From positions 1,178,001 through 1,242,000 of the forward strand of contig NZ_AP022608.1 of assembly GCF_010728925.1 (NCBI RefSeq): a stretch of DNA of 64,000 bases. The letters run 5' to 3'. Under the pieces are notes generated by a model, which ran no database searches, had not been told where the DNA came from, and was given only the letters and a program-made list of their open reading frames with translations. Of the stretch, positions 1 to 64,000 are shown in pieces. Source of the DNA: Mycolicibacterium gadium. Lineage in GTDB: Bacteria; Actinomycetota; Actinomycetes; Mycobacteriales; Mycobacteriaceae. Each line of letters opens with the position of its first letter. Positions within the stretch are counted from its first letter, which is position 1. A program made the translations under genes and the position numbers.

Positions 1-114
1 GATCGTTGCGGTGAAGTGGTAGCAGCTCCACTCCACGACGGGAGGCCTTCACCTATCAACGACCGCTACAGCGTGTCGTCACAATTCCTCAACCAACCTG
101 CCTGGGCAGTACAA
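1..114. other. Unassigned flank upstream of lipL stop
   Basis: No gene could be recognised in these bases. Open frames cross them, but none shows a start, ribosome site or familiar motif. The base composition is slightly less GC rich than the genes beside it. It may belong to a feature that lies mostly outside the window. Confidence 0.3.
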
Positions 115-1386
115 CTAGCCCGCGACGGACCGGGTGACCTTCTTGTACGGCGCGCCGAGCGCGGGCATCGTCTCGTATCCACGTTTACGGGCGCGGGCGG
201 CATCCCGGCGGATCAGCGTCTGCAGCCCCGCGAACGTCGCCTGATCGAGCACCATCCGTGTCAGCAGGCGGTTGTGCACGAACCCGAACGACATCCCCGT
301 CTCCGGGTCCGCCCAACCCACCGATCCGGCCAGCCCCGCATGCCCGAAGCCCGGCATCACACCGGGGATCGGCACCGAGTGGTAACCGAGGTGGAACGAC
401 AGCGGCACCCAGATGTTGCGGTCCGGCGCGAAGCTCGGCTCGCCGGCAAGGCCCTCGGCACGCTCGCGCGACAGCAGTTGCGTGCCGTCGACACGGCCGC
501 CGTTGGCGATGGCGGCGTACAACTTGGCCAGGGCGCGCGCGGTGGCCACGCCGTTCGCGGCAGGGATCTCGGCGTCCAGGAACGGTGTGTCCCCCTGGAC
601 GACGGCCTTCATACCCGGGAAGTACATCGATCCGAACACGCCGGAGACCCCCATGGCGGCGATCCGGGGCGCCACGAAGTTGAACACCGGATTGCTCAAA
701 GTGCCCTGGGGCGCCAGGATTTGCGCGGCACGAGTCGGCGCGGTGGCCGGCGGCCGGCCCAGGTGCAGCCCGTCGGTGTTCAGGGGTTCGGCCAGTTCCT
801 CACGGATCAGGTCCCGCATGCCCTTGCCGGTGATGGCGCGGCCGAGCCCCGACATCAGCCAGCCGTAGGTGAGCGCGTGATACGCCTGATGGCCGTACAG
901 CAGCTTGTTCACCGGCGCGGCGGCGATCCGCCGCTCCATCGCGTGGTGGTCGAGCAGTTCGGCCTTGCTGACCCCGTTGAGATGCGACAAGCCCGCGCGG
1001 TGTCGCATGACGTCGCGCACCGTGATGTCGGCCTTGCCGTTCTGGCCGAACTCGGGCCAGTATTCGCTGACGGGCATGTCGTAGTCGATCAGGCCGCGGT
1101 CGGCGAGCCGATGGATCACCGTCGACGCCAGACCCTTGGTGACCGAGAAGACCATGGTGCCGGTGTCGGCTGTCCAGTACTCAGTGCCGCGTCGGTCCGA
1201 GTAGCCGGTCCACACATCGACCACGGGCTCGCCGTGCAAGTAGACGGAGAGGGCACCACCGCCGAATCGCTTACCGGGGAACAGCTTCGAGAAGGCCCGC
1301 AGAGTGCAAGCAAAGTTCGAATCCGCCGCGCCCTGAACCCTGTGCGGAAGCGCTGCGCTGCGCCCCGCGGATTTGACACCCGTCAC
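115..1386 (-). CDS. lipL: Class C beta-lactamase-fold esterase/lipase, LipL-like
   Basis: Serine esterase of family VIII, expected to hydrolyse short acyl esters or lipids. The 423-residue protein has the beta-lactamase SxxK motif as SVTK at residues 81-84 (Ser81 nucleophile, Lys84 base), a Tyr-Gly-Trp near 176 that fits the second catalytic motif, and a C-terminal HAGLAG segment. Length matches the LipL family (about 429 residues in M. tuberculosis). The start is a GTG without an obvious Shine-Dalgarno. A -10-like TAAATT just upstream suggests a leaderless or very short leader. It follows meaB on the same strand, as Rv1497 follows Rv1496. The substrate cannot be told from sequence. Confidence 0.85.
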   Translation of the reverse strand: MTGVKSAGRSAALPHRVQGAADSNFACTLRAFSKLFPGKRFGGGALSVYLHGEPVVDVWTGYSDRRGTEYWTADTGTMVFSVTKGLASTVIHRLADRGLIDYDMPVSEYWPEFGQNGKADITVRDVMRHRAGLSHLNGVSKAELLDHHAMERRIAAAPVNKLLYGHQAYHALTYGWLMSGLGRAITGKGMRDLIREELAEPLNTDGLHLGRPPATAPTRAAQILAPQGTLSNPVFNFVAPRIAAMGVSGVFGSMYFPGMKAVVQGDTPFLDAEIPAANGVATARALAKLYAAIANGGRVDGTQLLSRERAEGLAGEPSFAPDRNIWVPLSFHLGYHSVPIPGVMPGFGHAGLAGSVGWADPETGMSFGFVHNRLLTRMVLDQATFAGLQTLIRRDAARARKRGYETMPALGAPYKKVTRSVAG

Positions 1387-1395
1387 AATGCATAC

Positions 1396-1401
1396 AATTT
1401 A
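1396..1401 (-). promoter_or_regulatory. Candidate -10 box for lipL
   Basis: On the minus strand TAAATT fits the mycobacterial TANNNT -10 pattern. It lies about nine bases before the GTG start, so a transcript would begin at or next to the start codon. No convincing -35 was found. Confidence 0.35.
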
Positions 1402-1445
1402 CCTGTAGCCCCGGCAAATAAACCGGGTGTTACCGAAAAGTTAGG

Positions 1446-2423
1446 TTAGCGCACGTCAGACGCGTCCAGGATCTGTTGCGCAGCAAGCGCGGGCGTCAGC
1501 TCTCCATCGCGGACCTTGCGCTCGACTTCGGCCCGGATCTCCTTAACCGCGGGATGCGACAGCACACGGTCCAGCACGGCGTCGCGGACCATCGACCACG
1601 TCCACTCGACCTGCTGGGTGCGCCTGCGGGCCTCGAACTCACCGGCCGCGGTCAACACCTCGCGGTGCTTCAGCACCGTGTCCCACAGCTCGACCAGGCC
1701 GTCGCCGGTCAGTGCGCTCATGGTGAGAACCGGTGGGCGCCATAATGTTTCGCGTGGGTAGATCAGCCTGATCGCACCGGTCAGTTCGCGCGCGGCCGCC
1801 TTCGCCTCCAAGGCATGCTCGCCGTCGGCCTTGTTCACCACCACGATGTCGGCGAGCTCCAGCACGCCCTTCTTGATGCCCTGGAGCTGGTCGCCGGTGC
1901 GCGCCAAAGTCAGAAACACGAAGGTGTCCACCATGTTGGCGACGGTCACCTCCGACTGCCCGACACCCACCGTCTCCACCAGGATGACGTCGAACCCGGC
2001 GGCCTCGAGCAGCACGATCGTTTCGCGGGTGGCCCTGGCGACCCCGCCCAGCGTGCCGGACGTCGGCGAGGGGCGAATGTACGCGTCGGGGTGCACCGCC
2101 AATTTCGCCATACGGGTCTTGTCCCCGAGGATGGAGCCACCGGTCCGCGTCGACGACGGGTCGACCGCCAGCACCGCGACGCGGTGCCCCTGCTCGATCA
2201 GGTGCATACCGAGCGCTTCGATGGTCGTCGACTTGCCGACACCCGGCACGCCGGTGATCCCGACACGCATGGCATCACCGGACTCGGCCATCAGCTGAAG
2301 CAGCAATTGCTGCGCCTGCTCGCGGTGGTCGGTGCGGGTGGACTCGACGAGCGTGATGGCCTTCGGGAGCGCCGCTCGGTCGCGGTTTTTCACTGCAGTG
2401 GCCAGGTCCTGGATGGCGTTCAT
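1446..2423 (-). CDS. meaB: Methylmalonyl-CoA mutase-associated GTPase MeaB
   Basis: G3E-family P-loop GTPase that chaperones methylmalonyl-CoA mutase by gating cobalamin loading and protecting or rescuing the enzyme. The 325-residue protein carries a Walker A motif GVPGVGKST near residue 58, a switch region with the ETVGVGQSE stretch, and an NKADG guanine-specificity motif. Length is normal for MeaB/ArgK. It lies 10 bp downstream of mutB on the same strand, so mutA-mutB-meaB is probably one operon, as in other mycobacteria. Older annotation called this family ArgK (arginine transport kinase); the context makes that reading unlikely. Confidence 0.95.
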   Translation of the reverse strand: MNAIQDLATAVKNRDRAALPKAITLVESTRTDHREQAQQLLLQLMAESGDAMRVGITGVPGVGKSTTIEALGMHLIEQGHRVAVLAVDPSSTRTGGSILGDKTRMAKLAVHPDAYIRPSPTSGTLGGVARATRETIVLLEAAGFDVILVETVGVGQSEVTVANMVDTFVFLTLARTGDQLQGIKKGVLELADIVVVNKADGEHALEAKAAARELTGAIRLIYPRETLWRPPVLTMSALTGDGLVELWDTVLKHREVLTAAGEFEARRRTQQVEWTWSMVRDAVLDRVLSHPAVKEIRAEVERKVRDGELTPALAAQQILDASDVR

Positions 2424-2433
2424 CTACTCAGGG

Positions 2434-4730
<2,297 letters not shown>

Positions 4731-4734
<4 letters not shown>

Positions 4735-6581
4735 GCCCCCAATCGGGTGAGAAGTGCCGACAGCGCGGCGATCGCGTCGATCTTGGCGGTTAGGTATTCA
4801 TCCGGCTTGTTGGCGGCTTCGGCGACCGCTTTTGCCGGACCGGCAAGGTAGATGTGCGAAACTCCGGCCCCGCGGGCGGCTTCCACCACGCCCGACGCCT
4901 CCTGCGCATAGCGGGCGTCGGTGCCGCAGATCACGGCGGCGACCGCTCCACCGGCATCGGAAACCGCTTGTGCGACACCCGCGGCGTCCAGCGGCCCAGG
5001 GTTGACGGCCTCGACACCGCCGGATGCCAGCAGATTCGCCGCGAACGTCGTGCGGATGTTGTGTTCGGACAGGGGGCCGATCGGCAGCAGCAACGCGGCG
5101 GGCCGCGAACCGTGCTCGGCGAGATAGGCGTCGGATCGATCCCGCAGTGCTTCGAAGCTCGCCGCGTAGCGTTGCACACCGGGAACCGGGTCGGACGGTG
5201 GCAACGGCATCTCCGAGAGGTTTGGATACTCGTTGACACCGGTGATCGCCGTACGACGGTGCGCGATGTCGTCGCGGCGTTTCTCGCTCACCTCCGCGAT
5301 CTGTGCGGCCAGATAATCGACCGAGGCAGTGAAACCGCCGCGGGATTCGATGTCGCGGAAGTGCTTCCACGCCTCCTCGGCGAGCGCGCGGGTGAGATCT
5401 TCGACGAACCACGACCCGCCGGCGGGGTCCAGAACACGCCCGATATGCGACTCCTCCAACAGCAACAGCTGGGTGTTGCGGGCCATCCGCCGCGCGAAAC
5501 TTGCTGCGGTGCCGGGCCATCCACCGGGGATGGCGCTATCGAAGGCATGGACCCGGACAGTGTCGGCTCCCCCGACGCCTGCCGCGAAGGCGGCGACTGT
5601 CGTGCGCAACATGTTCACCCACGGATCACGTTGAGCCATCATCGGTTGCGAGGTCACTGCGTGCACGGTCGCCGCGCCGGCGTCGGCCGCGCCGACCACC
5701 TCGGCCACCCGGGCCCACAGCTGTCGTGCGGCACGCAGTTTGGCGATCGTCATGAACTGGTCATCGTCGGCGGCGAACCTGAAACTGATCTGGCGCAACG
5801 CATCCGGCGCCGAGACTCCGCTCTGGACCAGCAGACGCAGATAGGTGACCCCCGCGGCGATGGCGCCCGTGAGTTCCCACGAAGCGCTGGCACCGAGATC
5901 GTGGAATGCCGGACCGTCGATCGTGATGGCCCGGACGCCCCCGCCGTAGGCGATCGTCTTCTCGACGGTGGCAACCACCTCGTCGGTTGACGGCGCCGCA
6001 CGGCCGCTGAGTGCCGCGGTCAGCGGGTCGGCACCGAGATCGACCGAAAGTCGCGCTCGCCGTTCGTCATCCAGATCGGTCACCAATGCCAGCACCGCAT
6101 CCGCGGCGGCGGTGAAGTCGGTGCCCGCGTCCAGCACCACGGGAACGAGTTCGAGAAATACGCCCTCGAGGAGCCGGTCGAGCTCATCGGCGCTCACGCC
6201 GGTGGGCCCGACATCGAGGATGAGTGCGCTGGTGCCCTCGGTGAGCGCGGCCAGCACCGCGCCGTTTCCGTCGACGACCGAGACCTGGCCCGGCACCGGA
6301 AACGCCTCGGCGACCTTCCAACCGGATTTGACGTCACGTAGACCATCGGACCCGCGAATGAAGGGCCAGCTGCCGGGCAGCGGCGCCTCGGGCTGGGAGT
6401 CGAGAATCGTGTACAGCGGCCGAATCGAAAAGCCTTCGTAGGTCGGTGAGTCGAGGAGTTGCTCAGGCGCCTCGCCGAGGTCGGCAGGATCGCGGCGGCT
6501 GCTCTTGGCAAGCACTCCGGCCACCGCGGCGCGCCATTGCTCGCGATCCGATTCAGACCCCGCAGATGTATCTACCGACAC
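4731..6581 (-). CDS. mutA: Methylmalonyl-CoA mutase small subunit
   Basis: Non-catalytic partner of MutB in the heterodimeric mutase. The 616-residue protein shares the MutB fold. Its C-terminal domain lacks the DxHxxG cobalamin-ligand motif (the equivalent region reads PIGPLSEHN), as expected for the small subunit. The frame is open for 18 codons further upstream. The GTG at 6581 is preferred because AGGAG sits seven bases before it on the minus strand and the predicted N-terminus (MSVD) matches the M. tuberculosis protein as remembered. First gene of the mutA-mutB-meaB operon, divergent from the VTT-family gene. Confidence 0.95.
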
Positions 6582-6719
6582 CGGCTTCTCCTGTTGTCGC
6601 GACGTGTGACCTCTGTGTCTAACACGACCGCTCACCAGGCTAAATGATCCCGGTCACGCGGTTGACCACCGGTCGGCGGACTCACGGCGTGCTGACCGGT
6701 GGCCGCAGGCCATGCAAAG

Positions 6720-6725
6720 TAGGCT
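6720..6725 (+). promoter_or_regulatory. Candidate -10 box for VTT-domain gene
   Basis: TAGGCT fits TANNNT and ends eight bases before the GTG at 6734, the spacing expected for a leaderless transcript. The region also separates this gene from the divergent mutA promoter. Read by eye only. Confidence 0.4.
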
Positions 6726-6733
6726 TGGCGGAC

Positions 6734-7477
6734 GTGAATACCGTCGTCAGCACCCTGCGCGCGCTGCGCGCCTCGGTGGTCGCCACGGCGGCCGCGGTGC
6801 CGCGGCGACGGGTGTTCGCGATCCTGACCGCGATTGTGATTCTTGTCGCAGTCGCGCTGCTGGTCCCTATGCCGAGCGCCCTTCAGCTGAGAGATTGGGC
6901 CAACTCCGTCGGCCCCTGGTTCCCGCTGGCGTTTCTGGGCGCGCACATCGTGGTGACGGTCTTTCCGTTCCCGCGTACGGCGTTCACGCTGGCCGCCGGC
7001 CTGTTGTTCGGACCGGTCCTCGGTATCCCGCTCGCGGTGTCGGCGGCTACCGTCAGCGCAGTCATCGCGCTGCTGCTGGTGCGCGCGGCCGGCTGGCAAC
7101 TCAACAGGCTGGTGCCCCATCCGAAGGTCGACGCGCTGGACGCCCGGTTGCGGGAACGCGGGTGGCCTGCCGTCGTGTCGATGCGGCTGATCCCCGCGGT
7201 GCCGTTCTCGGTGCTGAACTATGCGGCGGGGGCGTCGGGGGTTCGGGCCCTCCCTTACGCCTTCGCCACGCTGGCCGGGCTGATACCGGGCACCGCGGCC
7301 GTGGTGATCCTCGGTGACGCGCTCACCGGCAGCGTCAACCCACTACTGGTCCTGATCTCGTTCTGCACCGCATGCGTCGGTGTGGCCGGGCTCGCCTACG
7401 AGGTCCGCGCGCACCGCCGCGATCGCACTCACGATCAGACCACCCGCCCTCAGACCGAGGTCTCCTACCGGGAGTGA
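6734..7477 (+). CDS. VTT/TVP38 (DedA-like) membrane protein
   Basis: Polytopic inner-membrane protein of the SNARE-associated/VTT family (TVP38/TMEM64, DedA-like), homologous in place and sequence type to Rv1491c. Family members are lipid scramblases or undecaprenyl-phosphate flippases; the substrate here is unknown. About five or six hydrophobic segments are visible, starting near residue 25. The signature VTT-loop segment runs SMRLIPAVPFSVLNYAAG. The frame is open from an ATG at 6644, but the GTG at 6734 gives 247 residues and fits a leaderless promoter. Its 3' end overlaps the opposite-strand SPFH gene by 13 bp. Confidence 0.8.
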   Translation: MNTVVSTLRALRASVVATAAAVPRRRVFAILTAIVILVAVALLVPMPSALQLRDWANSVGPWFPLAFLGAHIVVTVFPFPRTAFTLAAGLLFGPVLGIPLAVSAATVSAVIALLLVRAAGWQLNRLVPHPKVDALDARLRERGWPAVVSMRLIPAVPFSVLNYAAGASGVRALPYAFATLAGLIPGTAAVVILGDALTGSVNPLLVLISFCTACVGVAGLAYEVRAHRRDRTHDQTTRPQTEVSYRE

Positions 7478-8682
7478 GCGCCGCCGCCGGGGCCCTGCGT
7501 CGACACGTTGTATTGCGAGGGCGGTTGCTGCTGCTGCGACAGCGGCGGGTATTGCGGCGGCGGATCGATCGCCCCGGCGACCGGCTTGCGCGCCTCGGCT
7601 TCGGCCTTCGCAACGGCCTGCGCGATCTCCGGATCGGTCTGGGTGTTGAACCAGGCGGCCACCTCGGCGGAATCGTCCTCAGGTGCAGGCAGATCCTCCT
7701 CGACCGGAGACGGCGTGTAACGGAACACCCCGTCGGAGCCGGGTGCGCCCAGCATCTTCGTGAAGCCCTCCAGCGCCGAGCCGAAGTCGCTAGGAACCAG
7801 CCAGACCTTGTTGGCTTCACCCTTGGCCATCTGCGGCAGGGTCTGCAGGTACTGGTAGGCGAGCATCTCCGGGGTCGGACGTCCGCGCTTGATCGCCGCG
7901 AACGTCTTCTCGATGGCCTTGGCCTGGCCTTGCGCCTGCAGATACGACGCGGCACGTTCACCCTGGGCACGCAGCATCCGGGACTGCCGGTCGGCCTCGG
8001 CGGCCAGGATGGCGGCCTGCTTGGCACCCTCGGCCGCCAGGATCTGGGCCTGTTTCTGACCCTCGGCCTGCTTGATCGACGCTTCGCGGTTGCCCTCTGC
8101 GGTCAGGATCATCGCGCGCTTCTCGCGGTCGGCGCGCATCTGCTTTTCCATCGAGTCCTGGATCGATGGCGGCGGATCGATGCTGCGCAGCTCGACACGC
8201 GCGACACGCAGCCCCCATCGACCGGTGGCTTCGTCGAGCACGCCGCGCAGCTGGCCGTTGATCGAGTCGCGGGAGGTGAGCGTCTGCTCGAGCGTCATCC
8301 CACCGACGACGTTGCGCAGGGTGGTGGTGGTCAGCTGCTCGACGCCGACGATGTAGTTGCTGATCTGGTAGACGGCGGCTTGTGGATTGGTGACCTGAAA
8401 GTAGACGACGGTGTCGATGTTCACCGTCAGGTTGTCCTCGGTGATCACCGGCTGGGGCGGGAAAGACACCACTCGCTCACGCAGGTCCACGCGCGCGCGG
8501 ATCCTGTCGATGAACGGCAGCAGCAGCGTCAGCTGTCCCGACACTGTCTTGCTGTAGCGGCCGAGCCGCTCGATGACCGCGGCCTCTGCCTGCGGGATCA
8601 ATGCGATGGACTTGGCGACGATGATGGCGGCGAACACCACCAGCACAGCCACCAGAATCAGGCCGGCGACGGCACCATCCAT
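7465..8682 (-). CDS. SPFH/band-7 (stomatin-like) membrane protein
   Basis: Membrane scaffold protein of the SPFH family (stomatin/HflK-like), equivalent to Rv1488. One N-terminal transmembrane helix (about residues 5-26) is followed by a band-7 domain. A long Ala/Glu-rich coiled segment with QAEGQKQAQ-type repeats (roughly residues 180-260) is next, then a Pro/Gln-rich low-complexity tail. It has 405 residues. The ATG start has GGGAAGGAA just upstream. It lies 32 bp downstream of an NfeD-like gene on the same strand. SPFH-NfeD pairs are common and are thought to organise membrane microdomains or membrane protease activity. No catalytic activity is expected from this subunit itself. Confidence 0.92.
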   Translation of the reverse strand: MDGAVAGLILVAVLVVFAAIIVAKSIALIPQAEAAVIERLGRYSKTVSGQLTLLLPFIDRIRARVDLRERVVSFPPQPVITEDNLTVNIDTVVYFQVTNPQAAVYQISNYIVGVEQLTTTTLRNVVGGMTLEQTLTSRDSINGQLRGVLDEATGRWGLRVARVELRSIDPPPSIQDSMEKQMRADREKRAMILTAEGNREASIKQAEGQKQAQILAAEGAKQAAILAAEADRQSRMLRAQGERAASYLQAQGQAKAIEKTFAAIKRGRPTPEMLAYQYLQTLPQMAKGEANKVWLVPSDFGSALEGFTKMLGAPGSDGVFRYTPSPVEEDLPAPEDDSAEVAAWFNTQTDPEIAQAVAKAEAEARKPVAGAIDPPPQYPPLSQQQQPPSQYNVSTQGPGGGAHSR

Positions 8683-8714
8683 GAAAAATTCCTTCCCTAG
8701 TTGTCCAGTGTTCT

Positions 8715-9146
8715 CTAGACGACTTTCTGGACGACGGCGGTAGCGCCGTCGATTTCGACGACAGTCACGTGGTCGCCGGGTTCGTAGACCTCGTTCTCGT
8801 TCAGCGGGCGCGCCGTCCAGATCTCGCCGTCGAGCTTCACCTGTCCCTCGTGGCGGCCGACCCGGTCGAGCACCAGCGCGCTCTTGCCCTCCAATGCCTT
8901 CGCGGGCTCGGGCAGCCCCTTGCCCGAATTGAAGTGCCTGCGCAGCGCAGGCCGTACCAGCACCAGGAGCAGCACGGATACGACCGCGAACACCGCGCCG
9001 TGGACCCACAGGTCGTCGAAGATGAGGCTGGATCCCGCGGCTGCGAGCGCGCCGCCGCCGAGCATGAGCAGGAACAGGTCGCCGGTCAGCGCCTCGGCCC
9101 CGGCGAGGGCCAGCGCGGCGATTAGCCAGATCAACGCAGCAGGCAT
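8715..9146 (-). CDS. NfeD-like membrane protein (OB-fold C-terminus)
   Basis: Short NfeD-family protein of 143 residues, equivalent to Rv1487, and partner of the adjacent SPFH protein. Three or four hydrophobic segments occupy the first half. The second half is a soluble OB-fold-like beta domain containing VGRHEGQVKLDGEIWTARP. The N-terminal serine-protease (ClpP-like) domain found in long NfeD proteins is absent, so this is the short, non-protease form. The pair is probably cotranscribed from the gap before 9205, which is shared with the divergent Rv1486c-like gene. Confidence 0.9.
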   Translation of the reverse strand: MPAALIWLIAALALAGAEALTGDLFLLMLGGGALAAAGSSLIFDDLWVHGAVFAVVSVLLLVLVRPALRRHFNSGKGLPEPAKALEGKSALVLDRVGRHEGQVKLDGEIWTARPLNENEVYEPGDHVTVVEIDGATAVVQKVV

Positions 9147-9190
9147 ACAGCCAGCCTAGCGCGTAGCCGACCCGATGAGCGGCTAACAAC

Positions 9191-9196
9191 TACACT
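9191..9196 (+). promoter_or_regulatory. Candidate -10 box for Rv1486c-like gene
   Basis: TACACT matches TANNNT and ends nine bases before the ATG at 9206. There is no purine-rich ribosome site in between, so a leaderless or near-leaderless transcript is likely. Confidence 0.4.
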
Positions 9197-9205
9197 GCGG
9201 GAATC

Positions 9206-10066
9206 ATGTGGTGTCCCAGTGTTTCGTTGTCGGTGTGGGCGAATGCGTGGCTTGCCGGAGCCGCTGCGCCCGACGATGTCCTGGATGCGCTATCTCAATG
9301 GGCGCCAAGACATTCCGTCACCGCCTATGACTCGGTGGCGGCCGGGCGTACCGGCCTGCCCTGGCCGGATCTGACCGACGCGGGCGCGGTCTCACTGTTG
9401 CAGACGCTGCGCACCTCGGTGGGCCGAACCAGCGGAACACCGGCGCTGGGTGTTGCCCTGCCGGTCCCCGGCGATGTCCGCGGACTCCCTGCGGGCACGC
9501 AATTTCAGCGCGACGCCGTGGCCGCGGGCGAGGCGCTCATCGTGGCGGGTGACCCAGCCCAGGCCATCGGCCTCGTGCCCGACTTCGAATACCCCGATGT
9601 CGCCGAAGACGAAGACCAACCCGATCTCGAAGCCGATCCGTCTGCGCTGTCGTGGACGGTGTATTCGGTGCCCGGTGCGGTGCCCCTCGAGGGGAGCGAC
9701 CTCGGCGAGGCGGAATACACCATGCGCTCCGCGGTCCGCTCCGCAGCCGACGCACTCGGCGCACTGCACGCCGAAGCGGCGGGCGCCGAGATCGAGGACC
9801 CGCGCAGTCTCGTTGAGCAGGTCGTGGAATCTGAACGGCGGCACAGTATTCCGGATCATGCACCCACTCGGGCGCTGCGGGTGCTGGAGAACGCGGCATA
9901 TATCGACGCGATCATCACCGTGAGCTCAGGCTTGATCCCGATCGGGCTCAACAGCTCCGCGGACGTGCAGACGGCCAGCGCAGCGCTGCGACCGCTGAAC
10001 GGCGTCGTGCGGTCGGCACGCTTGGCTGCCGTCAGCGCGATACTGCACGCCGCCTGGCAACGCTGA
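9206..10066 (+). CDS. Conserved mycobacterial protein of unknown function (Rv1486c-like)
   Basis: A 286-residue, mostly acidic protein without signal peptide, membrane helix or recognisable catalytic motif. Position and direction match Rv1486c, also uncharacterised. Visible features are an N-terminal small-residue-rich segment, an acidic linker around residues 132-148 ([15 protein letters not shown]), and a C-terminal helical part. The composition suggests a soluble cytoplasmic protein. It lies between the NfeD/SPFH pair and the small secreted protein, and ends 11 bp before the convergent stop. No function can be assigned. Confidence 0.8.
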
Positions 10067-10077
10067 GCGCGCCGCAC

Positions 10078-10338
10078 TCACCACCGCCACGGCCACCAGT
10101 GCCGGGGGTAGCCGTACCCGAACACCGGACCGCGGTAACCGTCGAATCCGCGGCCGTAACCGGGTCCGCCGTATCCATGTCCGCCGTATCCGTGGCCACC
10201 GTGGCCGTAGGCGGCCGGAATCGTCACGGCGGGCGAGGCGGACGCCGGTGCCGCCGCGGCGACGGGGGCGGCCGCGATGGTCAACGCCGCAGCGCCCGCG
10301 ACGACACCGGCCACCATTCGTGTGCACACTGATCGCAT
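10078..10338 (-). CDS. Small secreted glycine/tyrosine-rich protein
   Basis: An 86-residue protein with a clear Sec signal peptide: positive start (MRSVCTR), hydrophobic core, then an Ala-rich cleavage region near residues 28-32. The mature part begins with an Ala/Pro stretch and then has tandem HGYGG-type units (residues about 45-62) and a C-terminus rich in Tyr, Arg and Trp (HWWPWRW). A good ribosome site (AAGGAG) precedes the ATG. No enzymatic domain is present. The His/Gly/Tyr repeats could bind metals or associate with the wall, but that is inference. It sits between the hemH end and the Rv1486c-like gene. Confidence 0.8.
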   Translation of the reverse strand: MRSVCTRMVAGVVAGAAALTIAAAPVAAAAPASASPAVTIPAAYGHGGHGYGGHGYGGPGYGRGFDGYRGPVFGYGYPRHWWPWRW

Positions 10339-10397
10339 CGCGAAACTCCTTCGAGCATCTATGTTTCTCTTGCTCTTCCAGGGTTGCGCGCCGACCG

Positions 10398-10415
10398 TCC
10401 CGTGTCCTTGCGGGA
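10398..10415 (-). terminator. Weak hairpin downstream of hemH
   Basis: TCCCG and CGGGA flank an eight-base loop about 23 bp beyond the hemH stop, between it and the next gene on the same strand. There is no U-tract. It could end the fabG1-inhA-hemH transcript, but a five-base stem occurs easily by chance at this GC content. Confidence 0.25.
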
Positions 10416-10437
10416 GACACCCAATACTGGACTCCGG

Positions 10438-11439
10438 CTACCTGCTAACGCACTGAGGTGTGCAAACCACCCCGTCAATCGAGAAGCCCTGTAGCGGCGG
10501 GGATTCCGGATCCGGCACCCGAACGGGATCGCGGTCGTTGCGCAGTTCGTCGAGGAGATCGGCCACCACATGCGCGAGGTGCGCGTTCGGCGTCGAAGCC
10601 CTGGCGAACGCGATGCGCGAGTCTTGCGCCTGCAGCCTGAGTTCGTGGTCCAGATCCCACACCACCTCGATGTGATCCGCGACGAAGCCGATCGGGCATA
10701 CGATCACCGCATCCGTCCCGGCCTCGACGAGCGCGGCGAGGTGATCGCCGATGTCGGGTTCCAGCCAGGGTACCTGTGGTGGCCCCGAGCGCGACTGCCA
10801 GACCTGGTCGTAGTCGTCGTATCCCGCCGCGGCCGCGACGAGCTTGGCGGCGTGCGCGACCTGTCGCGCGTAAAGGTCTGTGCCACAACGAGAACTGCTG
10901 GCCAGTGGAATGGAATGGGCGGTGAACACCAACCGCGCATGGTCGGGCACCGTCTGCGCAGCGGCGGTGATCGCGTCGCTGAACATCTTCACGAACAGCG
11001 GATGGTCGTAATACTGACGCAGTTTCACCAGCCGCGGCGCATTCACACCCGCGGCCTGCCTGGCCCTCGCGATGTCCTCGACGTACTGGGTGCAACCCGA
11101 GTAGCCGCCCCAGGCCGAGGTCGCGAAGACGGCGGCGTTGCGCACGCCGTCGGACGCCATCACCGCAACGGCGTCTTCGACGTAGGGCTCCCAGTTCCGG
11201 TTGCCGAAGTAGACCGGCAGGTCGATCAGACCGCGCAACTCGTCGATCAGTGCGCGGTTGATGCCGTTGATCGGTGACACGCCACCGAAATGCTGGTAGT
11301 GCTCGGCAACGGAAGCCAGCCGCTCGGGTGGTATCCCCCGGCCCCTGGTGACGTTCTCGAGGAACGGCATCACCTGGTCCGGCCCCTCCGGCCCACCGAA
11401 CGACAGCAGCAGGACGGCGTCGAAACCCGAGTTGTCCAT
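10438..11439 (-). CDS. hemH: Ferrochelatase (coproporphyrin type)
   Basis: Inserts iron into the porphyrin in the last part of heme synthesis; actinobacterial members act on coproporphyrin III. The 333-residue protein begins [15 protein letters not shown], has the metal-site histidine in TAHSIP (His175), and ends with a Cys-x3-Cys pair (Cys326, Cys330). M. tuberculosis ferrochelatase has been reported to carry a [2Fe-2S] cluster held by cysteines, mostly near its C-terminus. The pair here could be part of such a site, but the four ligands cannot be assigned by eye. It starts 3 bp after the inhA stop and so belongs to the fabG1-inhA-hemH operon (hemZ in older mycobacterial naming). Confidence 0.95.
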
Positions 11440-11442
11440 GCC

Positions 11443-12249
11443 TTACAGCAATTGTGTGCTGGCGCCGCCGTCGGCGTAGACGATCGTGCCGGTGGTCGCG
11501 GGCAGCCAGTCCGACAGCAGAGCGCAGACGGTCTTGGCGACGGGGGTCGGATCCTTCATGTTCCACCCGATGGGTGCGCGCTGGTCCCAGCCCTCCTCGA
11601 GCAGCTTCATCTGCGCACCGGCTTCCTCACCGAGCGCGCCGCCGACGATGGCGCTCATCGCCAGCGTGCGGATCGGGCCGGCGGCAACGAGATTGGAACG
11701 GACGCCGTGCGGGCCGGCCTCGCGTGCGACGAATCGGTTGACGGACTCCAGCGCGCTCTTGGCGACCGTCATCCAGTTGTAGGCGGGCATCGCGCGGGTC
11801 GGGTCGAAGTCCATGCCCACGATCGCGCCACCCGGATTCATGATCGGCAGCACCGCTTTCGCCAGCGACGCGTACGAGTAGGCGGAGATGTGAATGCCCT
11901 TGGCGACGTCCTCGTACGGCGCGTCGAAGAACGGGTTGATGCCCATGCCGGTCTGCGGCATGTAGCCGATCGAGTGCACGACGCCGTCGAGCTTGTTGCC
12001 GTCGCCGAGCGCCTCGGTCACCCGGTCGGCCAAGGTGTCCAGATGCTGCTCGTTCTGCACGTCGAGCTCGAGCAGCGGCGCCTTCGCCGGAAGTCGGTCG
12101 GCGATGCGCTGGATCAGCTTCATCCGGTCGAAGCCGGTGAGCACCAGCTCGGCGCCCGCCTCCTGGGCGACCTTGGCGATGTGGAACGCGATCGAAGAGT
12201 CGGTGATGATCCCCGTGACGAGGATTCGCTTGCCTTGCAGAAGTGTCAT
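11443..12249 (-). CDS. inhA: NADH-dependent enoyl-ACP reductase InhA
   Basis: FAS-II enoyl-ACP reductase that reduces trans-2-enoyl-ACP during mycolic acid elongation; target of activated isoniazid. The 268-residue protein has the [10 protein letters not shown] nucleotide-binding segment. It keeps the serine of HSIGYMPQ (Ser93, equal to Ser94 of M. tuberculosis, where S94A gives resistance) and the catalytic Tyr157/Lys164 in YNWMTVAK. It is one residue shorter than the M. tuberculosis protein near the N-terminus. It lies 18 bp downstream of fabG1 and is probably cotranscribed with it. No known resistance substitution is visible at the positions I could match. Confidence 0.97.
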
Positions 12250-12267
12250 GTGAAGTCCTTTGTCTTC

Positions 12268-13065
<798 letters not shown>

Positions 13066-13078
13066 CTAAGAAATCGCC

Positions 13079-14089
13079 TCAGAGTGGCAGCCTGCGGTTG
13101 ATCAACAAGCTCGCGACCGCCGCGGCGGCGGCCGCCAGCGCGGCAAGCCGCAGCCAGCCGGTGGTGGCCTCACCGCGGACCGTCTCGTAGCCGATCTGAT
13201 CCTGCAGCGTCCCGTAGACCTTGTTCAGTTCCTCGATGTTGGCCGCGGTGTAGGACTCACCGCCGGAGAGTTGAGCGATCTTCTTCATCATCTCGTCGTC
13301 GACGGGTACCGGAACCTTCTCGTCGTTGACCTCCACCTCGCCGTGCTCGGTGCCGAAGGAGATCGTCGAGATGGGCACACCCTGGTCCTTGGCGGTGCGG
13401 GCCGCGGTGAATGCGCCCTTCGGGTTGTCGGGGTTCGACGGCACGGTCTCCTTGCCGTCGGAGAACAGCACGATGCGCGCGGGCGGCGGCGTGTCGCCGC
13501 CGCCGATCACGGCGCCCACCGTGGAGATCGACGACAGTGCGGTGAAGATCGCTTCGCCGGTGGCGGTGCGATCGGACACCTGCAGGTTGTCGATGGCGCG
13601 CCGGCTGGCGTCGCGGTTCGTGGTCGGCGAAACCAGCACTGTGGCGGTGCCGGCGTACGCGATCACGCCGAGGTTGATGCCCGGAGTGAGCTCGTCGACG
13701 AACCGTTTGGACGCCTCTTTGGCGGCAGTCAGCCGGTCGGGCTCGACATCGGTGGCCAGCATCGACTGCGATACGTCGATGGCCAGCATCACGACCGCGC
13801 GGTTGCGTGGCAGTCGCTGGTCGAATGTCGGCCCGGCCAGCGCGATCGTGCAGAACAACAACGCGACACCGAGCAGCGCCGCGGGCACGTGACGCCACAC
13901 GCTCGGCCGTTTGGGCGCCACGCTGTCCAGCAGCTCGGTGTTGGCGAACTGCTGCAGGCGCCTGCGCCTTGCGCGTTGGGCATAGAAGTACAGCCCGGCC
14001 AGGCCCAGCACGACGAGAGCGAAGAACAGCAGCCACCAGATGTGGGAAAAGCCTGTGAGGGAAACCGGCCCCAGCAGTGGAACGTTCAT
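13079..14089 (-). CDS. VWA-domain membrane protein (Rv1481-like), downstream copy
   Basis: BatA-like protein of 336 residues. Two N-terminal transmembrane helices (about residues 12-34 and 58-78) are followed by a von Willebrand A domain with an intact MIDAS DxSxS motif (DVSQS near residue 104), then a C-terminal transmembrane helix ending LLINRRLPL. It belongs to the moxR-DUF58-VWA set, whose members generally act as AAA+-driven chaperone or metal-insertion systems at the membrane. The gene 15 bp upstream encodes a close paralogue. M. tuberculosis, as remembered, has one gene here (Rv1481). fabG1 follows on the same strand. Confidence 0.9.
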
Positions 14090-14104
14090 ATCAGCTCGTC
14101 ATCC

Positions 14105-15112
14105 CTAATTCGGCAGACGACGGTTGATGAGCAGCGCCGACAATGCGGCCAGCGCCAGCGCCAGCGCACCCAGACGCAGCCAGCCCACACTCGCATCGCC
14201 CTTGATCGTTTCGTAGCCGATCTGCTGCTGCAGGTTCGCGTACACCTGGCGCAGCTGTTCGAGGCTGGACGCGGTGAACGCCTCACCGCCGGACAGATCG
14301 GCGATCTCCTTGAGCATGTCGTCGTCCACGGGCACCGGCTGCCGCTGGTCGTTGATCTCGACGTAGCCGTACGGCGTGCCGAACGAAATGGTCGAGATCG
14401 GCACGCCCTGGTCCTTGGCGGTGCGGGCCGCGGTGAAGGCGCCCTTGGGGTTGTCCGGGTTCGACGGCACCGTCTCCTTGCCGTCGGAGAACAGCACGAT
14501 GCGCGCGGGCGGTGGTTCGTCGCCGCCGCCGATCACCGCGCCGACGGTGGCGATCGCCTGCAAAGCGGTGAAGATACCTTCGCCGGTGGCGGTGCGGTCG
14601 GCGAACTGCAGCTTGTCGATCGCGGCCTTGGTGGCCTCGCGGCCGGTCGTCGGTGAGACCAGCACGGTCGCCGTGCCGGCGTACGCGATAAGCCCGAGAT
14701 TGATTCCGGGAGTGAGCTCTTCGGCGAACTGCTTGGACGCCTCCTGCGCGGCCGCCATGCGGTTCGGCGACACGTCGGTGGCGCGCATCGACTGCGATAC
14801 GTCCATCACCAGCATCACCACCGCGCGGTTGCGCGGAATGCGGACATCGTGTGTGGGGCCGGCCATCGCGACCGTGAGCAAGACGAGGGCGATGACGAGC
14901 AGAATCGCGGGCAGGTGCCGCTTACGCGTAGGCCGTTGAGGTGCAACGCTTTCCAGCAATTCCATATTGGCGAACCGCAGCATGCGGCGGTGCCGGGCCA
15001 GCTGCACGAAGATGTACAGCGCGACGATGCCCAGCACGACGAGCAGGAAAAGAAAGAACCACGCGTGCTCGAACCCCGAAAGCGTGATCGGTCCAAGTAT
15101 CGGTAATGTCAT
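14105..15112 (-). CDS. VWA-domain membrane protein (Rv1481-like), upstream copy
   Basis: Second VWA protein, 335 residues, with the same layout as its neighbour: two N-terminal membrane helices, MIDAS DVSQS near residue 105, and a C-terminal helix ending LLINRRLPN. The two proteins look very similar in the VWA core and differ more in the N-terminal cytoplasmic loop and linker regions. The frame is open upstream, but the ATG at 15112 gives the family N-terminus ([14 protein letters not shown]) aligned with the paralogue ([14 protein letters not shown]). It follows the DUF58 gene by 22 bp. It could form a heteromer with its paralogue, like the BatA/BatB pairs of other bacteria; that is inference. 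Confidence 0.9.
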
Positions 15113-15134
15113 GTACGACTTGTCAATTCGACTC

Positions 15135-16087
15135 TTAGGCGCGGCCTGCCAGGGCCAAGCGGCGGGTTGCGACGAACCGAACCACGTCGGCGATCCAGTC
15201 CCGGTCGGTACGCAGCGACAGCAGCGGTGCATCACAGCGTCGCAGCGTGCGCGCCACCTCGGCGCGGTGCGCCGCCGCAGCCTTCGCGAAGTCCTCGCGC
15301 AGCTGCTCGTCGATGGTGAACTCGCGGGTCCGGCCGGTCTCGGTGTCCTGCAGGATGACGTCGCCGACGGGCGGCAGTTCCACGTCGCGCGGGTCGAGCA
15401 CCTCGATGCCGAGCACCTCGTGTCGACCCGCGATGGCCCGCAATGGGCGCATCCAATTGATGGGACCGAGGAAGTCGCTGATGATGACCGCCATGCCGCG
15501 CCGGCGTTCGGGCCTGCGCAGCGCGTCGATGGCGGCGGCCAGATCACCGCGGACCCCCGCGGGCGCCTTCGGCATCGTGGCGATGGCGCGCAGCATCTCC
15601 TGCTCGTGCATGCGACCCGACAGCGCGGGCACGCGTCGCACGGTGTCGCCGTTGGCGATGATGGCCCCGATCCGGTTGCCGCCACCGCTGTTGAGGAACG
15701 TGATCGCGGCGGCCGCGGCGACCGCCAGGTCGCGTTTCTCGCATCCGACGGTGCCGAAGTCCAGGCTCGCCGAGACGTCGACGACCAGCCAGGTCTCTAG
15801 CTCGCGGTCGGCGATCATCTGGCGGACGTGCGGATGCGTGGTGCGGGCCGTGACCGACCAGTCCATCCGGCGCACGTCGTCACCGGGTTGGTACAGCCGC
15901 GACTCGCCGGGTTCGGAACCCGGCCCGGGCAGCAGGCCGAGGTGATCGCCGTGCAGCACGCCGTCGAGTTTGCGGCGCACGGTCAATTCGAGCTTGCGCA
16001 GCGCGGCCGTCAGCGCGGGATCACGGATCTCCCCCCGCTTGAGCGACGGCAGATCGACTCGCCTCGTGGGGCCGCCCGGTGTTGAAG

Positions 16088-16091
<4 letters not shown>
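15135..16091 (-). CDS. DUF58-domain protein (Rv1480-like)
   Basis: A 318-residue protein of the DUF58 family found with MoxR ATPases. The family signature [18 protein letters not shown] is clear around residues 66-83, followed by a VWA-like fold containing [11 protein letters not shown]. No transmembrane helix is apparent. The GTG start overlaps the moxR stop (GTGA), so translation is coupled to moxR. It probably acts as a substrate or adaptor protein in the MoxR complex with the two VWA membrane proteins downstream. The exact client in mycobacteria is unknown. Confidence 0.92.
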
Positions 16092-17251
<1,160 letters not shown>

Positions 17252-17426
17252 CAACGGTCCTCCCACATCTGTATTCGCCGGTCTTCCGGCCTCTGCGACA
17301 CCTTGTCCGCCGCACGCTCGTCGTCAACTATTCCAGGCACTCCGGAATCCGTCGACGTTGCCCGGCCCCGTGCCGCCGACATGACCAGCATTGCTAGCAG
17401 GAGCTCAGGGTTTGCTCAGCCCCAGC

Positions 17427-18146
17427 TCAGCTTTCGATAATTCGCGCGACGTACGGCTGCAGGCCTGCGGTACGCACTTGGCTCACGCCAACCCCGCCCG
17501 CGGTGCCCCCGGACTCCAGCATCTTGCCGCCGCCGAGGTAGATCGCGACGTGCTGGCTGCCGCCAGGCCCCCAGAACAGCAGATCGCCGCGCTTGGCCTG
17601 GCTCGTGGGGACCTTGCGGCCGGTGTTGTACTGATCGCCCGAATACTTCGGGATGAGCACACCGACGCCGGCGAACGAGAACTGGGTGAAACCCGAGCAG
17701 TCGTAGCCGACGATGTTGGCACCGGAGTCGACGCCGGTGCTCGGGCCGGTCGGCTTTCCGCCGCCCCAGGAGTACGGGGTTCCGATCTGCGAGCCGCCGC
17801 GCCGGATGACGTACTCGATGGCTTGCGGTCCGCGTACCCGGCCGGGGGCCACGCCCGCCGTGGGCGGCGGGCCGAACCCGAGCGTGGCCAGGAACTTGCG
17901 GCCGAGGTCCATCGTGGCCTCGGTGGCCTGGGCGGTCGCCGCCAGCGATGCGTTGGCGATGGACAGCGGATCGCCCGGTGCGCCCGCGCTGAGGATCTTG
18001 GGCAGGGTGGGATCCCATTGGCCGTCGTCGGGGGCTGCGGTGGCGGGCATCGCCGCGCCAACGGCCACGGCAAGTGCCGCGACCATCGTCAGAATGCCGC
18101 TCAGGAACCGAAAACGCCTGGGGTGCAAAGTAATCCTTCTCGTCAC
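17427..18146 (-). CDS. ripB: Peptidoglycan endopeptidase RipB (NlpC/P60)
   Basis: Secreted D,L-endopeptidase that cleaves peptide stems of peptidoglycan. The 239-residue protein has a signal peptide (Arg-rich start, hydrophobic residues about 16-32, AXA near 36-38). The NlpC/P60 domain has catalytic Cys150 (YDCSGF) and His199 (SQHVAIYLG). The N-terminal coiled coil of RipA is absent, as in known RipB. The GTG start overlaps the ripA stop (GTGA), so translation is coupled. Short catalytic domains lacking the inhibitory N-terminal helices are often constitutively active; that is family knowledge. Confidence 0.95.
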   Translation of the reverse strand: MTRRITLHPRRFRFLSGILTMVAALAVAVGAAMPATAAPDDGQWDPTLPKILSAGAPGDPLSIANASLAATAQATEATMDLGRKFLATLGFGPPPTAGVAPGRVRGPQAIEYVIRRGGSQIGTPYSWGGGKPTGPSTGVDSGANIVGYDCSGFTQFSFAGVGVLIPKYSGDQYNTGRKVPTSQAKRGDLLFWGPGGSQHVAIYLGGGKMLESGGTAGGVGVSQVRTAGLQPYVARIIES

Positions 18147-19567
18147 CACTCGATGAGACGGGTTGCGTACGGGGTCATTCCGCTCGTGCGGACCGGCGAG
18201 ACCTTCACGACCGAGCCGGTGTAGGGCGCCTCGAGCATCTGACCGTCGCCGAGGTAGAGGGCGACGTGTTGGCTGGCGTTGGGGCCCCAGAAGAGCATGT
18301 CGCCGCGCCGGGCCTGTGACGACGGGATCTTGCGGCCCGCGTTGTACTGCGAACCCGAGTAGTGATCGAGCTTGATGCCGACGCCGGCGAATGCGTAGAG
18401 CATGAGGCCCGAACAGTCGAATCCGACTGTTCCTGCGCCGGAATCGATGCCAAGGCTCTTGCCTGCGGCGTTTCCGCCGCCCCACGAGTAGGGCACCCCG
18501 CGCTGTGACATGGCGCGCTGGATCACGTACTCGGTGGCCTGCCGGCCGTACACCCGGGGTATCGCGCCCCCGTTGGTGTAGCCGGTCGGCGTGGGCAGCA
18601 GACCCAGCTTCTGCAGGAAGTTCCGCCCCATCTGCTGGGTGACCTGCGCCGAGGTCGACGCATAACCGAGGATCGTGTTGATGATCGCGATCGGATCACC
18701 GCTGACGAAAGCGCTGGGAATCGCGGGCAGGGTCGGATCCCACCCCGTGGCCCACTTGCCGGTGGCCGTGTCCGCCTGCTGTGGTGCGCTGTCCCAGTTT
18801 CCGGCGGGGTTCGACGACGGCCCCGTCTGCGCGGCAACCGGGCGGGCCGGAGCTTCTGCGGCGGGCGCCGAATACCGGCGCGCCTGTTCGAGCTTGGCTT
18901 GCGCGGCGTCGCGTTCGGCCGCCAGCTTGTCGAGCTCGGCCTGCTGGGTCCGGAAGGTCTGCTGGGCTTCGGTGAGTGCGGACACCGCGGTCTGCTGGCT
19001 GGCCTCCGCGTCCACGAGCGCCTGATCCGCGTTCTGCTTCGCCAGCCGCGCGGCCGACTCCTTGTTCACCTGCTCTGTGCGCGCGCGCTGCAGATCGCTG
19101 ATCACCCGCTGAGTGCTCACCGCCAACGTCTCGCCGGTGGTGGCGGTATTGAGGATGTCGCCGGGGTCTTTCGCGGTCAGGTACGAACTCGACGGCCCGT
19201 TGACATACGTTGCGACGGCGAAGGTGTCGAAGCGAGCCTGCGCCGCTTCAATCGCGGCGTTGGCGTCCCTGACGCGCTGCGCGCTGGTGTCGAGTTCGAC
19301 CTTCGCGGCCGCGGCCGCATCACGTGCGGTCTGCACGTCGAGGATCGCCTTGTTGACGCTTTCCTGCTTCTCCTGGATCGCCGCCCCGAGATCCTGCAGC
19401 TTCTGGTTGACGTTGGCGACGGCAGCGACGAGCGAGCCCACGCTATCCGGGCCGGCGGGCTGCGAAACGGCCAAACCCGGTGTGACAAGCAGCATCCCGA
19501 CGGTGAGCGGTATCGCACAGAACCGTGTGCAAAGGCGCGAAGCAGAGGCGCTAGGCGTGCGTCTCAT
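18143..19567 (-). CDS. ripA: Peptidoglycan endopeptidase RipA (cell separation)
   Basis: Secreted NlpC/P60 endopeptidase needed for daughter-cell separation in mycobacteria; partner of resuscitation-promoting factors. The 474-residue protein has a signal peptide (cleavage near residue 35), an N-terminal coiled coil of two long Ala/Gln-rich helices (about 45-235), a Pro/Ala linker, and the catalytic domain with Cys385 (FDCSGL), His434 (SQHVALYLG) and Glu446. The ATG at 19567 is preceded by AGGAG nine bases upstream; the upstream TTG in frame is rejected. The coiled coil is known to block the active site before proteolysis. GTCACA boxes upstream suggest MtrA control. Confidence 0.96.
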   Translation of the reverse strand: MRRTPSASASRLCTRFCAIPLTVGMLLVTPGLAVSQPAGPDSVGSLVAAVANVNQKLQDLGAAIQEKQESVNKAILDVQTARDAAAAAKVELDTSAQRVRDANAAIEAAQARFDTFAVATYVNGPSSSYLTAKDPGDILNTATTGETLAVSTQRVISDLQRARTEQVNKESAARLAKQNADQALVDAEASQQTAVSALTEAQQTFRTQQAELDKLAAERDAAQAKLEQARRYSAPAAEAPARPVAAQTGPSSNPAGNWDSAPQQADTATGKWATGWDPTLPAIPSAFVSGDPIAIINTILGYASTSAQVTQQMGRNFLQKLGLLPTPTGYTNGGAIPRVYGRQATEYVIQRAMSQRGVPYSWGGGNAAGKSLGIDSGAGTVGFDCSGLMLYAFAGVGIKLDHYSGSQYNAGRKIPSSQARRGDMLFWGPNASQHVALYLGDGQMLEAPYTGSVVKVSPVRTSGMTPYATRLIEW

Positions 19568-19698
19568 GGACAACGTCTCCTATGGCTTACGCGAACGTGC
19601 CGACACATTCGTCGATCACTGATGCGCAGAAGCCACGTGAGTCACATCTGCAACATCAGCTACAGACTGCACCGTACGTCACATCTGACGCCAAAGAA

Positions 19699-19704
19699 AC
19701 TTTA
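19699..19704 (-). promoter_or_regulatory. Candidate -10 box for ripA-ripB
   Basis: On the minus strand TAAAGT fits TANNNT. A weak TTACAA lies 16 bases upstream as a possible -35. The box touches the GTCACA element at 19705-19710. The implied leader is about 125 bases. Confidence 0.35.
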
Positions 19705-19707
19705 GTC

Positions 19708-19724
19708 ACAAACTACAAGTTTGT
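19708..19724. repeat. Inverted repeat in ripA promoter region
   Basis: ACAAACT, three-base spacer ACA, then AGTTTGT: a perfect seven-base inverted repeat. It overlaps a GTCACA box and the spacer of the candidate ripA promoter. It is AT rich in a GC-rich genome, which makes a binding site more likely than chance. Confidence 0.5.
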
Positions 19725-19809
19725 AATTGCGGATAGCGTTATCCGGCTGTGACATTTTGTCGCGCGGTGTTTCGCAAAACCCCAGCGCCAGGCCGCTTTT
19801 CGCGACTAC

Positions 19810-20361
19810 TTACGTGTTCTGGCGTTTGGCGCGATTTTGCAACATTCGCGTTGCCACGACGGCGGCGATCACTGCTAGTACCACCACGATCGTGAATGTC
19901 GTCCAAGGGAAATGTTGATTGGTCAGTTCGCTGACGAAATTCTTCGAACCCTGCACCGAACCGCGGCCTTCGGCGACGTCCTGGCCCGCCTCCAGCGTCA
20001 TCCGGTCGTAGGTCGTGCTGAACGAACCCGACTCCGTCGGGCTGAGCACCAATACCGTCGAACCCGGGTATGCCTCCCCCACCTCGGTGGCGATATCGCG
20101 CAACGGCGTGTCGATCGGCGGGTTGCGATCGACCACGACGATCTTGAGGTCGATCCCCTGTTGCTTGGCCTCGGCGACGACGTCGGCCAGGCCTTCGTTC
20201 TCCGGCGTCGGCGCGGCGCTCACACCGGTGTCCTTGATGTCGGCGATCACGAGGTTCATACACTCGTCGACGAGCGTGGTCGCGGGATCCTTTCCGACCG
20301 GCCCACAGATGTCGGTCGGGATGTAGGCCGGCAACAACGGCAAGACTTGCGGTCCGATCAC
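19810..20361 (-). CDS. Rv1476-like membrane protein
   Basis: A 183-residue protein of unknown function located upstream of ripA on the same strand, as Rv1476 is. The soluble N-terminal part (about residues 1-140) contains a Rossmann-like alternation (LKIVVVDRNPP, STVLVLSP). One C-terminal transmembrane helix (about 153-173) is followed by a basic tail, so the bulk probably faces outside or inside depending on topology. The frame is open beyond the chosen GTG at 20361. That start gives the N-terminus MIGPQVLPLLPAYIPTDICG, matching the family. The persistent link with ripA suggests a role in cell-wall hydrolysis, but this is inference. Confidence 0.8.
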   Translation of the reverse strand: MIGPQVLPLLPAYIPTDICGPVGKDPATTLVDECMNLVIADIKDTGVSAAPTPENEGLADVVAEAKQQGIDLKIVVVDRNPPIDTPLRDIATEVGEAYPGSTVLVLSPTESGSFSTTYDRMTLEAGQDVAEGRGSVQGSKNFVSELTNQHFPWTTFTIVVVLAVIAAVVATRMLQNRAKRQNT

Positions 20362-20437
20362 AGGTGAAACCGTACGTGATGGGTATCCGACCGGGTGGCA
20401 GCACGCGCTAGGTGAAGAGAACGTGAAGACAGAATTG

Positions 20438-20457
20438 AAACCACCATGGGGTGGTTT
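20438..20457. repeat. Palindrome overlapping the acn -35 region
   Basis: AAACCACC, centre ATGG, then GGTGGTTT: a perfect eight-base inverted repeat. Its right arm overlaps the proposed -35 of acn and almost touches the AcnR site. No match to a regulator site I know (IdeR, GlxR/CRP, Zur) was apparent. Confidence 0.6.
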
Positions 20458-20481
20458 ACAGGACAAGCGTACTGTTAGAAT
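20455..20481 (+). promoter_or_regulatory. acn promoter (-35 and extended -10)
   Basis: TTTACA at 20455-20460 and TAGAAT at 20476-20481, separated by 15 bases. TGT precedes the -10, giving a TGn extended -10. Transcription would start near 20488, leaving a leader of about 45 bases before the GTG. Confidence 0.6.
20459..20474 (+). promoter_or_regulatory. AcnR operator
   Basis: CAGGACAAGCGTACTG fits the published AcnR consensus CAGNACnnncGTACTG (Corynebacterium glutamicum, noted as conserved in mycobacteria) at every defined base. It covers the spacer of the acn promoter, so a bound repressor would block RNA polymerase. The repressor gene follows acn directly. Confidence 0.8.
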
Positions 20482-20533
20482 CGACAGCGCCGCCGACACA
20501 GCCCGTCGCGGCGATATCTAGCCGGGAGTTGAT

Positions 20534-23338
20534 GTGAGCAGCAAAGATTCGGTCAATTCGTTTGGGGCCCGCGACACGCTGAAGGTCGGAGACCAGAGCT
20601 ACGAGATCTACCGCCTGGACGCCGTGCCGGGCACCGAGAAACTTCCCTACAGCCTGAAGGTGCTCGCCGAGAATCTGCTGCGCACCGAGGACGGCGCCAA
20701 CATCACCAAAGACCACATCGAGGCGATCGCGAAGTGGGACCCGTCGGCCGATCCCAGCGTGGAGATCCAGTTCACCCCCGCCCGAGTGATCATGCAGGAC
20801 TTCACGGGTGTGCCCTGCATCGTCGACCTCGCCACCATGCGCGAGGCCGTCGGCGAACTCGGCGGTGACCCCGACCAGGTCAACCCACTCGCTCCGGCCG
20901 ACCTGGTGATCGACCACTCCGTGATCGCGGACCTGTTCGGTACCGCCAACGCCTTCGAGCGCAACGTCGAGATCGAGTACCAGCGCAACGGCGAGCGCTA
21001 CCAGTTCCTGCGCTGGGGTCAAGGCGCGTTCAACGACTTCAAGGTCGTGCCGCCCGGCACCGGCATCGTGCACCAGGTCAACATCGAATACCTGGCCAGC
21101 GTCGTGATGGAACGCAACGGGGTTGCCTACCCGGACACCTGCGTGGGCACCGACTCGCACACCACGATGGAGAACGGGCTTGGCGTGCTGGGCTGGGGCG
21201 TCGGCGGTATCGAGGCCGAGGCGGCCATGCTCGGCCAACCGGTGTCGATGCTGATCCCGCGCGTCGTCGGCTTCAAGCTCTCCGGTGAGCGCAAGGCCGG
21301 CGTCACCGCCACCGACGTCGTGCTCACCGTCACCGAGATGCTGCGCAAGCACGGTGTGGTCGGAAAGTTCGTCGAGTTCTACGGCGAAGGCGTCGCCGAG
21401 GTGCCGCTGGCCAACCGCGCGACGCTGGGCAACATGAGCCCCGAATTCGGCTCCACCGCCGCGATTTTCCCGATCGACGAGGTCACGATCGACTACCTGC
21501 GGATGACCGGGCGCAGCGAACAGCAGCTGGCGTTGGTCGAGGCGTACGCCAAGGAGCAGGGCATGTGGCACGACCCGTCGCGCGAACCCAAGTTCTCGGA
21601 GTACATCGAGCTCGACCTCGGCGATGTGGTCGCGTCGATCGCCGGACCCAAGCGCCCGCAGGACCGTATCGCGCTCACCGACGCAAAGTCCGCCTTCCGC
21701 AAGGACATTCACAACTACGTCGAAGGTGAAGCGGAGCAGCCGCACACCAACGTCGACGAGGCGGTCGAGGAATCGTTCCCGGCCAGTGACCCCGTGTCGC
21801 TCTCGTTCGCCGACGAAGACGCGGTGGTCCCCTCTGCCGCAAGCGGCTCCAATGGCAGGCCGAGCAATCCCGTCGAGGTCAAGAACTCCGAACGCGGCGA
21901 CTGCATCATCGACCACGGCGCGGTGGTGATCGCGGCGATCACCTCGTGCACCAACACCTCCAACCCCGAGGTCATGCTCGGCGCCGCGCTGCTGGCCAAG
22001 AACGCGGTGGACAAGGGCCTGACGAGCAAGCCGTGGGTGAAGACCACGATGGCGCCGGGTTCACAGGTCGTCACCGACTACTACGACAAGGCCGGCCTGT
22101 GGCCGTATCTGGAGAAGCTCGGCTTCTTCCTCGTCGGGTACGGCTGCACGACGTGCATCGGCAACTCCGGACCGCTGCCGGACGACATCAGCAAGGCCAT
22201 CAACGACGCCGACCTGTCCGTCACGGCAGTCCTGTCCGGGAACCGCAACTTCGAGGGTCGGATCAATCCCGACGTCAAGATGAACTACCTGGCGTCCCCG
22301 CCGCTGGTCATCGCGTATGCGCTGGCAGGCACGATGGACTTCGACTTCGAGTCCGAAGCGCTCGGCAAGGACGAGGCCGGCAATGACGTCTTCCTCAAAG
22401 ACATCTGGCCGTCGCAGAAGGACATCGACGACACGATCGCCAACGCGATCAACACCGAGATGTTCGTTCAGAACTACGCCGACGTGTTCAAAGGTGACGA
22501 GCGCTGGCGCAACCTGCCCACGCCGAGCGGCAACACGTTCGAGTGGGATGACAAGTCGACGTACGTGCGCAAACCACCGTACTTCGACGGCATGCCCGCC
22601 CAGCCCGAACCGGTCACCGACATCCAAGGCGCCAGAGTGCTGGCACTGCTTGGTGATTCGGTGACGACCGACCATATCTCGCCCGCCGGCAGCATCAAGC
22701 CGGGAACGCCTGCGGCGCAGTATCTGGACTCGCACGGCGTCGAGAAGGCGGATTACAACTCCTACGGTTCGCGGCGCGGGAACCACGAGGTGATGATCCG
22801 CGGCACCTTCGCCAACATCCGGCTGCGCAATCAGCTGCTCGACGACGTATCCGGCGGATACACCCGCGATTTCACCAATGACGGCGAGCAGGCGTTCATC
22901 TATGACGCCGCGCAGAACTATGCCGAGAAGGGCATCCCGCTGGTTGTGCTGGGCGGCAAGGAGTACGGGTCGGGCAGCTCGCGTGACTGGGCCGCCAAGG
23001 GCACCAGCCTGCTCGGCGTCCGCGCGGTGATCACCGAATCGTTCGAGCGCATCCACCGCAGCAACCTGATCGGCATGGGCGTCATCCCGCTGCAGTTCCC
23101 CGAAGGCGAATCGGCGGCGTCGTTGAAGCTCGACGGCACCGAGACCTTCGACATCACCGGTATCGAGGCACTCAACGACGGCAAGACCCCGAAAACGGTG
23201 AAGGTCACGGCCAAGAAAGAGGACGGCAAGACCGTCGAGTTCGACGCGGTGGTGCGCATCGACACCCCCGGCGAGGCGGACTACTACCGCAACGGTGGCA
23301 TCCTGCAGTACGTGCTGCGCAACATGCTGCGGTCGTAG
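20534..23338 (+). CDS. acn: Aconitate hydratase (AcnA/IRP1 type)
   Basis: TCA-cycle aconitase converting citrate to isocitrate with a [4Fe-4S] cluster. The 934-residue protein has the three cluster cysteines at Cys472 (TSCTNTSNP), Cys538 and Cys541 ([14 protein letters not shown]), and a C-terminal swivel domain with [12 protein letters not shown]. An acidic insert (about residues 395-440) is typical of actinobacterial AcnA. The GTG start is preceded by GGGAG. The IRP1-like architecture allows RNA binding when the cluster is lost, known for relatives. acnR starts 2 bp after its stop, so the two are one transcript under the AcnR operator. Confidence 0.97.
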
Positions 23339-23340
23339 TC

Positions 23341-23922
23341 ATGCCCCGGGTCACCGATGACCATTTGGCGGCGCGCCGCCGTCAGATACTCGACGGTGCC
23401 CGGCGGTGTTTCGCGGAGTACGGATACGACAAGGCGACCGTGCGACGGCTCGAGCAGACGATCGGGCTGTCGCGCGGCGCCATCTTCCATCACTTCCGGG
23501 ACAAGGACACGTTGTTCTTCGAGTTAGCGCGCGAGGACGCCGAGCGCATGGCCGACGTAGCGTCGCGCGAGGGTCTCGTTCAGGTGATGCGGGACATGCT
23601 GGCGGCTCCGGAGCAGTTCGACTGGTTGGCGACGCGGCTGGAGATCGCGCGCAAGCTGCGCAACGACCCGGAGTTTCATCGGGGGTGGATGGAGCGATCC
23701 GCCGAGCTTTCGGCGGCCACCACCGCTCGGTTACGCCGGCAGAAACAGGCGGGCAGGCTTCGCGATGACGTCCCGAGCGCAGTGCTGCAGACGTACCTGG
23801 ATCTGGTGCTCGACGGCCTCGTTGCCCGGCTCGCGTCGGGTGATGATCCCGAAAAGCTCAGTGGCGTACTGGACCTGGTCGAAGCTTCATTGCGCCAGGC
23901 TCGGCCGGACGGTCAGCTGTAG
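23341..23922 (+). CDS. acnR: TetR-family repressor of aconitase, AcnR
   Basis: A 193-residue TetR protein with an N-terminal helix-turn-helix (about residues 26-52, containing GLSRGAIFHHF). Encoded immediately after acn, as in Corynebacterium, where AcnR represses acn and senses citrate with Mg2+. The exact AcnR-type operator in the acn promoter supports the assignment and implies autoregulation, because acnR is in the same transcript. The M. tuberculosis counterpart is Rv1474c. Its 3' end overlaps the convergent small HTH gene by 10 bp. Confidence 0.93.
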   Translation: MPRVTDDHLAARRRQILDGARRCFAEYGYDKATVRRLEQTIGLSRGAIFHHFRDKDTLFFELAREDAERMADVASREGLVQVMRDMLAAPEQFDWLATRLEIARKLRNDPEFHRGWMERSAELSAATTARLRRQKQAGRLRDDVPSAVLQTYLDLVLDGLVARLASGDDPEKLSGVLDLVEASLRQARPDGQL

Positions 23923-24110
23923 TGTTTGCGGCTGCGATGGTTCGGACCGCCGCGGCTGCGCATCGTGGTTCCCGATTCACGCAACATGCTATGTATCGAT
24001 CCGTACGAGCGACCCGTCGACGCGACCAGCGTCCGGATGCTCGCGCCTCCTTCGTAAGCGCTCTTCAGCTCGGTGAGTAATTCATCTCGGGCCTTGCTCG
24101 GTTTCTTCAT
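23913..24110 (-). CDS. Small helix-turn-helix protein (Rv1473A-like)
   Basis: A 65-residue basic protein with a predicted HTH in the middle (SIRTLVASTGRSYGSIHSMLRESG) and a basic C-terminus rich in Arg, Ser and His. It resembles Rv1473A and the short HTH proteins common in actinobacteria. The ATG at 24110 is chosen because GGGGAGG lies five bases before it; a GTG two codons upstream would overlap that site. Function unknown. It probably binds DNA. Confidence 0.8.
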   Translation of the reverse strand: MKKPSKARDELLTELKSAYEGGASIRTLVASTGRSYGSIHSMLRESGTTMRSRGGPNHRSRKHYS

Positions 24111-24207
24111 CGGCACCTCCCCGCGCGTTTGATTCCCCGACGGGTACCCAGCCTAGGAACGGCTTACACCAGCGGGTGAGGTTTCGGCGAAACGGTTTGC
24201 CAACGGC

Positions 24208-25836
24208 TCAGGCGAGCTCGATGAGATCCCGATAGTCGTTCGACCAGAAGTCTTCGGTGCCGTCCGGCAGGAGCACCACGCGTTGCGGATTCAGTGCCTC
24301 GGCCGCCCCCGGATCGTGCGTAACCAGTACCACCGCACCGACATAGCTTCGCAAAGCGTCCAGAACCTGCTCACGCGAAGCGGGATCGAGATTGTTGGTC
24401 GGCTCGTCAAGCAACAGCACGTTCGCCGTCGACGCGACGAGGCCGGCCAGTGCCAGCCTGGTCTTCTCCCCGCCGGACAGCGTCCCCGCGGGTTGTTCGA
24501 GCTGCGGACCGCTGAACATGAACGCGCCCAACAGACCCCGCAGATCCTGCTCGCCGGTGTCGGGGGCGGCGTGGCGGATGTTCTCCCACACCGTGGCGCG
24601 GTCGTCGAGCGTGTCGTGTTCCTGGGCGAAGTAGCCGAGCTTCAGTCCATGACCGGGTTCCAGCGTTCCCGCGTCCGCGGTTTCAGCCCCGGCGAGTATC
24701 CGCAGCAGCGTGGTCTTGCCCGCGCCGTTGAGTCCGAGCACCACCACGCGCGACCCGCGGTCGATCGCAAGATCCACCCCGGTGAACACCTCGAGCGACC
24801 CGTAATTCTTCGTCAGCCCCTTGGCGACCAGGGGCACCCGGCCGCACGACGCCGGCGTCGGGAACTTGATCCGCGCCACCTTGTCGGCCACTCGCTCCTC
24901 GTCCAGCGCCGCCATCATCCGGTCGGCTCGACGCAACATATTCTGTGCCGCAACGGCTTTGGTGGCCTTGGCGCCCATCTTCGCGGCCTGCGTCCGCAGC
25001 GCACTGGCCTTGCGTTCGGCATTGGCGCGTTCGCGGCGGCGACGCTGCTCGTCGGTGGCGCGCGCGTCGAGGTACTTCTGCCAGCCCATGTTGTAGACGT
25101 CGGCCTCACCCCGCACCGCGTCGAGGAACCAGACGCGGTTGACCACGTCGGCAAGCAGATCGACGTTGTGGCTGATGACGATGAGTCCGCCCTTGTGCTG
25201 CTGGAGGAATTCCCGCAGCCAGCCCACGGAGTCGGCGTCGAGGTGGTTGGTCGGCTCGTCGAGTAAGAGCGTCGTCGACGAACCGGCACCGGATTCGGAT
25301 GCGGCGAACAGGATTCGTGCGAGTTCCACTCGCCGGCGCTGGCCCCCGGACAGCGTCCGCAGTGGCTGGGTCAGAACACGTTCCGCCAAGCCGAGACTCG
25401 CGCAGATGCGGCCCGCCTCGCTTTCGGCGGCGTAACCGCCGAGCGCGGCGAACCGCTCCTCGAGCTGGCCGTAGCGGCGGACCGCCTTGTCGCGCGCGTC
25501 GTCGTCGGCGACCTCGGCCATCAACGCCTGCTGTTTCTCCAGATCCGCGAGCAGCGAATCCAGGCCGCGCGCCGACAGCACGCGATCGCGGGCCAGCACG
25601 TCGAGGTCACCCTCCCTGGGATCCTGCGGCAGATAACCGACGTCACCCGCGCGGGTGATCGTGCCCGCGTAGGGCTCGCCCTCCCCTGCCAGAATCCGCA
25701 TGGTGGTGGTCTTGCCGGCGCCGTTGCGTCCGACCAGACCGATACGGTCTCCGGGCTGCACCCGCAGCGCGGCACCTTCGGCCGAGAGCAGCGTGCGCGC
25801 GCCGGCGCGGACCTCCAGGTCCGTTGCGGTGATCAC
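24208..25836 (-). CDS. ABC-F family ATPase (Rv1473-like)
   Basis: Duplicated ABC ATPase without membrane segments, 542 residues, the same size as remembered for Rv1473. Domain 1: Walker A GRNGAGKTT near residue 37, signature LSGGQRRRVELA, Walker B LLLDEPTNHLD. A charged linker with many Arg/Ala/Lys (about 270-320) resembles the P-site tRNA interaction motif. Domain 2: GLNGAGKTT, LSGGEKTRLALA, LLLDEPTNNLD. ABC-F proteins act on the ribosome as translation factors or antibiotic-resistance factors rather than as transporters. GTG start with AAGGAG upstream. It lies 19 bp downstream of echA12. Confidence 0.93.
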   Translation of the reverse strand: MITATDLEVRAGARTLLSAEGAALRVQPGDRIGLVGRNGAGKTTTMRILAGEGEPYAGTITRAGDVGYLPQDPREGDLDVLARDRVLSARGLDSLLADLEKQQALMAEVADDDARDKAVRRYGQLEERFAALGGYAAESEAGRICASLGLAERVLTQPLRTLSGGQRRRVELARILFAASESGAGSSTTLLLDEPTNHLDADSVGWLREFLQQHKGGLIVISHNVDLLADVVNRVWFLDAVRGEADVYNMGWQKYLDARATDEQRRRRERANAERKASALRTQAAKMGAKATKAVAAQNMLRRADRMMAALDEERVADKVARIKFPTPASCGRVPLVAKGLTKNYGSLEVFTGVDLAIDRGSRVVVLGLNGAGKTTLLRILAGAETADAGTLEPGHGLKLGYFAQEHDTLDDRATVWENIRHAAPDTGEQDLRGLLGAFMFSGPQLEQPAGTLSGGEKTRLALAGLVASTANVLLLDEPTNNLDPASREQVLDALRSYVGAVVLVTHDPGAAEALNPQRVVLLPDGTEDFWSNDYRDLIELA

Positions 25837-25855
25837 GCTGCACTCTCCTTGGTTC

Positions 25856-26692
25856 TTATTTGTCGTCGGTGAAGACCGGGGCACGCTTCTCCGCGCGCGC
25901 TGCAACCGCTTCTTCGAAATTGGCGGTGAGCAGTCGGACGAAGAGTTGTCCCAGGCCTTCGGCCTGCATGTGTGCCTCCAGGCTACCGGCGTCAAGTCCA
26001 CTCCAAAGCGTGCGCTTGGTCAACTCGATTCCCGGCCGGGAGAACGACGCGATGCGCTCGCCGATGTCGTAGCAGACGTCAAGCAGCTCCGCGTCGGGTA
26101 CGGCCTGCGACACGAGTCCGATGCGCTGGGCTTCGTCGGCGTCCACGTCGCGGCCGGTCAGCATCAGCTCGAATGCCCGAGAGGTGCCGATCGCGCGGGG
26201 CAGCAGATACGACAGACCGAGCTCGCTTGCCGTCAGCCCGTTGTTGATCCCCGCGGCGCGAAAGTACGCCCCAGCTGCGGCAACACGGATGTCGCAGGCC
26301 AGAGCCAGGCACAGTCCACCGCCGATCGCGGCGCCGTTGACCGCGGCGATGACCGGCTGGTGCATCTTTCGTAGCGCCAGGATCACATCGTCGAGCACCT
26401 CCATGGACCGCAGCGCGAAGCTGGGACGGGTGAGCCCGTCGATGTGAGGTACGGAGCCCGCCGACTTGTGATCGGCACCCGAGGAGAATCCCCGACCAGC
26501 ACCTGTGAGCACGATCACCCGCACCGAGTTGTCGTAGGTGAGCTCGTCGAGGACCGCCTTGAGCGGGACCATGACGTCGAACGCCATGGAATTCATTCGC
26601 TCAGGACGGTTCAGCGTCACCAACGCCACATGCGGGCGCGGCCGGTCGACGAGGACGAAGTTTTGCTCTGGCTGCTCGGTCACGGACTGCAC
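25856..26692 (-). CDS. echA12: Crotonase-fold protein EchA12-like
   Basis: Enoyl-CoA hydratase/isomerase family protein of 278 residues, in the place of Rv1472. The CoA-binding oxyanion loops are visible (GFSSGADHK and NGAAIGGGLCLALACDIRVA). The two glutamates of true enoyl-CoA hydratases are not where expected: GGGCEL is replaced by GGGLCL, and the second position (FGQPE) reads FRAAG. A glutamate in TASELGLSYLLPRAIG may serve instead. It may therefore be an isomerase or other crotonase rather than a beta-oxidation hydratase. Start is GTG at 26692 with weak ribosome site; a GTG three codons later is an alternative. Confidence 0.88.
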   Translation of the reverse strand: MQSVTEQPEQNFVLVDRPRPHVALVTLNRPERMNSMAFDVMVPLKAVLDELTYDNSVRVIVLTGAGRGFSSGADHKSAGSVPHIDGLTRPSFALRSMEVLDDVILALRKMHQPVIAAVNGAAIGGGLCLALACDIRVAAAGAYFRAAGINNGLTASELGLSYLLPRAIGTSRAFELMLTGRDVDADEAQRIGLVSQAVPDAELLDVCYDIGERIASFSRPGIELTKRTLWSGLDAGSLEAHMQAEGLGQLFVRLLTANFEEAVAARAEKRAPVFTDDK

Positions 26693-26709
26693 GCTATCGC
26701 GTGCAATCG

Positions 26710-27075
26710 TTACTCGGGCTGACCGTTCTCCTGAGCGGCCATCGCCGCGTCGACGTCGAAGTCCTTCACCTTCTGAACCAGGTCTTCGAGTGCGGCCGGC
26801 GGCAGCGCTCCTGCCTGGTTGAAGACCAGCTTGCCCTTCTTGAACACCATCAGGGTCGGGATCGAGCGGATGTCGGCAGCCGCGGCGAGCTCCTGCTCCG
26901 CCTCGGTGTCGACCTTCGCGAAGACGACGTCGGGGTGTTGCTCCGAGGACGCGGCGAAAGTCGGAGCAAATGCCTTACACGGCCCGCACCACGACGCCCA
27001 GAAATCGACCAACACGATGTCGTTGTCCGTGATGGTCTCGTTGAATTGTTCGGCGGTGATGTCTTTGGTAGCCAC
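26710..27075 (-). CDS. trxB1: Thioredoxin (TrxB1/Rv1471-like)
   Basis: Thioredoxin-fold disulfide reductase substrate, 121 residues, with the canonical WCGPC active site near residues 29-33 and the cis-proline in SIPTLMVF. A C-terminal acidic extension (about 15 residues) follows the fold. GTG start with AGGAG six bases upstream. It is the first gene of the trx-echA12-ABC-F run. M. tuberculosis calls the homologue TrxB1 although it is a thioredoxin, not a reductase. Confidence 0.9.
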   Translation of the reverse strand: MATKDITAEQFNETITDNDIVLVDFWASWCGPCKAFAPTFAASSEQHPDVVFAKVDTEAEQELAAAADIRSIPTLMVFKKGKLVFNQAGALPPAALEDLVQKVKDFDVDAAMAAQENGQPE

Positions 27076-27142
27076 GTTTCTCCTAACGTCAGGCTCAGAC
27101 AGTCTGTTCCCAGTATGTGGTCAGGGCAACCAGGGGTATGGC

Positions 27143-27859
27143 TCAGCGGTATTCCGGATTAGCGAAGTCGTAGCGACATCCCGCGTCCCATCCCGCACGG
27201 ATGTTGCCGTAGGCCGGCACTCCTCCGGCCCGCGCGAGCATGCGAGCCAGGTGCATCAGATTCCACGTCATGAACGTCGTGTTGCGGTTGGTGAAGTCGT
27301 TGTCAGGTCCGCCCGATCCGGGATCCAGATACGAAGGACCCGGCCCCGCCTCTCCGATCCACCCCGCGTCGGCCTGGGGCGGAATGGTGTAACCGATGTG
27401 CTGCAGTGTGTAGAGCACATTCTGGGCGCAGTGCTTGACGCCATCCTCATTGCCGGTGATCAGACACCCGCCGACCCGTCCGTAATAGAGGTATTGGCCG
27501 GCATCGTTGAGCAGATGCGAGCCGCCGTACAACCGCTCGTGCACCCGCTTCATCATCGAACTGTTGTCGCCGAGCCAGATCGGACCCGCGAGCACCAGAA
27601 TATTGGAGGCCAGCACCTTTTCGAAGATGGCCGGCCAATCGTCGGCGGACCACCCGTGCTCACGCATATCCGGCCACACCCCGGTGGCGATGTCGTGGTC
27701 GACGGCACGCACCACGTCTGTTTCCACGCCGTGCTTAGCCATGATCGCCGAACTGATGTCGATCAGTCCCTGGGTATTGCTGACTTCGGGCGATCGCTTG
27801 AGCGTGCAGTTGATGAAAAGTGCCCTGATGCCACTGAAATCGAGGTCGATCTCGGTCAT
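27143..27859 (-). CDS. Flavodoxin-fold NADPH:FMN reductase-like protein
   Basis: A 238-residue protein of the NADPH-dependent FMN reductase/flavodoxin-like family. An N-terminal strand with ALFINCTLKRSPEVSNT forms the phosphate-binding loop, and LVLAGPIWLGDNSSMMK is the second FMN-binding loop. A later YLYYGRVGGCLITGNEDG segment is typical of the WrbA/NQO-like fold. It probably reduces a quinone, nitro compound or flavin; the substrate is unknown. Its ATG overlaps the stop of the preceding 213-residue gene (ATGA), indicating a coupled pair. First gene of the accessory stretch relative to M. tuberculosis. Confidence 0.82.
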   Translation of the reverse strand: MTEIDLDFSGIRALFINCTLKRSPEVSNTQGLIDISSAIMAKHGVETDVVRAVDHDIATGVWPDMREHGWSADDWPAIFEKVLASNILVLAGPIWLGDNSSMMKRVHERLYGGSHLLNDAGQYLYYGRVGGCLITGNEDGVKHCAQNVLYTLQHIGYTIPPQADAGWIGEAGPGPSYLDPGSGGPDNDFTNRNTTFMTWNLMHLARMLARAGGVPAYGNIRAGWDAGCRYDFANPEYR

Positions 27860-28497
27860 GACGCGCTCCTGTCCAATTCACTGCGGCCACGTTCGAAGAA
27901 GTCGGCGATGTGGCTCGCGAGGCTGTCGATATGTGCTGCGGGGTCCAGCGGGTAGAGGGCGCCGAACGACGCGTTCCAGAATTCGCCGGTGGGCACCGAC
28001 TGCGGGCCTACGTACGCGTAGGGCGTCGGATGCTGAGCGTCTCCGGCGGATACGCCGTAGTTGACTTCGTCCTGGGTCACCGCCACGTCGAAGTGTTCGG
28101 GCCACAGCACCGGATGACATTCGGGCAGAAACGTCTTCAATGCGTACCCACCCGCATAGTGGCTGCGGTTGACCCATTCGGCGGCATGCGCGTCGAGCCT
28201 CAGATCGGCGTCTGGCGGCAGCGCATCGACGATCGTGTAGACGCCCTCGGGTGGGCCGGCGATGATGCCCGCGGCCTCGGCTATCGAACTCATGGGGCCC
28301 TCCAACGGGACCGCATGATTCGGCAGGACCAGTTCGGTGCCGTGCACCGCGACCGGAATCGTCACCGCCGAGAATCCGTCCGGGCGCACCGCGAGCCGGA
28401 TGGTGCCCGCCGATCGGTATTGCGGTCCGGCGATCAGGCTTTCGGCCACGCCGCGCAGCTGGCGCCGCGTCCTGACGTAGTTCGCCTCGAAGCTCAC
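27856..28497 (-). CDS. Protein of unknown function, coupled to FMN-reductase-like gene
   Basis: A 213-residue soluble protein with no membrane helix or signal and no catalytic motif I recognise. It has conserved-looking aromatic and Pro segments (FLPECHPVLWPEHFDVAV; PTPYAYVGPQSVPTGEFWNASFGALYP). Its stop overlaps the start of the FMN-reductase-like gene by four bases, so the two are translationally coupled and may act together. It lies 57 bp downstream of the aldehyde dehydrogenase gene on the same strand. Confidence 0.75.
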   Translation of the reverse strand: MSFEANYVRTRRQLRGVAESLIAGPQYRSAGTIRLAVRPDGFSAVTIPVAVHGTELVLPNHAVPLEGPMSSIAEAAGIIAGPPEGVYTIVDALPPDADLRLDAHAAEWVNRSHYAGGYALKTFLPECHPVLWPEHFDVAVTQDEVNYGVSAGDAQHPTPYAYVGPQSVPTGEFWNASFGALYPLDPAAHIDSLASHIADFFERGRSELDRSAS

Positions 28498-28554
28498 ACT
28501 GACTTGGGTACCAGATGGGGCTCGGCGTTATAGAGACTTTCGGGCCAATGCCAA

Positions 28555-30042
28555 CTAGGGCGCCGTGTCCAGCAGCACCGTCTTGGTCTCCAGATACGGC
28601 AGCAGTCCCTCCCGGCCGCCTTCCCGTCCGATTCCGGACTGCTTGAACCCACCGAATGCGGAGTCGAAATCGATCCTCATGCCGTTGTGTCCGACGGTCC
28701 CCGAACGCAGTCGGCCCGCAACCTCCCGCGCCCGCGCCGCGTCGGGCGTGAAGACCGCCGCATTGAGTCCATAAATGGTGTCGTTGGCGATATCGACCGC
28801 GTGCTCGTCGTTGTCGGCGGGGATCACACTGAGAACGGGACCGAAGATCTCCTCCTGGGCGATGACGTGCTTGTTGTCTACCCCTGCGAACACCGTTGGC
28901 TCGATGTAGTAGCCGCGATCGAGGTGTTTGGGACGGCCTCCCCCGGTTACGAGGGTTGCGCCCTGCTCGATGCCTTTGGCGATGTAGTGCTCCACCCGAT
29001 CGCGCTGGCGTTCCATCGCAAGCGGCCCCATCTGCGTAGCGGCGTCGAATGGGTCGCCGACCTGTACCGCTGAAAATGCCGCGGCCAACGCGTCGGCGAA
29101 CTCGTCGTGCCGTTGACGTGGCACCACGATCCGGGTAAGCGAGGCGCATACCTGGCCGGACAGAAAGCATTCCGCGCCGGCCAACGTCATTGCCGCTACG
29201 TTGATGTCGGCGTCGTCGAGAATCACCGCGGCCGACTTACCACCCAGCTCGAGCGTAAATCGCGCGATTCGCTCGCCGCAGATCGCCCCGATCTTGCGGC
29301 CAGCCGCCGTGGATCCGGTGAACGCGATCTTGTCGACGCGATGGTCTCGCACCATGAGCTCGGACACCTCGCGGTCGGCGGTGATGACGTTCAGCACTCC
29401 GCCCGGCAGGCCCACCTCCTCGGCAATCTCGGCGATCAGATACCCCGCACCCGGAGCCTCGGGGGAAACCTTCACGATCACCGTGCAACCGGCCAGCAGC
29501 GCGGGTGCCACCTTGTACAGGATCAGCGGCAGCGGCGCGTTCCACGGGATGATGGCACCCACCACCCCGACGGGTTCCCGGACCAGAAGGCCGAAACCTC
29601 CACCCGCAAGCGACGTCGCGCTCGGGGAGAACGGTTCCTCGAATGGGTAGTCGTCGGCCAAGCCGGCGTAGTACCGCAGCGTGTCGGCGCTACCCGCCTC
29701 GCTGGCCCGGGCATACGCGTGCACCACTCCCGACTCTCGCGGCCACATCGCGCTGTAGTCCGAGGCTCGCGATTGGAGCGCGTCGGCCATGGAGCGCAAA
29801 TAGCCGGCACGCTCGGCGTGGGTCATCCGCGGCCACGGGCCGGTGTGAAACGCCCGGTGAGCGGCACCGATGGCGAGATCCATGTCAGCGGGTTGCGCCT
29901 CCGGAACTCGGTAGTACACCTGCTCGCTCGCCGAGTCGATGACGTCCAACACGGCATCCGAAGTCGGTTTGACCCAATCGCCACCGATGAAAAATTTATC
30001 CGTATTGCTCAGCGGGACAACGGGTTCAGCGGTGATACTCAT
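28555..30042 (-). CDS. NAD(P)-dependent aldehyde dehydrogenase
   Basis: Aldehyde dehydrogenase superfamily member of 495 residues oxidising an aldehyde to the acid. All core residues are present: Asn168 (PWNAP), Lys191 (VKVSPEAP), Glu265 (ELGGKS) and catalytic Cys299 (GQVCAS). FTGSTAAG forms the cofactor loop. Length is standard. It is unlike the dedicated CoA-acylating or betaine enzymes I can recall; substrate unknown. It lies in the accessory stretch with an FMN-reductase-like protein and, further on, an alpha/beta hydrolase and a haloacid dehalogenase, which suggests catabolism of a xenobiotic or alcohol-derived aldehyde. Confidence 0.92.
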   Translation of the reverse strand: MSITAEPVVPLSNTDKFFIGGDWVKPTSDAVLDVIDSASEQVYYRVPEAQPADMDLAIGAAHRAFHTGPWPRMTHAERAGYLRSMADALQSRASDYSAMWPRESGVVHAYARASEAGSADTLRYYAGLADDYPFEEPFSPSATSLAGGGFGLLVREPVGVVGAIIPWNAPLPLILYKVAPALLAGCTVIVKVSPEAPGAGYLIAEIAEEVGLPGGVLNVITADREVSELMVRDHRVDKIAFTGSTAAGRKIGAICGERIARFTLELGGKSAAVILDDADINVAAMTLAGAECFLSGQVCASLTRIVVPRQRHDEFADALAAAFSAVQVGDPFDAATQMGPLAMERQRDRVEHYIAKGIEQGATLVTGGGRPKHLDRGYYIEPTVFAGVDNKHVIAQEEIFGPVLSVIPADNDEHAVDIANDTIYGLNAAVFTPDAARAREVAGRLRSGTVGHNGMRIDFDSAFGGFKQSGIGREGGREGLLPYLETKTVLLDTAP

Positions 30043-30094
30043 GATCTCGGCGCCCTTCCTTCGCGGACCCTGGCCGCGATATCAGCATAGGCAG

Positions 30095-30667
30095 CTACGC
30101 GATCTCGGGTGGCCGATCGGCAGGGTCCGGCCGGCGCGCTTTGTCCGCAGCTCGATCCGCGTTGTTGAGCAGCCTCTCCTGCCACCTGGGCACCCATAAC
30201 ACCTCGACCGCAAGGGCCGCCAGATAGACGGCCGACGCGATGAGACTGCCCCATGAGCCGTACACGGTGTCCCATACCGCCGTTCCCAACGCGACGACGA
30301 GGACTAACACCAGCAACCAGCGCAACCACCGTCCCTTCTCGGCGGCGTCGTGCAACCCGCTGCTGTAGTCGATGACGGGCTGCGACAGTCGAGCGTCCTC
30401 GATCGGCTCACCGCGCCGCACCGCTATCGCCACCGCGACCCGCTCTTTACCCGTCAGGTCTTTGGCACCCGGCCAGTAGCGCGCCATGCGGCGGGCCATC
30501 CAGGCTCCGTAGAACGTGCCGACGACGACGAGCACGATCACACCAGAAATCCAGAACCCCGAATCGAGCCACGCCAGCACGCCGACACAGAGCCCGACGA
30601 CGCCGCCGGTCGTCAGCGCGCGAAGCGCGAACCCGCCCCGCCACACCACCGCCGGAATCGTGACCAC
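30095..30667 (-). CDS. Hypothetical membrane protein
   Basis: A 190-residue protein with about four hydrophobic helices: two near residues 16-56, a soluble middle rich in charged residues (about 60-112), then two near 113-160, and a highly charged C-terminal tail. The middle segment EDARLSQPVIDYSSGLHDAAE has no known motif. Possibly a small envelope protein. It sits between the MOSC fusion gene and the aldehyde dehydrogenase on the same strand and may be cotranscribed. Function unknown. Confidence 0.72.
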   Translation of the reverse strand: MVTIPAVVWRGGFALRALTTGGVVGLCVGVLAWLDSGFWISGVIVLVVVGTFYGAWMARRMARYWPGAKDLTGKERVAVAIAVRRGEPIEDARLSQPVIDYSSGLHDAAEKGRWLRWLLVLVLVVALGTAVWDTVYGSWGSLIASAVYLAALAVEVLWVPRWQERLLNNADRAADKARRPDPADRPPEIA

Positions 30668-30697
30668 ACGACACAGTCTGACCGATCAGCCGACGGC

Positions 30698-32413
30698 TCA
30701 GAGGTCCAATACGACGCCCAGCGACGGTTTCGCAGAACAGATCAGGACGGTCCCCTGCTCGGGCAACTCCAGCGGCGGCTGCCGGTAGGCGATGGTCCCG
30801 TCCACCAACGGCGTGACGCAGATGTGGCACACACCGCTGCGGCAGGAGAAGCGCGTCGGGACATCGCACGCCTCGGCGAGTTCGAGAATGCTGGCGTAGT
30901 CGTCCGACCAGTTGACGGTGATTCCGCTGCGCGCGAACGACACCGCCGGCCCGGTGCCTTGCGGGCCGTCGGGTAGGTGTGGTGGCCGCTGTGGTGCGTC
31001 GGTGATGCCGGGGTTGATCGGCGGCAGCGCGCCGAAGAGTTCGGAGTGGATGCGGGATTCGTCGATCCCGGCGTCCGCGAGCGCATCCCGCATGTCGGCC
31101 ATGAACTGTTCCGGCCCACAGAGGTACGCGATCGCGTCGCGGGGCAGACCGAGCGCTTCGACTGCCGCGATCCCCGGCCTGCCGCCCTCGGCGGTGTAGA
31201 AGATCCGCTGCCGCGCGTTGGGCAGCGAGCCGATGAGATCGTCGACTTCGCCGCCGAATGTCAGGCTCTGCGCATCACGGGTGATGTGCAGCCACCAGAC
31301 GTCTCGCTCGCTGCGCTGCGCGGCCAACGCGTGCAGCATCGCGAGCACCGGGGTGACGCCGATACCCGCCGACACGAGCACCACCGGATCGGTCTCGTCG
31401 CCCAAATAGAAGTCACCACGGGGAGCGGCCGCCTCGACCACGGCGCCTGGGCTGAGGTTTTCGTGGATCCACGTGCTCACCCGGCCCCGCTCCTCGCGCT
31501 TAACGCTGATCCGGTAACGGTGGCCGGTGCTCGACAGCGAATAGCTGCGCAGTGGTGCGGGGACGCCCGCCGGGACACGCAGCGTCAGGAACTGTCCGGG
31601 CCGCGCGGTGGGCAACGCCGCGCCATCGGTGGTTTCGAGCTCGATCGAAAGGACGGACGGGCTTTCGCGGCGGGTTTCGGCCACCCGCAGGGCGCGGAAT
31701 CCGTGCCAGCCGGGTTCGACGCCGATCGTCGGCGACGTTGCGCCGGAAGGACTGTCATGCGCGGCGAGCAGTTCGGCGAAGGACTGCTGCCACCCGGGGC
31801 TCAGCGCGGGGATGTCTACCGCCTTGCGGAGCATGTCGACGTCGCGGTCGGGCAGATACAGCAACGCGTCCACGTCGGCGACGCTCAGCGCGTGGCGTCC
31901 GCGCCGTGTCCGCACGATCTCGTCGCCTGACGCAACATGACCTTCTTCGATGACGCGGAAGTAGAACCCCGGGCGGTGATGGGCGACAAGAAGATTGGGC
32001 ATCTCGGGCTCGCCGAGCCGAATGCCGACGCGAAAGCACGTCACACGCGGCTGAGTGACCTCGAACTCGGCCTCCCCGATGCGATACCTGTCCCCGATGC
32101 ACACCTCGTCGTCGCTGAGGCCGGTGATCGTGAAGTTCTCGCCGAACGTGCCCGGCTCGAGGTGGTCACGGCCGAAATGGCGCTGCCAGTGCTCATACGA
32201 CTCCGTCTGGTAAACCATGACGGCGCGTTGTTCGCCGCCGTGTCCGTTGAGGTCGCCCTGACCGTCGCCGTCGATATTCAAGCGTCGCACCATCACCGGA
32301 CCCTGCACCGGCTTCTTGTAGATGCCGGTGTGGACGGTCTTACCCCGCCACGGCACATCGGCGGGCATCCCGATGTTGGGGGATACCAGGGTGGGAACCA
32401 CGGGCCTGGTCAT
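30698..32413 (-). CDS. MOSC-ferredoxin reductase-[2Fe-2S] fusion oxidoreductase
   Basis: A 571-residue three-domain protein. Residues about 1-215 form a MOSC domain (YiiM-like) with a candidate molybdenum-binding Cys126 in QPRVTCFRVG. Residues about 235-465 form an FAD/NAD(P)H reductase: RSYSLSS at 289-295 for flavin, GIGVTP at 350-355 and YLCGPEQFM for nicotinamide. Residues about 490-571 are a plant-type [2Fe-2S] ferredoxin with Cys524, Cys529, Cys532 and Cys559. This would feed NAD(P)H electrons through FAD and Fe-S to a Mo site, as a self-contained reductase for N-hydroxylated or similar substrates (the MOSC protein YiiM and mARC do this with separate partners). Its ATG overlaps the CGNR gene stop (ATGA). 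Confidence 0.88.
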   Translation of the reverse strand: MTRPVVPTLVSPNIGMPADVPWRGKTVHTGIYKKPVQGPVMVRRLNIDGDGQGDLNGHGGEQRAVMVYQTESYEHWQRHFGRDHLEPGTFGENFTITGLSDDEVCIGDRYRIGEAEFEVTQPRVTCFRVGIRLGEPEMPNLLVAHHRPGFYFRVIEEGHVASGDEIVRTRRGRHALSVADVDALLYLPDRDVDMLRKAVDIPALSPGWQQSFAELLAAHDSPSGATSPTIGVEPGWHGFRALRVAETRRESPSVLSIELETTDGAALPTARPGQFLTLRVPAGVPAPLRSYSLSSTGHRYRISVKREERGRVSTWIHENLSPGAVVEAAAPRGDFYLGDETDPVVLVSAGIGVTPVLAMLHALAAQRSERDVWWLHITRDAQSLTFGGEVDDLIGSLPNARQRIFYTAEGGRPGIAAVEALGLPRDAIAYLCGPEQFMADMRDALADAGIDESRIHSELFGALPPINPGITDAPQRPPHLPDGPQGTGPAVSFARSGITVNWSDDYASILELAEACDVPTRFSCRSGVCHICVTPLVDGTIAYRQPPLELPEQGTVLICSAKPSLGVVLDL

Positions 32414-32922
32414 GCCTCGGCCGCCCGCGCGCGACGGTAGTGCCTGCGGGCTTTCAGCCGGTTGCCGCAGATGGCCATCGAACACCATCTGGCGGTGTTG
32501 GGCTTGCTGCGGTCGATGAGGAACAACCGGCATTCGTCGTTAGCGCATGGACGCAGCCGGCCCGGGCTGAAGATTCGCAGCGCGTCCCAGGCCAGGACCG
32601 CACGCGCGGCGCCGGAAGCACCGTCGACCCGCCAGTCCAAGCCGTCGTCGCCTGCGACCGGCCGCACGCGGACGTCGTCGACAAAGCGCTTGAGCGCCGT
32701 GGGATCGGCCTGGCCGCGCACCACCTTCTGCAGAGTCGAGCGTGCCTGGCGCAGGGTTGCGAGCTCTGCCTTGGTGTACGCGACATCGTGCGCACGCATC
32801 CAGACCTTCGCTTCTGCCGAATCAGCGAGACCGTCATGCACGATGCCGTCGATGACAGGCGTTGTGTTGAGCAGATCGAGCAGAAACGCCTCGTCCGGCG
32901 GGGCCGCCACCACCAAATCCAT
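32410..32922 (-). CDS. CGNR zinc-finger/ABATE-domain protein, likely regulator
   Basis: A 170-residue protein of the ABATE plus CGNR family. The N-terminal helical ABATE domain (residues about 5-115) is of unknown ligand. The C-terminal zinc finger has Cys126, Cys131, Cys147 and Cys152, the last in the family signature CGNR, followed by a basic helix (RLKARRHYRRAR) that could contact DNA. Translationally coupled to the MOSC fusion gene and divergent from the alpha/beta hydrolase gene, so it may regulate both. DNA binding is inferred from the family, not shown. Confidence 0.85.
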   Translation of the reverse strand: MDLVVAAPPDEAFLLDLLNTTPVIDGIVHDGLADSAEAKVWMRAHDVAYTKAELATLRQARSTLQKVVRGQADPTALKRFVDDVRVRPVAGDDGLDWRVDGASGAARAVLAWDALRIFSPGRLRPCANDECRLFLIDRSKPNTARWCSMAICGNRLKARRHYRRARAAEA

Positions 32923-32942
32923 ATCTAACCTCCAAATTGATA

Positions 32943-32971
32943 TTGACAGGTTACACCAAAGCGAGTAGACA
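32943..32971 (+). promoter_or_regulatory. Candidate promoter of the alpha/beta hydrolase gene
   Basis: A perfect TTGACA at 32943-32948 is followed after 17 bases by TAGACA at 32966-32971, an imperfect -10. The intergenic stretch is AT rich compared with its neighbours. The hydrolase ATG follows AAAGGAG by six bases. Confidence 0.5.
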
Positions 32972-33008
32972 TGTGACTAACTGGTAACGAATATAAAAGG
33001 AGTTAGTC

Positions 33009-33878
33009 ATGGGAGTTCAGGTACACCACCGCTACGCCACCGTCGATCACCATCGGTTGTTCTACCGCGAAGCGGGCCCGCAGGATGCGCCGACGCTCGT
33101 CCTACTGCATGGCTTCCCCACGAGTTCGTTCATGTTTCGCGACCTCATCCCCCGGCTCGCCGACCGCTACCACGTAATCGCACCGGACCACCTCGGCTTC
33201 GGACTCTCCGACGCGCCGTCCGTCGACGAATTCGATTACACCTTCGACGCGCTGACCGACCTCACCGAAGGACTTCTTGCCCAACTGGGGGTGAGACGAT
33301 ATGCCATCTACGTCCAGGATTACGGCGCGCCCATCGGATGGCGCCTGGCGCTGCGGCACCCGCAGGCGATCAGCGCGATCGTCACGCAGAACGGCAACGG
33401 CTACGACGAGGGCTTCGTCGAGAGTTTCTGGAACACGGTCTGGGACTACCAGCGCGACCAGAACCCCGAGACCGAGGCCGGAGTGCGCAGCGCGCTCAGC
33501 ATCGAGGGAATCAGATGGCAGTACGTCACCGGTGTCGACGACGAATCCCTCGTGAGTCCCGACACGTGGATCCACGATGCGGCCCTGGTGAGCCGGCCGG
33601 GCAACGACCAAATCCAGCTCACGCTGTTCCGCGACTACGCGACCAACGCGCCGATGTATCCGGCGCTGCATGACTACCTGCGCACCAGCAAGGTCCCGGT
33701 GCTCGCCGTGTGGGGTCAGGCCGACCCGATCTTCGGGCCTGACGGCGCCCGCGCGTTCGGCAAGGACGCGCACCACGCCGAGATCCACCTCCTCGAGGGC
33801 GGCCACTTCCTGCTGGAGACCGCTGCCGAAGATGTCGCCGAACTCATGCGGTCGTTCCTGCAGCGAATCGCCGCGTAG
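33009..33878 (+). CDS. Alpha/beta hydrolase with Asp nucleophile (epoxide hydrolase/dehalogenase-like)
   Basis: Cytoplasmic hydrolase of 289 residues. The catalytic triad is Asp104 (YVQDYGAP), Asp239 (WGQADPIFG) and His266 (EGGHFLLE), with the oxyanion motif HGFPTSS at 34-40. An Asp nucleophile places it with epoxide hydrolases and haloalkane dehalogenases rather than serine esterases. The halide-stabilising residues of haloalkane dehalogenases (Trp after the nucleophile; Asn or Glu after HG) are Tyr105 and Phe36 here, so an epoxide hydrolase or different C-X hydrolase is more likely. It lies 30 bp upstream of a 2-haloacid dehalogenase gene on the same strand, probably one transcript. Confidence 0.88.
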   Translation: MGVQVHHRYATVDHHRLFYREAGPQDAPTLVLLHGFPTSSFMFRDLIPRLADRYHVIAPDHLGFGLSDAPSVDEFDYTFDALTDLTEGLLAQLGVRRYAIYVQDYGAPIGWRLALRHPQAISAIVTQNGNGYDEGFVESFWNTVWDYQRDQNPETEAGVRSALSIEGIRWQYVTGVDDESLVSPDTWIHDAALVSRPGNDQIQLTLFRDYATNAPMYPALHDYLRTSKVPVLAVWGQADPIFGPDGARAFGKDAHHAEIHLLEGGHFLLETAAEDVAELMRSFLQRIAA

Positions 33879-33908
33879 ATATCCACAGGTCACGACAATG
33901 GGATTGGC

Positions 33909-34622
33909 ATGGCAACCGAAATGACCGAGCGCTTAGCGGTCCTCGTATTCGATGTCAACGAGACGCTGCTCGACATCGAGTCGCTGGCGCCGCACTTCGA
34001 GCGGATGTTCGGCGACCGCGGCGTGCTCCGCGAGTGGTTCAACCAACTCGTCATGTATTCGATGGCGGTCACGCTGTCCGGCAACTACGTCGACTTCTTC
34101 GCTCTCGGACAAGCGGTGCTGCGGATGATCGGCGGCAGTCGCCAGACGTCGATCACCGAGGGCGACCTCGAGGACCTGGCCTACGGCATGCGCACGATGC
34201 CCGCCCACCCGGATGTCGCCGACGGGCTGGCAGCTCTACGTGCACAGGGGTATCGGCTTGTCACGCTGACGAATTCGCCGCCGAAACCTGGTGTGCCGAC
34301 ACCCTTGGCGAGCGCCGGCCTTGCCCAGTTCTTCGAACGGCAGTTCAGTGTCGACACCTGGCGCGTGTTCAAGCCCTCTCCAGGGCTCTACACCGGAGTG
34401 GCCGACGAGCTCAATGTGGAGCCATCGGACTGCATGATGGTCGCCGCTCACGTGTGGGACACCGTCGGTGCACAGTCGGCGGGGTTCAGCGGCGCGCTGC
34501 TCACCCGCCCCGGTAACGCTCCAGTGCCCATTCCGGAGTTACCTCAGCCCGACATCATCGTCGCGGACGTGCGGGAGCTCGCCCAGCGACTGGGGCCGAC
34601 TGGATCGGTGGTCAAAGTCTGA
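33909..34622 (+). CDS. Haloacid dehalogenase, type II (L-2-haloacid dehalogenase-like)
   Basis: HAD-superfamily hydrolase of 237 residues. Motif I is FDVNETLLD with nucleophile Asp15. Motif II is TLTNSPP, motif III the lysine in VFKPSPGLY, and motif IV VAAHVWDTVGA, the form typical of type II 2-haloacid dehalogenases (AHxWD). Expected reaction: hydrolytic removal of halide from a 2-haloalkanoate to give a hydroxy acid. It follows the alpha/beta hydrolase gene closely, and its stop is 6 bp from the convergent sufT stop with a hairpin between. Other substrates (phosphates) are possible but less likely with this motif set. Confidence 0.9.
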   Translation: MATEMTERLAVLVFDVNETLLDIESLAPHFERMFGDRGVLREWFNQLVMYSMAVTLSGNYVDFFALGQAVLRMIGGSRQTSITEGDLEDLAYGMRTMPAHPDVADGLAALRAQGYRLVTLTNSPPKPGVPTPLASAGLAQFFERQFSVDTWRVFKPSPGLYTGVADELNVEPSDCMMVAAHVWDTVGAQSAGFSGALLTRPGNAPVPIPELPQPDIIVADVRELAQRLGPTGSVVKV

Positions 34623-34634
34623 CGTCGGTCAGAC
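34617..34634. terminator. Bidirectional hairpin between HAD gene and sufT
   Basis: GTCTGAC, loop GTCG, GTCAGAC: a perfect seven-base stem spanning the two convergent stop codons. There is no long U-tract, as usual in mycobacteria. Its placement suits termination of both transcripts. Confidence 0.55.
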
Positions 34635-34953
34635 GGTAAAGCCCAACGCGCGCAGCTGTTCGCGGCCATCCTCGGTGATCTTGTCCGGTCCCCACGGCGG
34701 ATTCCACACCCAGTTGATCTTGATCTCCTTGACCAGACCGCTGCCGACCAGTGCGGTACGCGACTGGTCCTCGATCACGTCGGTCAGCGGGCAGGCCGCC
34801 GACGTCAGCGTCATGTCGATCAACGCGACGTCGCCCTGCTCGCCCTTCTCGACGTTCAAGCCGTAGACGAGACCGAGGTCGACGACGTTGATCCCGAGCT
34901 CCGGATCGACGACGTCGCGCATCGCCTCTTCCAGGTCGGCAAGCATTTCGTCG

Positions 34954-34976
<23 letters not shown>
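34629..34976 (-). CDS. sufT: SUF-associated DUF59 protein SufT
   Basis: Iron-sulfur carrier or maturation factor of the MIP18/DUF59 family, 115 residues, equivalent to Rv1466. The family motif DPELGINVVDLGLVY is at about residues 23-37, and the conserved Cys lies in SAACPLTD. The C-terminal NPPWGPDKITEDGR is also typical. The ATG follows GAGGAG; an in-frame earlier start is rejected. It overlaps the sufU 3' end by 23 bp and is the last gene of the SUF operon. Confidence 0.95.
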
Positions 34977-37457
<2,481 letters not shown>

Positions 37458-37461
<4 letters not shown>

Positions 37462-38636
37462 GAGGTGGCTGTCCTCGATTCGGTGATTTCTAGTTCGTGT
37501 TCGATGGCCTCGGTGAGGCGTTCTCGCACTGCGGGAACGGCGATCTTCTGAATGAGCTCGCCGAAGAAGCCCCGGACGACAAGGCGCCTGGCCTGGTCCT
37601 CGGGGATACCGCGTGCCTGCAGGTAAAACAGTTGCTCGTCGTCGAACCGTCCGGTGGCACTGGCGTGCCCGGCGCCGGCGATCTCGCCGGTCTCGATTTC
37701 GAGGTTCGGCACCGAGTCGGCGCGGGCGCCGTCGGTGAGCACGAGGTTGCGGTTGGTCTCGAACGTGTCGGTGCCCGTCGCCGCCGCCCGGATCAGCACG
37801 TCGCCGACCCACACGGTGTGCGCATCGGGTTTCGCGGAGTCCGGATCACCTTGCAGCGCACCCTTGTACGTGACATGTGAGCGGCAGTTGGGCTGGGCGT
37901 GGTCGACGAGCAGACGCGATTCGAAGTGCTGGCCATCGTCGGCGAAATACAGGCCGAGCAGCTCGGCGTCGCCGCCCGGCGCACAGAACGTGGTCCGCGC
38001 AGTGAGTCGCACCAGGTCACCGCCCAGGGTGACCGCGACGTGCCGCAGCACCGCGTCCTTGCCCAGCGCAGCGTGATGGCTGCTGACGTGAACGGCGTCG
38101 TCGGCCCAATCGACGATCGACACGACGGTCAGCCGTGCCGCGTCCTCGACGACGAATTCGACGTTGTCGGCGTACGTTCCGCTGCCGCGATGATCGATGA
38201 CGATCACAGCTTCACCGAGCTCGCCAACGCGCACCTGCAGGTGACCGTAGGCCGTCGCACCCTCGCCCGGGCCGGTGATGCCGATTTCGATGGGCTGTTC
38301 GCAGACGACGTTCCTCGGGACGGTCACCAGGGTCGCACTGTTGAACGACGAGAACGCTTGGGCGGCAACTCGATCAGCGGGTACGCCGCCCTGGCCGAGG
38401 CGCTCGTCGCCGCGGCGCACCGTTTCCACGCTGACGCTCGCGCATTCGGATACCTCGATGGTCGCGGCGCCGGTGGCTACGGCGGATCCGTCGTGCAGAC
38501 CGCGCAGGCGTTTGAGCGGGGTGAAGCGCCAGATCTCGTCGCGGCCGCCGGGCACCTCGAAAGCGTCGACGTCGAACGACGTGAACAACTCCCCTTTGTT
38601 GGCGCCCTCGACCGCATTGGTGAGGTTCTGAGTCAT
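37458..38636 (-). CDS. sufD: SufD scaffold subunit
   Basis: SufB paralogue of 392 residues forming the SufB-SufD heterodimer bound to SufC. It has the beta-helix core and the C-terminal helical region with DEQLFYLQARGIPEDQARRLVVRGFF, matching the equivalent segment of SufB. Start ATG abuts the sufB stop with no gap. Equivalent to Rv1462. Confidence 0.96.
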
Positions 38637-40064
38637 CTAGCCGACCGCGCCTTCCATCTGCAGCTCGATCAGACGGTTCAGTTCGAGTGCGTATTCCATC
38701 GGGAGTTCCTTCGCGATCGGCTCGACGAAGCCGCGCACCACCATCGCCATCGCCTCGTCCTCGGTCATCCCGCGGCTCATCAGATAGAACAGCTGGTCCT
38801 CGCTGACCTTCGACACCGTGGCTTCGTGGCCCATAGTGACGTCGTCCTCGCGGATGTCGACGTAGGGATAGGTGTCACTGCGGCTGATGGTGTCGACAAG
38901 TAGCGCATCGCATTTCACGCTGGACCGCGAGCCGTGCGCACCCTTGTTGACCTGAACCAGGCCGCGATAGGACGCGCGACCGCCGCCGCGTGCGACAGAC
39001 TTCGACACGATGTTGCTCGAGGTGTTCGGCGCCAGGTGAAGCATCTTCGCGCCGGTGTCCTGATGCTGACCCTCGCCCGCGAACGCCACCGAAAGCACCT
39101 CGCCCTTGGCGTGCTCGCCGGTCATCCACACGGCGGGGTACTTCATCGTGACCTTTGAGCCGATGTTGCCGTCGACCCACTCCATGGTGGCGCCGGCTTC
39201 CGCCCGCGCTCTTTTCGTGACGAGGTTGTAGACGTTGTTCGACCAGTTCTGAATCGTCGTGTAACGGCAACGGCCACCAGGCTTCACGATGATCTCGACA
39301 ACGGCCGAGTGCAACGAGTCGCTCTTGTAGATCGGCGCAGTACACCCCTCGACGTAGTGCACGTAGGCGTCTTCGTCGACGATGATCAGCGTGCGCTCGA
39401 ACTGGCCCATGTTCTCGGTGTTGATGCGGAAGTACGCCTGCAGCGGGATGTCGACGTGGACACCCTTTGGCACGTAGATGAACGAACCACCCGACCAGAC
39501 AGCGGTGTTCAGCGCGGAGAACTTGTTGTCACCGGCCGGGATCACCGTGCCGAAGTACTGCTTGAAGAGCTCGGGATGCTCACGTAGCCCGGAGTCGGTG
39601 TCCAGGAAGATGACGCCTTGAGCCTCCAGATCCTCGCGGATCGAGTGGTAGACGACCTCCGACTCGTACTGCGCGGCGACACCGGACACCAGGCGCTGCT
39701 TCTCCGCCTCGGGGATGCCGAGCTTGTCGTAGGTGTTCCGGATGTCCTCAGGCAGGTCATCCCACGTGGCGGCCTGCTTTTCGCTGGACCGCACGAAGTA
39801 CTTGATGTTGTCGAAGTAGATGCCCTCGAGGTTGGAACCCCAATTCGGCATCGGCTTCTTGTCGAATGTGCGCAGCGCCTTCAGCCGGGTCTGCAGCATC
39901 CATTCGGGCTCGCTCTTCTTGGCGGAGATGTCGCGCACCACTGCCTCAGACAGCCCGCGCTGAGCGCTGGCGCCCGCGACGTCGGAATCCGCCCAGCCAT
40001 AGCCGTATCGACCCAGCGACTCGATGGTCTGCTCCTGGGTCAGGGCCTCGGGGGTGGTCGTCAT
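38637..40064 (-). CDS. sufB: SufB Fe-S assembly scaffold (no intein)
   Basis: Main scaffold of the SUF machine, 475 residues. The beta-helix region contains the conserved Cys in [12 protein letters not shown] and in [10 protein letters not shown], and the C-terminus has [24 protein letters not shown]. The reading frame is continuous at the normal intein-free length, whereas M. tuberculosis SufB (Rv1461) carries an intein. The ATG at 40064 overlaps the sufR stop (ATGA); an open extension upstream is rejected. Confidence 0.97.
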
Positions 40065-40780
40065 GTCGACGCTCCTAGCTTGTGTGTGGTGGTGGCTTCG
40101 GCGGGGGCTGTGTGCCGAAGGGTGTTGCTCTCGGTGAGCGGCACGTGCGTCGTACACGCGCAGTTACCGTTGACGATCGTGGCGAGCCTCTGTACATGCG
40201 TACCCAGGATCTCGGCGAAGGCCTCTCGCTCGGTCTCGCACAGCTCGGGGAACTCTTCGGCGACGTGCGATACCGGGCAGTGATGCTGGCATAGCTCGAT
40301 TCCGTGCAACGGGGCGCTCACCTCTGTGGCGGTTGCGGCATACCCGGCCTCGGTCAGTGCTCCTGCTACACGCTCGACGACTGATTCAACGTCATCGGGT
40401 CCCTCGGTTACTCCCGAGAGGATGGTGTCGATGCGGCGGCGGGCGAACGTGCGCACGGCGTCGTCGCCACCGATCTCGCGTAGCTGGCGCATGGCCGCGG
40501 CCGCGAGGTCGTCATAGGCGTGACCCATCTTGGCGCGTCCGGCCGCGGTCAACCGGTAGCGCTTGGCGGGACGTCCTCGCCCGCTGTGTTGCCAGGCCGC
40601 TGCCGCGCTGGACTGTGCATCTCCGGCGTCCATCAGCGCGTCGAGATGCCTGCGCACGCCCGCGGCCGAGATTCCGAGCTGCTCGCCTATCTCACCTGCG
40701 GTGACGGGTCCGGACTCCAGCAGGTGCCGGACGATGGCGCCACGGGTGTGGCGATCGGTTCCGTCCGGGCCGAATTTCAC
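40061..40780 (-). CDS. sufR: Fe-S responsive repressor SufR
   Basis: ArsR/DeoR-like winged-helix repressor of the suf operon, 239 residues from the chosen start. The HTH lies at about residues 26-48 ([21 protein letters not shown]). C-terminal cysteines 164, 168, 181, 207 and 209 include the Cys-x12-Cys spacing (168-181) typical of SufR cluster ligands. The frame continues upstream; a GTG at 40825 would give 254 residues. I prefer GTG 40780 because CACAAT six bases before it could serve as a leaderless -10, inside the proposed operator. It senses cluster or iron status and oxidative stress in relatives. Confidence 0.9.
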
Positions 40781-40793
40781 AACACCATTGTGA
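40777..40793. promoter_or_regulatory. Candidate SufR operator
   Basis: TCACAA, spacer CACCA, TTGTGA: a perfect six-base inverted repeat with five-base spacer. It covers the proposed sufR -10 and start codon. It resembles the reported mycobacterial SufR site (ACACT-N5-TGTGA, from memory) in spacing and in the TGTGA half. Confidence 0.6.
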
Positions 40794-40856
40794 CGGAATT
40801 CGGAAACCCGGTCTAGCAAGGTCACCCTTACGTGAGCGCCGTCATACGATCGCCGG

Positions 40857-41864
40857 GTGAGTGAAACGAACCGACGACTCGTCCTGGCCGCCCGTCCCTC
40901 CGGACTCGTCGATGAGAGCACCGTGCGTATGGAGCCGGAACCGGCACCCGAACCCGTCGACGGCGTGGCTCTGGTGAAGGTCCGGTATCTGTCCATCGAC
41001 CCCACGATTCGCACGTGGATGGACGACGTGCCCAGCTATCTGCCGCCGATCCAGATCGGCGAGGTCATCCGCAGCGGCGGCGTCGGTGAGGTCATCGAGA
41101 GCCGGACCGACGCGTATCAGCCAGGTCAGCTGCTGTTCGGCATGACCGGGTGGCAGGACTACGTGATCGCGGATGCGGGCGAGAAGGCGATGACCGTGCT
41201 GCCGGACGGCGTGCCACCCGGAATCGCCATCGGCATCCTTGGCGTCACCGGCATGACCGCCTACTTCGGCATCACCGACGTCGGTCAGATCAAAGAGGGC
41301 GACGTCGTGGTGGTCTCCGGCGCCGCGGGCGCCACCGGCTCGGCGGCCGGCCAGATCGCGAAGATCAAGGGTGCGAAGAAGGTCGTCGGGATCGCGGGCG
41401 GGCCCGAGAAGTGCGCCCACATCGTCGACGAACTCGGCTTCGACGAGGCGATCGACTACAAGTCCCAGAACGTCGCCGCACGTCTTCACGACGCCTGCCC
41501 CGACGGCATCGACCTGTACTTCGACAACGTCGGCGGGTCGATCCTCAACGACTGTCTCGCGAATCTGGCGCTGCGGGGCCGCGTCGTGCTGTGCGGCGCG
41601 ATCTCCACCTACAACGACGACGGCCCGCCGGTGGGTCCGAGCAACTACCTGACCCTGCTTGTGCGCCGTGGACGCATGGAAGGCTTCATCATCCTCGACT
41701 ATCTCGACCGCTTCCCCGAGGCCCAGCTCGAGATGGCGGGCTGGATCGCCGAAGGCAAGATCAAGTCGTCCGAGCACGTCGTCGAGGGCCTCGAGAACGC
41801 ACCCGACGCATTGAACCTGTTGTTCAGCGGTGGAAACACCGGCAAGGTGATCGTCGCGCTCTAA
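40857..41864 (+). CDS. MDR-family NADP-dependent oxidoreductase (PTGR-like)
   Basis: Zinc-independent medium-chain reductase of the prostaglandin/leukotriene reductase type, 335 residues. The N-terminal GroES-like domain contains SIDPTIRTWM. The Rossmann domain has the AAGATGSAAGQIAKIKGAK nucleotide loop near residues 160-178 and the family motif FDNVGG. It likely reduces double bonds of alpha,beta-unsaturated carbonyls with NADPH. GTG start. Divergent from sufR with 76 bp between, so SufR could influence it. Confidence 0.9.
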   Translation: MSETNRRLVLAARPSGLVDESTVRMEPEPAPEPVDGVALVKVRYLSIDPTIRTWMDDVPSYLPPIQIGEVIRSGGVGEVIESRTDAYQPGQLLFGMTGWQDYVIADAGEKAMTVLPDGVPPGIAIGILGVTGMTAYFGITDVGQIKEGDVVVVSGAAGATGSAAGQIAKIKGAKKVVGIAGGPEKCAHIVDELGFDEAIDYKSQNVAARLHDACPDGIDLYFDNVGGSILNDCLANLALRGRVVLCGAISTYNDDGPPVGPSNYLTLLVRRGRMEGFIILDYLDRFPEAQLEMAGWIAEGKIKSSEHVVEGLENAPDALNLLFSGGNTGKVIVAL

Positions 41865-41880
41865 CGATTACGCTGCACTG

Positions 41881-43593
41881 ATGGCCGCGCGCTCCGGCTC
41901 CCTCAGCTCGTCGATTGCCAAGTGGCACGCCGACGAGCGCGCCGTCGGCTCACCACTCAACGACACCGAAGTCATCGCGATGCGCAGGACGCGCCTGTTC
42001 GGTGCGACGGGCACGGTACTGATGGCGATCGGCGCGCTGGGCGTCGGCGCCCGCCCGGTGGTGCAGGACCCGACGTTCGGCGTTCGGCTGCTGAACCTGC
42101 CGTCGCGGATTCAGACGGTCTCGCTGACCATGACGACCACCGGCGCGGTGATGATGGCGCTCGCGTGGTTGATGCTCGGACGCTTCGCCCTCGGCAATCG
42201 CCGCATGTCCCGCAGCCAACTGGACCGCACGCTGCTGCTGTGGGTGCTGCCGCTGCTCATCGCGCCGCCGATGTACAGCCGCGACGTCTACTCCTATCTG
42301 GCACAGAGCGAGATCGCGGTCAAGGGCCTCGACCCGTATCGGGTCGGCCCCGCACCCGGGCTCGGGTTGGATCACGTCTTCACGCTGTCGGTGCCGAACA
42401 TGTGGCGCGACACCCCGGCGCCGTACGGGCCGCTATTCCTGTGGATCGGTGAGGGTATATCGCGCATCACCGGGGAGAACATCGTCGCCGCGGTGCTCTG
42501 TCATCGCCTGATGGTGCTGCTCGGTGTCGGCCTGATTGTTTGGGCCACACCACGTTTGGCGCGGCGGTGCGGTGTGGCTGAGGTGAGCGCGCTGTGGCTC
42601 GGCGCGGCCAACCCGCTGCTGATCATGCATCTGGTCGCCGGCATCCACAACGAGGCGTTGATGCTGGGCCTGATGCTGGCGGGCACCGAGTTCGCGCTGC
42701 GGGGCATCGATGCCGCCCGGCCGTTGATCCCGAAACCATTGGCCTGGCCGCAGGGACCGGAGGCCTGGGCGCGGTGGCGACCGTCGCTGATGCTCCTCAT
42801 CGGCGTCGTGCTCATCACGATGTCTTCTCAGGTCAAGCTGCCATCGCTGCTCGCACTGGGCTTCGTGGCCATGGCCCTTGCGTGCCGTTGGGGTGGCACT
42901 TTCAAGGCATTCATTCTCGCCGGCGGATCGCTCACCGCGGTGTCGGTGGCGGTGATGGCGCTGATCGGCTGGGCCAGCGGACTCGGGTTCGGCTGGCTCT
43001 TCACCCTGGGCACCGCGAACGTGGTGCGCAGCTGGATGTCCCTGCCTACCCTGGCCGCACTGGGCACCGGACAGGTCGGGATTCTGCTCGGGCTCGGCGA
43101 TCACACCACGGCGATCCTCGGGCTGACCCGTGCCATCGGTGTCAGCGTCATCGCCGTGCTGGTGACCTGGCTGCTGCTGGCAGTGCTCCGCGGGCGACTG
43201 CATCCGGTCGGCGGGCTCGGTGTCGCACTCGGTCTGACCGTGCTGCTGTTCCCGGTGGTTCAGCCCTGGTACGTGCTCTGGGCAGTCATTCCGCTCGCCG
43301 CGTGGGCCACCCGCCCGGCGTTCCGCACGACGACAATCGTGGTCACGTTGGTGGTGGGCATCTTCGGCCCGACGGCCAACGGCGACCGCTTCACCTTGTT
43401 CCAGATCCTGCTGGCCGTCGTGGCGAGCACGGTGATCGCCCTGCTGCTCATGGCGCTGACCTACAACCATCTGCCGTGGCGAAGGATCCCCGGCGAGAAC
43501 ACCACTGACGACGGCGTGCAGCCCGCCGCCGAGAAGCCCCCGCTACCGCCGACCCCACCGGTGAAGCCCGACGCCTACGCTGAATCCCCGTGA
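41881..43593 (+). CDS. mptB: Alpha-1,6-mannopyranosyltransferase MptB
   Basis: Polytopic GT-C glycosyltransferase of 570 residues using polyprenyl-phosphomannose to build the proximal alpha-1,6 mannan core of lipomannan/lipoarabinomannan. About 12-13 hydrophobic helices are visible. The first extracytoplasmic loop has the acidic MYSRDVYSYLAQ stretch typical of GT-C catalytic loops. The C-terminal tail is Pro rich. It is in the place of Rv1459c. Its stop overlaps the start of the ABC ATPase gene (GTGA). Confidence 0.92.
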   Translation: MAARSGSLSSSIAKWHADERAVGSPLNDTEVIAMRRTRLFGATGTVLMAIGALGVGARPVVQDPTFGVRLLNLPSRIQTVSLTMTTTGAVMMALAWLMLGRFALGNRRMSRSQLDRTLLLWVLPLLIAPPMYSRDVYSYLAQSEIAVKGLDPYRVGPAPGLGLDHVFTLSVPNMWRDTPAPYGPLFLWIGEGISRITGENIVAAVLCHRLMVLLGVGLIVWATPRLARRCGVAEVSALWLGAANPLLIMHLVAGIHNEALMLGLMLAGTEFALRGIDAARPLIPKPLAWPQGPEAWARWRPSLMLLIGVVLITMSSQVKLPSLLALGFVAMALACRWGGTFKAFILAGGSLTAVSVAVMALIGWASGLGFGWLFTLGTANVVRSWMSLPTLAALGTGQVGILLGLGDHTTAILGLTRAIGVSVIAVLVTWLLLAVLRGRLHPVGGLGVALGLTVLLFPVVQPWYVLWAVIPLAAWATRPAFRTTTIVVTLVVGIFGPTANGDRFTLFQILLAVVASTVIALLLMALTYNHLPWRRIPGENTTDDGVQPAAEKPPLPPTPPVKPDAYAESP

Positions 43594-44531
43594 CCCACCC
43601 AGGATCAGGGGCTTCCTCGGTCCCCGTGCGCCTGCGCGGGGTCAGCAAGCGGTACGGGTCGACGACGGCGGTGGCAGGTCTCGACCTCGACGTCGAGACC
43701 GCCGAAGTGCTCGCGCTGCTCGGCCCCAACGGCGCGGGCAAGACCACGACGGTCGAGATGTGTGAGGGCTTCATCAAGCCCGACTCGGGCACGATCGAGA
43801 TCCTCGGCCTGGATCCGTTCGGCGACAACGCCGCGGTCCGCGAACGGATCGGTGTGATGCTGCAGGGCGGCGGCGCGTACCCCGCGGCGCGGGCGGGCGA
43901 AATGCTGGACCTCGTCGCCTCCTACGCCTCGAACCCGCTGGACCCCAAATGGTTGATGGACACGCTGGGCCTGACGGAGTCGGCGCGCACGACCTACCGC
44001 AGGCTCTCGGGTGGCCAGCAGCAGCGGTTGGCGCTCGCGTGCGCCGTGGTGGGCAGGCCGGAGCTGGTGTTCCTCGACGAGCCGACCGCGGGTATGGATG
44101 CGCATGCCCGAATCGTGGTGTGGGAGTTGATCGATGGACTGCGCCGCGACGGCGTCACCGTGGTGCTGACCACCCATCAGCTGACCGAGGCCGAGGAGCT
44201 GGCCGACCGCATCGTCATCATCGATCACGGTGTCGCGGTGGCCAGCGGAACGCCCGCGGAGCTGATGCGCAGCGGTGCCGAGAACCAATTGCGTTTCCGC
44301 GCACCGCGAATGCTCGACTTGTCACTGTTGATATCGGCGCTTCCCGAGACCTATCAGGCGACCGAGACGGCGCCCGGCGAATACCTTGTCGAGGGCGACA
44401 TCGACCCACAGGTGCTGGCGACGGTGACCGCGTGGTGTGCACGGGTCAACGTGCTGGCCACCGATATGCGGGTGGAGCAACGCAGCCTCGAGGACGTGTT
44501 CCTCGACTTGACCGGTCGGGAGTTGCGATGA
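43590..44531 (+). CDS. ABC-2 type exporter ATPase (Rv1458c-like)
   Basis: ATP-binding subunit of a drug/lipid-type ABC-2 exporter, 313 residues. Walker A LLGPNGAGKTTT near residue 43, signature LSGGQQQR, Walker B LVFLDEPTAGMD, H-loop LTTHQLTEAEE. The C-terminal about 80 residues form the regulatory extension common to DrrA-like ATPases. It overlaps mptB upstream and the permease downstream (ATGA), so all three are coupled. The substrate may be an envelope glycolipid intermediate, given the link to mptB; that is inference. Confidence 0.93.
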   Translation: MTHPGSGASSVPVRLRGVSKRYGSTTAVAGLDLDVETAEVLALLGPNGAGKTTTVEMCEGFIKPDSGTIEILGLDPFGDNAAVRERIGVMLQGGGAYPAARAGEMLDLVASYASNPLDPKWLMDTLGLTESARTTYRRLSGGQQQRLALACAVVGRPELVFLDEPTAGMDAHARIVVWELIDGLRRDGVTVVLTTHQLTEAEELADRIVIIDHGVAVASGTPAELMRSGAENQLRFRAPRMLDLSLLISALPETYQATETAPGEYLVEGDIDPQVLATVTAWCARVNVLATDMRVEQRSLEDVFLDLTGRELR

Positions 44532-45301
44532 CGAATCGCTTTGCGCCAGGGACTTTCACGCCGGACCCGCATTCGGCCACGGTGCAGAAGATGTTGGCCG
44601 CGCAGTTCCGCCTCGAGCTGAAGCTCCTGCTGCGCAACGGCGAACAGCTGCTGTTGACCATGTTCATCCCGATCACGTTGCTCGTGGGCCTAACGTTGCT
44701 GCCGTTCGGATCGTTCGGCGACAACCGCGCGTCGACGTTCGTTCCCGCGATCATGGCGCTTGCGGTGATCTCGACGGCCTTCACCGGACAGGCCATCGCC
44801 GTGGCGTTCGACCGCCGCTATGGCGCCCTGAAACGCCTCGGGGCCACCGCGCTGCCGGTCTGGGGCATCATCGCGGGCAAATCCCTCGCGGTGGTCGCCG
44901 TGGTGTTCTTTCAGGCAATTGTGCTGGGCGCCATAGGCTTTGCGCTCGGCTGGCGTCCGCCGATCGCCGGTCTGACCTTGGGTGCGGTGATCATCGCGCT
45001 GGGCACGGCGGGTTTCGCCGCGCTCGGCCTGCTGCTGGGCGGGACACTACGCGCCGAGATCGTGTTGGCGGTGGCGAACCTGCTCTGGTTCGTGTTCGCG
45101 GGGCTGGGTGCGCTGACTGTCGAGAGCGACATGGTGCCCACCGCGCTGGCGTGGATCGCGAGGCTCACGCCGTCCGGAGCGCTGACCGAGGCGCTGACCC
45201 AGGCGATGACGCCGTCAGTTGACTGGTTCGGCCTGGCGGTACTCGCGGTGTGGGGTGCCGTTGCGGCCCTCTGCGCCCTGCGCTGGTTCCGTTTCACCTG
45301 A
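44528..45301 (+). CDS. ABC-2 type permease (Rv1457c-like)
   Basis: Membrane subunit paired with the preceding ATPase, 257 residues with six hydrophobic helices. A segment VAFDRRYGALKRLGATALP between the second and third helices matches the ABC-2 coupling region. ATG overlaps the ATPase stop. The last 87 bp are also covered on the other strand by the PhlG-like hydrolase gene. Confidence 0.92.
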   Translation: MTNRFAPGTFTPDPHSATVQKMLAAQFRLELKLLLRNGEQLLLTMFIPITLLVGLTLLPFGSFGDNRASTFVPAIMALAVISTAFTGQAIAVAFDRRYGALKRLGATALPVWGIIAGKSLAVVAVVFFQAIVLGAIGFALGWRPPIAGLTLGAVIIALGTAGFAALGLLLGGTLRAEIVLAVANLLWFVFAGLGALTVESDMVPTALAWIARLTPSGALTEALTQAMTPSVDWFGLAVLAVWGAVAALCALRWFRFT

Positions 45302-45898
45302 CGTCAGTCGCGGCAGCAGGTATTCCAACTGCCCGACTTCTTCGATGTTGTGCCTGACCCAGGCGTGCACCTTGTCGTCGGGAAAACGCCTGCGCACGAC
45401 GTGATTGACCGCGGCCAGTAGCGCAGAGCGCACACCGAGGTCCATCACCGTGACGTAGTGCGCGCCGTCGCTGCCGGCCGACCACGTGTGCTCAAGTTGA
45501 AAGACCGGGATTCCGGCAATCCGCTTGACCAGCCGGATACCGGTCTGGTCGAGTTTCTCGACGCGGGCGATCTCGTCGATCTGGCATTCGGGCTTGCCGC
45601 CGAACGCCTCGACCATGCGAAACCGCGCGCCTTCGGCCGCACCCCCACCGGGCGCCCGCCGTGCCAGTTCCCAGTTGATGTGGTCAATCGGATGCCATGC
45701 GAGGTAGCGGTCGATGACCACCCCGCCGTAGGAGACCGTGCCGTCGAGATGGGTGAACCAATCGAGCAGCATCGCCGGCGTTACTCCGGTCAGCGGCTGA
45801 TGATCGATCGTGATGCGGCGCCGGCCATGCGGATGGTCGCTGCATTGCACCGTGGCGGTCTCGACGGATCGCAGCGGATAGAGCACCGGACGAGCCAT
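45215..45898 (-). CDS. PhlG-like (DAPG hydrolase family) putative C-C hydrolase
   Basis: A 227-residue protein resembling the 2,4-diacetylphloroglucinol hydrolase (PhlG) fold. It has the YLAWHPIDHINWE segment (His69, His73), an acidic MVEAFGG (Glu97), and HNIEE (His183, Glu187), matching the HxxxE zinc ligands of PhlG and its upstream His and Glu. The true substrate is unknown: candidates are acylated phenolics or polyketides. Its start is preceded by GGAGG and an operator-like repeat. It is divergent from a TetR gene, the usual arrangement for an inducible detoxification enzyme. Its 3' end overlaps the permease gene antisense by 87 bp. Confidence 0.7.
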   Translation of the reverse strand: MARPVLYPLRSVETATVQCSDHPHGRRRITIDHQPLTGVTPAMLLDWFTHLDGTVSYGGVVIDRYLAWHPIDHINWELARRAPGGGAAEGARFRMVEAFGGKPECQIDEIARVEKLDQTGIRLVKRIAGIPVFQLEHTWSAGSDGAHYVTVMDLGVRSALLAAVNHVVRRRFPDDKVHAWVRHNIEEVGQLEYLLPRLTSGETEPAQGAEGRNGTPHREYRQAEPVN

Positions 45899-45909
45899 GA
45901 TATTCCTCC

Positions 45910-45929
45910 AAGATACGGTAGCGTTTCTT
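45910..45929. promoter_or_regulatory. Operator copy 1 (PhlG-like gene side)
   Basis: Imperfect palindrome reading AAGATACG-GTA-GCGTTTCTT, directly upstream of the GGAGG of the PhlG-like gene. Seventeen of its 20 bases are the same as in the copy at 45956-45975. Likely bound by the divergent TetR protein. Confidence 0.65.
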
Positions 45930-45954
45930 ATGCCGCCAGGTTAGGCTTCAGCGG

Positions 45955-45960
45955 TAAGAT
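45955..45960 (+). promoter_or_regulatory. Candidate -10 box of the TetR gene
   Basis: TAAGAT fits TANNNT and overlaps the left edge of operator copy 2, so a bound repressor would block it. The mirror position on the minus strand reads TAAGAA before the PhlG-like gene. Confidence 0.45.
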
Positions 45961-45975
45961 ACGCAAGCGTTTCTT
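45956..45975. promoter_or_regulatory. Operator copy 2 (TetR gene side)
   Basis: AAGATACGC-AA-GCGTTTCTT, an imperfect palindrome (two mismatched pairs in ten). It sits just before the GGAGG ribosome site of the TetR gene, 46 bp from copy 1. Confidence 0.65.
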
Positions 45976-45986
45976 TTGGAGGTGCG

Positions 45987-46559
45987 ATGCGGCGACGTCG
46001 CGGCGACGAGCTGGACACTGCCATCCGGGGTGCGGTACTGGCGCTGCTCGCTGAGCACGGGCCCACGGGAGTGACCATGGAGGCGGTCGCCGCCGCTGCG
46101 CAGACCAGCAAGCCGGTGCTGTACCGGCGGTGGCCGGACCGCGGCGCATTGTTGCGCGACACCTTGCTGCGCATCGCGACCACGGCGATTCCCCATGAGG
46201 ACACCGGCAGCTACCGCAGCGACATGCTCGCGATCTTGCGTGGATGGGCGGCGCTGTTCACCGGGCCGGAATCCACCGCGCTGCGTGCCGCCGTCGCCGC
46301 GGCGGCCCACGATCCAGAGCTGACGGCGGCGTTTCAGCAGGATGTCATCGGCTGGCGTAAGACGGAGATGGCCGCCCTGCTGGCCCGCGGTATAGAACGT
46401 GGCGACGTACGGCCCGACGTCCCCGTCGAGATCGCCCGCGAGCTCGGGCAGAGCGTGCTCTGGCATCGCCTGTTGGTCACCGGCGACCCGATCGATGATG
46501 ACCTCGTCGTGCAGTTGGTCGACGAGGTCCTGGTGCCATTCGTCGCGCCTCGCGGATAA
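45987..46559 (+). CDS. TetR-family regulator
   Basis: A 190-residue TetR protein: HTH at about residues 28-50 (VTMEAVAAAAQTSKPVLYRRW) and a ligand-binding domain of the TetR_C11-like type. ATG with GGAGG four bases upstream. It is divergent from the PhlG-like gene, with two matching operator copies between, so it most likely represses both itself and that gene until a phenolic or acylated ligand is present. The ctaA promoter follows its stop. Confidence 0.88.
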   Translation: MRRRRGDELDTAIRGAVLALLAEHGPTGVTMEAVAAAAQTSKPVLYRRWPDRGALLRDTLLRIATTAIPHEDTGSYRSDMLAILRGWAALFTGPESTALRAAVAAAAHDPELTAAFQQDVIGWRKTEMAALLARGIERGDVRPDVPVEIARELGQSVLWHRLLVTGDPIDDDLVVQLVDEVLVPFVAPRG

Positions 46560-46567
46560 GCAGCCCT

Positions 46568-46582
46568 ACTACATCGTGTAGT
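46568..46582. promoter_or_regulatory. Palindrome over the ctaA promoter
   Basis: ACTACA, TCG, TGTAGT: a perfect six-base inverted repeat placed where the -35 of ctaA would be. Its TACA/TGTA core recalls BlaI/MecI-type operators, but the spacer is three bases rather than two. Likely a regulator site. Confidence 0.55.
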
Positions 46583-46593
46583 TAATCCTGCTC

Positions 46594-46599
46594 TACCAT
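46594..46599 (+). promoter_or_regulatory. Candidate -10 box of ctaA
   Basis: TACCAT fits TANNNT and ends seven bases before the GTG at 46607, so the ctaA transcript is probably leaderless. The palindrome at 46568-46582 lies 11 bases upstream. Confidence 0.5.
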
Positions 46600-46606
46600 C
46601 GAGGCC

Positions 46607-47617
46607 GTGCCCGTCGGACGAATCTTCCTGCGACTGGTCGATCTTCTGCCGTTGCCGAGCCTGCGGGTCCAGCGCGCCATCGCCGCCGCCGTCGTCCTGA
46701 CGCAGGGCGGGATCGCGGTAACCGGCGCGATCGTTCGCGTCACCGCGTCGGGTCTCGGTTGCCCGACCTGGCCGCAGTGCTTCCCCGGTAGCTTCACCCC
46801 GATCCCCCACCCTGAAGTCGCGGGAATCCACCAGGCCGTCGAGTTCGGCAACCGGATGATCACGTTCCTGGTGGTGCTCACCGCCGCGCTGGCGGTGCTG
46901 GCCGTCACGCGCGCGCGCAGGCGCCGCGAGGTCCTCGTGTACGCATGGCTGATGCCGGTGTCGACCGTGGTTCAGGCCGTGATCGGCGGGATCACGGTGC
47001 TCACCGGCCTGCTGTGGTGGACGGTCGCCATCCACCTGCTGGCGTCGATGACGATGGTTTGGGTGTCGGTGCTGCTCTACGTGAAGATCTGCGAACCCGA
47101 TACCGGCGTCGTGCGGCACCGGGTTCCGAAACCGTTGCGCCAGTTGACCATTCTCAGTGCGATTGCGCTGGCCGCCGTGCTCGTGACCGGAACACTGGTC
47201 ACCGGCGCGGGTCCGCACGCCGGCGACAAGAGCATCACCCAGCCGGTGCCGCGGCTTGAAGTTGAAATCGTCACCCTGGTGCAGCTGCACGCAACGTTGC
47301 TGGTGGTTTACCTGTCGCTGTTGGTGGCGTTGGTGTTCGGGCTGCGCGCGGTCAACGCAGCACGACCGGTCGTCAGGCGACTCGCCGTGCTGCTGGTTCT
47401 CGTGGCGGGGCAAGCCCTTGTCGGGCGCGTGCAATACGCCCTCGATGTCCCCGCCGCTCTGGTGGCGCTGCACGTCGCCCTCGCGGCCGCGTGCACGGCG
47501 GCCACCGCCGCGCTATGGGCGTCGATGCGAGAGCGGGCCGAGCCCGAGGCGCTCGAGGGTTTCCTCGACCCCGACGGCGAAGTCGCGTTGCCTGCTGCTC
47601 CGGGTAGCGGCGTCTAG
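46607..47617 (+). CDS. ctaA: Heme A synthase CtaA
   Basis: Membrane enzyme oxidising the C8 methyl of heme O to the formyl of heme A for cytochrome aa3 oxidase. The 336-residue protein has about eight transmembrane helices. The extracytoplasmic Cys pair GLGCPTWPQC lies near residues 51-60, and conserved heme-ligand histidines occur in GIHQAVEFGNR, AIHLLAS and later helices. Equivalent to Rv1456c. GTG start. The last 105 bp overlap the convergent ATP-grasp gene. Confidence 0.95.
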   Translation: MPVGRIFLRLVDLLPLPSLRVQRAIAAAVVLTQGGIAVTGAIVRVTASGLGCPTWPQCFPGSFTPIPHPEVAGIHQAVEFGNRMITFLVVLTAALAVLAVTRARRRREVLVYAWLMPVSTVVQAVIGGITVLTGLLWWTVAIHLLASMTMVWVSVLLYVKICEPDTGVVRHRVPKPLRQLTILSAIALAAVLVTGTLVTGAGPHAGDKSITQPVPRLEVEIVTLVQLHATLLVVYLSLLVALVFGLRAVNAARPVVRRLAVLLVLVAGQALVGRVQYALDVPAALVALHVALAAACTAATAALWASMRERAEPEALEGFLDPDGEVALPAAPGSGV

Positions 47618-48451
47618 CTGCCGCCATCCCAGCGACGGTTCGACGAGTTCGAGTTCCAGCAGTTGCGGATCGTCAGGGCCGCCGATCACATCGACCCGTG
47701 CGTACAGCAGCTCGGCCGCGTCGATGCCGAGGTGCGCGGCCGCCGCGGACAGTGCAGCATGCCCGACATCCCATAGCTCGAAGTCCGGCTCGGCCGGGGT
47801 CAGCGACTCCTCGGCGTACGTGCCCGAGTCGTCGAACGCGGGCTGACCTCCCTGCGACGGCAGGATCGGCCCCTTGGTGAATGCGTGCGACTGGCGGCCG
47901 CGCAGGAAGACCAGGGCCGTCTCGCCGTCTTCGACGCGCCGGTCGTAGGGCTGCACCAGCGCCGTCCGGCCGTCGTCGTGCAGCGACGCGACATGGCGTC
48001 GGGCCGCTTGACTGTCGTGGAACCGTTGTGCACCAAAGGATCCCGCGCCCACGGCAGGTTTGACGACGATTTCGCCCGCGGGTAGGTGCATTTGCTCGCC
48101 CGGGGCTATGAACGTGCTGGGGACAACGGGCACACCGGCCTCGGCGAGGTCGGCCAGATATGCCTTGTCGCTGTTCCACGAGACCACCGCGGGGGCGTTG
48201 ACGAGGTTACGGACGTTGGTGGTCCACTGGAGGAACTCGTCGAGCCGCTCGATGTAGTCCCACGTTGCCCGCAGAATCACCAGGTCAGCCTTCAGTGTGT
48301 CCGGATCGTCCCAGGACAACCAGTGGGCGTGCAGTCCTCGCCGGCGCAGCGCCGCGACGAGTTCGCCATCGTCACCTTCGCCCTCGGGTAACGCCTGGCA
48401 GCCGGCCAGCACGACGCGCGGATGGAAGACATCGGGGCGGGCCAGTTTCAT
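47513..48451 (-). CDS. ATP-grasp-like protein (Rv1455-like)
   Basis: A 312-residue protein with ATP-grasp character: the basic VVKPAVGAGSFGAQRF loop (about residues 133-148), ALVFLRGRQSHAFTKGP, and the metal-binding LLELELVEPSLGW near 270. These enzymes ligate a carboxylate to an amine or thiol using ATP. No specific substrate can be named; relatives act in peptide or antibiotic-like bond formation. The frame is open ten codons upstream. The ATG at 48451 is chosen, and a TATCCT -10 eight bases before it suggests a leaderless start. Divergent from qor by 19 bp. Confidence 0.8.
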   Translation of the reverse strand: MKLARPDVFHPRVVLAGCQALPEGEGDDGELVAALRRRGLHAHWLSWDDPDTLKADLVILRATWDYIERLDEFLQWTTNVRNLVNAPAVVSWNSDKAYLADLAEAGVPVVPSTFIAPGEQMHLPAGEIVVKPAVGAGSFGAQRFHDSQAARRHVASLHDDGRTALVQPYDRRVEDGETALVFLRGRQSHAFTKGPILPSQGGQPAFDDSGTYAEESLTPAEPDFELWDVGHAALSAAAAHLGIDAAELLYARVDVIGGPDDPQLLELELVEPSLGWRQLDAATRSSRQRDFAVGVEETLERLGLGPLSHRRP

Positions 48452-48459
48452 ACCAAGGC

Positions 48460-48465
48460 AGGATA
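48460..48465 (-). promoter_or_regulatory. Candidate -10 box of the ATP-grasp gene
   Basis: On the minus strand TATCCT fits TANNNT, eight bases before the ATG at 48451. The whole space to the divergent qor start is only 19 bp, so the two promoters must overlap or reach into the opposite genes. Confidence 0.4.
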
Positions 48466-48470
48466 GAAGC

Positions 48471-49442
48471 ATGTACGCCATCGAAGTCGCCGAGACCGGC
48501 GGACCAGAAGTGCTGACCTACGCCAAGAAGCCACAGCCGACCCCCGGGCCCGGTGAGGTACTGATCAAAGCCGAAGCGATCGGAGTGAACTTCCTCGACA
48601 CGTACTTCCGTTCTGGGCTGTATCCGCGCGAGCTGCCGTTCATCCTCGGCAACGAGGTGTGCGGCACCGTCGAAGCCGTCGGCGAGGAAGTCGCGGCGCT
48701 GGCGGTCGGCGACCGCGTGGTCACCGCCCAGGCCAACGGCGCCTATGCCGAATATTCTTTGGCGACAGCCGATTTCTGCGCCTACGTGCCAGACGGCGTG
48801 GGCGCCGACGTGGCCGCGGCTGCTCTGCTCAAGGGGATGACCGCGCACTATCTGATCAAGTCGACGTATCCCGTGCAGCAGGGCGATGCTGTTCTGGTGC
48901 ACGCCGGCGCGGGAGGCGTGGGGCTGATCCTGACGCAGTGGGCCACCAGCATGGCCGCCCGCGTGATCACCACGGTGTCCACGCCGGAGAAGGCGGAACT
49001 GTCGCGGCAGGCGGGCGCCGTCGAGGTTCTCGACTACCCCGAGGATGCCGCGGAGTTCGGCGCCAAGATCAAGGACCTCACCGACGGCGGGGTCGCCGTG
49101 GTCTACGACGGCGTCGGCGCCGACACCTTCGATGCCAGCATCGCCAGCCTTGCCATCCGCGGCACGCTGGCGCTGTTCGGGGCGTCCAGCGGGCCGGTGC
49201 CACCTTTCGATCCGCAGCGGCTCAACGCGGCCGGCTCGTTGTTCCTGACCCGGCCGACGCTGGTGCACTACACCCGCACACCCGATGAGTTCGCCTGGCG
49301 CGCCGGAGAACTGCTCGATGCCATCGCCGGCGGCACCATCAACGTCACGGTCAGTGAGCGATACCGCCTCGAGGACGCCCAGCAGGCGCACCGCGACCTG
49401 CAGGGCCGCAAGACGGTCGGCTCAGTCGTGCTGATCCCCTAA
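48471..49442 (+). CDS. qor: Quinone oxidoreductase (Qor)
   Basis: MDR-family NADPH:quinone reductase of 323 residues. The N-terminal GroES domain has GVNFLDTYFRSGLYP. The Rossmann loop HAGAGGVGLILTQWA is at about residues 143-157, and YDGVG is the family signature. Expected to reduce quinones by one electron with NADPH. Equivalent to Rv1454c. The frame extends upstream, but the ATG at 48471 gives the standard N-terminus. It ends 10 bp before the convergent ctaB stop. Confidence 0.92.
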   Translation: MYAIEVAETGGPEVLTYAKKPQPTPGPGEVLIKAEAIGVNFLDTYFRSGLYPRELPFILGNEVCGTVEAVGEEVAALAVGDRVVTAQANGAYAEYSLATADFCAYVPDGVGADVAAAALLKGMTAHYLIKSTYPVQQGDAVLVHAGAGGVGLILTQWATSMAARVITTVSTPEKAELSRQAGAVEVLDYPEDAAEFGAKIKDLTDGGVAVVYDGVGADTFDASIASLAIRGTLALFGASSGPVPPFDPQRLNAAGSLFLTRPTLVHYTRTPDEFAWRAGELLDAIAGGTINVTVSERYRLEDAQQAHRDLQGRKTVGSVVLIP

Positions 49443-49446
49443 CCCG

Positions 49447-49463
49447 TCACCGTCAGGCGGTGA
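49447..49463. terminator. Hairpin between qor and ctaB
   Basis: TCACCG, loop TCAGG, CGGTGA, lying across the gap between the two convergent stops. The six-base stem is short and there is no U-tract. Possible bidirectional terminator. Confidence 0.4.
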
Positions 49464-50385
49464 ACAGTGTCGGCAGGGCAAGGGCCGAATCGATCGCCAG
49501 CGCGAGGAACACCACAGCGAGGTAATTGTTCGACTGCAGGAACAGCCGCAGCGGCTTGACCGGCTCACCGCGGCGCACGCCGCCGTAGAGCTGGTGAGCC
49601 ATCACCAGGAACCAGGAGCCGGCCAGGATGGCGACGGCCGCGTACAGCCAGCCGGTGGCGAGCGCGAGCGCGAGGGTCGCCGCGACCGTCAGCCAGGTGT
49701 AGATCAGGATCTGCTTGGTCACCTGTTGTTCAGTGGCGACCACGGGCAGCATCGGCACGCCGGCCGCCGCGTAGTCCTCCTTGTAGCGCATCGCCAGCGC
49801 CCAGGTGTGCGGCGGCGTCCAGAAGAAGATGATCGCGAACATGACCAGCGCGGGCCATTGGATGGTTCCGGTGACCGCCGACCAGCCGATCATCACCGGC
49901 ATGCAGCCGGCCGCGCCGCCCCAAACCACGTTCTGCGTCGTGCGGCGCTTGAGCAGCAGCGTGTAGACGAGCACGTAGAACGCGATGGTCGCACCGGCGA
50001 GGTGGGCCGACAACATGTTCGTCGTCCACCACAGCCAGAAGAACGAGCCGACGGACAGGGCGAGCCCGAAGACGAAGGCATGGCTGCGCGGCACGGTGTC
50101 GCGGGCCAGCGGCCTGCGCTCGGTGCGCTTCATCTTCTTGTCGATGTCGGCGTCGGCCACACAGTTCAACGTGTTGGCGCCCGCCGCCGCCAGCAAGCCG
50201 CCGACCAGCGTGTTCAGGATCAGCAGCGGATCGACGGTGCCGCGGTCGGCCAGCAGCATGGCCGGGATCGTGGTGACCAGGAGCAGCTCGATGACGCGCG
50301 GTTTCGTCAGCGCGAGATAGCCCAACAGCGTGGTGCGCACTCGGCCGTGCGTCCCGACGGGGAGCTGGCTCTCGCGAATGTCCAC
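49453..50385 (-). CDS. ctaB: Protoheme IX farnesyltransferase CtaB
   Basis: UbiA-family prenyltransferase of 310 residues making heme O from heme B and farnesyl diphosphate, upstream of CtaA. The Asp-rich motif [20 protein letters not shown] is near residues 99-118. About eight or nine membrane helices follow. The GTG start has AAGGAG seven bases upstream; a longer open frame upstream is rejected. Divergent from tkt, as in other mycobacteria. Confidence 0.96.
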
Positions 50386-50421
50386 GCAGTAACTCCTTGA
50401 AATGGCTGCAGCGCGCGCGGC

Positions 50422-50444
50422 GTCTACTACAGAGGATGGTAGAC
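50422..50444. repeat. Inverted repeat upstream of ctaB
   Basis: GTCTAC, 11-base spacer, GTAGAC. The spacer begins TACA, so the left side also contains ACTACA, the half-site of the ctaA palindrome. It lies 37 bp before the ctaB start in the ctaB-tkt gap. Confidence 0.45.
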
Positions 50445-50505
50445 CGCTGCTGAACGGCCGCCTAATCGTCCCCCAAGCGGCCTGCAAGGGATGACGCTCC
50501 CGCAC

Positions 50506-50511
50506 TAGGGT
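50506..50511 (+). promoter_or_regulatory. Candidate -10 box of tkt operon
   Basis: TAGGGT fits TANNNT and would start transcription near 50518, leaving a leader of about 46 bases. This supports the GTG at 50564, not the earlier in-frame start. Confidence 0.4.
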
Positions 50512-50563
50512 GGTTGAAGAGGCAGCTTTGCCGAGCTCACCCGTCGACCAGGAGAGGGCGCCT

Positions 50564-52657
50564 GTGACCACGCTCGAAGAGATTTCTACCCTTACCCGTC
50601 CCCACCATCCCGACGATTGGGCCGACGTGGACTCGGTGGCGGTCGACACCGTTCGGGTGCTGGCCGCCGACGCGGTGCAGAAGGTGGGCAACGGGCACCC
50701 CGGAACCGCGATGAGCCTGGCTCCGCTGGCGTACACACTCTTCCAGCGCCAGATGCGCCACGATCCCAGCGACGTGCACTGGCTCGGCCGGGACCGCTTC
50801 GTACTGTCCTGCGGGCACTCGAGCCTGACGCTGTACATCCAGCTGTATCTGGGTGGGTTCGGCCTGGAGCTGTCCGACATCGAGTCGCTGCGGACGTGGA
50901 AATCCAAGACGCCCGGCCATCCGGAGTTCCGCCACACCAAGGGCGTGGAGATCACGACTGGGCCGCTGGGTCAGGGGCTGGCGTCGGCGGTCGGCATGGC
51001 GATGGCATCTCGCTACGAGCGCGGCCTGTTCGACCCCGACCCGGCATGGGGTGAGAGCCCGTTCGACCACTACATCTATGTCATCGCCTCCGATGGTGAC
51101 ATCGAGGAGGGCGTCACCAGCGAGGCGTCCTCGCTGGCGGGCACCCAGCAGCTCGGCAACCTCATCGTGTTCTACGACCACAATCAGATCTCCATCGAGC
51201 ACGACACGAATATCGCTCTCTCCGAAGATGTTCCGGCTCGCTATCGCGCTTACGGCTGGCATGTTCAGGAGGTCGAGGGCGGCGAGAACGTCACCGGAAT
51301 CGAAGAAGCTATCGAGGCCGCACGCAAGGTCACCGACAAGCCGTCGTTCATCTCGGTGCGGACGATCATCGGCTACCCCGCGCCTACGAAGATGAACACC
51401 GGTGGTGTGCACGGCTCGGCGCTGGGCGACGAGGAGGTCGCGGCGACCAAGAAGGTGCTGGGCTTCGACCCCGACAAAACCTTCGAGGTGCGCCCCGAGG
51501 TCATCGAGCACACCCGCAAGCTGGTGGAGCGCGGCAAGGAGGCCCACGAGAAGTGGCAGCCGCAGTTCGATGCCTGGGCCGAGCGCGAGCCCGAGCGCAA
51601 GAAGCTACTGGACCGGTTGACCGCCGAGGAGCTGCCCGAGGGCTGGGACTCCGACCTGACCTACTGGGAGCCGGGGAGCAAGGCAGTCGCCACGCGCGCG
51701 GCGTTCGGCCAGGTGCTCAACGACGTGGCACCGAAGCTGCCCGAATTATGGGGCGGCTCAGCCGATCTCGCGGGCAGCAACAATACGACGATCAAGGGTG
51801 TCAAGTCCTTCGGTCCGCCGTCGATCTCGACCGAGGACTTCACCGCGGACTGGTACGGCCGGGTGCTGCACTTCGGCATTCGCGAGCACGCGATGGGGTC
51901 GATCCTGTCGGGCATCGTGCTGCACGGCCCGACCCGCGCATTCGGCGGAACGTTCCTGCAGTTCTCCGACTACATGCGCCCCGCAGTCCGGTTGGCGTCG
52001 CTGATGGACATCGACACCATCTACATCTGGACGCATGACTCGATCGGTCTCGGCGAGGACGGGCCGACGCATCAGCCGATCGAGCACCTCGCCGCGCTGC
52101 GAGCGATTCCGAACCTCTCGGTCGTGCGGCCAGGTGATCCCAACGAGACCGCGTACGCGTGGCGCAGCATCATCGCTCGCGGTAATGGCAGCGGTCCCGT
52201 CGGTTTCATCCTCACCCGTCAGGGCATCCCAGTACTGGAGGGCACCAGCGCCGAGGGTGTGGCGAAGGGTGGTTACGTGCTCGGCGGCGGTAACCCCGCC
52301 GACGACGCCGACGTGATCATCATCGGCACCGGCTCGGAGCTGCAGCTCGCAGTGGAAGCCAAGAAACTCTTGGCCGAAAAGGACATCACGGCATACGTCG
52401 TGTCGATGCCGTGCGTCGAGTGGTTCGAATCGCAGCCGAAGGAGTACCGCGATTCGGTACTCCCTCCGACGGTTTCGGCGCGAGTGGCGGTCGAGGCGGC
52501 CGTCGCGCAGAGCTGGTACAAGCTGGTCGGTGACACCGGCGAGATCGTCTCGATCGAGCACTACGGCGAATCGGCCGACGACAAGACGCTGTTCCGCGAG
52601 TTCGGCTTCACCCCCGAGGCCGTCGCGGCAGCCGCAGAGCGATCCATAGACAACTAG
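50564..52657 (+). CDS. tkt: Transketolase
   Basis: Thiamine-diphosphate enzyme of the non-oxidative pentose phosphate pathway, 697 residues. TPP/Mg-binding [14 protein letters not shown] and substrate HGSALGDEE are present, and the pyrimidine-domain [10 protein letters not shown] glutamate activates TPP. The frame opens 18 codons earlier. The GTG at 50564 is preceded by AGGAG and gives the family N-terminus. First gene of the tkt-tal-zwf-opcA-pgl operon. Confidence 0.97.
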
Positions 52658-52680
52658 ACCTCACGAGAAGGGCAACAATC

Positions 52681-53799
52681 ATGACGCAGAACCCGAATCT
52701 GGCCGCCCTGAGCGCCGCCGGTGTCTCGGTCTGGCTCGACGATCTATCGCGCGACCGGCTGCAGACCGGCAATCTGCAGGAGCTCATCGATACCAAGAGC
52801 GTCGTCGGCGTCACCACCAACCCGTCGATCTTCCAGGCGGCGCTGTCGAAGGGCAACGCCTACGACGACCAGGTCAAAGAGTTGGCCGAGCGTGGCGCCG
52901 ACGTCGACGCCACCATCCGCACCGTCACCACCGACGACGTGCGCAACGCCTGCGACGTGCTGGCCAAGCAGTACGAGCTGTCCGACGGTGTCGACGGCCG
53001 GGTGTCCATCGAGGTGGACCCGCGGCTCGCGCACGACACGGACAAGACGATCCTGCAGGCGATCGAGCTGTGGAAGATCGTCGACCGGCCCAACCTGTTG
53101 ATCAAGATCCCCGCCACCATGGCTGGGCTGCCCGCGATCACCGCCGTTATCGCCGAAGGCATTTCGGTGAACGTCACGCTGATCTTCTCCGTCGAGCGCC
53201 ACCGCCTCGTCATGGACGCCTATCTCGCAGGTCTGGAAAAGGCCAAGGAGGCCGGCCACGACATCTCCAAGATCCATTCGGTCGCATCGTTCTTCGTGTC
53301 CCGGGTGGATACCGAGATCGACAAGCGTCTCGAGAAGATCGGTTCCGATGAAGCGCTGGGATTGCGCGGCAAGGCCGGCGTCGCCAACGCCCACCTGGCC
53401 TACGCGGCCTACGAAGAGATCTTCGTCGGCGGCTCCCGTTACGAGGCGCTCAAGTCCGACGGTGCGCGCGTGCAACGTCCATTGTGGGCATCGACGGGCG
53501 TGAAGAATCCCGACTACTCCGACACCCTTTACATCACCGAACTGGTCGCGCCCAACACCGTGAACACCATGCCGGAGAAGACGATGGATGCCGTCGCCGA
53601 TCACGGTGTGATCACCGGCGACACCGTCACGGGTAAGGGCGCCGAGGCCCAGACGGTGTTCGACAAGCTGGACGCGGTCGGCATCGACCTGCCCGACGTG
53701 TTCAAGGTGCTCGAGGACGAGGGCGTCGAGAAGTTCGAGAAGTCCTGGCAGGAACTGCTCGACGCCACGCAGGAACAGCTCGACTCCGCCAAGAAATGA
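52681..53799 (+). CDS. tal: Transaldolase
   Basis: Transfers dihydroxyacetone units between sugar phosphates. 372 residues, the long bacterial type. The Schiff-base lysine is in [13 protein letters not shown]-terminal [12 protein letters not shown] and [10 protein letters not shown] are signatures of this type. ATG preceded by AGAAGGG. It lies 23 bp after tkt and overlaps zwf (ATGA). Confidence 0.97.
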
Positions 53800-55322
53800 G
53801 CCAATGGCGTAATCCGCTGCGCGACAAACGCGACAAGCGGATGCCCCACATCGCGGGGCCGTGCGCCGTTGTCATCTTCGGCGTCACGGGCGACCTGGCG
53901 CGCAAGAAGGTGATGCCGGCGATCTACGACCTGGCCAACCGGGGACTACTGCCCGCCAACTTCGCGCTGGTGGGGTTCGCGCGCCGAGATTGGTCGGACG
54001 AGGATTTCGCGAAGCTGGTCTTCGACTCCGTCAAAGATCACGCTCGCACGCCGTTTCGCCAGGAGGTCTGGGACCGGCTCGCCGAAGGAATCCGCTTCGT
54101 GCAGGGCACCTTTGATGACGATAAGGGCTATGAGCGCTTGGCCGAGTCGCTCGACAAGCTCGATGCCGAGCGCGGGACGGGCGGCAATCACGCGTTCTAC
54201 CTGTCGATTCCGCCCAACGCATTCCCCGTGGTGTGCGAACAGCTGAAGAAATCGGGGCTCGCGAACAAGCCGGAGGGCTCCTGGAGCCGGGTGGTCATCG
54301 AGAAGCCGTTCGGCCATGACCTGCAGAGCGCGCGGGAGCTCAATAGCGTGGTGAACAGCATCTTCCCCGAGGAGTCGGTGTTCCGCATCGACCATTACCT
54401 CGGCAAGGAGACGGTGCAGAACATCCTGGCACTGCGCTTCGCCAACGAATTGTACGAACCGATCTGGAACAACAACTACGTCGACAGCGTCCAGATCACG
54501 ATGGCCGAGGACATCGGTCTCGGTGGCCGTGGCGGTTACTACGACGGTGTCGGCGCGGCCCGCGACGTCATCCAGAATCATCTGCTGCAGCTGATGGCGC
54601 TGACGGCCATGGAGGAGCCGGTCAACTTCGGGCCGGGTGACCTCCAGGCGGAGAAGATCAAGGTGCTTTCGGCCACCCAGGTGATGCAGCCGCTGGATCA
54701 GACCACCGCACGCGGCCAGTACGTCGCGGGTTGGCAGGGCAGTTCGAAGGTCGTCGGGTTGCTCGAGGAGGAGGGGTTCTCCAAGGACTCGACCACCGAG
54801 ACCTACGCGGCGATAGCCCTGGAGATCGACACCCGCCGTTGGGCGGGTGTTCCATTCTTTCTGCGCACCGGAAAGCGTTTGGGCCGCAGGGTCACCGAGA
54901 TCGCATTGATCTTCAAGAGGGCACCCCATCTGCCGTTCGACAAGACGATGACCGAGGAACTCGGCCAGAACGCGTTGGTGATCCGGGTACAGCCCGACGA
55001 GGGCATCACCACGCGGTTCGGTTCCAAAGTTCCCGGCAGTGCCATGGAAGTCCGCGACGTGAACATGGACTTCTCCTACGGATCGGCATTTGCCGAGGAC
55101 TCCCCCGAGGCCTATGAGCGGTTGATCCTCGACGTGCTGCTGGGTGAACCGTCGTTGTTCCCGGTCAACCGCGAGGTCGAATTCTCCTGGGAGATCCTCG
55201 ATCCCGTGCTGGAGTACTGGGCGTCGCACGGTAAACCGGACTCCTATGAGTCCGGCACCTGGGGGCCGGAGTCGGCCGACGAGATGCTGCATCGCATGGG
55301 CCGGGAATGGAGGCGCCCGTAA
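53796..55322 (+). CDS. zwf: Glucose-6-phosphate 1-dehydrogenase (Zwf2-like)
   Basis: Commits glucose 6-phosphate to the oxidative pentose phosphate pathway, producing NADPH (and F420-independent). 508 residues. [10 protein letters not shown] is the coenzyme loop and RIDHYLGKE carries the catalytic His. The partner OpcA is encoded next. In M. tuberculosis this gene is zwf2. ATG overlaps the tal stop. Confidence 0.97.
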
Positions 55323-56233
55323 TGATCGTCGACCTGCCCAACACGAACACCAACGACATCAACAAGAAGATCACCGGCCTTCGCGAAGAGGGTGGCGCGA
55401 TCACGCTGAGCCGGGTGCTCACGCTCGTCATCTCGCTGCACACCGATGAACTGCTCGAGGATTCGATCGAGGCGGCCAACTTCGCTAGCCGTGAGCACCC
55501 GTGCCGGGTGATCGTGGTCGTGGCCGGCGATCGGGACGCCACCGAGCCCCGGCTGGATGCACAGCTGCGGGTCGGCGCCGACGCGGGAGCCGGCGAAGTG
55601 GTCGCGCTGCATCTGCACGGCGAGATGGCCGGCCACGCCAGCAGTGTGGTGTTGCCGTTCCTGCTGCCCGACACCCCGGTGGTGGCGTGGTGGCCAGCCG
55701 GAGGGCCTGACGATCCGTCGCAAGACCCCCTGGGACAGTTGGCGATTCGACGGATCACCAACGCGACGGATTGCGCCGATCCGATGGCGGCGATCAAGGG
55801 TCGCCTGGCCGGCTACAGCTCGGGAGACACCGATCTGGCGTGGGCCCGCATCACCTACTGGCGCGCGCTGCTGACGGCGGCGCTCGATCAGCCCCCGTTC
55901 GAGCCCGTCACCTCGGCGGTGGTGTCCGGACTTCGCGAGGAACCCTCGCTCGACGTGCTCGCCGGTTGGCTGGCCACCAGGATCGACGGTCCCGTGAAGC
56001 GAGAGATCGGCGAATTGAAGGTCGAGCTGATCCGCAGCAGCGAGACCATCACGCTGCGCCGGCCGCAGACCGGTGTGACGGCGACGATCAGCAGGACCGC
56101 GAAACCGGACTCGCTGATCCCGTTGGCCCGCAGGGAGGCCAAGGAGTGCCTGGCCGAGGACTTGCGCAGGCTCGACGCCGACGAGATCTACCACGAGGCG
56201 CTGAAGGGAATCGAGAAGGTGCAGTACGCATGA
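55322..56233 (+). CDS. opcA: Glucose-6-phosphate dehydrogenase assembly protein OpcA
   Basis: Allosteric activator/assembly factor of Zwf, 303 residues, the same length as the M. tuberculosis protein as remembered. It has the family segment [20 protein letters not shown] near residue 120. The ATG at 55322 shares a base with the zwf TAA stop (TAATG), so translation is coupled. No catalytic residues are expected. Confidence 0.95.
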
Positions 56234-56967
56234 GCACTGTCGTCGAGAAGTACCCGGACACAGACGCTTTGGTGGCGGCTGCCGGTGACCGACTGGTGGG
56301 TGCGATCACCGATGCGATCAGCCGGCGGGACCGCGCGCTGATCGTGTTGACCGGCGGTGGCACCGGTACCGGGCTGTTGAAGCGGGTTCGCGAACAGGCG
56401 GACGGGATCGACTGGTCGAAGGTGCATCTGTTCTGGGGCGACGATCGGTTCGTGCCCGCCGATGACGACGAGCGCAACGAGAAGCAGGCACGGGAGGCGC
56501 TGATCGATCACGTCGACATCCCGGCCGCGAATGTGCATGCGATGGCGCCCAGCGGTGCCGCGTTCGGAGACGACCTCGGTGCCGCCGCGTCGGCGTATGA
56601 GCAAGTGCTGGCCGACAACGCCGACGAAGGCCAGTCAGAACCCGATTTTGACGTGCACCTGCTGGGGATGGGCCCGGAAGGCCACATCAACTCGCTGTTC
56701 CCGGACACCGACGCAGTGCGCGAAACCAAGCGGTTGGTGATCGGCGTGACCGACTCCCCCAAGCCGCCGCCGCGACGAATCACCCTGACGCTGCCCGCTG
56801 TTCAGCGTTCTCGTGAGGTGTGGCTGGTGGTATCCGGCGAGGCGAAGGCCGACGCGGTTGCCGCGGCAATTGGGGGCGCGAGTCCTGTCGATGTACCGGC
56901 CGCCGGTGCTGTGGGCCGCGACGCGACCGTGTGGCTGCTCGACGAGAGCGCGGCGTCGAAGCTGTAG
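56230..56967 (+). CDS. pgl: 6-phosphogluconolactonase
   Basis: Hydrolyses 6-phosphogluconolactone after Zwf. 245 residues, NagB-like fold with [20 protein letters not shown] and [15 protein letters not shown], which contains the catalytic His and the metal-free active site typical of Pgl (DevB). ATG overlaps the opcA stop. Last gene of the pentose phosphate operon. Confidence 0.96.
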
Positions 56968-57008
56968 GTGTCGCCGGCCGCTCGGTATCAATCGTCGGCG
57001 TCACTGCC

Positions 57009-58388
57009 TTACGTCTCGTCGGGTGGGTCGGGGTCGCTGCGGAGGAGTTCTTCGGGGTGGTGGGCGTGGTTGATGCCGGGCGGTCGGGTTCCGTCGGTCC
57101 ACGCCAGTCGTCCGCTGTCGGTGACCGTTGTCTGCCATCGCCCCTCGCTGACCGCCGTGTGGTCGGGCCCGCAGGCGAAGAACAGCATGTCGGCGTCGGT
57201 GGGTCCACCGGCGGCCCAGTCGACAGCGTGATGGACCTCGGAGTGATAGCCCGGTTCTAGGCAGTTGGATCGGGTGCAGCCTCCGTCGCGTGAGTAGCAG
57301 ATGATGCGTTGGTCGGTTGTCGCTATCCGTTTCTGGCGGCCGAGGTAGAGGGGTCGGTCGCTGTGGTCGTCGAACACCGCGAGGTAGTGGATGGCCTCGG
57401 CGGCCATCCGTATCAGGTCGCGCATCGGCAGCGCGGTGTTGCCGCCGGTGCGCGCCGGCGAGGGCATCGGGATGTCGGGATCGGTGACCGCGTGGGCGGC
57501 CTGGTTCAGTTCGGCCAGGGTGGTGCGCGCGATCACCGTCACCGGGTGTCCCCGATGCGAGCCCCATGCGCCGGACGCGAGGCCGGCTTTGAGCCCGAGT
57601 TTGATGCCGTCATGGCAGCGTTGCGCGGGGCTGCGGTCGTCACGTTGCTCTTCGACGGTGCCGTCGGGCAAGTGACGGCCTGGCCGCACCGCCGCGGTTG
57701 CCGCCTCCACGTAGGCACGGGCTTCGGGGTCGAGGTAACCCCGTATCCGGGACATCCCATCACGGCCCTGAGGGCCCATGACCACACCGCGGCGACGCGC
57801 TCGGTCGGCCTCATTGAAATCGCCGTCAGGATTGAAGATCTCGTCGATCCGGTTCGCCGCGGCCTTGACGATGTCGGCGTCGCTCTTGGCCGCCTCACGG
57901 ACCAGGCTGCGCTCGACCTCGACGCGCTCCTCGACCGACACGCACGACGGCAGGTTCCTCATCGCCGCGGTGATCACGCGCAGATGGTCCTCACCAACAG
58001 CACCGGCGCCAACAGCGTCGGCCAGCAGCGGTAGATCCGGTGGCAATTGCTCGCCGGTGAGCTGGCGGCGCGAAAGGATACGGGTGGCGACCTTGGTGCG
58101 GCGTTTGACCTCCGCGGGCGTCAGCCGTAGCCGTGCCGCCACATTCTGCACCCACCCAGGTGTGCTACCCGCTTCATCAGGCGGATCGGCCAACTGCCCG
58201 AACACCCGGTACATCAACCCGCGATTGATGCGCTCCTGGGCTTCCACACGCTCGGCCATCTCCATTCGAAACGCGGTGCCCACCTCATCACAGGGCGTTC
58301 CCCGAAGCACCGAATGGGCAGCGTCGACCGCGTCGAGAGCGGCCCAGATACGCTCCCTTGCCACCTCCGCCGTGATGAATTCGCCCAT
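57009..58388 (-). CDS. DUF222/HNH endonuclease, 13E12-repeat family
   Basis: A 459-residue protein of the actinobacterial DUF222-HNH (REP13E12) family. The long helical DUF222 domain occupies about residues 1-330. The C-terminal HNH motif has a Cys-x4-Cys (CTRSNC), HSEVHHAVDWAAGGPTD and a later Cys/His near CGPDH. This family is present in multiple copies in mycobacterial genomes, and REP13E12 copies serve as phage phiRv1 integration sites in M. tuberculosis. Whether it is an active nuclease is unknown. A TAGCGT -10 six bases before the ATG suggests a leaderless mRNA. It sits as an insertion between pgl and the Rv1444c-like gene. Confidence 0.88.
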   Translation of the reverse strand: MGEFITAEVARERIWAALDAVDAAHSVLRGTPCDEVGTAFRMEMAERVEAQERINRGLMYRVFGQLADPPDEAGSTPGWVQNVAARLRLTPAEVKRRTKVATRILSRRQLTGEQLPPDLPLLADAVGAGAVGEDHLRVITAAMRNLPSCVSVEERVEVERSLVREAAKSDADIVKAAANRIDEIFNPDGDFNEADRARRRGVVMGPQGRDGMSRIRGYLDPEARAYVEAATAAVRPGRHLPDGTVEEQRDDRSPAQRCHDGIKLGLKAGLASGAWGSHRGHPVTVIARTTLAELNQAAHAVTDPDIPMPSPARTGGNTALPMRDLIRMAAEAIHYLAVFDDHSDRPLYLGRQKRIATTDQRIICYSRDGGCTRSNCLEPGYHSEVHHAVDWAAGGPTDADMLFFACGPDHTAVSEGRWQTTVTDSGRLAWTDGTRPPGINHAHHPEELLRSDPDPPDET

Positions 58389-58723
58389 ACCACAACGCTA
58401 ACGACACCAACCACCAAAACCGGCCGCGCCGAGGCTCGGCCCAGAAAACCTGTGGGTCAATCCCCGATTTGGGATAACCCCACCGAGATGTCAGTCGAAG
58501 ATGCTAGGGCGGCCCCTGCGGCCACCACCCTTCTGATCACTGTCACCGTCCCGAAACCCCGCCTCATACTCGCCGGTCGGGCTCGTCGAATCCGTTGCGA
58601 CAGTTCTGCGCCACGAACAACCTGGGCATTGGCGGTAAGGCGCATCCCCTCCACGCGTCGTCACACAGGATCAGACGACCGGTCCGCCTCGACGGTTCCC
58701 ATAGGTGTGGTCAAATGGCCTTC
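58389..58723. other. Intergenic stretch between HNH and Rv1444c-like genes
   Basis: About 335 bp without a credible gene. Open frames run through it, but none has a ribosome site with a plausible start or a family motif. It contains the candidate -10 of the HNH gene at 58395-58400 and presumably the promoter of the genes to the right. I see no repeat, attachment site or RNA structure in it. Confidence 0.4.
58395..58400 (-). promoter_or_regulatory. Candidate -10 box of HNH gene
   Basis: On the minus strand TAGCGT fits TANNNT, followed by six bases and the ATG at 58388. Confidence 0.4.
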
Positions 58724-59101
58724 ATGGTGGACAAGGGTGGCAGCAAACCAGCGCCACGTACCGGCCGGGAACGTATCCAGAAACTGGCGCAGGCCGCGCT
58801 GAACGCCGACGTCACGGTCGAGCAGGTCGACACGATCCTCGAGGGGCTGAGTGAAACCCTCGTCGACCTCAACAACTCGACCGGCAAACTCGATGCCACG
58901 CTGGAACGCTTCAACGACACGATCAACCAGATCAACGAGCTTGCCCCGCGCCTCATCGCGGTGGTGGACCGCATGGAGGGCATCGTCGCGCGCGTCGAGC
59001 GCATCGTCGGCGTCGGCGAATCCGTCATAGGCCCGCTTGCCGCCACCGAGCAGGCGGTCCGCGGGGCGGTCAACAGGGTGCGCAAGACCACCGGCCTCTA
59101 G
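58724..59101 (+). CDS. Conserved helical protein (Rv1444c-like)
   Basis: A 125-residue protein with little known function, resembling Rv1444c in place and start (MVDKGGSKPAPRTGRERIQKLAQ). It is predicted to be almost all amphipathic helix or coiled coil, with regular Ile/Leu/Val spacing between about residues 30 and 115, like short phasin/apolipoprotein-type proteins. An ATG three codons earlier (58715) is an alternative start. Its TAG overlaps the GTG of the following P450 gene by one base, so the two are translationally linked. Confidence 0.8.
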   Translation: MVDKGGSKPAPRTGRERIQKLAQAALNADVTVEQVDTILEGLSETLVDLNNSTGKLDATLERFNDTINQINELAPRLIAVVDRMEGIVARVERIVGVGESVIGPLAATEQAVRGAVNRVRKTTGL

Positions 59102-60384
59102 TGTCGGCCAACCACCCGGTTCCGCAGCCCCCGCTCGCCGAAGGCGTCGGGCTGCCGTGGGACGTGTCGGTCGACGACGCCGTCGCCGCCATAGCCACCG
59201 CGCGCGAGCGATACGGCGACACCTTCAGCGTGCGCAGCGGCGACGACAACTACCTGTTCACGTTCTCCCCCACCGGCGTCGAATCTTTCTACGGCCTACC
59301 CGAAGACAAGGCCAGCAAGGGTGTCGCCGACTACCTGATGCTGCGCCGCAAGCTTCCCGACGAGATCTTCGACGGACGGCGGTTGCTTCCGACCTCGTTG
59401 TTCCGCCGCGACGACGTCGCCTCGTATCTCGCGAACCTCGACTGCGCCCTGACCCAGACCGTGGCTGAGCTCGGAACCGAAGGCACCGTGGAGCTGTTCG
59501 GCCTCACCCGTCGCCTCGGACACCGAATGGGCTTGGCCTCATGGGCGGGACCGCGCTCCGCACAGGGGGATTCATTCGAACGGTTGGTCCGCGCCTTTGA
59601 GACCCTGGACGGTTCCGACGCGTTCGTTCATCCCGAGGCGATGGCGGCCGTGGCGGCGTCAGGCAAGCGGGCCGAGCGTGCCGCGCTCGACGACGTCGTC
59701 GCTGTCATCGGAAACCTCGCGAAGTCAACGGATCCCGACGACAACGACCTCTTCGGCCGCATCGTGCGCGCCTGGTCGGCGGAACCCGACGACGTCCGGC
59801 TGCGCGGCATCGCGCTCGACGTGGCCCTCATCCACATCGCCTCCATGTCGAACCTGATGGCCGCACTGGGCTGGGCGCTTGTGGACCTACTCGGACACCC
59901 GGCACTGGCTCAGCGCGTCGCCGACGGCGACCAGGATTTCGCGCAGCGCTGCGCGCTGGAGAGCACCCGGCTGGCACAGCGTTCCATCATGTCCCGAGCC
60001 GTATTGGTTTCCGTCGACCTCGACACCGGCGACCAGACCTACCGCGTCCCCGCCGGCTGGACCATCGCCACACTGCTGCCGCTGCTCAACACCTCGGCCG
60101 CGCACGGGCTGGACACGTGGGACCCCGCGCGCTGGAACCGCTACCGCCTCGTCGACGCGGCGTCGTTGCCATCGCCGATGTTGGTCACCGCCTTCGGACA
60201 CGGCAAGCACTCGTGCCCCGCCCAGCCGTTTTCACTCGCGGCGATGACGACGGCGATGACCCGTCTATTGAGCACCTACGACATGACGCCATCGTGGACC
60301 TGCTACCCACGTCCGGTGCCGGCCCAGATCGGTGGGGTCGCACGATCCGCGGATCCCTGCCCAGTGCGCTACGTCAGCCGCTGA
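59101..60384 (+). CDS. Cytochrome P450-like protein
   Basis: A 427-residue cytochrome P450. The heme-thiolate loop reads FGHGKHSCPAQPF with Cys372. The ExxR motif is ESTR at 287-290. The I-helix region (about 240-262) has HIASMSNLM where most P450s have AGxDT, so the usual acid-alcohol pair for oxygen activation is absent. Such changes occur in P450s that rearrange peroxides or act as peroxygenases. GTG start overlaps the preceding stop by one base. No ferredoxin gene is next to it. Substrate unknown. Confidence 0.85.
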   Translation: MSANHPVPQPPLAEGVGLPWDVSVDDAVAAIATARERYGDTFSVRSGDDNYLFTFSPTGVESFYGLPEDKASKGVADYLMLRRKLPDEIFDGRRLLPTSLFRRDDVASYLANLDCALTQTVAELGTEGTVELFGLTRRLGHRMGLASWAGPRSAQGDSFERLVRAFETLDGSDAFVHPEAMAAVAASGKRAERAALDDVVAVIGNLAKSTDPDDNDLFGRIVRAWSAEPDDVRLRGIALDVALIHIASMSNLMAALGWALVDLLGHPALAQRVADGDQDFAQRCALESTRLAQRSIMSRAVLVSVDLDTGDQTYRVPAGWTIATLLPLLNTSAAHGLDTWDPARWNRYRLVDAASLPSPMLVTAFGHGKHSCPAQPFSLAAMTTAMTRLLSTYDMTPSWTCYPRPVPAQIGGVARSADPCPVRYVSR

Positions 60385-60473
60385 TCAGTCGAAATCCGAA
60401 CCACCGTCGACGTTGACGGTGGCCTCGGTGGGAGTCAGCAGCCCTCGCCGGTGTCAACGATAGGATCGGAGGG

Positions 60474-60767
60474 ATGTTCCGTATAGACGGCATCAACGGC
60501 GAGAGCATCGTGGTCGACGGCAATTGGGTCGAGAAGCTGCGGACAAACACATCGCGCGGCCGCAACCCGGCCGACAGGTACGCCGGAACTGACATCAAGG
60601 AGATCACCCGCCGCAAGAAGATCTTCGGTGGCGAGAAAGAAGAACTGCTGCAGGTGATCGTCAACGTGGGCACGTTCTACTCACTGACGGTCCCCGCCGA
60701 GCGGCGGGCCGAGGTCGACGCGCTGATCGCCGCACTCGAGAAGGCTCGCGCCAGCGCCAGTTCCTAG
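60474..60767 (+). CDS. Small conserved protein of unknown function
   Basis: A 97-residue soluble protein. The beta-rich first two thirds ([20 protein letters not shown] and [21 protein letters not shown]) suggests a PH-like or DUF4429-like barrel, ending with a short helix ([17 protein letters not shown]). An ATG precedes the frame, with GGAGG close upstream. It is convergent with ppc, and the stops overlap by 4 bp. Function unknown. Confidence 0.75.
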
Positions 60768-63553
60768 CCGCTGTTGCGCAGTGCGGTCGCCAGTCCACTC
60801 ATCGTGAGCAGGATGCCTCGCTGGACCAGTTCGTCGTCGTCGCCAGAACGGTAGCGGCGCAACAGTTCCACCTGAAGGTGGTTCAGCGGCTCGAGGTACG
60901 GAAACCGGTTGAACACCGATCGCGCCAAGGCCGGGTTGTCGGCGAGCAGATCGTCCTGACCGGTGATGAGCTTGTGCATCTGAATGGTGCGGGTGTGCTC
61001 GGCGACGATCTTGTCGAACACCCGCGACCGCAACTGCTCGTCGGCCACCAACTCGGAGTAACGCGCCGCCAGACCCATGTCAGCCTTCGCAAGCACCTGG
61101 GCCATATTGGACAACACCGTCCGGAAGAACGGCCAGCGACGGTACAGGTCCCGCAGGACCTCCAGCCGTCCGTCGCCCTCGTCGATCCATCCCTCGAACG
61201 CGGTTCCGGTGCCATACCAGCCCGGCAGCATCACCCGCGATTGACTCCAGGCCAGCACCCACGGAATCGCGCGCAGATCCGAGATGGCCGTGGTGGGCTT
61301 GCGTGACGTCGGCCTGCTCCCGATGTTGAGCGCACCGATCTCGCTGACGGGCGTCGACTCCTTGAAGTACTCGACGAATCCCGGTGTGTTGTGCACCAAT
61401 TCGGAGTATGCCCGCTGCGCGCGGGCGGCCAGTTCGTCGAGCACGTCGTAGGCGGGACCGGCGGCGTCGCCGAGACCCTCGATGTCGAGCAGAGTGGCCT
61501 CCAGTGTCGCCGCCAACAGGGTCTCCAAGTTGCGATGCGCAATCTGCGGTTCGGCGTACTTGGCGGCGATCACCTCACCCTGCTCGGTGATCCGCAGCGA
61601 TCCGTTGACCGCGCCCGGCGGCTGCGCCCGAATGGCGTCGTAGCTGGGTCCGCCGCCACGCCCCACGGTGCCGCCGCGTCCGTGGAACAACCGCAACCGC
61701 ATTCCGGTCTTGCGTGCGGACTCCACCAGATCGAGCTCGGCGCGATACAGCGCCCAGTTGGCTGCGAGGTATCCGCCGTCCTTGTTCGAGTCCGAATAGC
61801 CGAGCATCACTTCCTGGCTGTCACCACGCACCGACACAATCGCGCGGTACACCGGAAGTTCCAACGCCTGTTCGAGAATCGACGAGCCGCGCTGAAGGTC
61901 GTCGATGGTCTCGAACAGCGGGACGATCCCGACGGGCGCATAGGCGTCGGGTCCCGAAACATCGAGCAGACCAACCTCTTTGAGCAGGACCGCAGCTTCG
62001 AGCATGTCGGACACCGACTGGCACATCGAGATGATGTAGTTCGGCACGGCCTGCGGCCCGAATACCTTGACGGCCCGGGCGGCCGCGGCGACGATGTCGA
62101 GTTCCTTCCGAGCCAGCTCGGAGAGCTCGGCACCGTCGCCGATGAGCGGGCGCCGCGTGGCGACCTCGGCCGCGAGCAACTCGACGCGCTCGGGTTCGGG
62201 CAGCGAACTGTAGTCGGAGTGAACGCCAGCCCACTCCAGCAGCTCGGCGATGACATCCTCGTGCACGTCGGAGTTCTGTCGCATGTCCAGCCCGGACAGG
62301 TGAAACCCGAAGACGTGCGCGGCTTCTCGCAGTCGGGCTAACCGATCGTCGGCCAGCACGGCGCTGCCGTTGTGCCGCAATGACTCGTCGACGATGTCGA
62401 GGTCGGCCAAGAGTTCGGCGGGAGTTTCGTAGGGGTCCAACCCGAGGTCGAGCTCGTGTTCGGGCTGACGGTCGAGGATCTCAGTGGCCGTGGACGTCAA
62501 CCGAGCGTGGATGACCCGCAGCGCCCGGCGATACGGTTCGTCCATCCGGGCGGGCTCATGGCACTTATCGGCGAGTGCCTCGAGCGACTCGCTGATCTTG
62601 ACCAGCCGCGCCGACATCGACAGTTCCTCTTCGAGCGCGGTGATCTCGGTGAAGTAATGCTCCAGCGCCGTATAGGCGGCACTGCTGGTCGCCAGACGCA
62701 CGACCTCCGCGGTGACATTCGGGTTGCCGTCACGATCACCGCCGATCCACGATCCGGGACGCAGAAAGGGCTGGCTCAGCATATCGCTATCGGGCCAACG
62801 CGACCGCAGCGCATTACGCACTTCGGCGTTGACCTGCGGGACCACCTCGAAGAACGCCGCGGGGTAATACCGCAGCCCGGTTTCTATCTCGTCCTGAATC
62901 TTCAACCGGGACAACCGGATCAGCGCCGTCTGCCACAGCGTGAGGATGTTGCGGCGCAACTCACGCTCGATATCGCGGCCGTCGTCGGTGAGCTCATGGC
63001 CGTTCAATCGCAGCCGCATCAACTGTGTGATGCGGTGTTGAGTGTCGAAGATCGTGCGTCGACGGGTCTCGGTGGGATGCGCCGTGATCACCGGCGAAAC
63101 GAGTGCTCCGGCCAGCGCATCGGTGACCGCCGCCGAATCGAGTCCGGCCAGGTCCAGTTTGGCGTACGTCGCCGCCAGGCTGCTGTCCTGCGGCGGTTCT
63201 CCGGCGGCGACGTGGATGATGCGCCGACGCTCGCGGTGGATGTCCTCGGCGACGTTGGCCAGCAGCGCGAAGTGGGTGAACGCGCGGATGACGGGAATGG
63301 CCTGGTGAATGTCGATGCCGTCGAACATGGAGCTCAGCTCAGCGCGGTCGATCTCCGAGCGCCGCACCCGGAACGACTCGACGCGGGCGCGTTCGACGAG
63401 GTCGAAGACGTCCTCACCGTTCTGGTCACGGATGGTCTCACCGAGAAGCGCACCCAACAATCGGATGTCTTCGCGCATCGGCTCGGTGGCCTCCCGGCCC
63501 ACTTTCGTGCGCTGTACCGCGCCGATCGGTTCAAGTCCGCCGACATCTGCCAT
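60764..63553 (-). CDS. ppc: Phosphoenolpyruvate carboxylase
   Basis: Carboxylates PEP to oxaloacetate (anaplerosis). The 929-residue protein has the two catalytic signatures: [13 protein letters not shown] (His near residue 159) and [17 protein letters not shown] (about residue 590). [14 protein letters not shown] binds PEP/bicarbonate, and the C-terminal GSRPTSRK and [21 protein letters not shown] form the effector site. A full-length, uninterrupted gene. M. tuberculosis, as remembered, has no ppc at this place, whereas other mycobacteria keep it next to secG. Confidence 0.97.
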
Positions 63554-63612
63554 TCCACCAGTATCGACGGGGCGCGCGTCAGGTGCAGAACGAGCCGATC
63601 GGCTCAGGTGGG

Positions 63613-63846
63613 TCAGCTGTACTTGATCTGCAAGGCGACGCCGACGATCGACACCACCCAGATGCCGACGACGAAATACGTCAGCCGGTCCAGGTTCTTC
63701 TCCACGACCGTCGAGCCGGACAGGCTGGACTGGACGCCGCCGCCGAACAGGGTCGACAGGCCGCCGCCCTTGGCGCGGTGCAGCAACACGAGAAGCACCA
63801 CGAGCAAGCTGGTGACGATCAGCGTGATCTGCAGAGCTAAAACCAT
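63613..63846 (-). CDS. secG: Protein-export membrane protein SecG
   Basis: Small subunit of the SecYEG translocon, 77 residues. Two transmembrane helices (about 3-23 and 52-72) flank the conserved cytoplasmic loop [21 protein letters not shown], which is the SecG family signature. It lies between tpiA and ppc, as in other actinobacteria. Confidence 0.95.
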
Positions 63847-63876
63847 GGCCGACAGCCTACAGGCCGGAAAGGGCCG

Positions 63877-64000
63877 CTACGGCAAGGGCCCACCAGCGGC
63901 GATGGCCGAAAGCGTGGCGAACTGCTCGCCATCGAGGGACGCTCCACCGACCAGCGCACCGTCGACATCCTCCTGTGCGACGATCTCACCGACGTTCTTG
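63877..64000 (-). CDS. tpiA: Triosephosphate isomerase, 3' end only
   Basis: The last 40 codons and stop of tpiA. The readable peptide contains [17 protein letters not shown], the phosphate-binding C-terminal motif of TIM (GGASL). The rest of the gene lies beyond the window edge. It continues the gap-pgk-tpiA-secG glycolysis order known in actinobacteria. Confidence 0.9.

What the first reader, a model, noticed from the sequence alone, without database searches (positions are those of the whole stretch)
45215..46559. PhlG-like hydrolase and TetR gene with mirrored operator plus ribosome-site units
The 88-bp gap holds two 20-bp copies of an imperfect palindrome (AAGATACG...GCGTTTCTT), each placed directly before a GGAGG site of one of the two divergent genes. 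The hydrolase keeps the PhlG zinc-ligand set (His69 or His73, Glu97, His183, Glu187). Together this looks like an inducible enzyme for breaking C-C bonds in acylated phenolic antibiotics or similar compounds.
Basis: partly seen in the sequence, partly recalled or inferred. Interest (0 to 1): 0.7.

Follow-up and report, generated by a model that had tools for sequence, protein, structure and literature searches.

The report
Self-regulating repressor beside PhlG-like hydrolase
A mycobacterial gene pair, a repressor and a distant relative of an enzyme that cuts carbon-carbon bonds in plant-type phenolics, shares a short control region whose two matching repressor sites have been kept across dozens of species; the layout is a familiar one, but the enzyme group and its signal molecule are uncharacterised.

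Summary
The 88-bp gap carries two 20-bp copies of AAGAWACG-N4-CGTWTCTT (45910-45929, 45956-45975), 0 and 2 nt from the GGAGG of the two divergent genes. They are the genome's only sites with at most 1 mismatch. In 148 genus genomes the motif occurs in 36 of 36 with the hydrolase gene and 1 of 112 others. Relatives reveal a promoter: TTGCGT inside the tetR-side site, 17-18 bp, then TANNNT, in 63 of 64 distinct gaps. Two genomes lacking the hydrolase-side site and its ribosome site look leaderless, fitting the same start.

The hydrolase is a distant, short PhlG relative: best solved-structure matches are PhlG and phloretin hydrolase; zinc-ligand equivalents H73 (not H69), E97, H183, E187 are kept in 266-267 of 267 sequences. 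It misses the Pfam DAPG-hydrolase cut-off, and two of three recalled PhlG substrate contacts are not kept, so a phloroglucinol substrate is unsupported.

Best reading: a single-target, self-regulating repressor switch for a PhlG-like metallohydrolase, analogous to phlH-phlG. New member of a known kind; substrate and inducer unknown.

The parts
45215..45898 (-). PhlG-like hydrolase (227 aa, Bet v 1 fold). Ligand equivalents H73, E97, H183, E187; catalytic-His equivalent H137
   Evidence: ORF; model mean pLDDT 87.3; PDB fold matches 3hwp and 5xey/5xe5; conservation
45987..46559 (+). TetR-family repressor (190 aa; TetR_N + TetR_C_11)
   Evidence: Pfam matches above cut-off, 40.3 and 103 bits
45910..45929 (-). 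operator O2, hydrolase side
   Evidence: within 3 mismatches in 62 of 64 distinct gaps
45956..45975 (-). operator O1, tetR side; carries the hydrolase -35-like element
   Evidence: within 2 mismatches in 64 of 64 distinct gaps
45961..45966 (-). TTGCGT, -35-like element of the hydrolase promoter, inside O1
   Evidence: TTG at O1 positions 10-12 in at least 63 of 64; 17-18 bp before TANNNT in 63 of 64
45938..45943 (-). TAACCT, -10 element of the hydrolase promoter
   Evidence: M. smegmatis -10 rule from PMC6448022 passages
45931..45931 (-). predicted hydrolase transcription start (inference)
   Evidence: spacing rule applied; agrees with the two leaderless relatives
45905..45909 (-). GGAGG ribosome site of the hydrolase, directly after O2
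   Evidence: 62 of 64 gaps have a GGAG/AAGG-type site 0-3 nt after O2
45978..45982 (+). GGAGG ribosome site of tetR, 2 nt after O1
45955..45960 (+). TAAGAT, candidate tetR -10 element overlapping O1 (uncertain)
   Evidence: TANNNT at this offset in 44 of 64; a second candidate 13 bp upstream in 30 of 64

Best explanation
A local, single-target repressor switch. A TetR dimer binds O1 and O2. On O1 it covers the -35-like element of the hydrolase promoter and probably the tetR promoter; on O2 it sits just after the hydrolase transcription start, up to the ribosome site. Both genes are thus held off. A small ligand, probably the enzyme's substrate or a relative of it, releases the repressor; the enzyme, a zinc-dependent Bet v 1-fold hydrolase of PhlG type but of a separate short subfamily, then breaks the compound down. 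Shown here: fold, conserved ligand positions, operators, their tie to the cassette, promoter geometry. Inferred: repressor binding, zinc, C-C bond hydrolysis, ligand and substrate.
For: Operators kept in 62-64 of 64 distinct gaps; motif (at most 1 mismatch) in 36 of 36 hydrolase-bearing and 1 of 112 other genus genomes, never more than two sites. Fixed O1 centre against free O2 centre and TTGCGT-17/18-TANNNT in 63 of 64. Two genomes without O2 and ribosome site have the ATG 7 nt after the -10 element. PhlG and phloretin hydrolase are the first Foldseek matches and the only rows of the 50 shown with 190 aligned residues; profile comparison with PF18089 proteins probability 89.9, E 1.7e-6; ligand equivalents kept in 266-267 of 267 listed homologues. 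Precedent: PhlH represses phlG and is released by its ligands (PMC8003664, PMC11878095, passages).
Confidence: 0.62

Rival explanations
1. The repressor switch is as above, but the protein does not hydrolyse C-C bonds: it is another kind of Bet v 1/SRPBCC protein, for instance a cyclase, a ligand binder or a different metallo-hydrolase.
For: Below the PF18089 cut-off; only part of the recalled PhlG pocket is kept; cyclases and other Bet v 1 proteins score Z close to PhlG; one homologue carries the name SRPBCC family protein.
Against: The ligand and catalytic-His equivalents are invariant or nearly so in 267 sequences; only the PhlG-type structures align over 190 residues among the rows shown.
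Confidence: 0.3
2. A phloroglucinol-type antibiotic hydrolase: induced by and acting on acylated phloroglucinols or phloretin.
For: Distant PhlG kinship; phlH-phlG precedent; Y65 aligns with recalled PhlG Y121 and is invariant.
Against: Recalled contacts N132 and Y229 not kept (W76; M152 is Met, Leu, Phe or Val in the family); separate PF18089 gene in the same genome.
Confidence: 0.15
3. The repeats act in RNA: hairpins beside the ribosome sites that control translation.
For: Each repeat lies at a GGAGG site; one relative's leader folds better than most shuffles (z -1.91, 10 of 200 as good).
Against: The window leader folds no better than shuffles (z +0.98). An A-A mismatch in the would-be stem is kept in 55 of 62 O2 and 49 of 64 O1 copies. 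The tetR-side copy is often not next to the ribosome site. O1 holds promoter elements.
Confidence: 0.04

Closest known systems
phlH-phlG of Pseudomonas (TetR repressor PhlH, DAPG hydrolase PhlG)
   Same: TetR gene next to a PhlG-type hydrolase gene, operator between them, repressor controls the hydrolase (PMC8003664 and PMC11878095, passages).
   Different: Hydrolase is shorter, below the PF18089 cut-off and lacks two of three recalled substrate contacts; no antibiotic biosynthesis cluster seen beside it; two operators that also fit self-regulation; kinship of the two repressors not tested.
M. abscessus phloretin hydrolase (PDB 5xe5, 5xey) and Rv1775-type PhlG proteins of mycobacteria
   Different: About 15% identity. 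The genome has its own PF18089 gene elsewhere (L098, 184 bits), as do 34 of 60 genus genomes in total. Rv1775 is described in PMC8562490 (passages); that L098 is its counterpart is recalled, not tested.
Divergent TetR-enzyme pairs of mycobacteria in general
   Same: About 60% of the mycobacterial TetR genes surveyed are divergent to a neighbour, mostly within 200 bp, and palindromic motifs were predicted (PMC4482099, passages).
   Different: That survey tabulates motifs for 30 regulators as logos I could not see; whether this motif is among them I cannot say.

Membership tests
DAPG hydrolase family (Pfam PF18089) | score above the curated cut-off (22.7 bits) | tested here: not met
   Window protein 15.3 bits. 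Of 9 relatives scanned singly 3 pass (30.4, 29.7, 25.3); 16 of 18 alignment members match at E up to 0.1. So PhlG-like, not filed as a family member.
PhlG-type hydrolases | Bet v 1-type fold over the whole PhlG domain | tested here: met
PhlG-type hydrolases | zinc ligands His, Glu, His, Glu (PhlG 129/160/270/274, recalled) | tested here: met
   H73, E97, H183, E187 by way of the alignment (chain numbering minus 8); E97 needs a one-residue shift. Kept in 267, 267, 267 and 266 of 267.
PhlG-type hydrolases | catalytic His (PhlG H214, recalled) | tested here: met
   H137, 266 of 267.
PhlG-type hydrolases | phloroglucinol contacts (PhlG Y121, N132, Y229, recalled) | tested here: not met
   Y65 kept; W76 and M152 in the other two places. 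Placement of N132 is uncertain because PhlG has an insertion there.
PhlG-type hydrolases | zinc-dependent C-C bond hydrolysis | not testable with these tools
   needs purified protein
TetR-family repressors | TetR_N DNA-binding domain and a TetR C-terminal domain | tested here: met
   TetR_N 40.3 bits (cut-off 24), TetR_C_11 103 bits (cut-off 32); all-helical model
TetR-family repressors | binds the palindromes O1 and O2 | not testable with these tools
   Indirect only: motif tied to the cassette in 36 of 36 against 1 of 112 genomes
phlH-phlG system | divergent tetR and hydrolase with operator between | tested here: met
phlH-phlG system | regulator homologous to PhlH | not tested
   No direct comparison with PhlH was made; the 9 PDB sequence matches of the TetR carry no such name.

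The most novel reading that the evidence does not exclude
The protein stands for a separate, short subfamily of Bet v 1-fold zinc C-C hydrolases whose substrate is not a phloroglucinol, and its dedicated repressor, with no other target in the genome, senses that unknown compound; finding the inducer would reveal an unrecognised acyl-aromatic or quinone-like challenge met by environmental mycobacteria.
Probability: 0.35. Interest if true: 0.5.

Novelty: new member of a known kind. Interest (0 to 1): 0.33.

Why it matters
It gives an operator already tested by evolution (AAGAWACG-N4-CGTWTCTT), a promoter prediction and a single-target repressor for an uncharacterised enzyme group whose members, where a source names them in the listed hits, are mostly called hypothetical protein and sometimes DAPG hydrolase domain protein. 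Because the repressor seems to control only this locus, its inducer should point to the substrate. Natural variants without O2 allow the role of each operator to be tested.

Tried and rejected
Sequence searches of the PDB with the hydrolase, single and as a profile, found no relative (the profile's one row was a tRNA ligase at E 0.78); the link came from fold matches and profile comparison. RNA-hairpin control was considered and given low odds. A wider regulon was sought: the only further own-genome site has 2 mismatches and lies inside an open reading frame of L097, and the reversed control also gives one site. In one search the reversed control hits 4 of 148 genomes. Neighbours of five relocated or unlinked loci (L036, L039, L047, L052, L056; 20 proteins in all) gave no consistent pathway; L061 was listed but not scanned. 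A FAD-oxidase gene beside tetR was found in L036, L049, L090 and L093 only (flanks are 1.5 kb in many loci). Whether TetR_C_11 regulators of known function bind a similar site was not pursued, and the TetR model was not searched against folds.

Papers: operator half-sites with TetR gave 469 papers holding two of three terms, the 20 listed looking like chance letter matches; 'DAPG hydrolase' with mycobacteria and TetR gave 20 listed rows, none holding the first term. Other listings. The primary PhlG, MaPhlG and PhlH papers are not held, so PhlG residue numbers are recalled; as a check, all eight recalled residues match the residue type in the 3hwp sequence at one constant offset of 8.

Dropped before counts: of 94 loci, 11 had no tblastn match to this TetR in the DNA held, 1 (L064) is a decayed cassette, and 18 with a gap identical to another were removed, leaving 64. 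The homologue set is 267 distinct of 303 proteins: the best 120 listed of 781 hits and of 1086 hits, overlapping, plus 93 loci, so distant members are under-sampled. In the genus count 11 genomes with only a tail match and G147 (a 38-residue fragment, no motif) were counted as not bearing the gene.

Full report
What is there. The hydrolase ORF (45215-45898, minus) and the tetR ORF (45987-46559, plus) are divergent across 88 bp. Two copies of an imperfect palindrome lie in the gap, 46 bp apart. I call the tetR-side copy O1 (45956-45975) and the hydrolase-side copy O2 (45910-45929). GGAGG follows O2 directly and O1 after 2 nt.

Chance. The pattern AAGAWACG-N4-CGTWTCTT with up to 3 mismatches occurs twice in the window, 0.15 expected. 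With up to 2 mismatches the 5.96-Mb genome holds these two perfect sites and one 2-mismatch site; the reversed control finds one.

Relatives. Genome contigs gave 64 loci; the nearest named one is M. tusciae at 94% protein identity. A 148-genome genus sample gave 48 genomes with a match, of which 36 carry the gene, whole or broken, 11 match only in the tail and 1 holds a 38-residue fragment. Of 94 loci examined, 11 (Nocardioides and Streptomyces) have no match to this TetR in the DNA held, 1 is decayed, and 82 have the divergent tetR, giving 64 distinct gaps. The named ones are mycobacteria, plus two Knoellia and an actinobacterial MAG. O1 is within 2 mismatches in 64 of 64; O2 within 3 in 62 of 64. 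In three loci (L014, L019, L022) O2 is turned round, as expected if a dimer accepts both half-sites, AAGAAACG and AAGATACG.

Specificity. In the 148 genomes the motif with at most 1 mismatch occurs in 37: the 36 with the hydrolase gene and one other (G118) of the remaining 112; no genome has more than two sites, and the reversed control hits 4 genomes (read). The repressor therefore appears to serve this cassette alone.

Promoter. The centre of O1 is nearly fixed (TTG in at least 63 of 64 at each position) while that of O2 is free. TTGCGT in O1 is followed after 17 bp (54 gaps) or 18 bp (9 gaps) by TANNNT, 63 of 64 in all, against about 1.3% expected per position. TANNNT is the preferred -10 sequence in M. 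smegmatis, with ANNNT lying between -13 and -6; that study found no consensus at -35 genome-wide (PMC6448022, passages), so the -35 role is an inference from conservation. In L045 and L091, which may be one lineage, O2 and the ribosome site are missing and the ATG begins 7 nt after the -10 element, so the transcript would be leaderless. The same spacing puts the window's start at 45931, O2 at about +3 to +22 and the ribosome site right after it. The tetR promoter is less clear: TANNNT overlapping O1 fits in 44 of 64 and another place in 30 of 64. Centre spacing of O1 and O2 ranges from 38 to 48 bp in the 62 gaps with both, which argues against strict helical phasing.

Context. In 43 of 53 tetR-bearing genome-contig loci (L064 included) the cassette has the ABC-transporter and ctaA genes on its two sides, as in the window; in 10 neither was found. 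The hydrolase tail beyond residue 198 is antisense to the permease end, residues 205-227 have pLDDT below 50, the tail is missing from shorter relatives, and it explains the tail-only hits in 11 genomes. The genome's separate PF18089 gene directly follows a FAD-oxidase gene.

Verdict. A well-conserved TetR switch on a distant PhlG-like enzyme. The layout is ordinary for mycobacteria (PMC4482099, passages) and closely parallels phlH-phlG (PMC8003664, PMC11878095, passages). Substrate and inducer remain unknown; the phenolic-antibiotic reading is possible but not favoured.

Noticed in passing
window 45215-45301: The last 87 bases of the hydrolase ORF are antisense to the end of the ABC-permease gene (44528-45301); this overprinted tail is predicted disordered and is missing in shorter relatives.
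   Followed up: partly
L045 4931-4982; L091: O2 and the ribosome site are absent and the hydrolase appears leaderless, a natural variant.
   Followed up: yes
L098 1357-2133 (G000:C1, near 4.53 Mb): The same genome carries a separate PF18089 protein (184 bits) directly after a FAD-oxidase gene; the pair recurs in the 12 further PF18089 loci fetched.
   Followed up: partly
L036 2787-4160; L049; L090; L093: Where the cassette lies away from ctaA in the M. asiaticum/intermedium-type loci, a berberine-bridge-like FAD oxidase gene lies downstream of tetR on the same strand in these four.
   Followed up: partly
L064; genomes G064 and G099: Decayed or split copies of the cassette; described only.
   Followed up: no
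P0041 and P0103: Single homologues departing at the catalytic-His (Asn) and last-ligand (Gly) positions; could be sequence errors.
   Followed up: no
genome G118, contig C55, 42513-42532: The one motif match with 1 mismatch in a genome without the hydrolase gene; surroundings not read.
   Followed up: no
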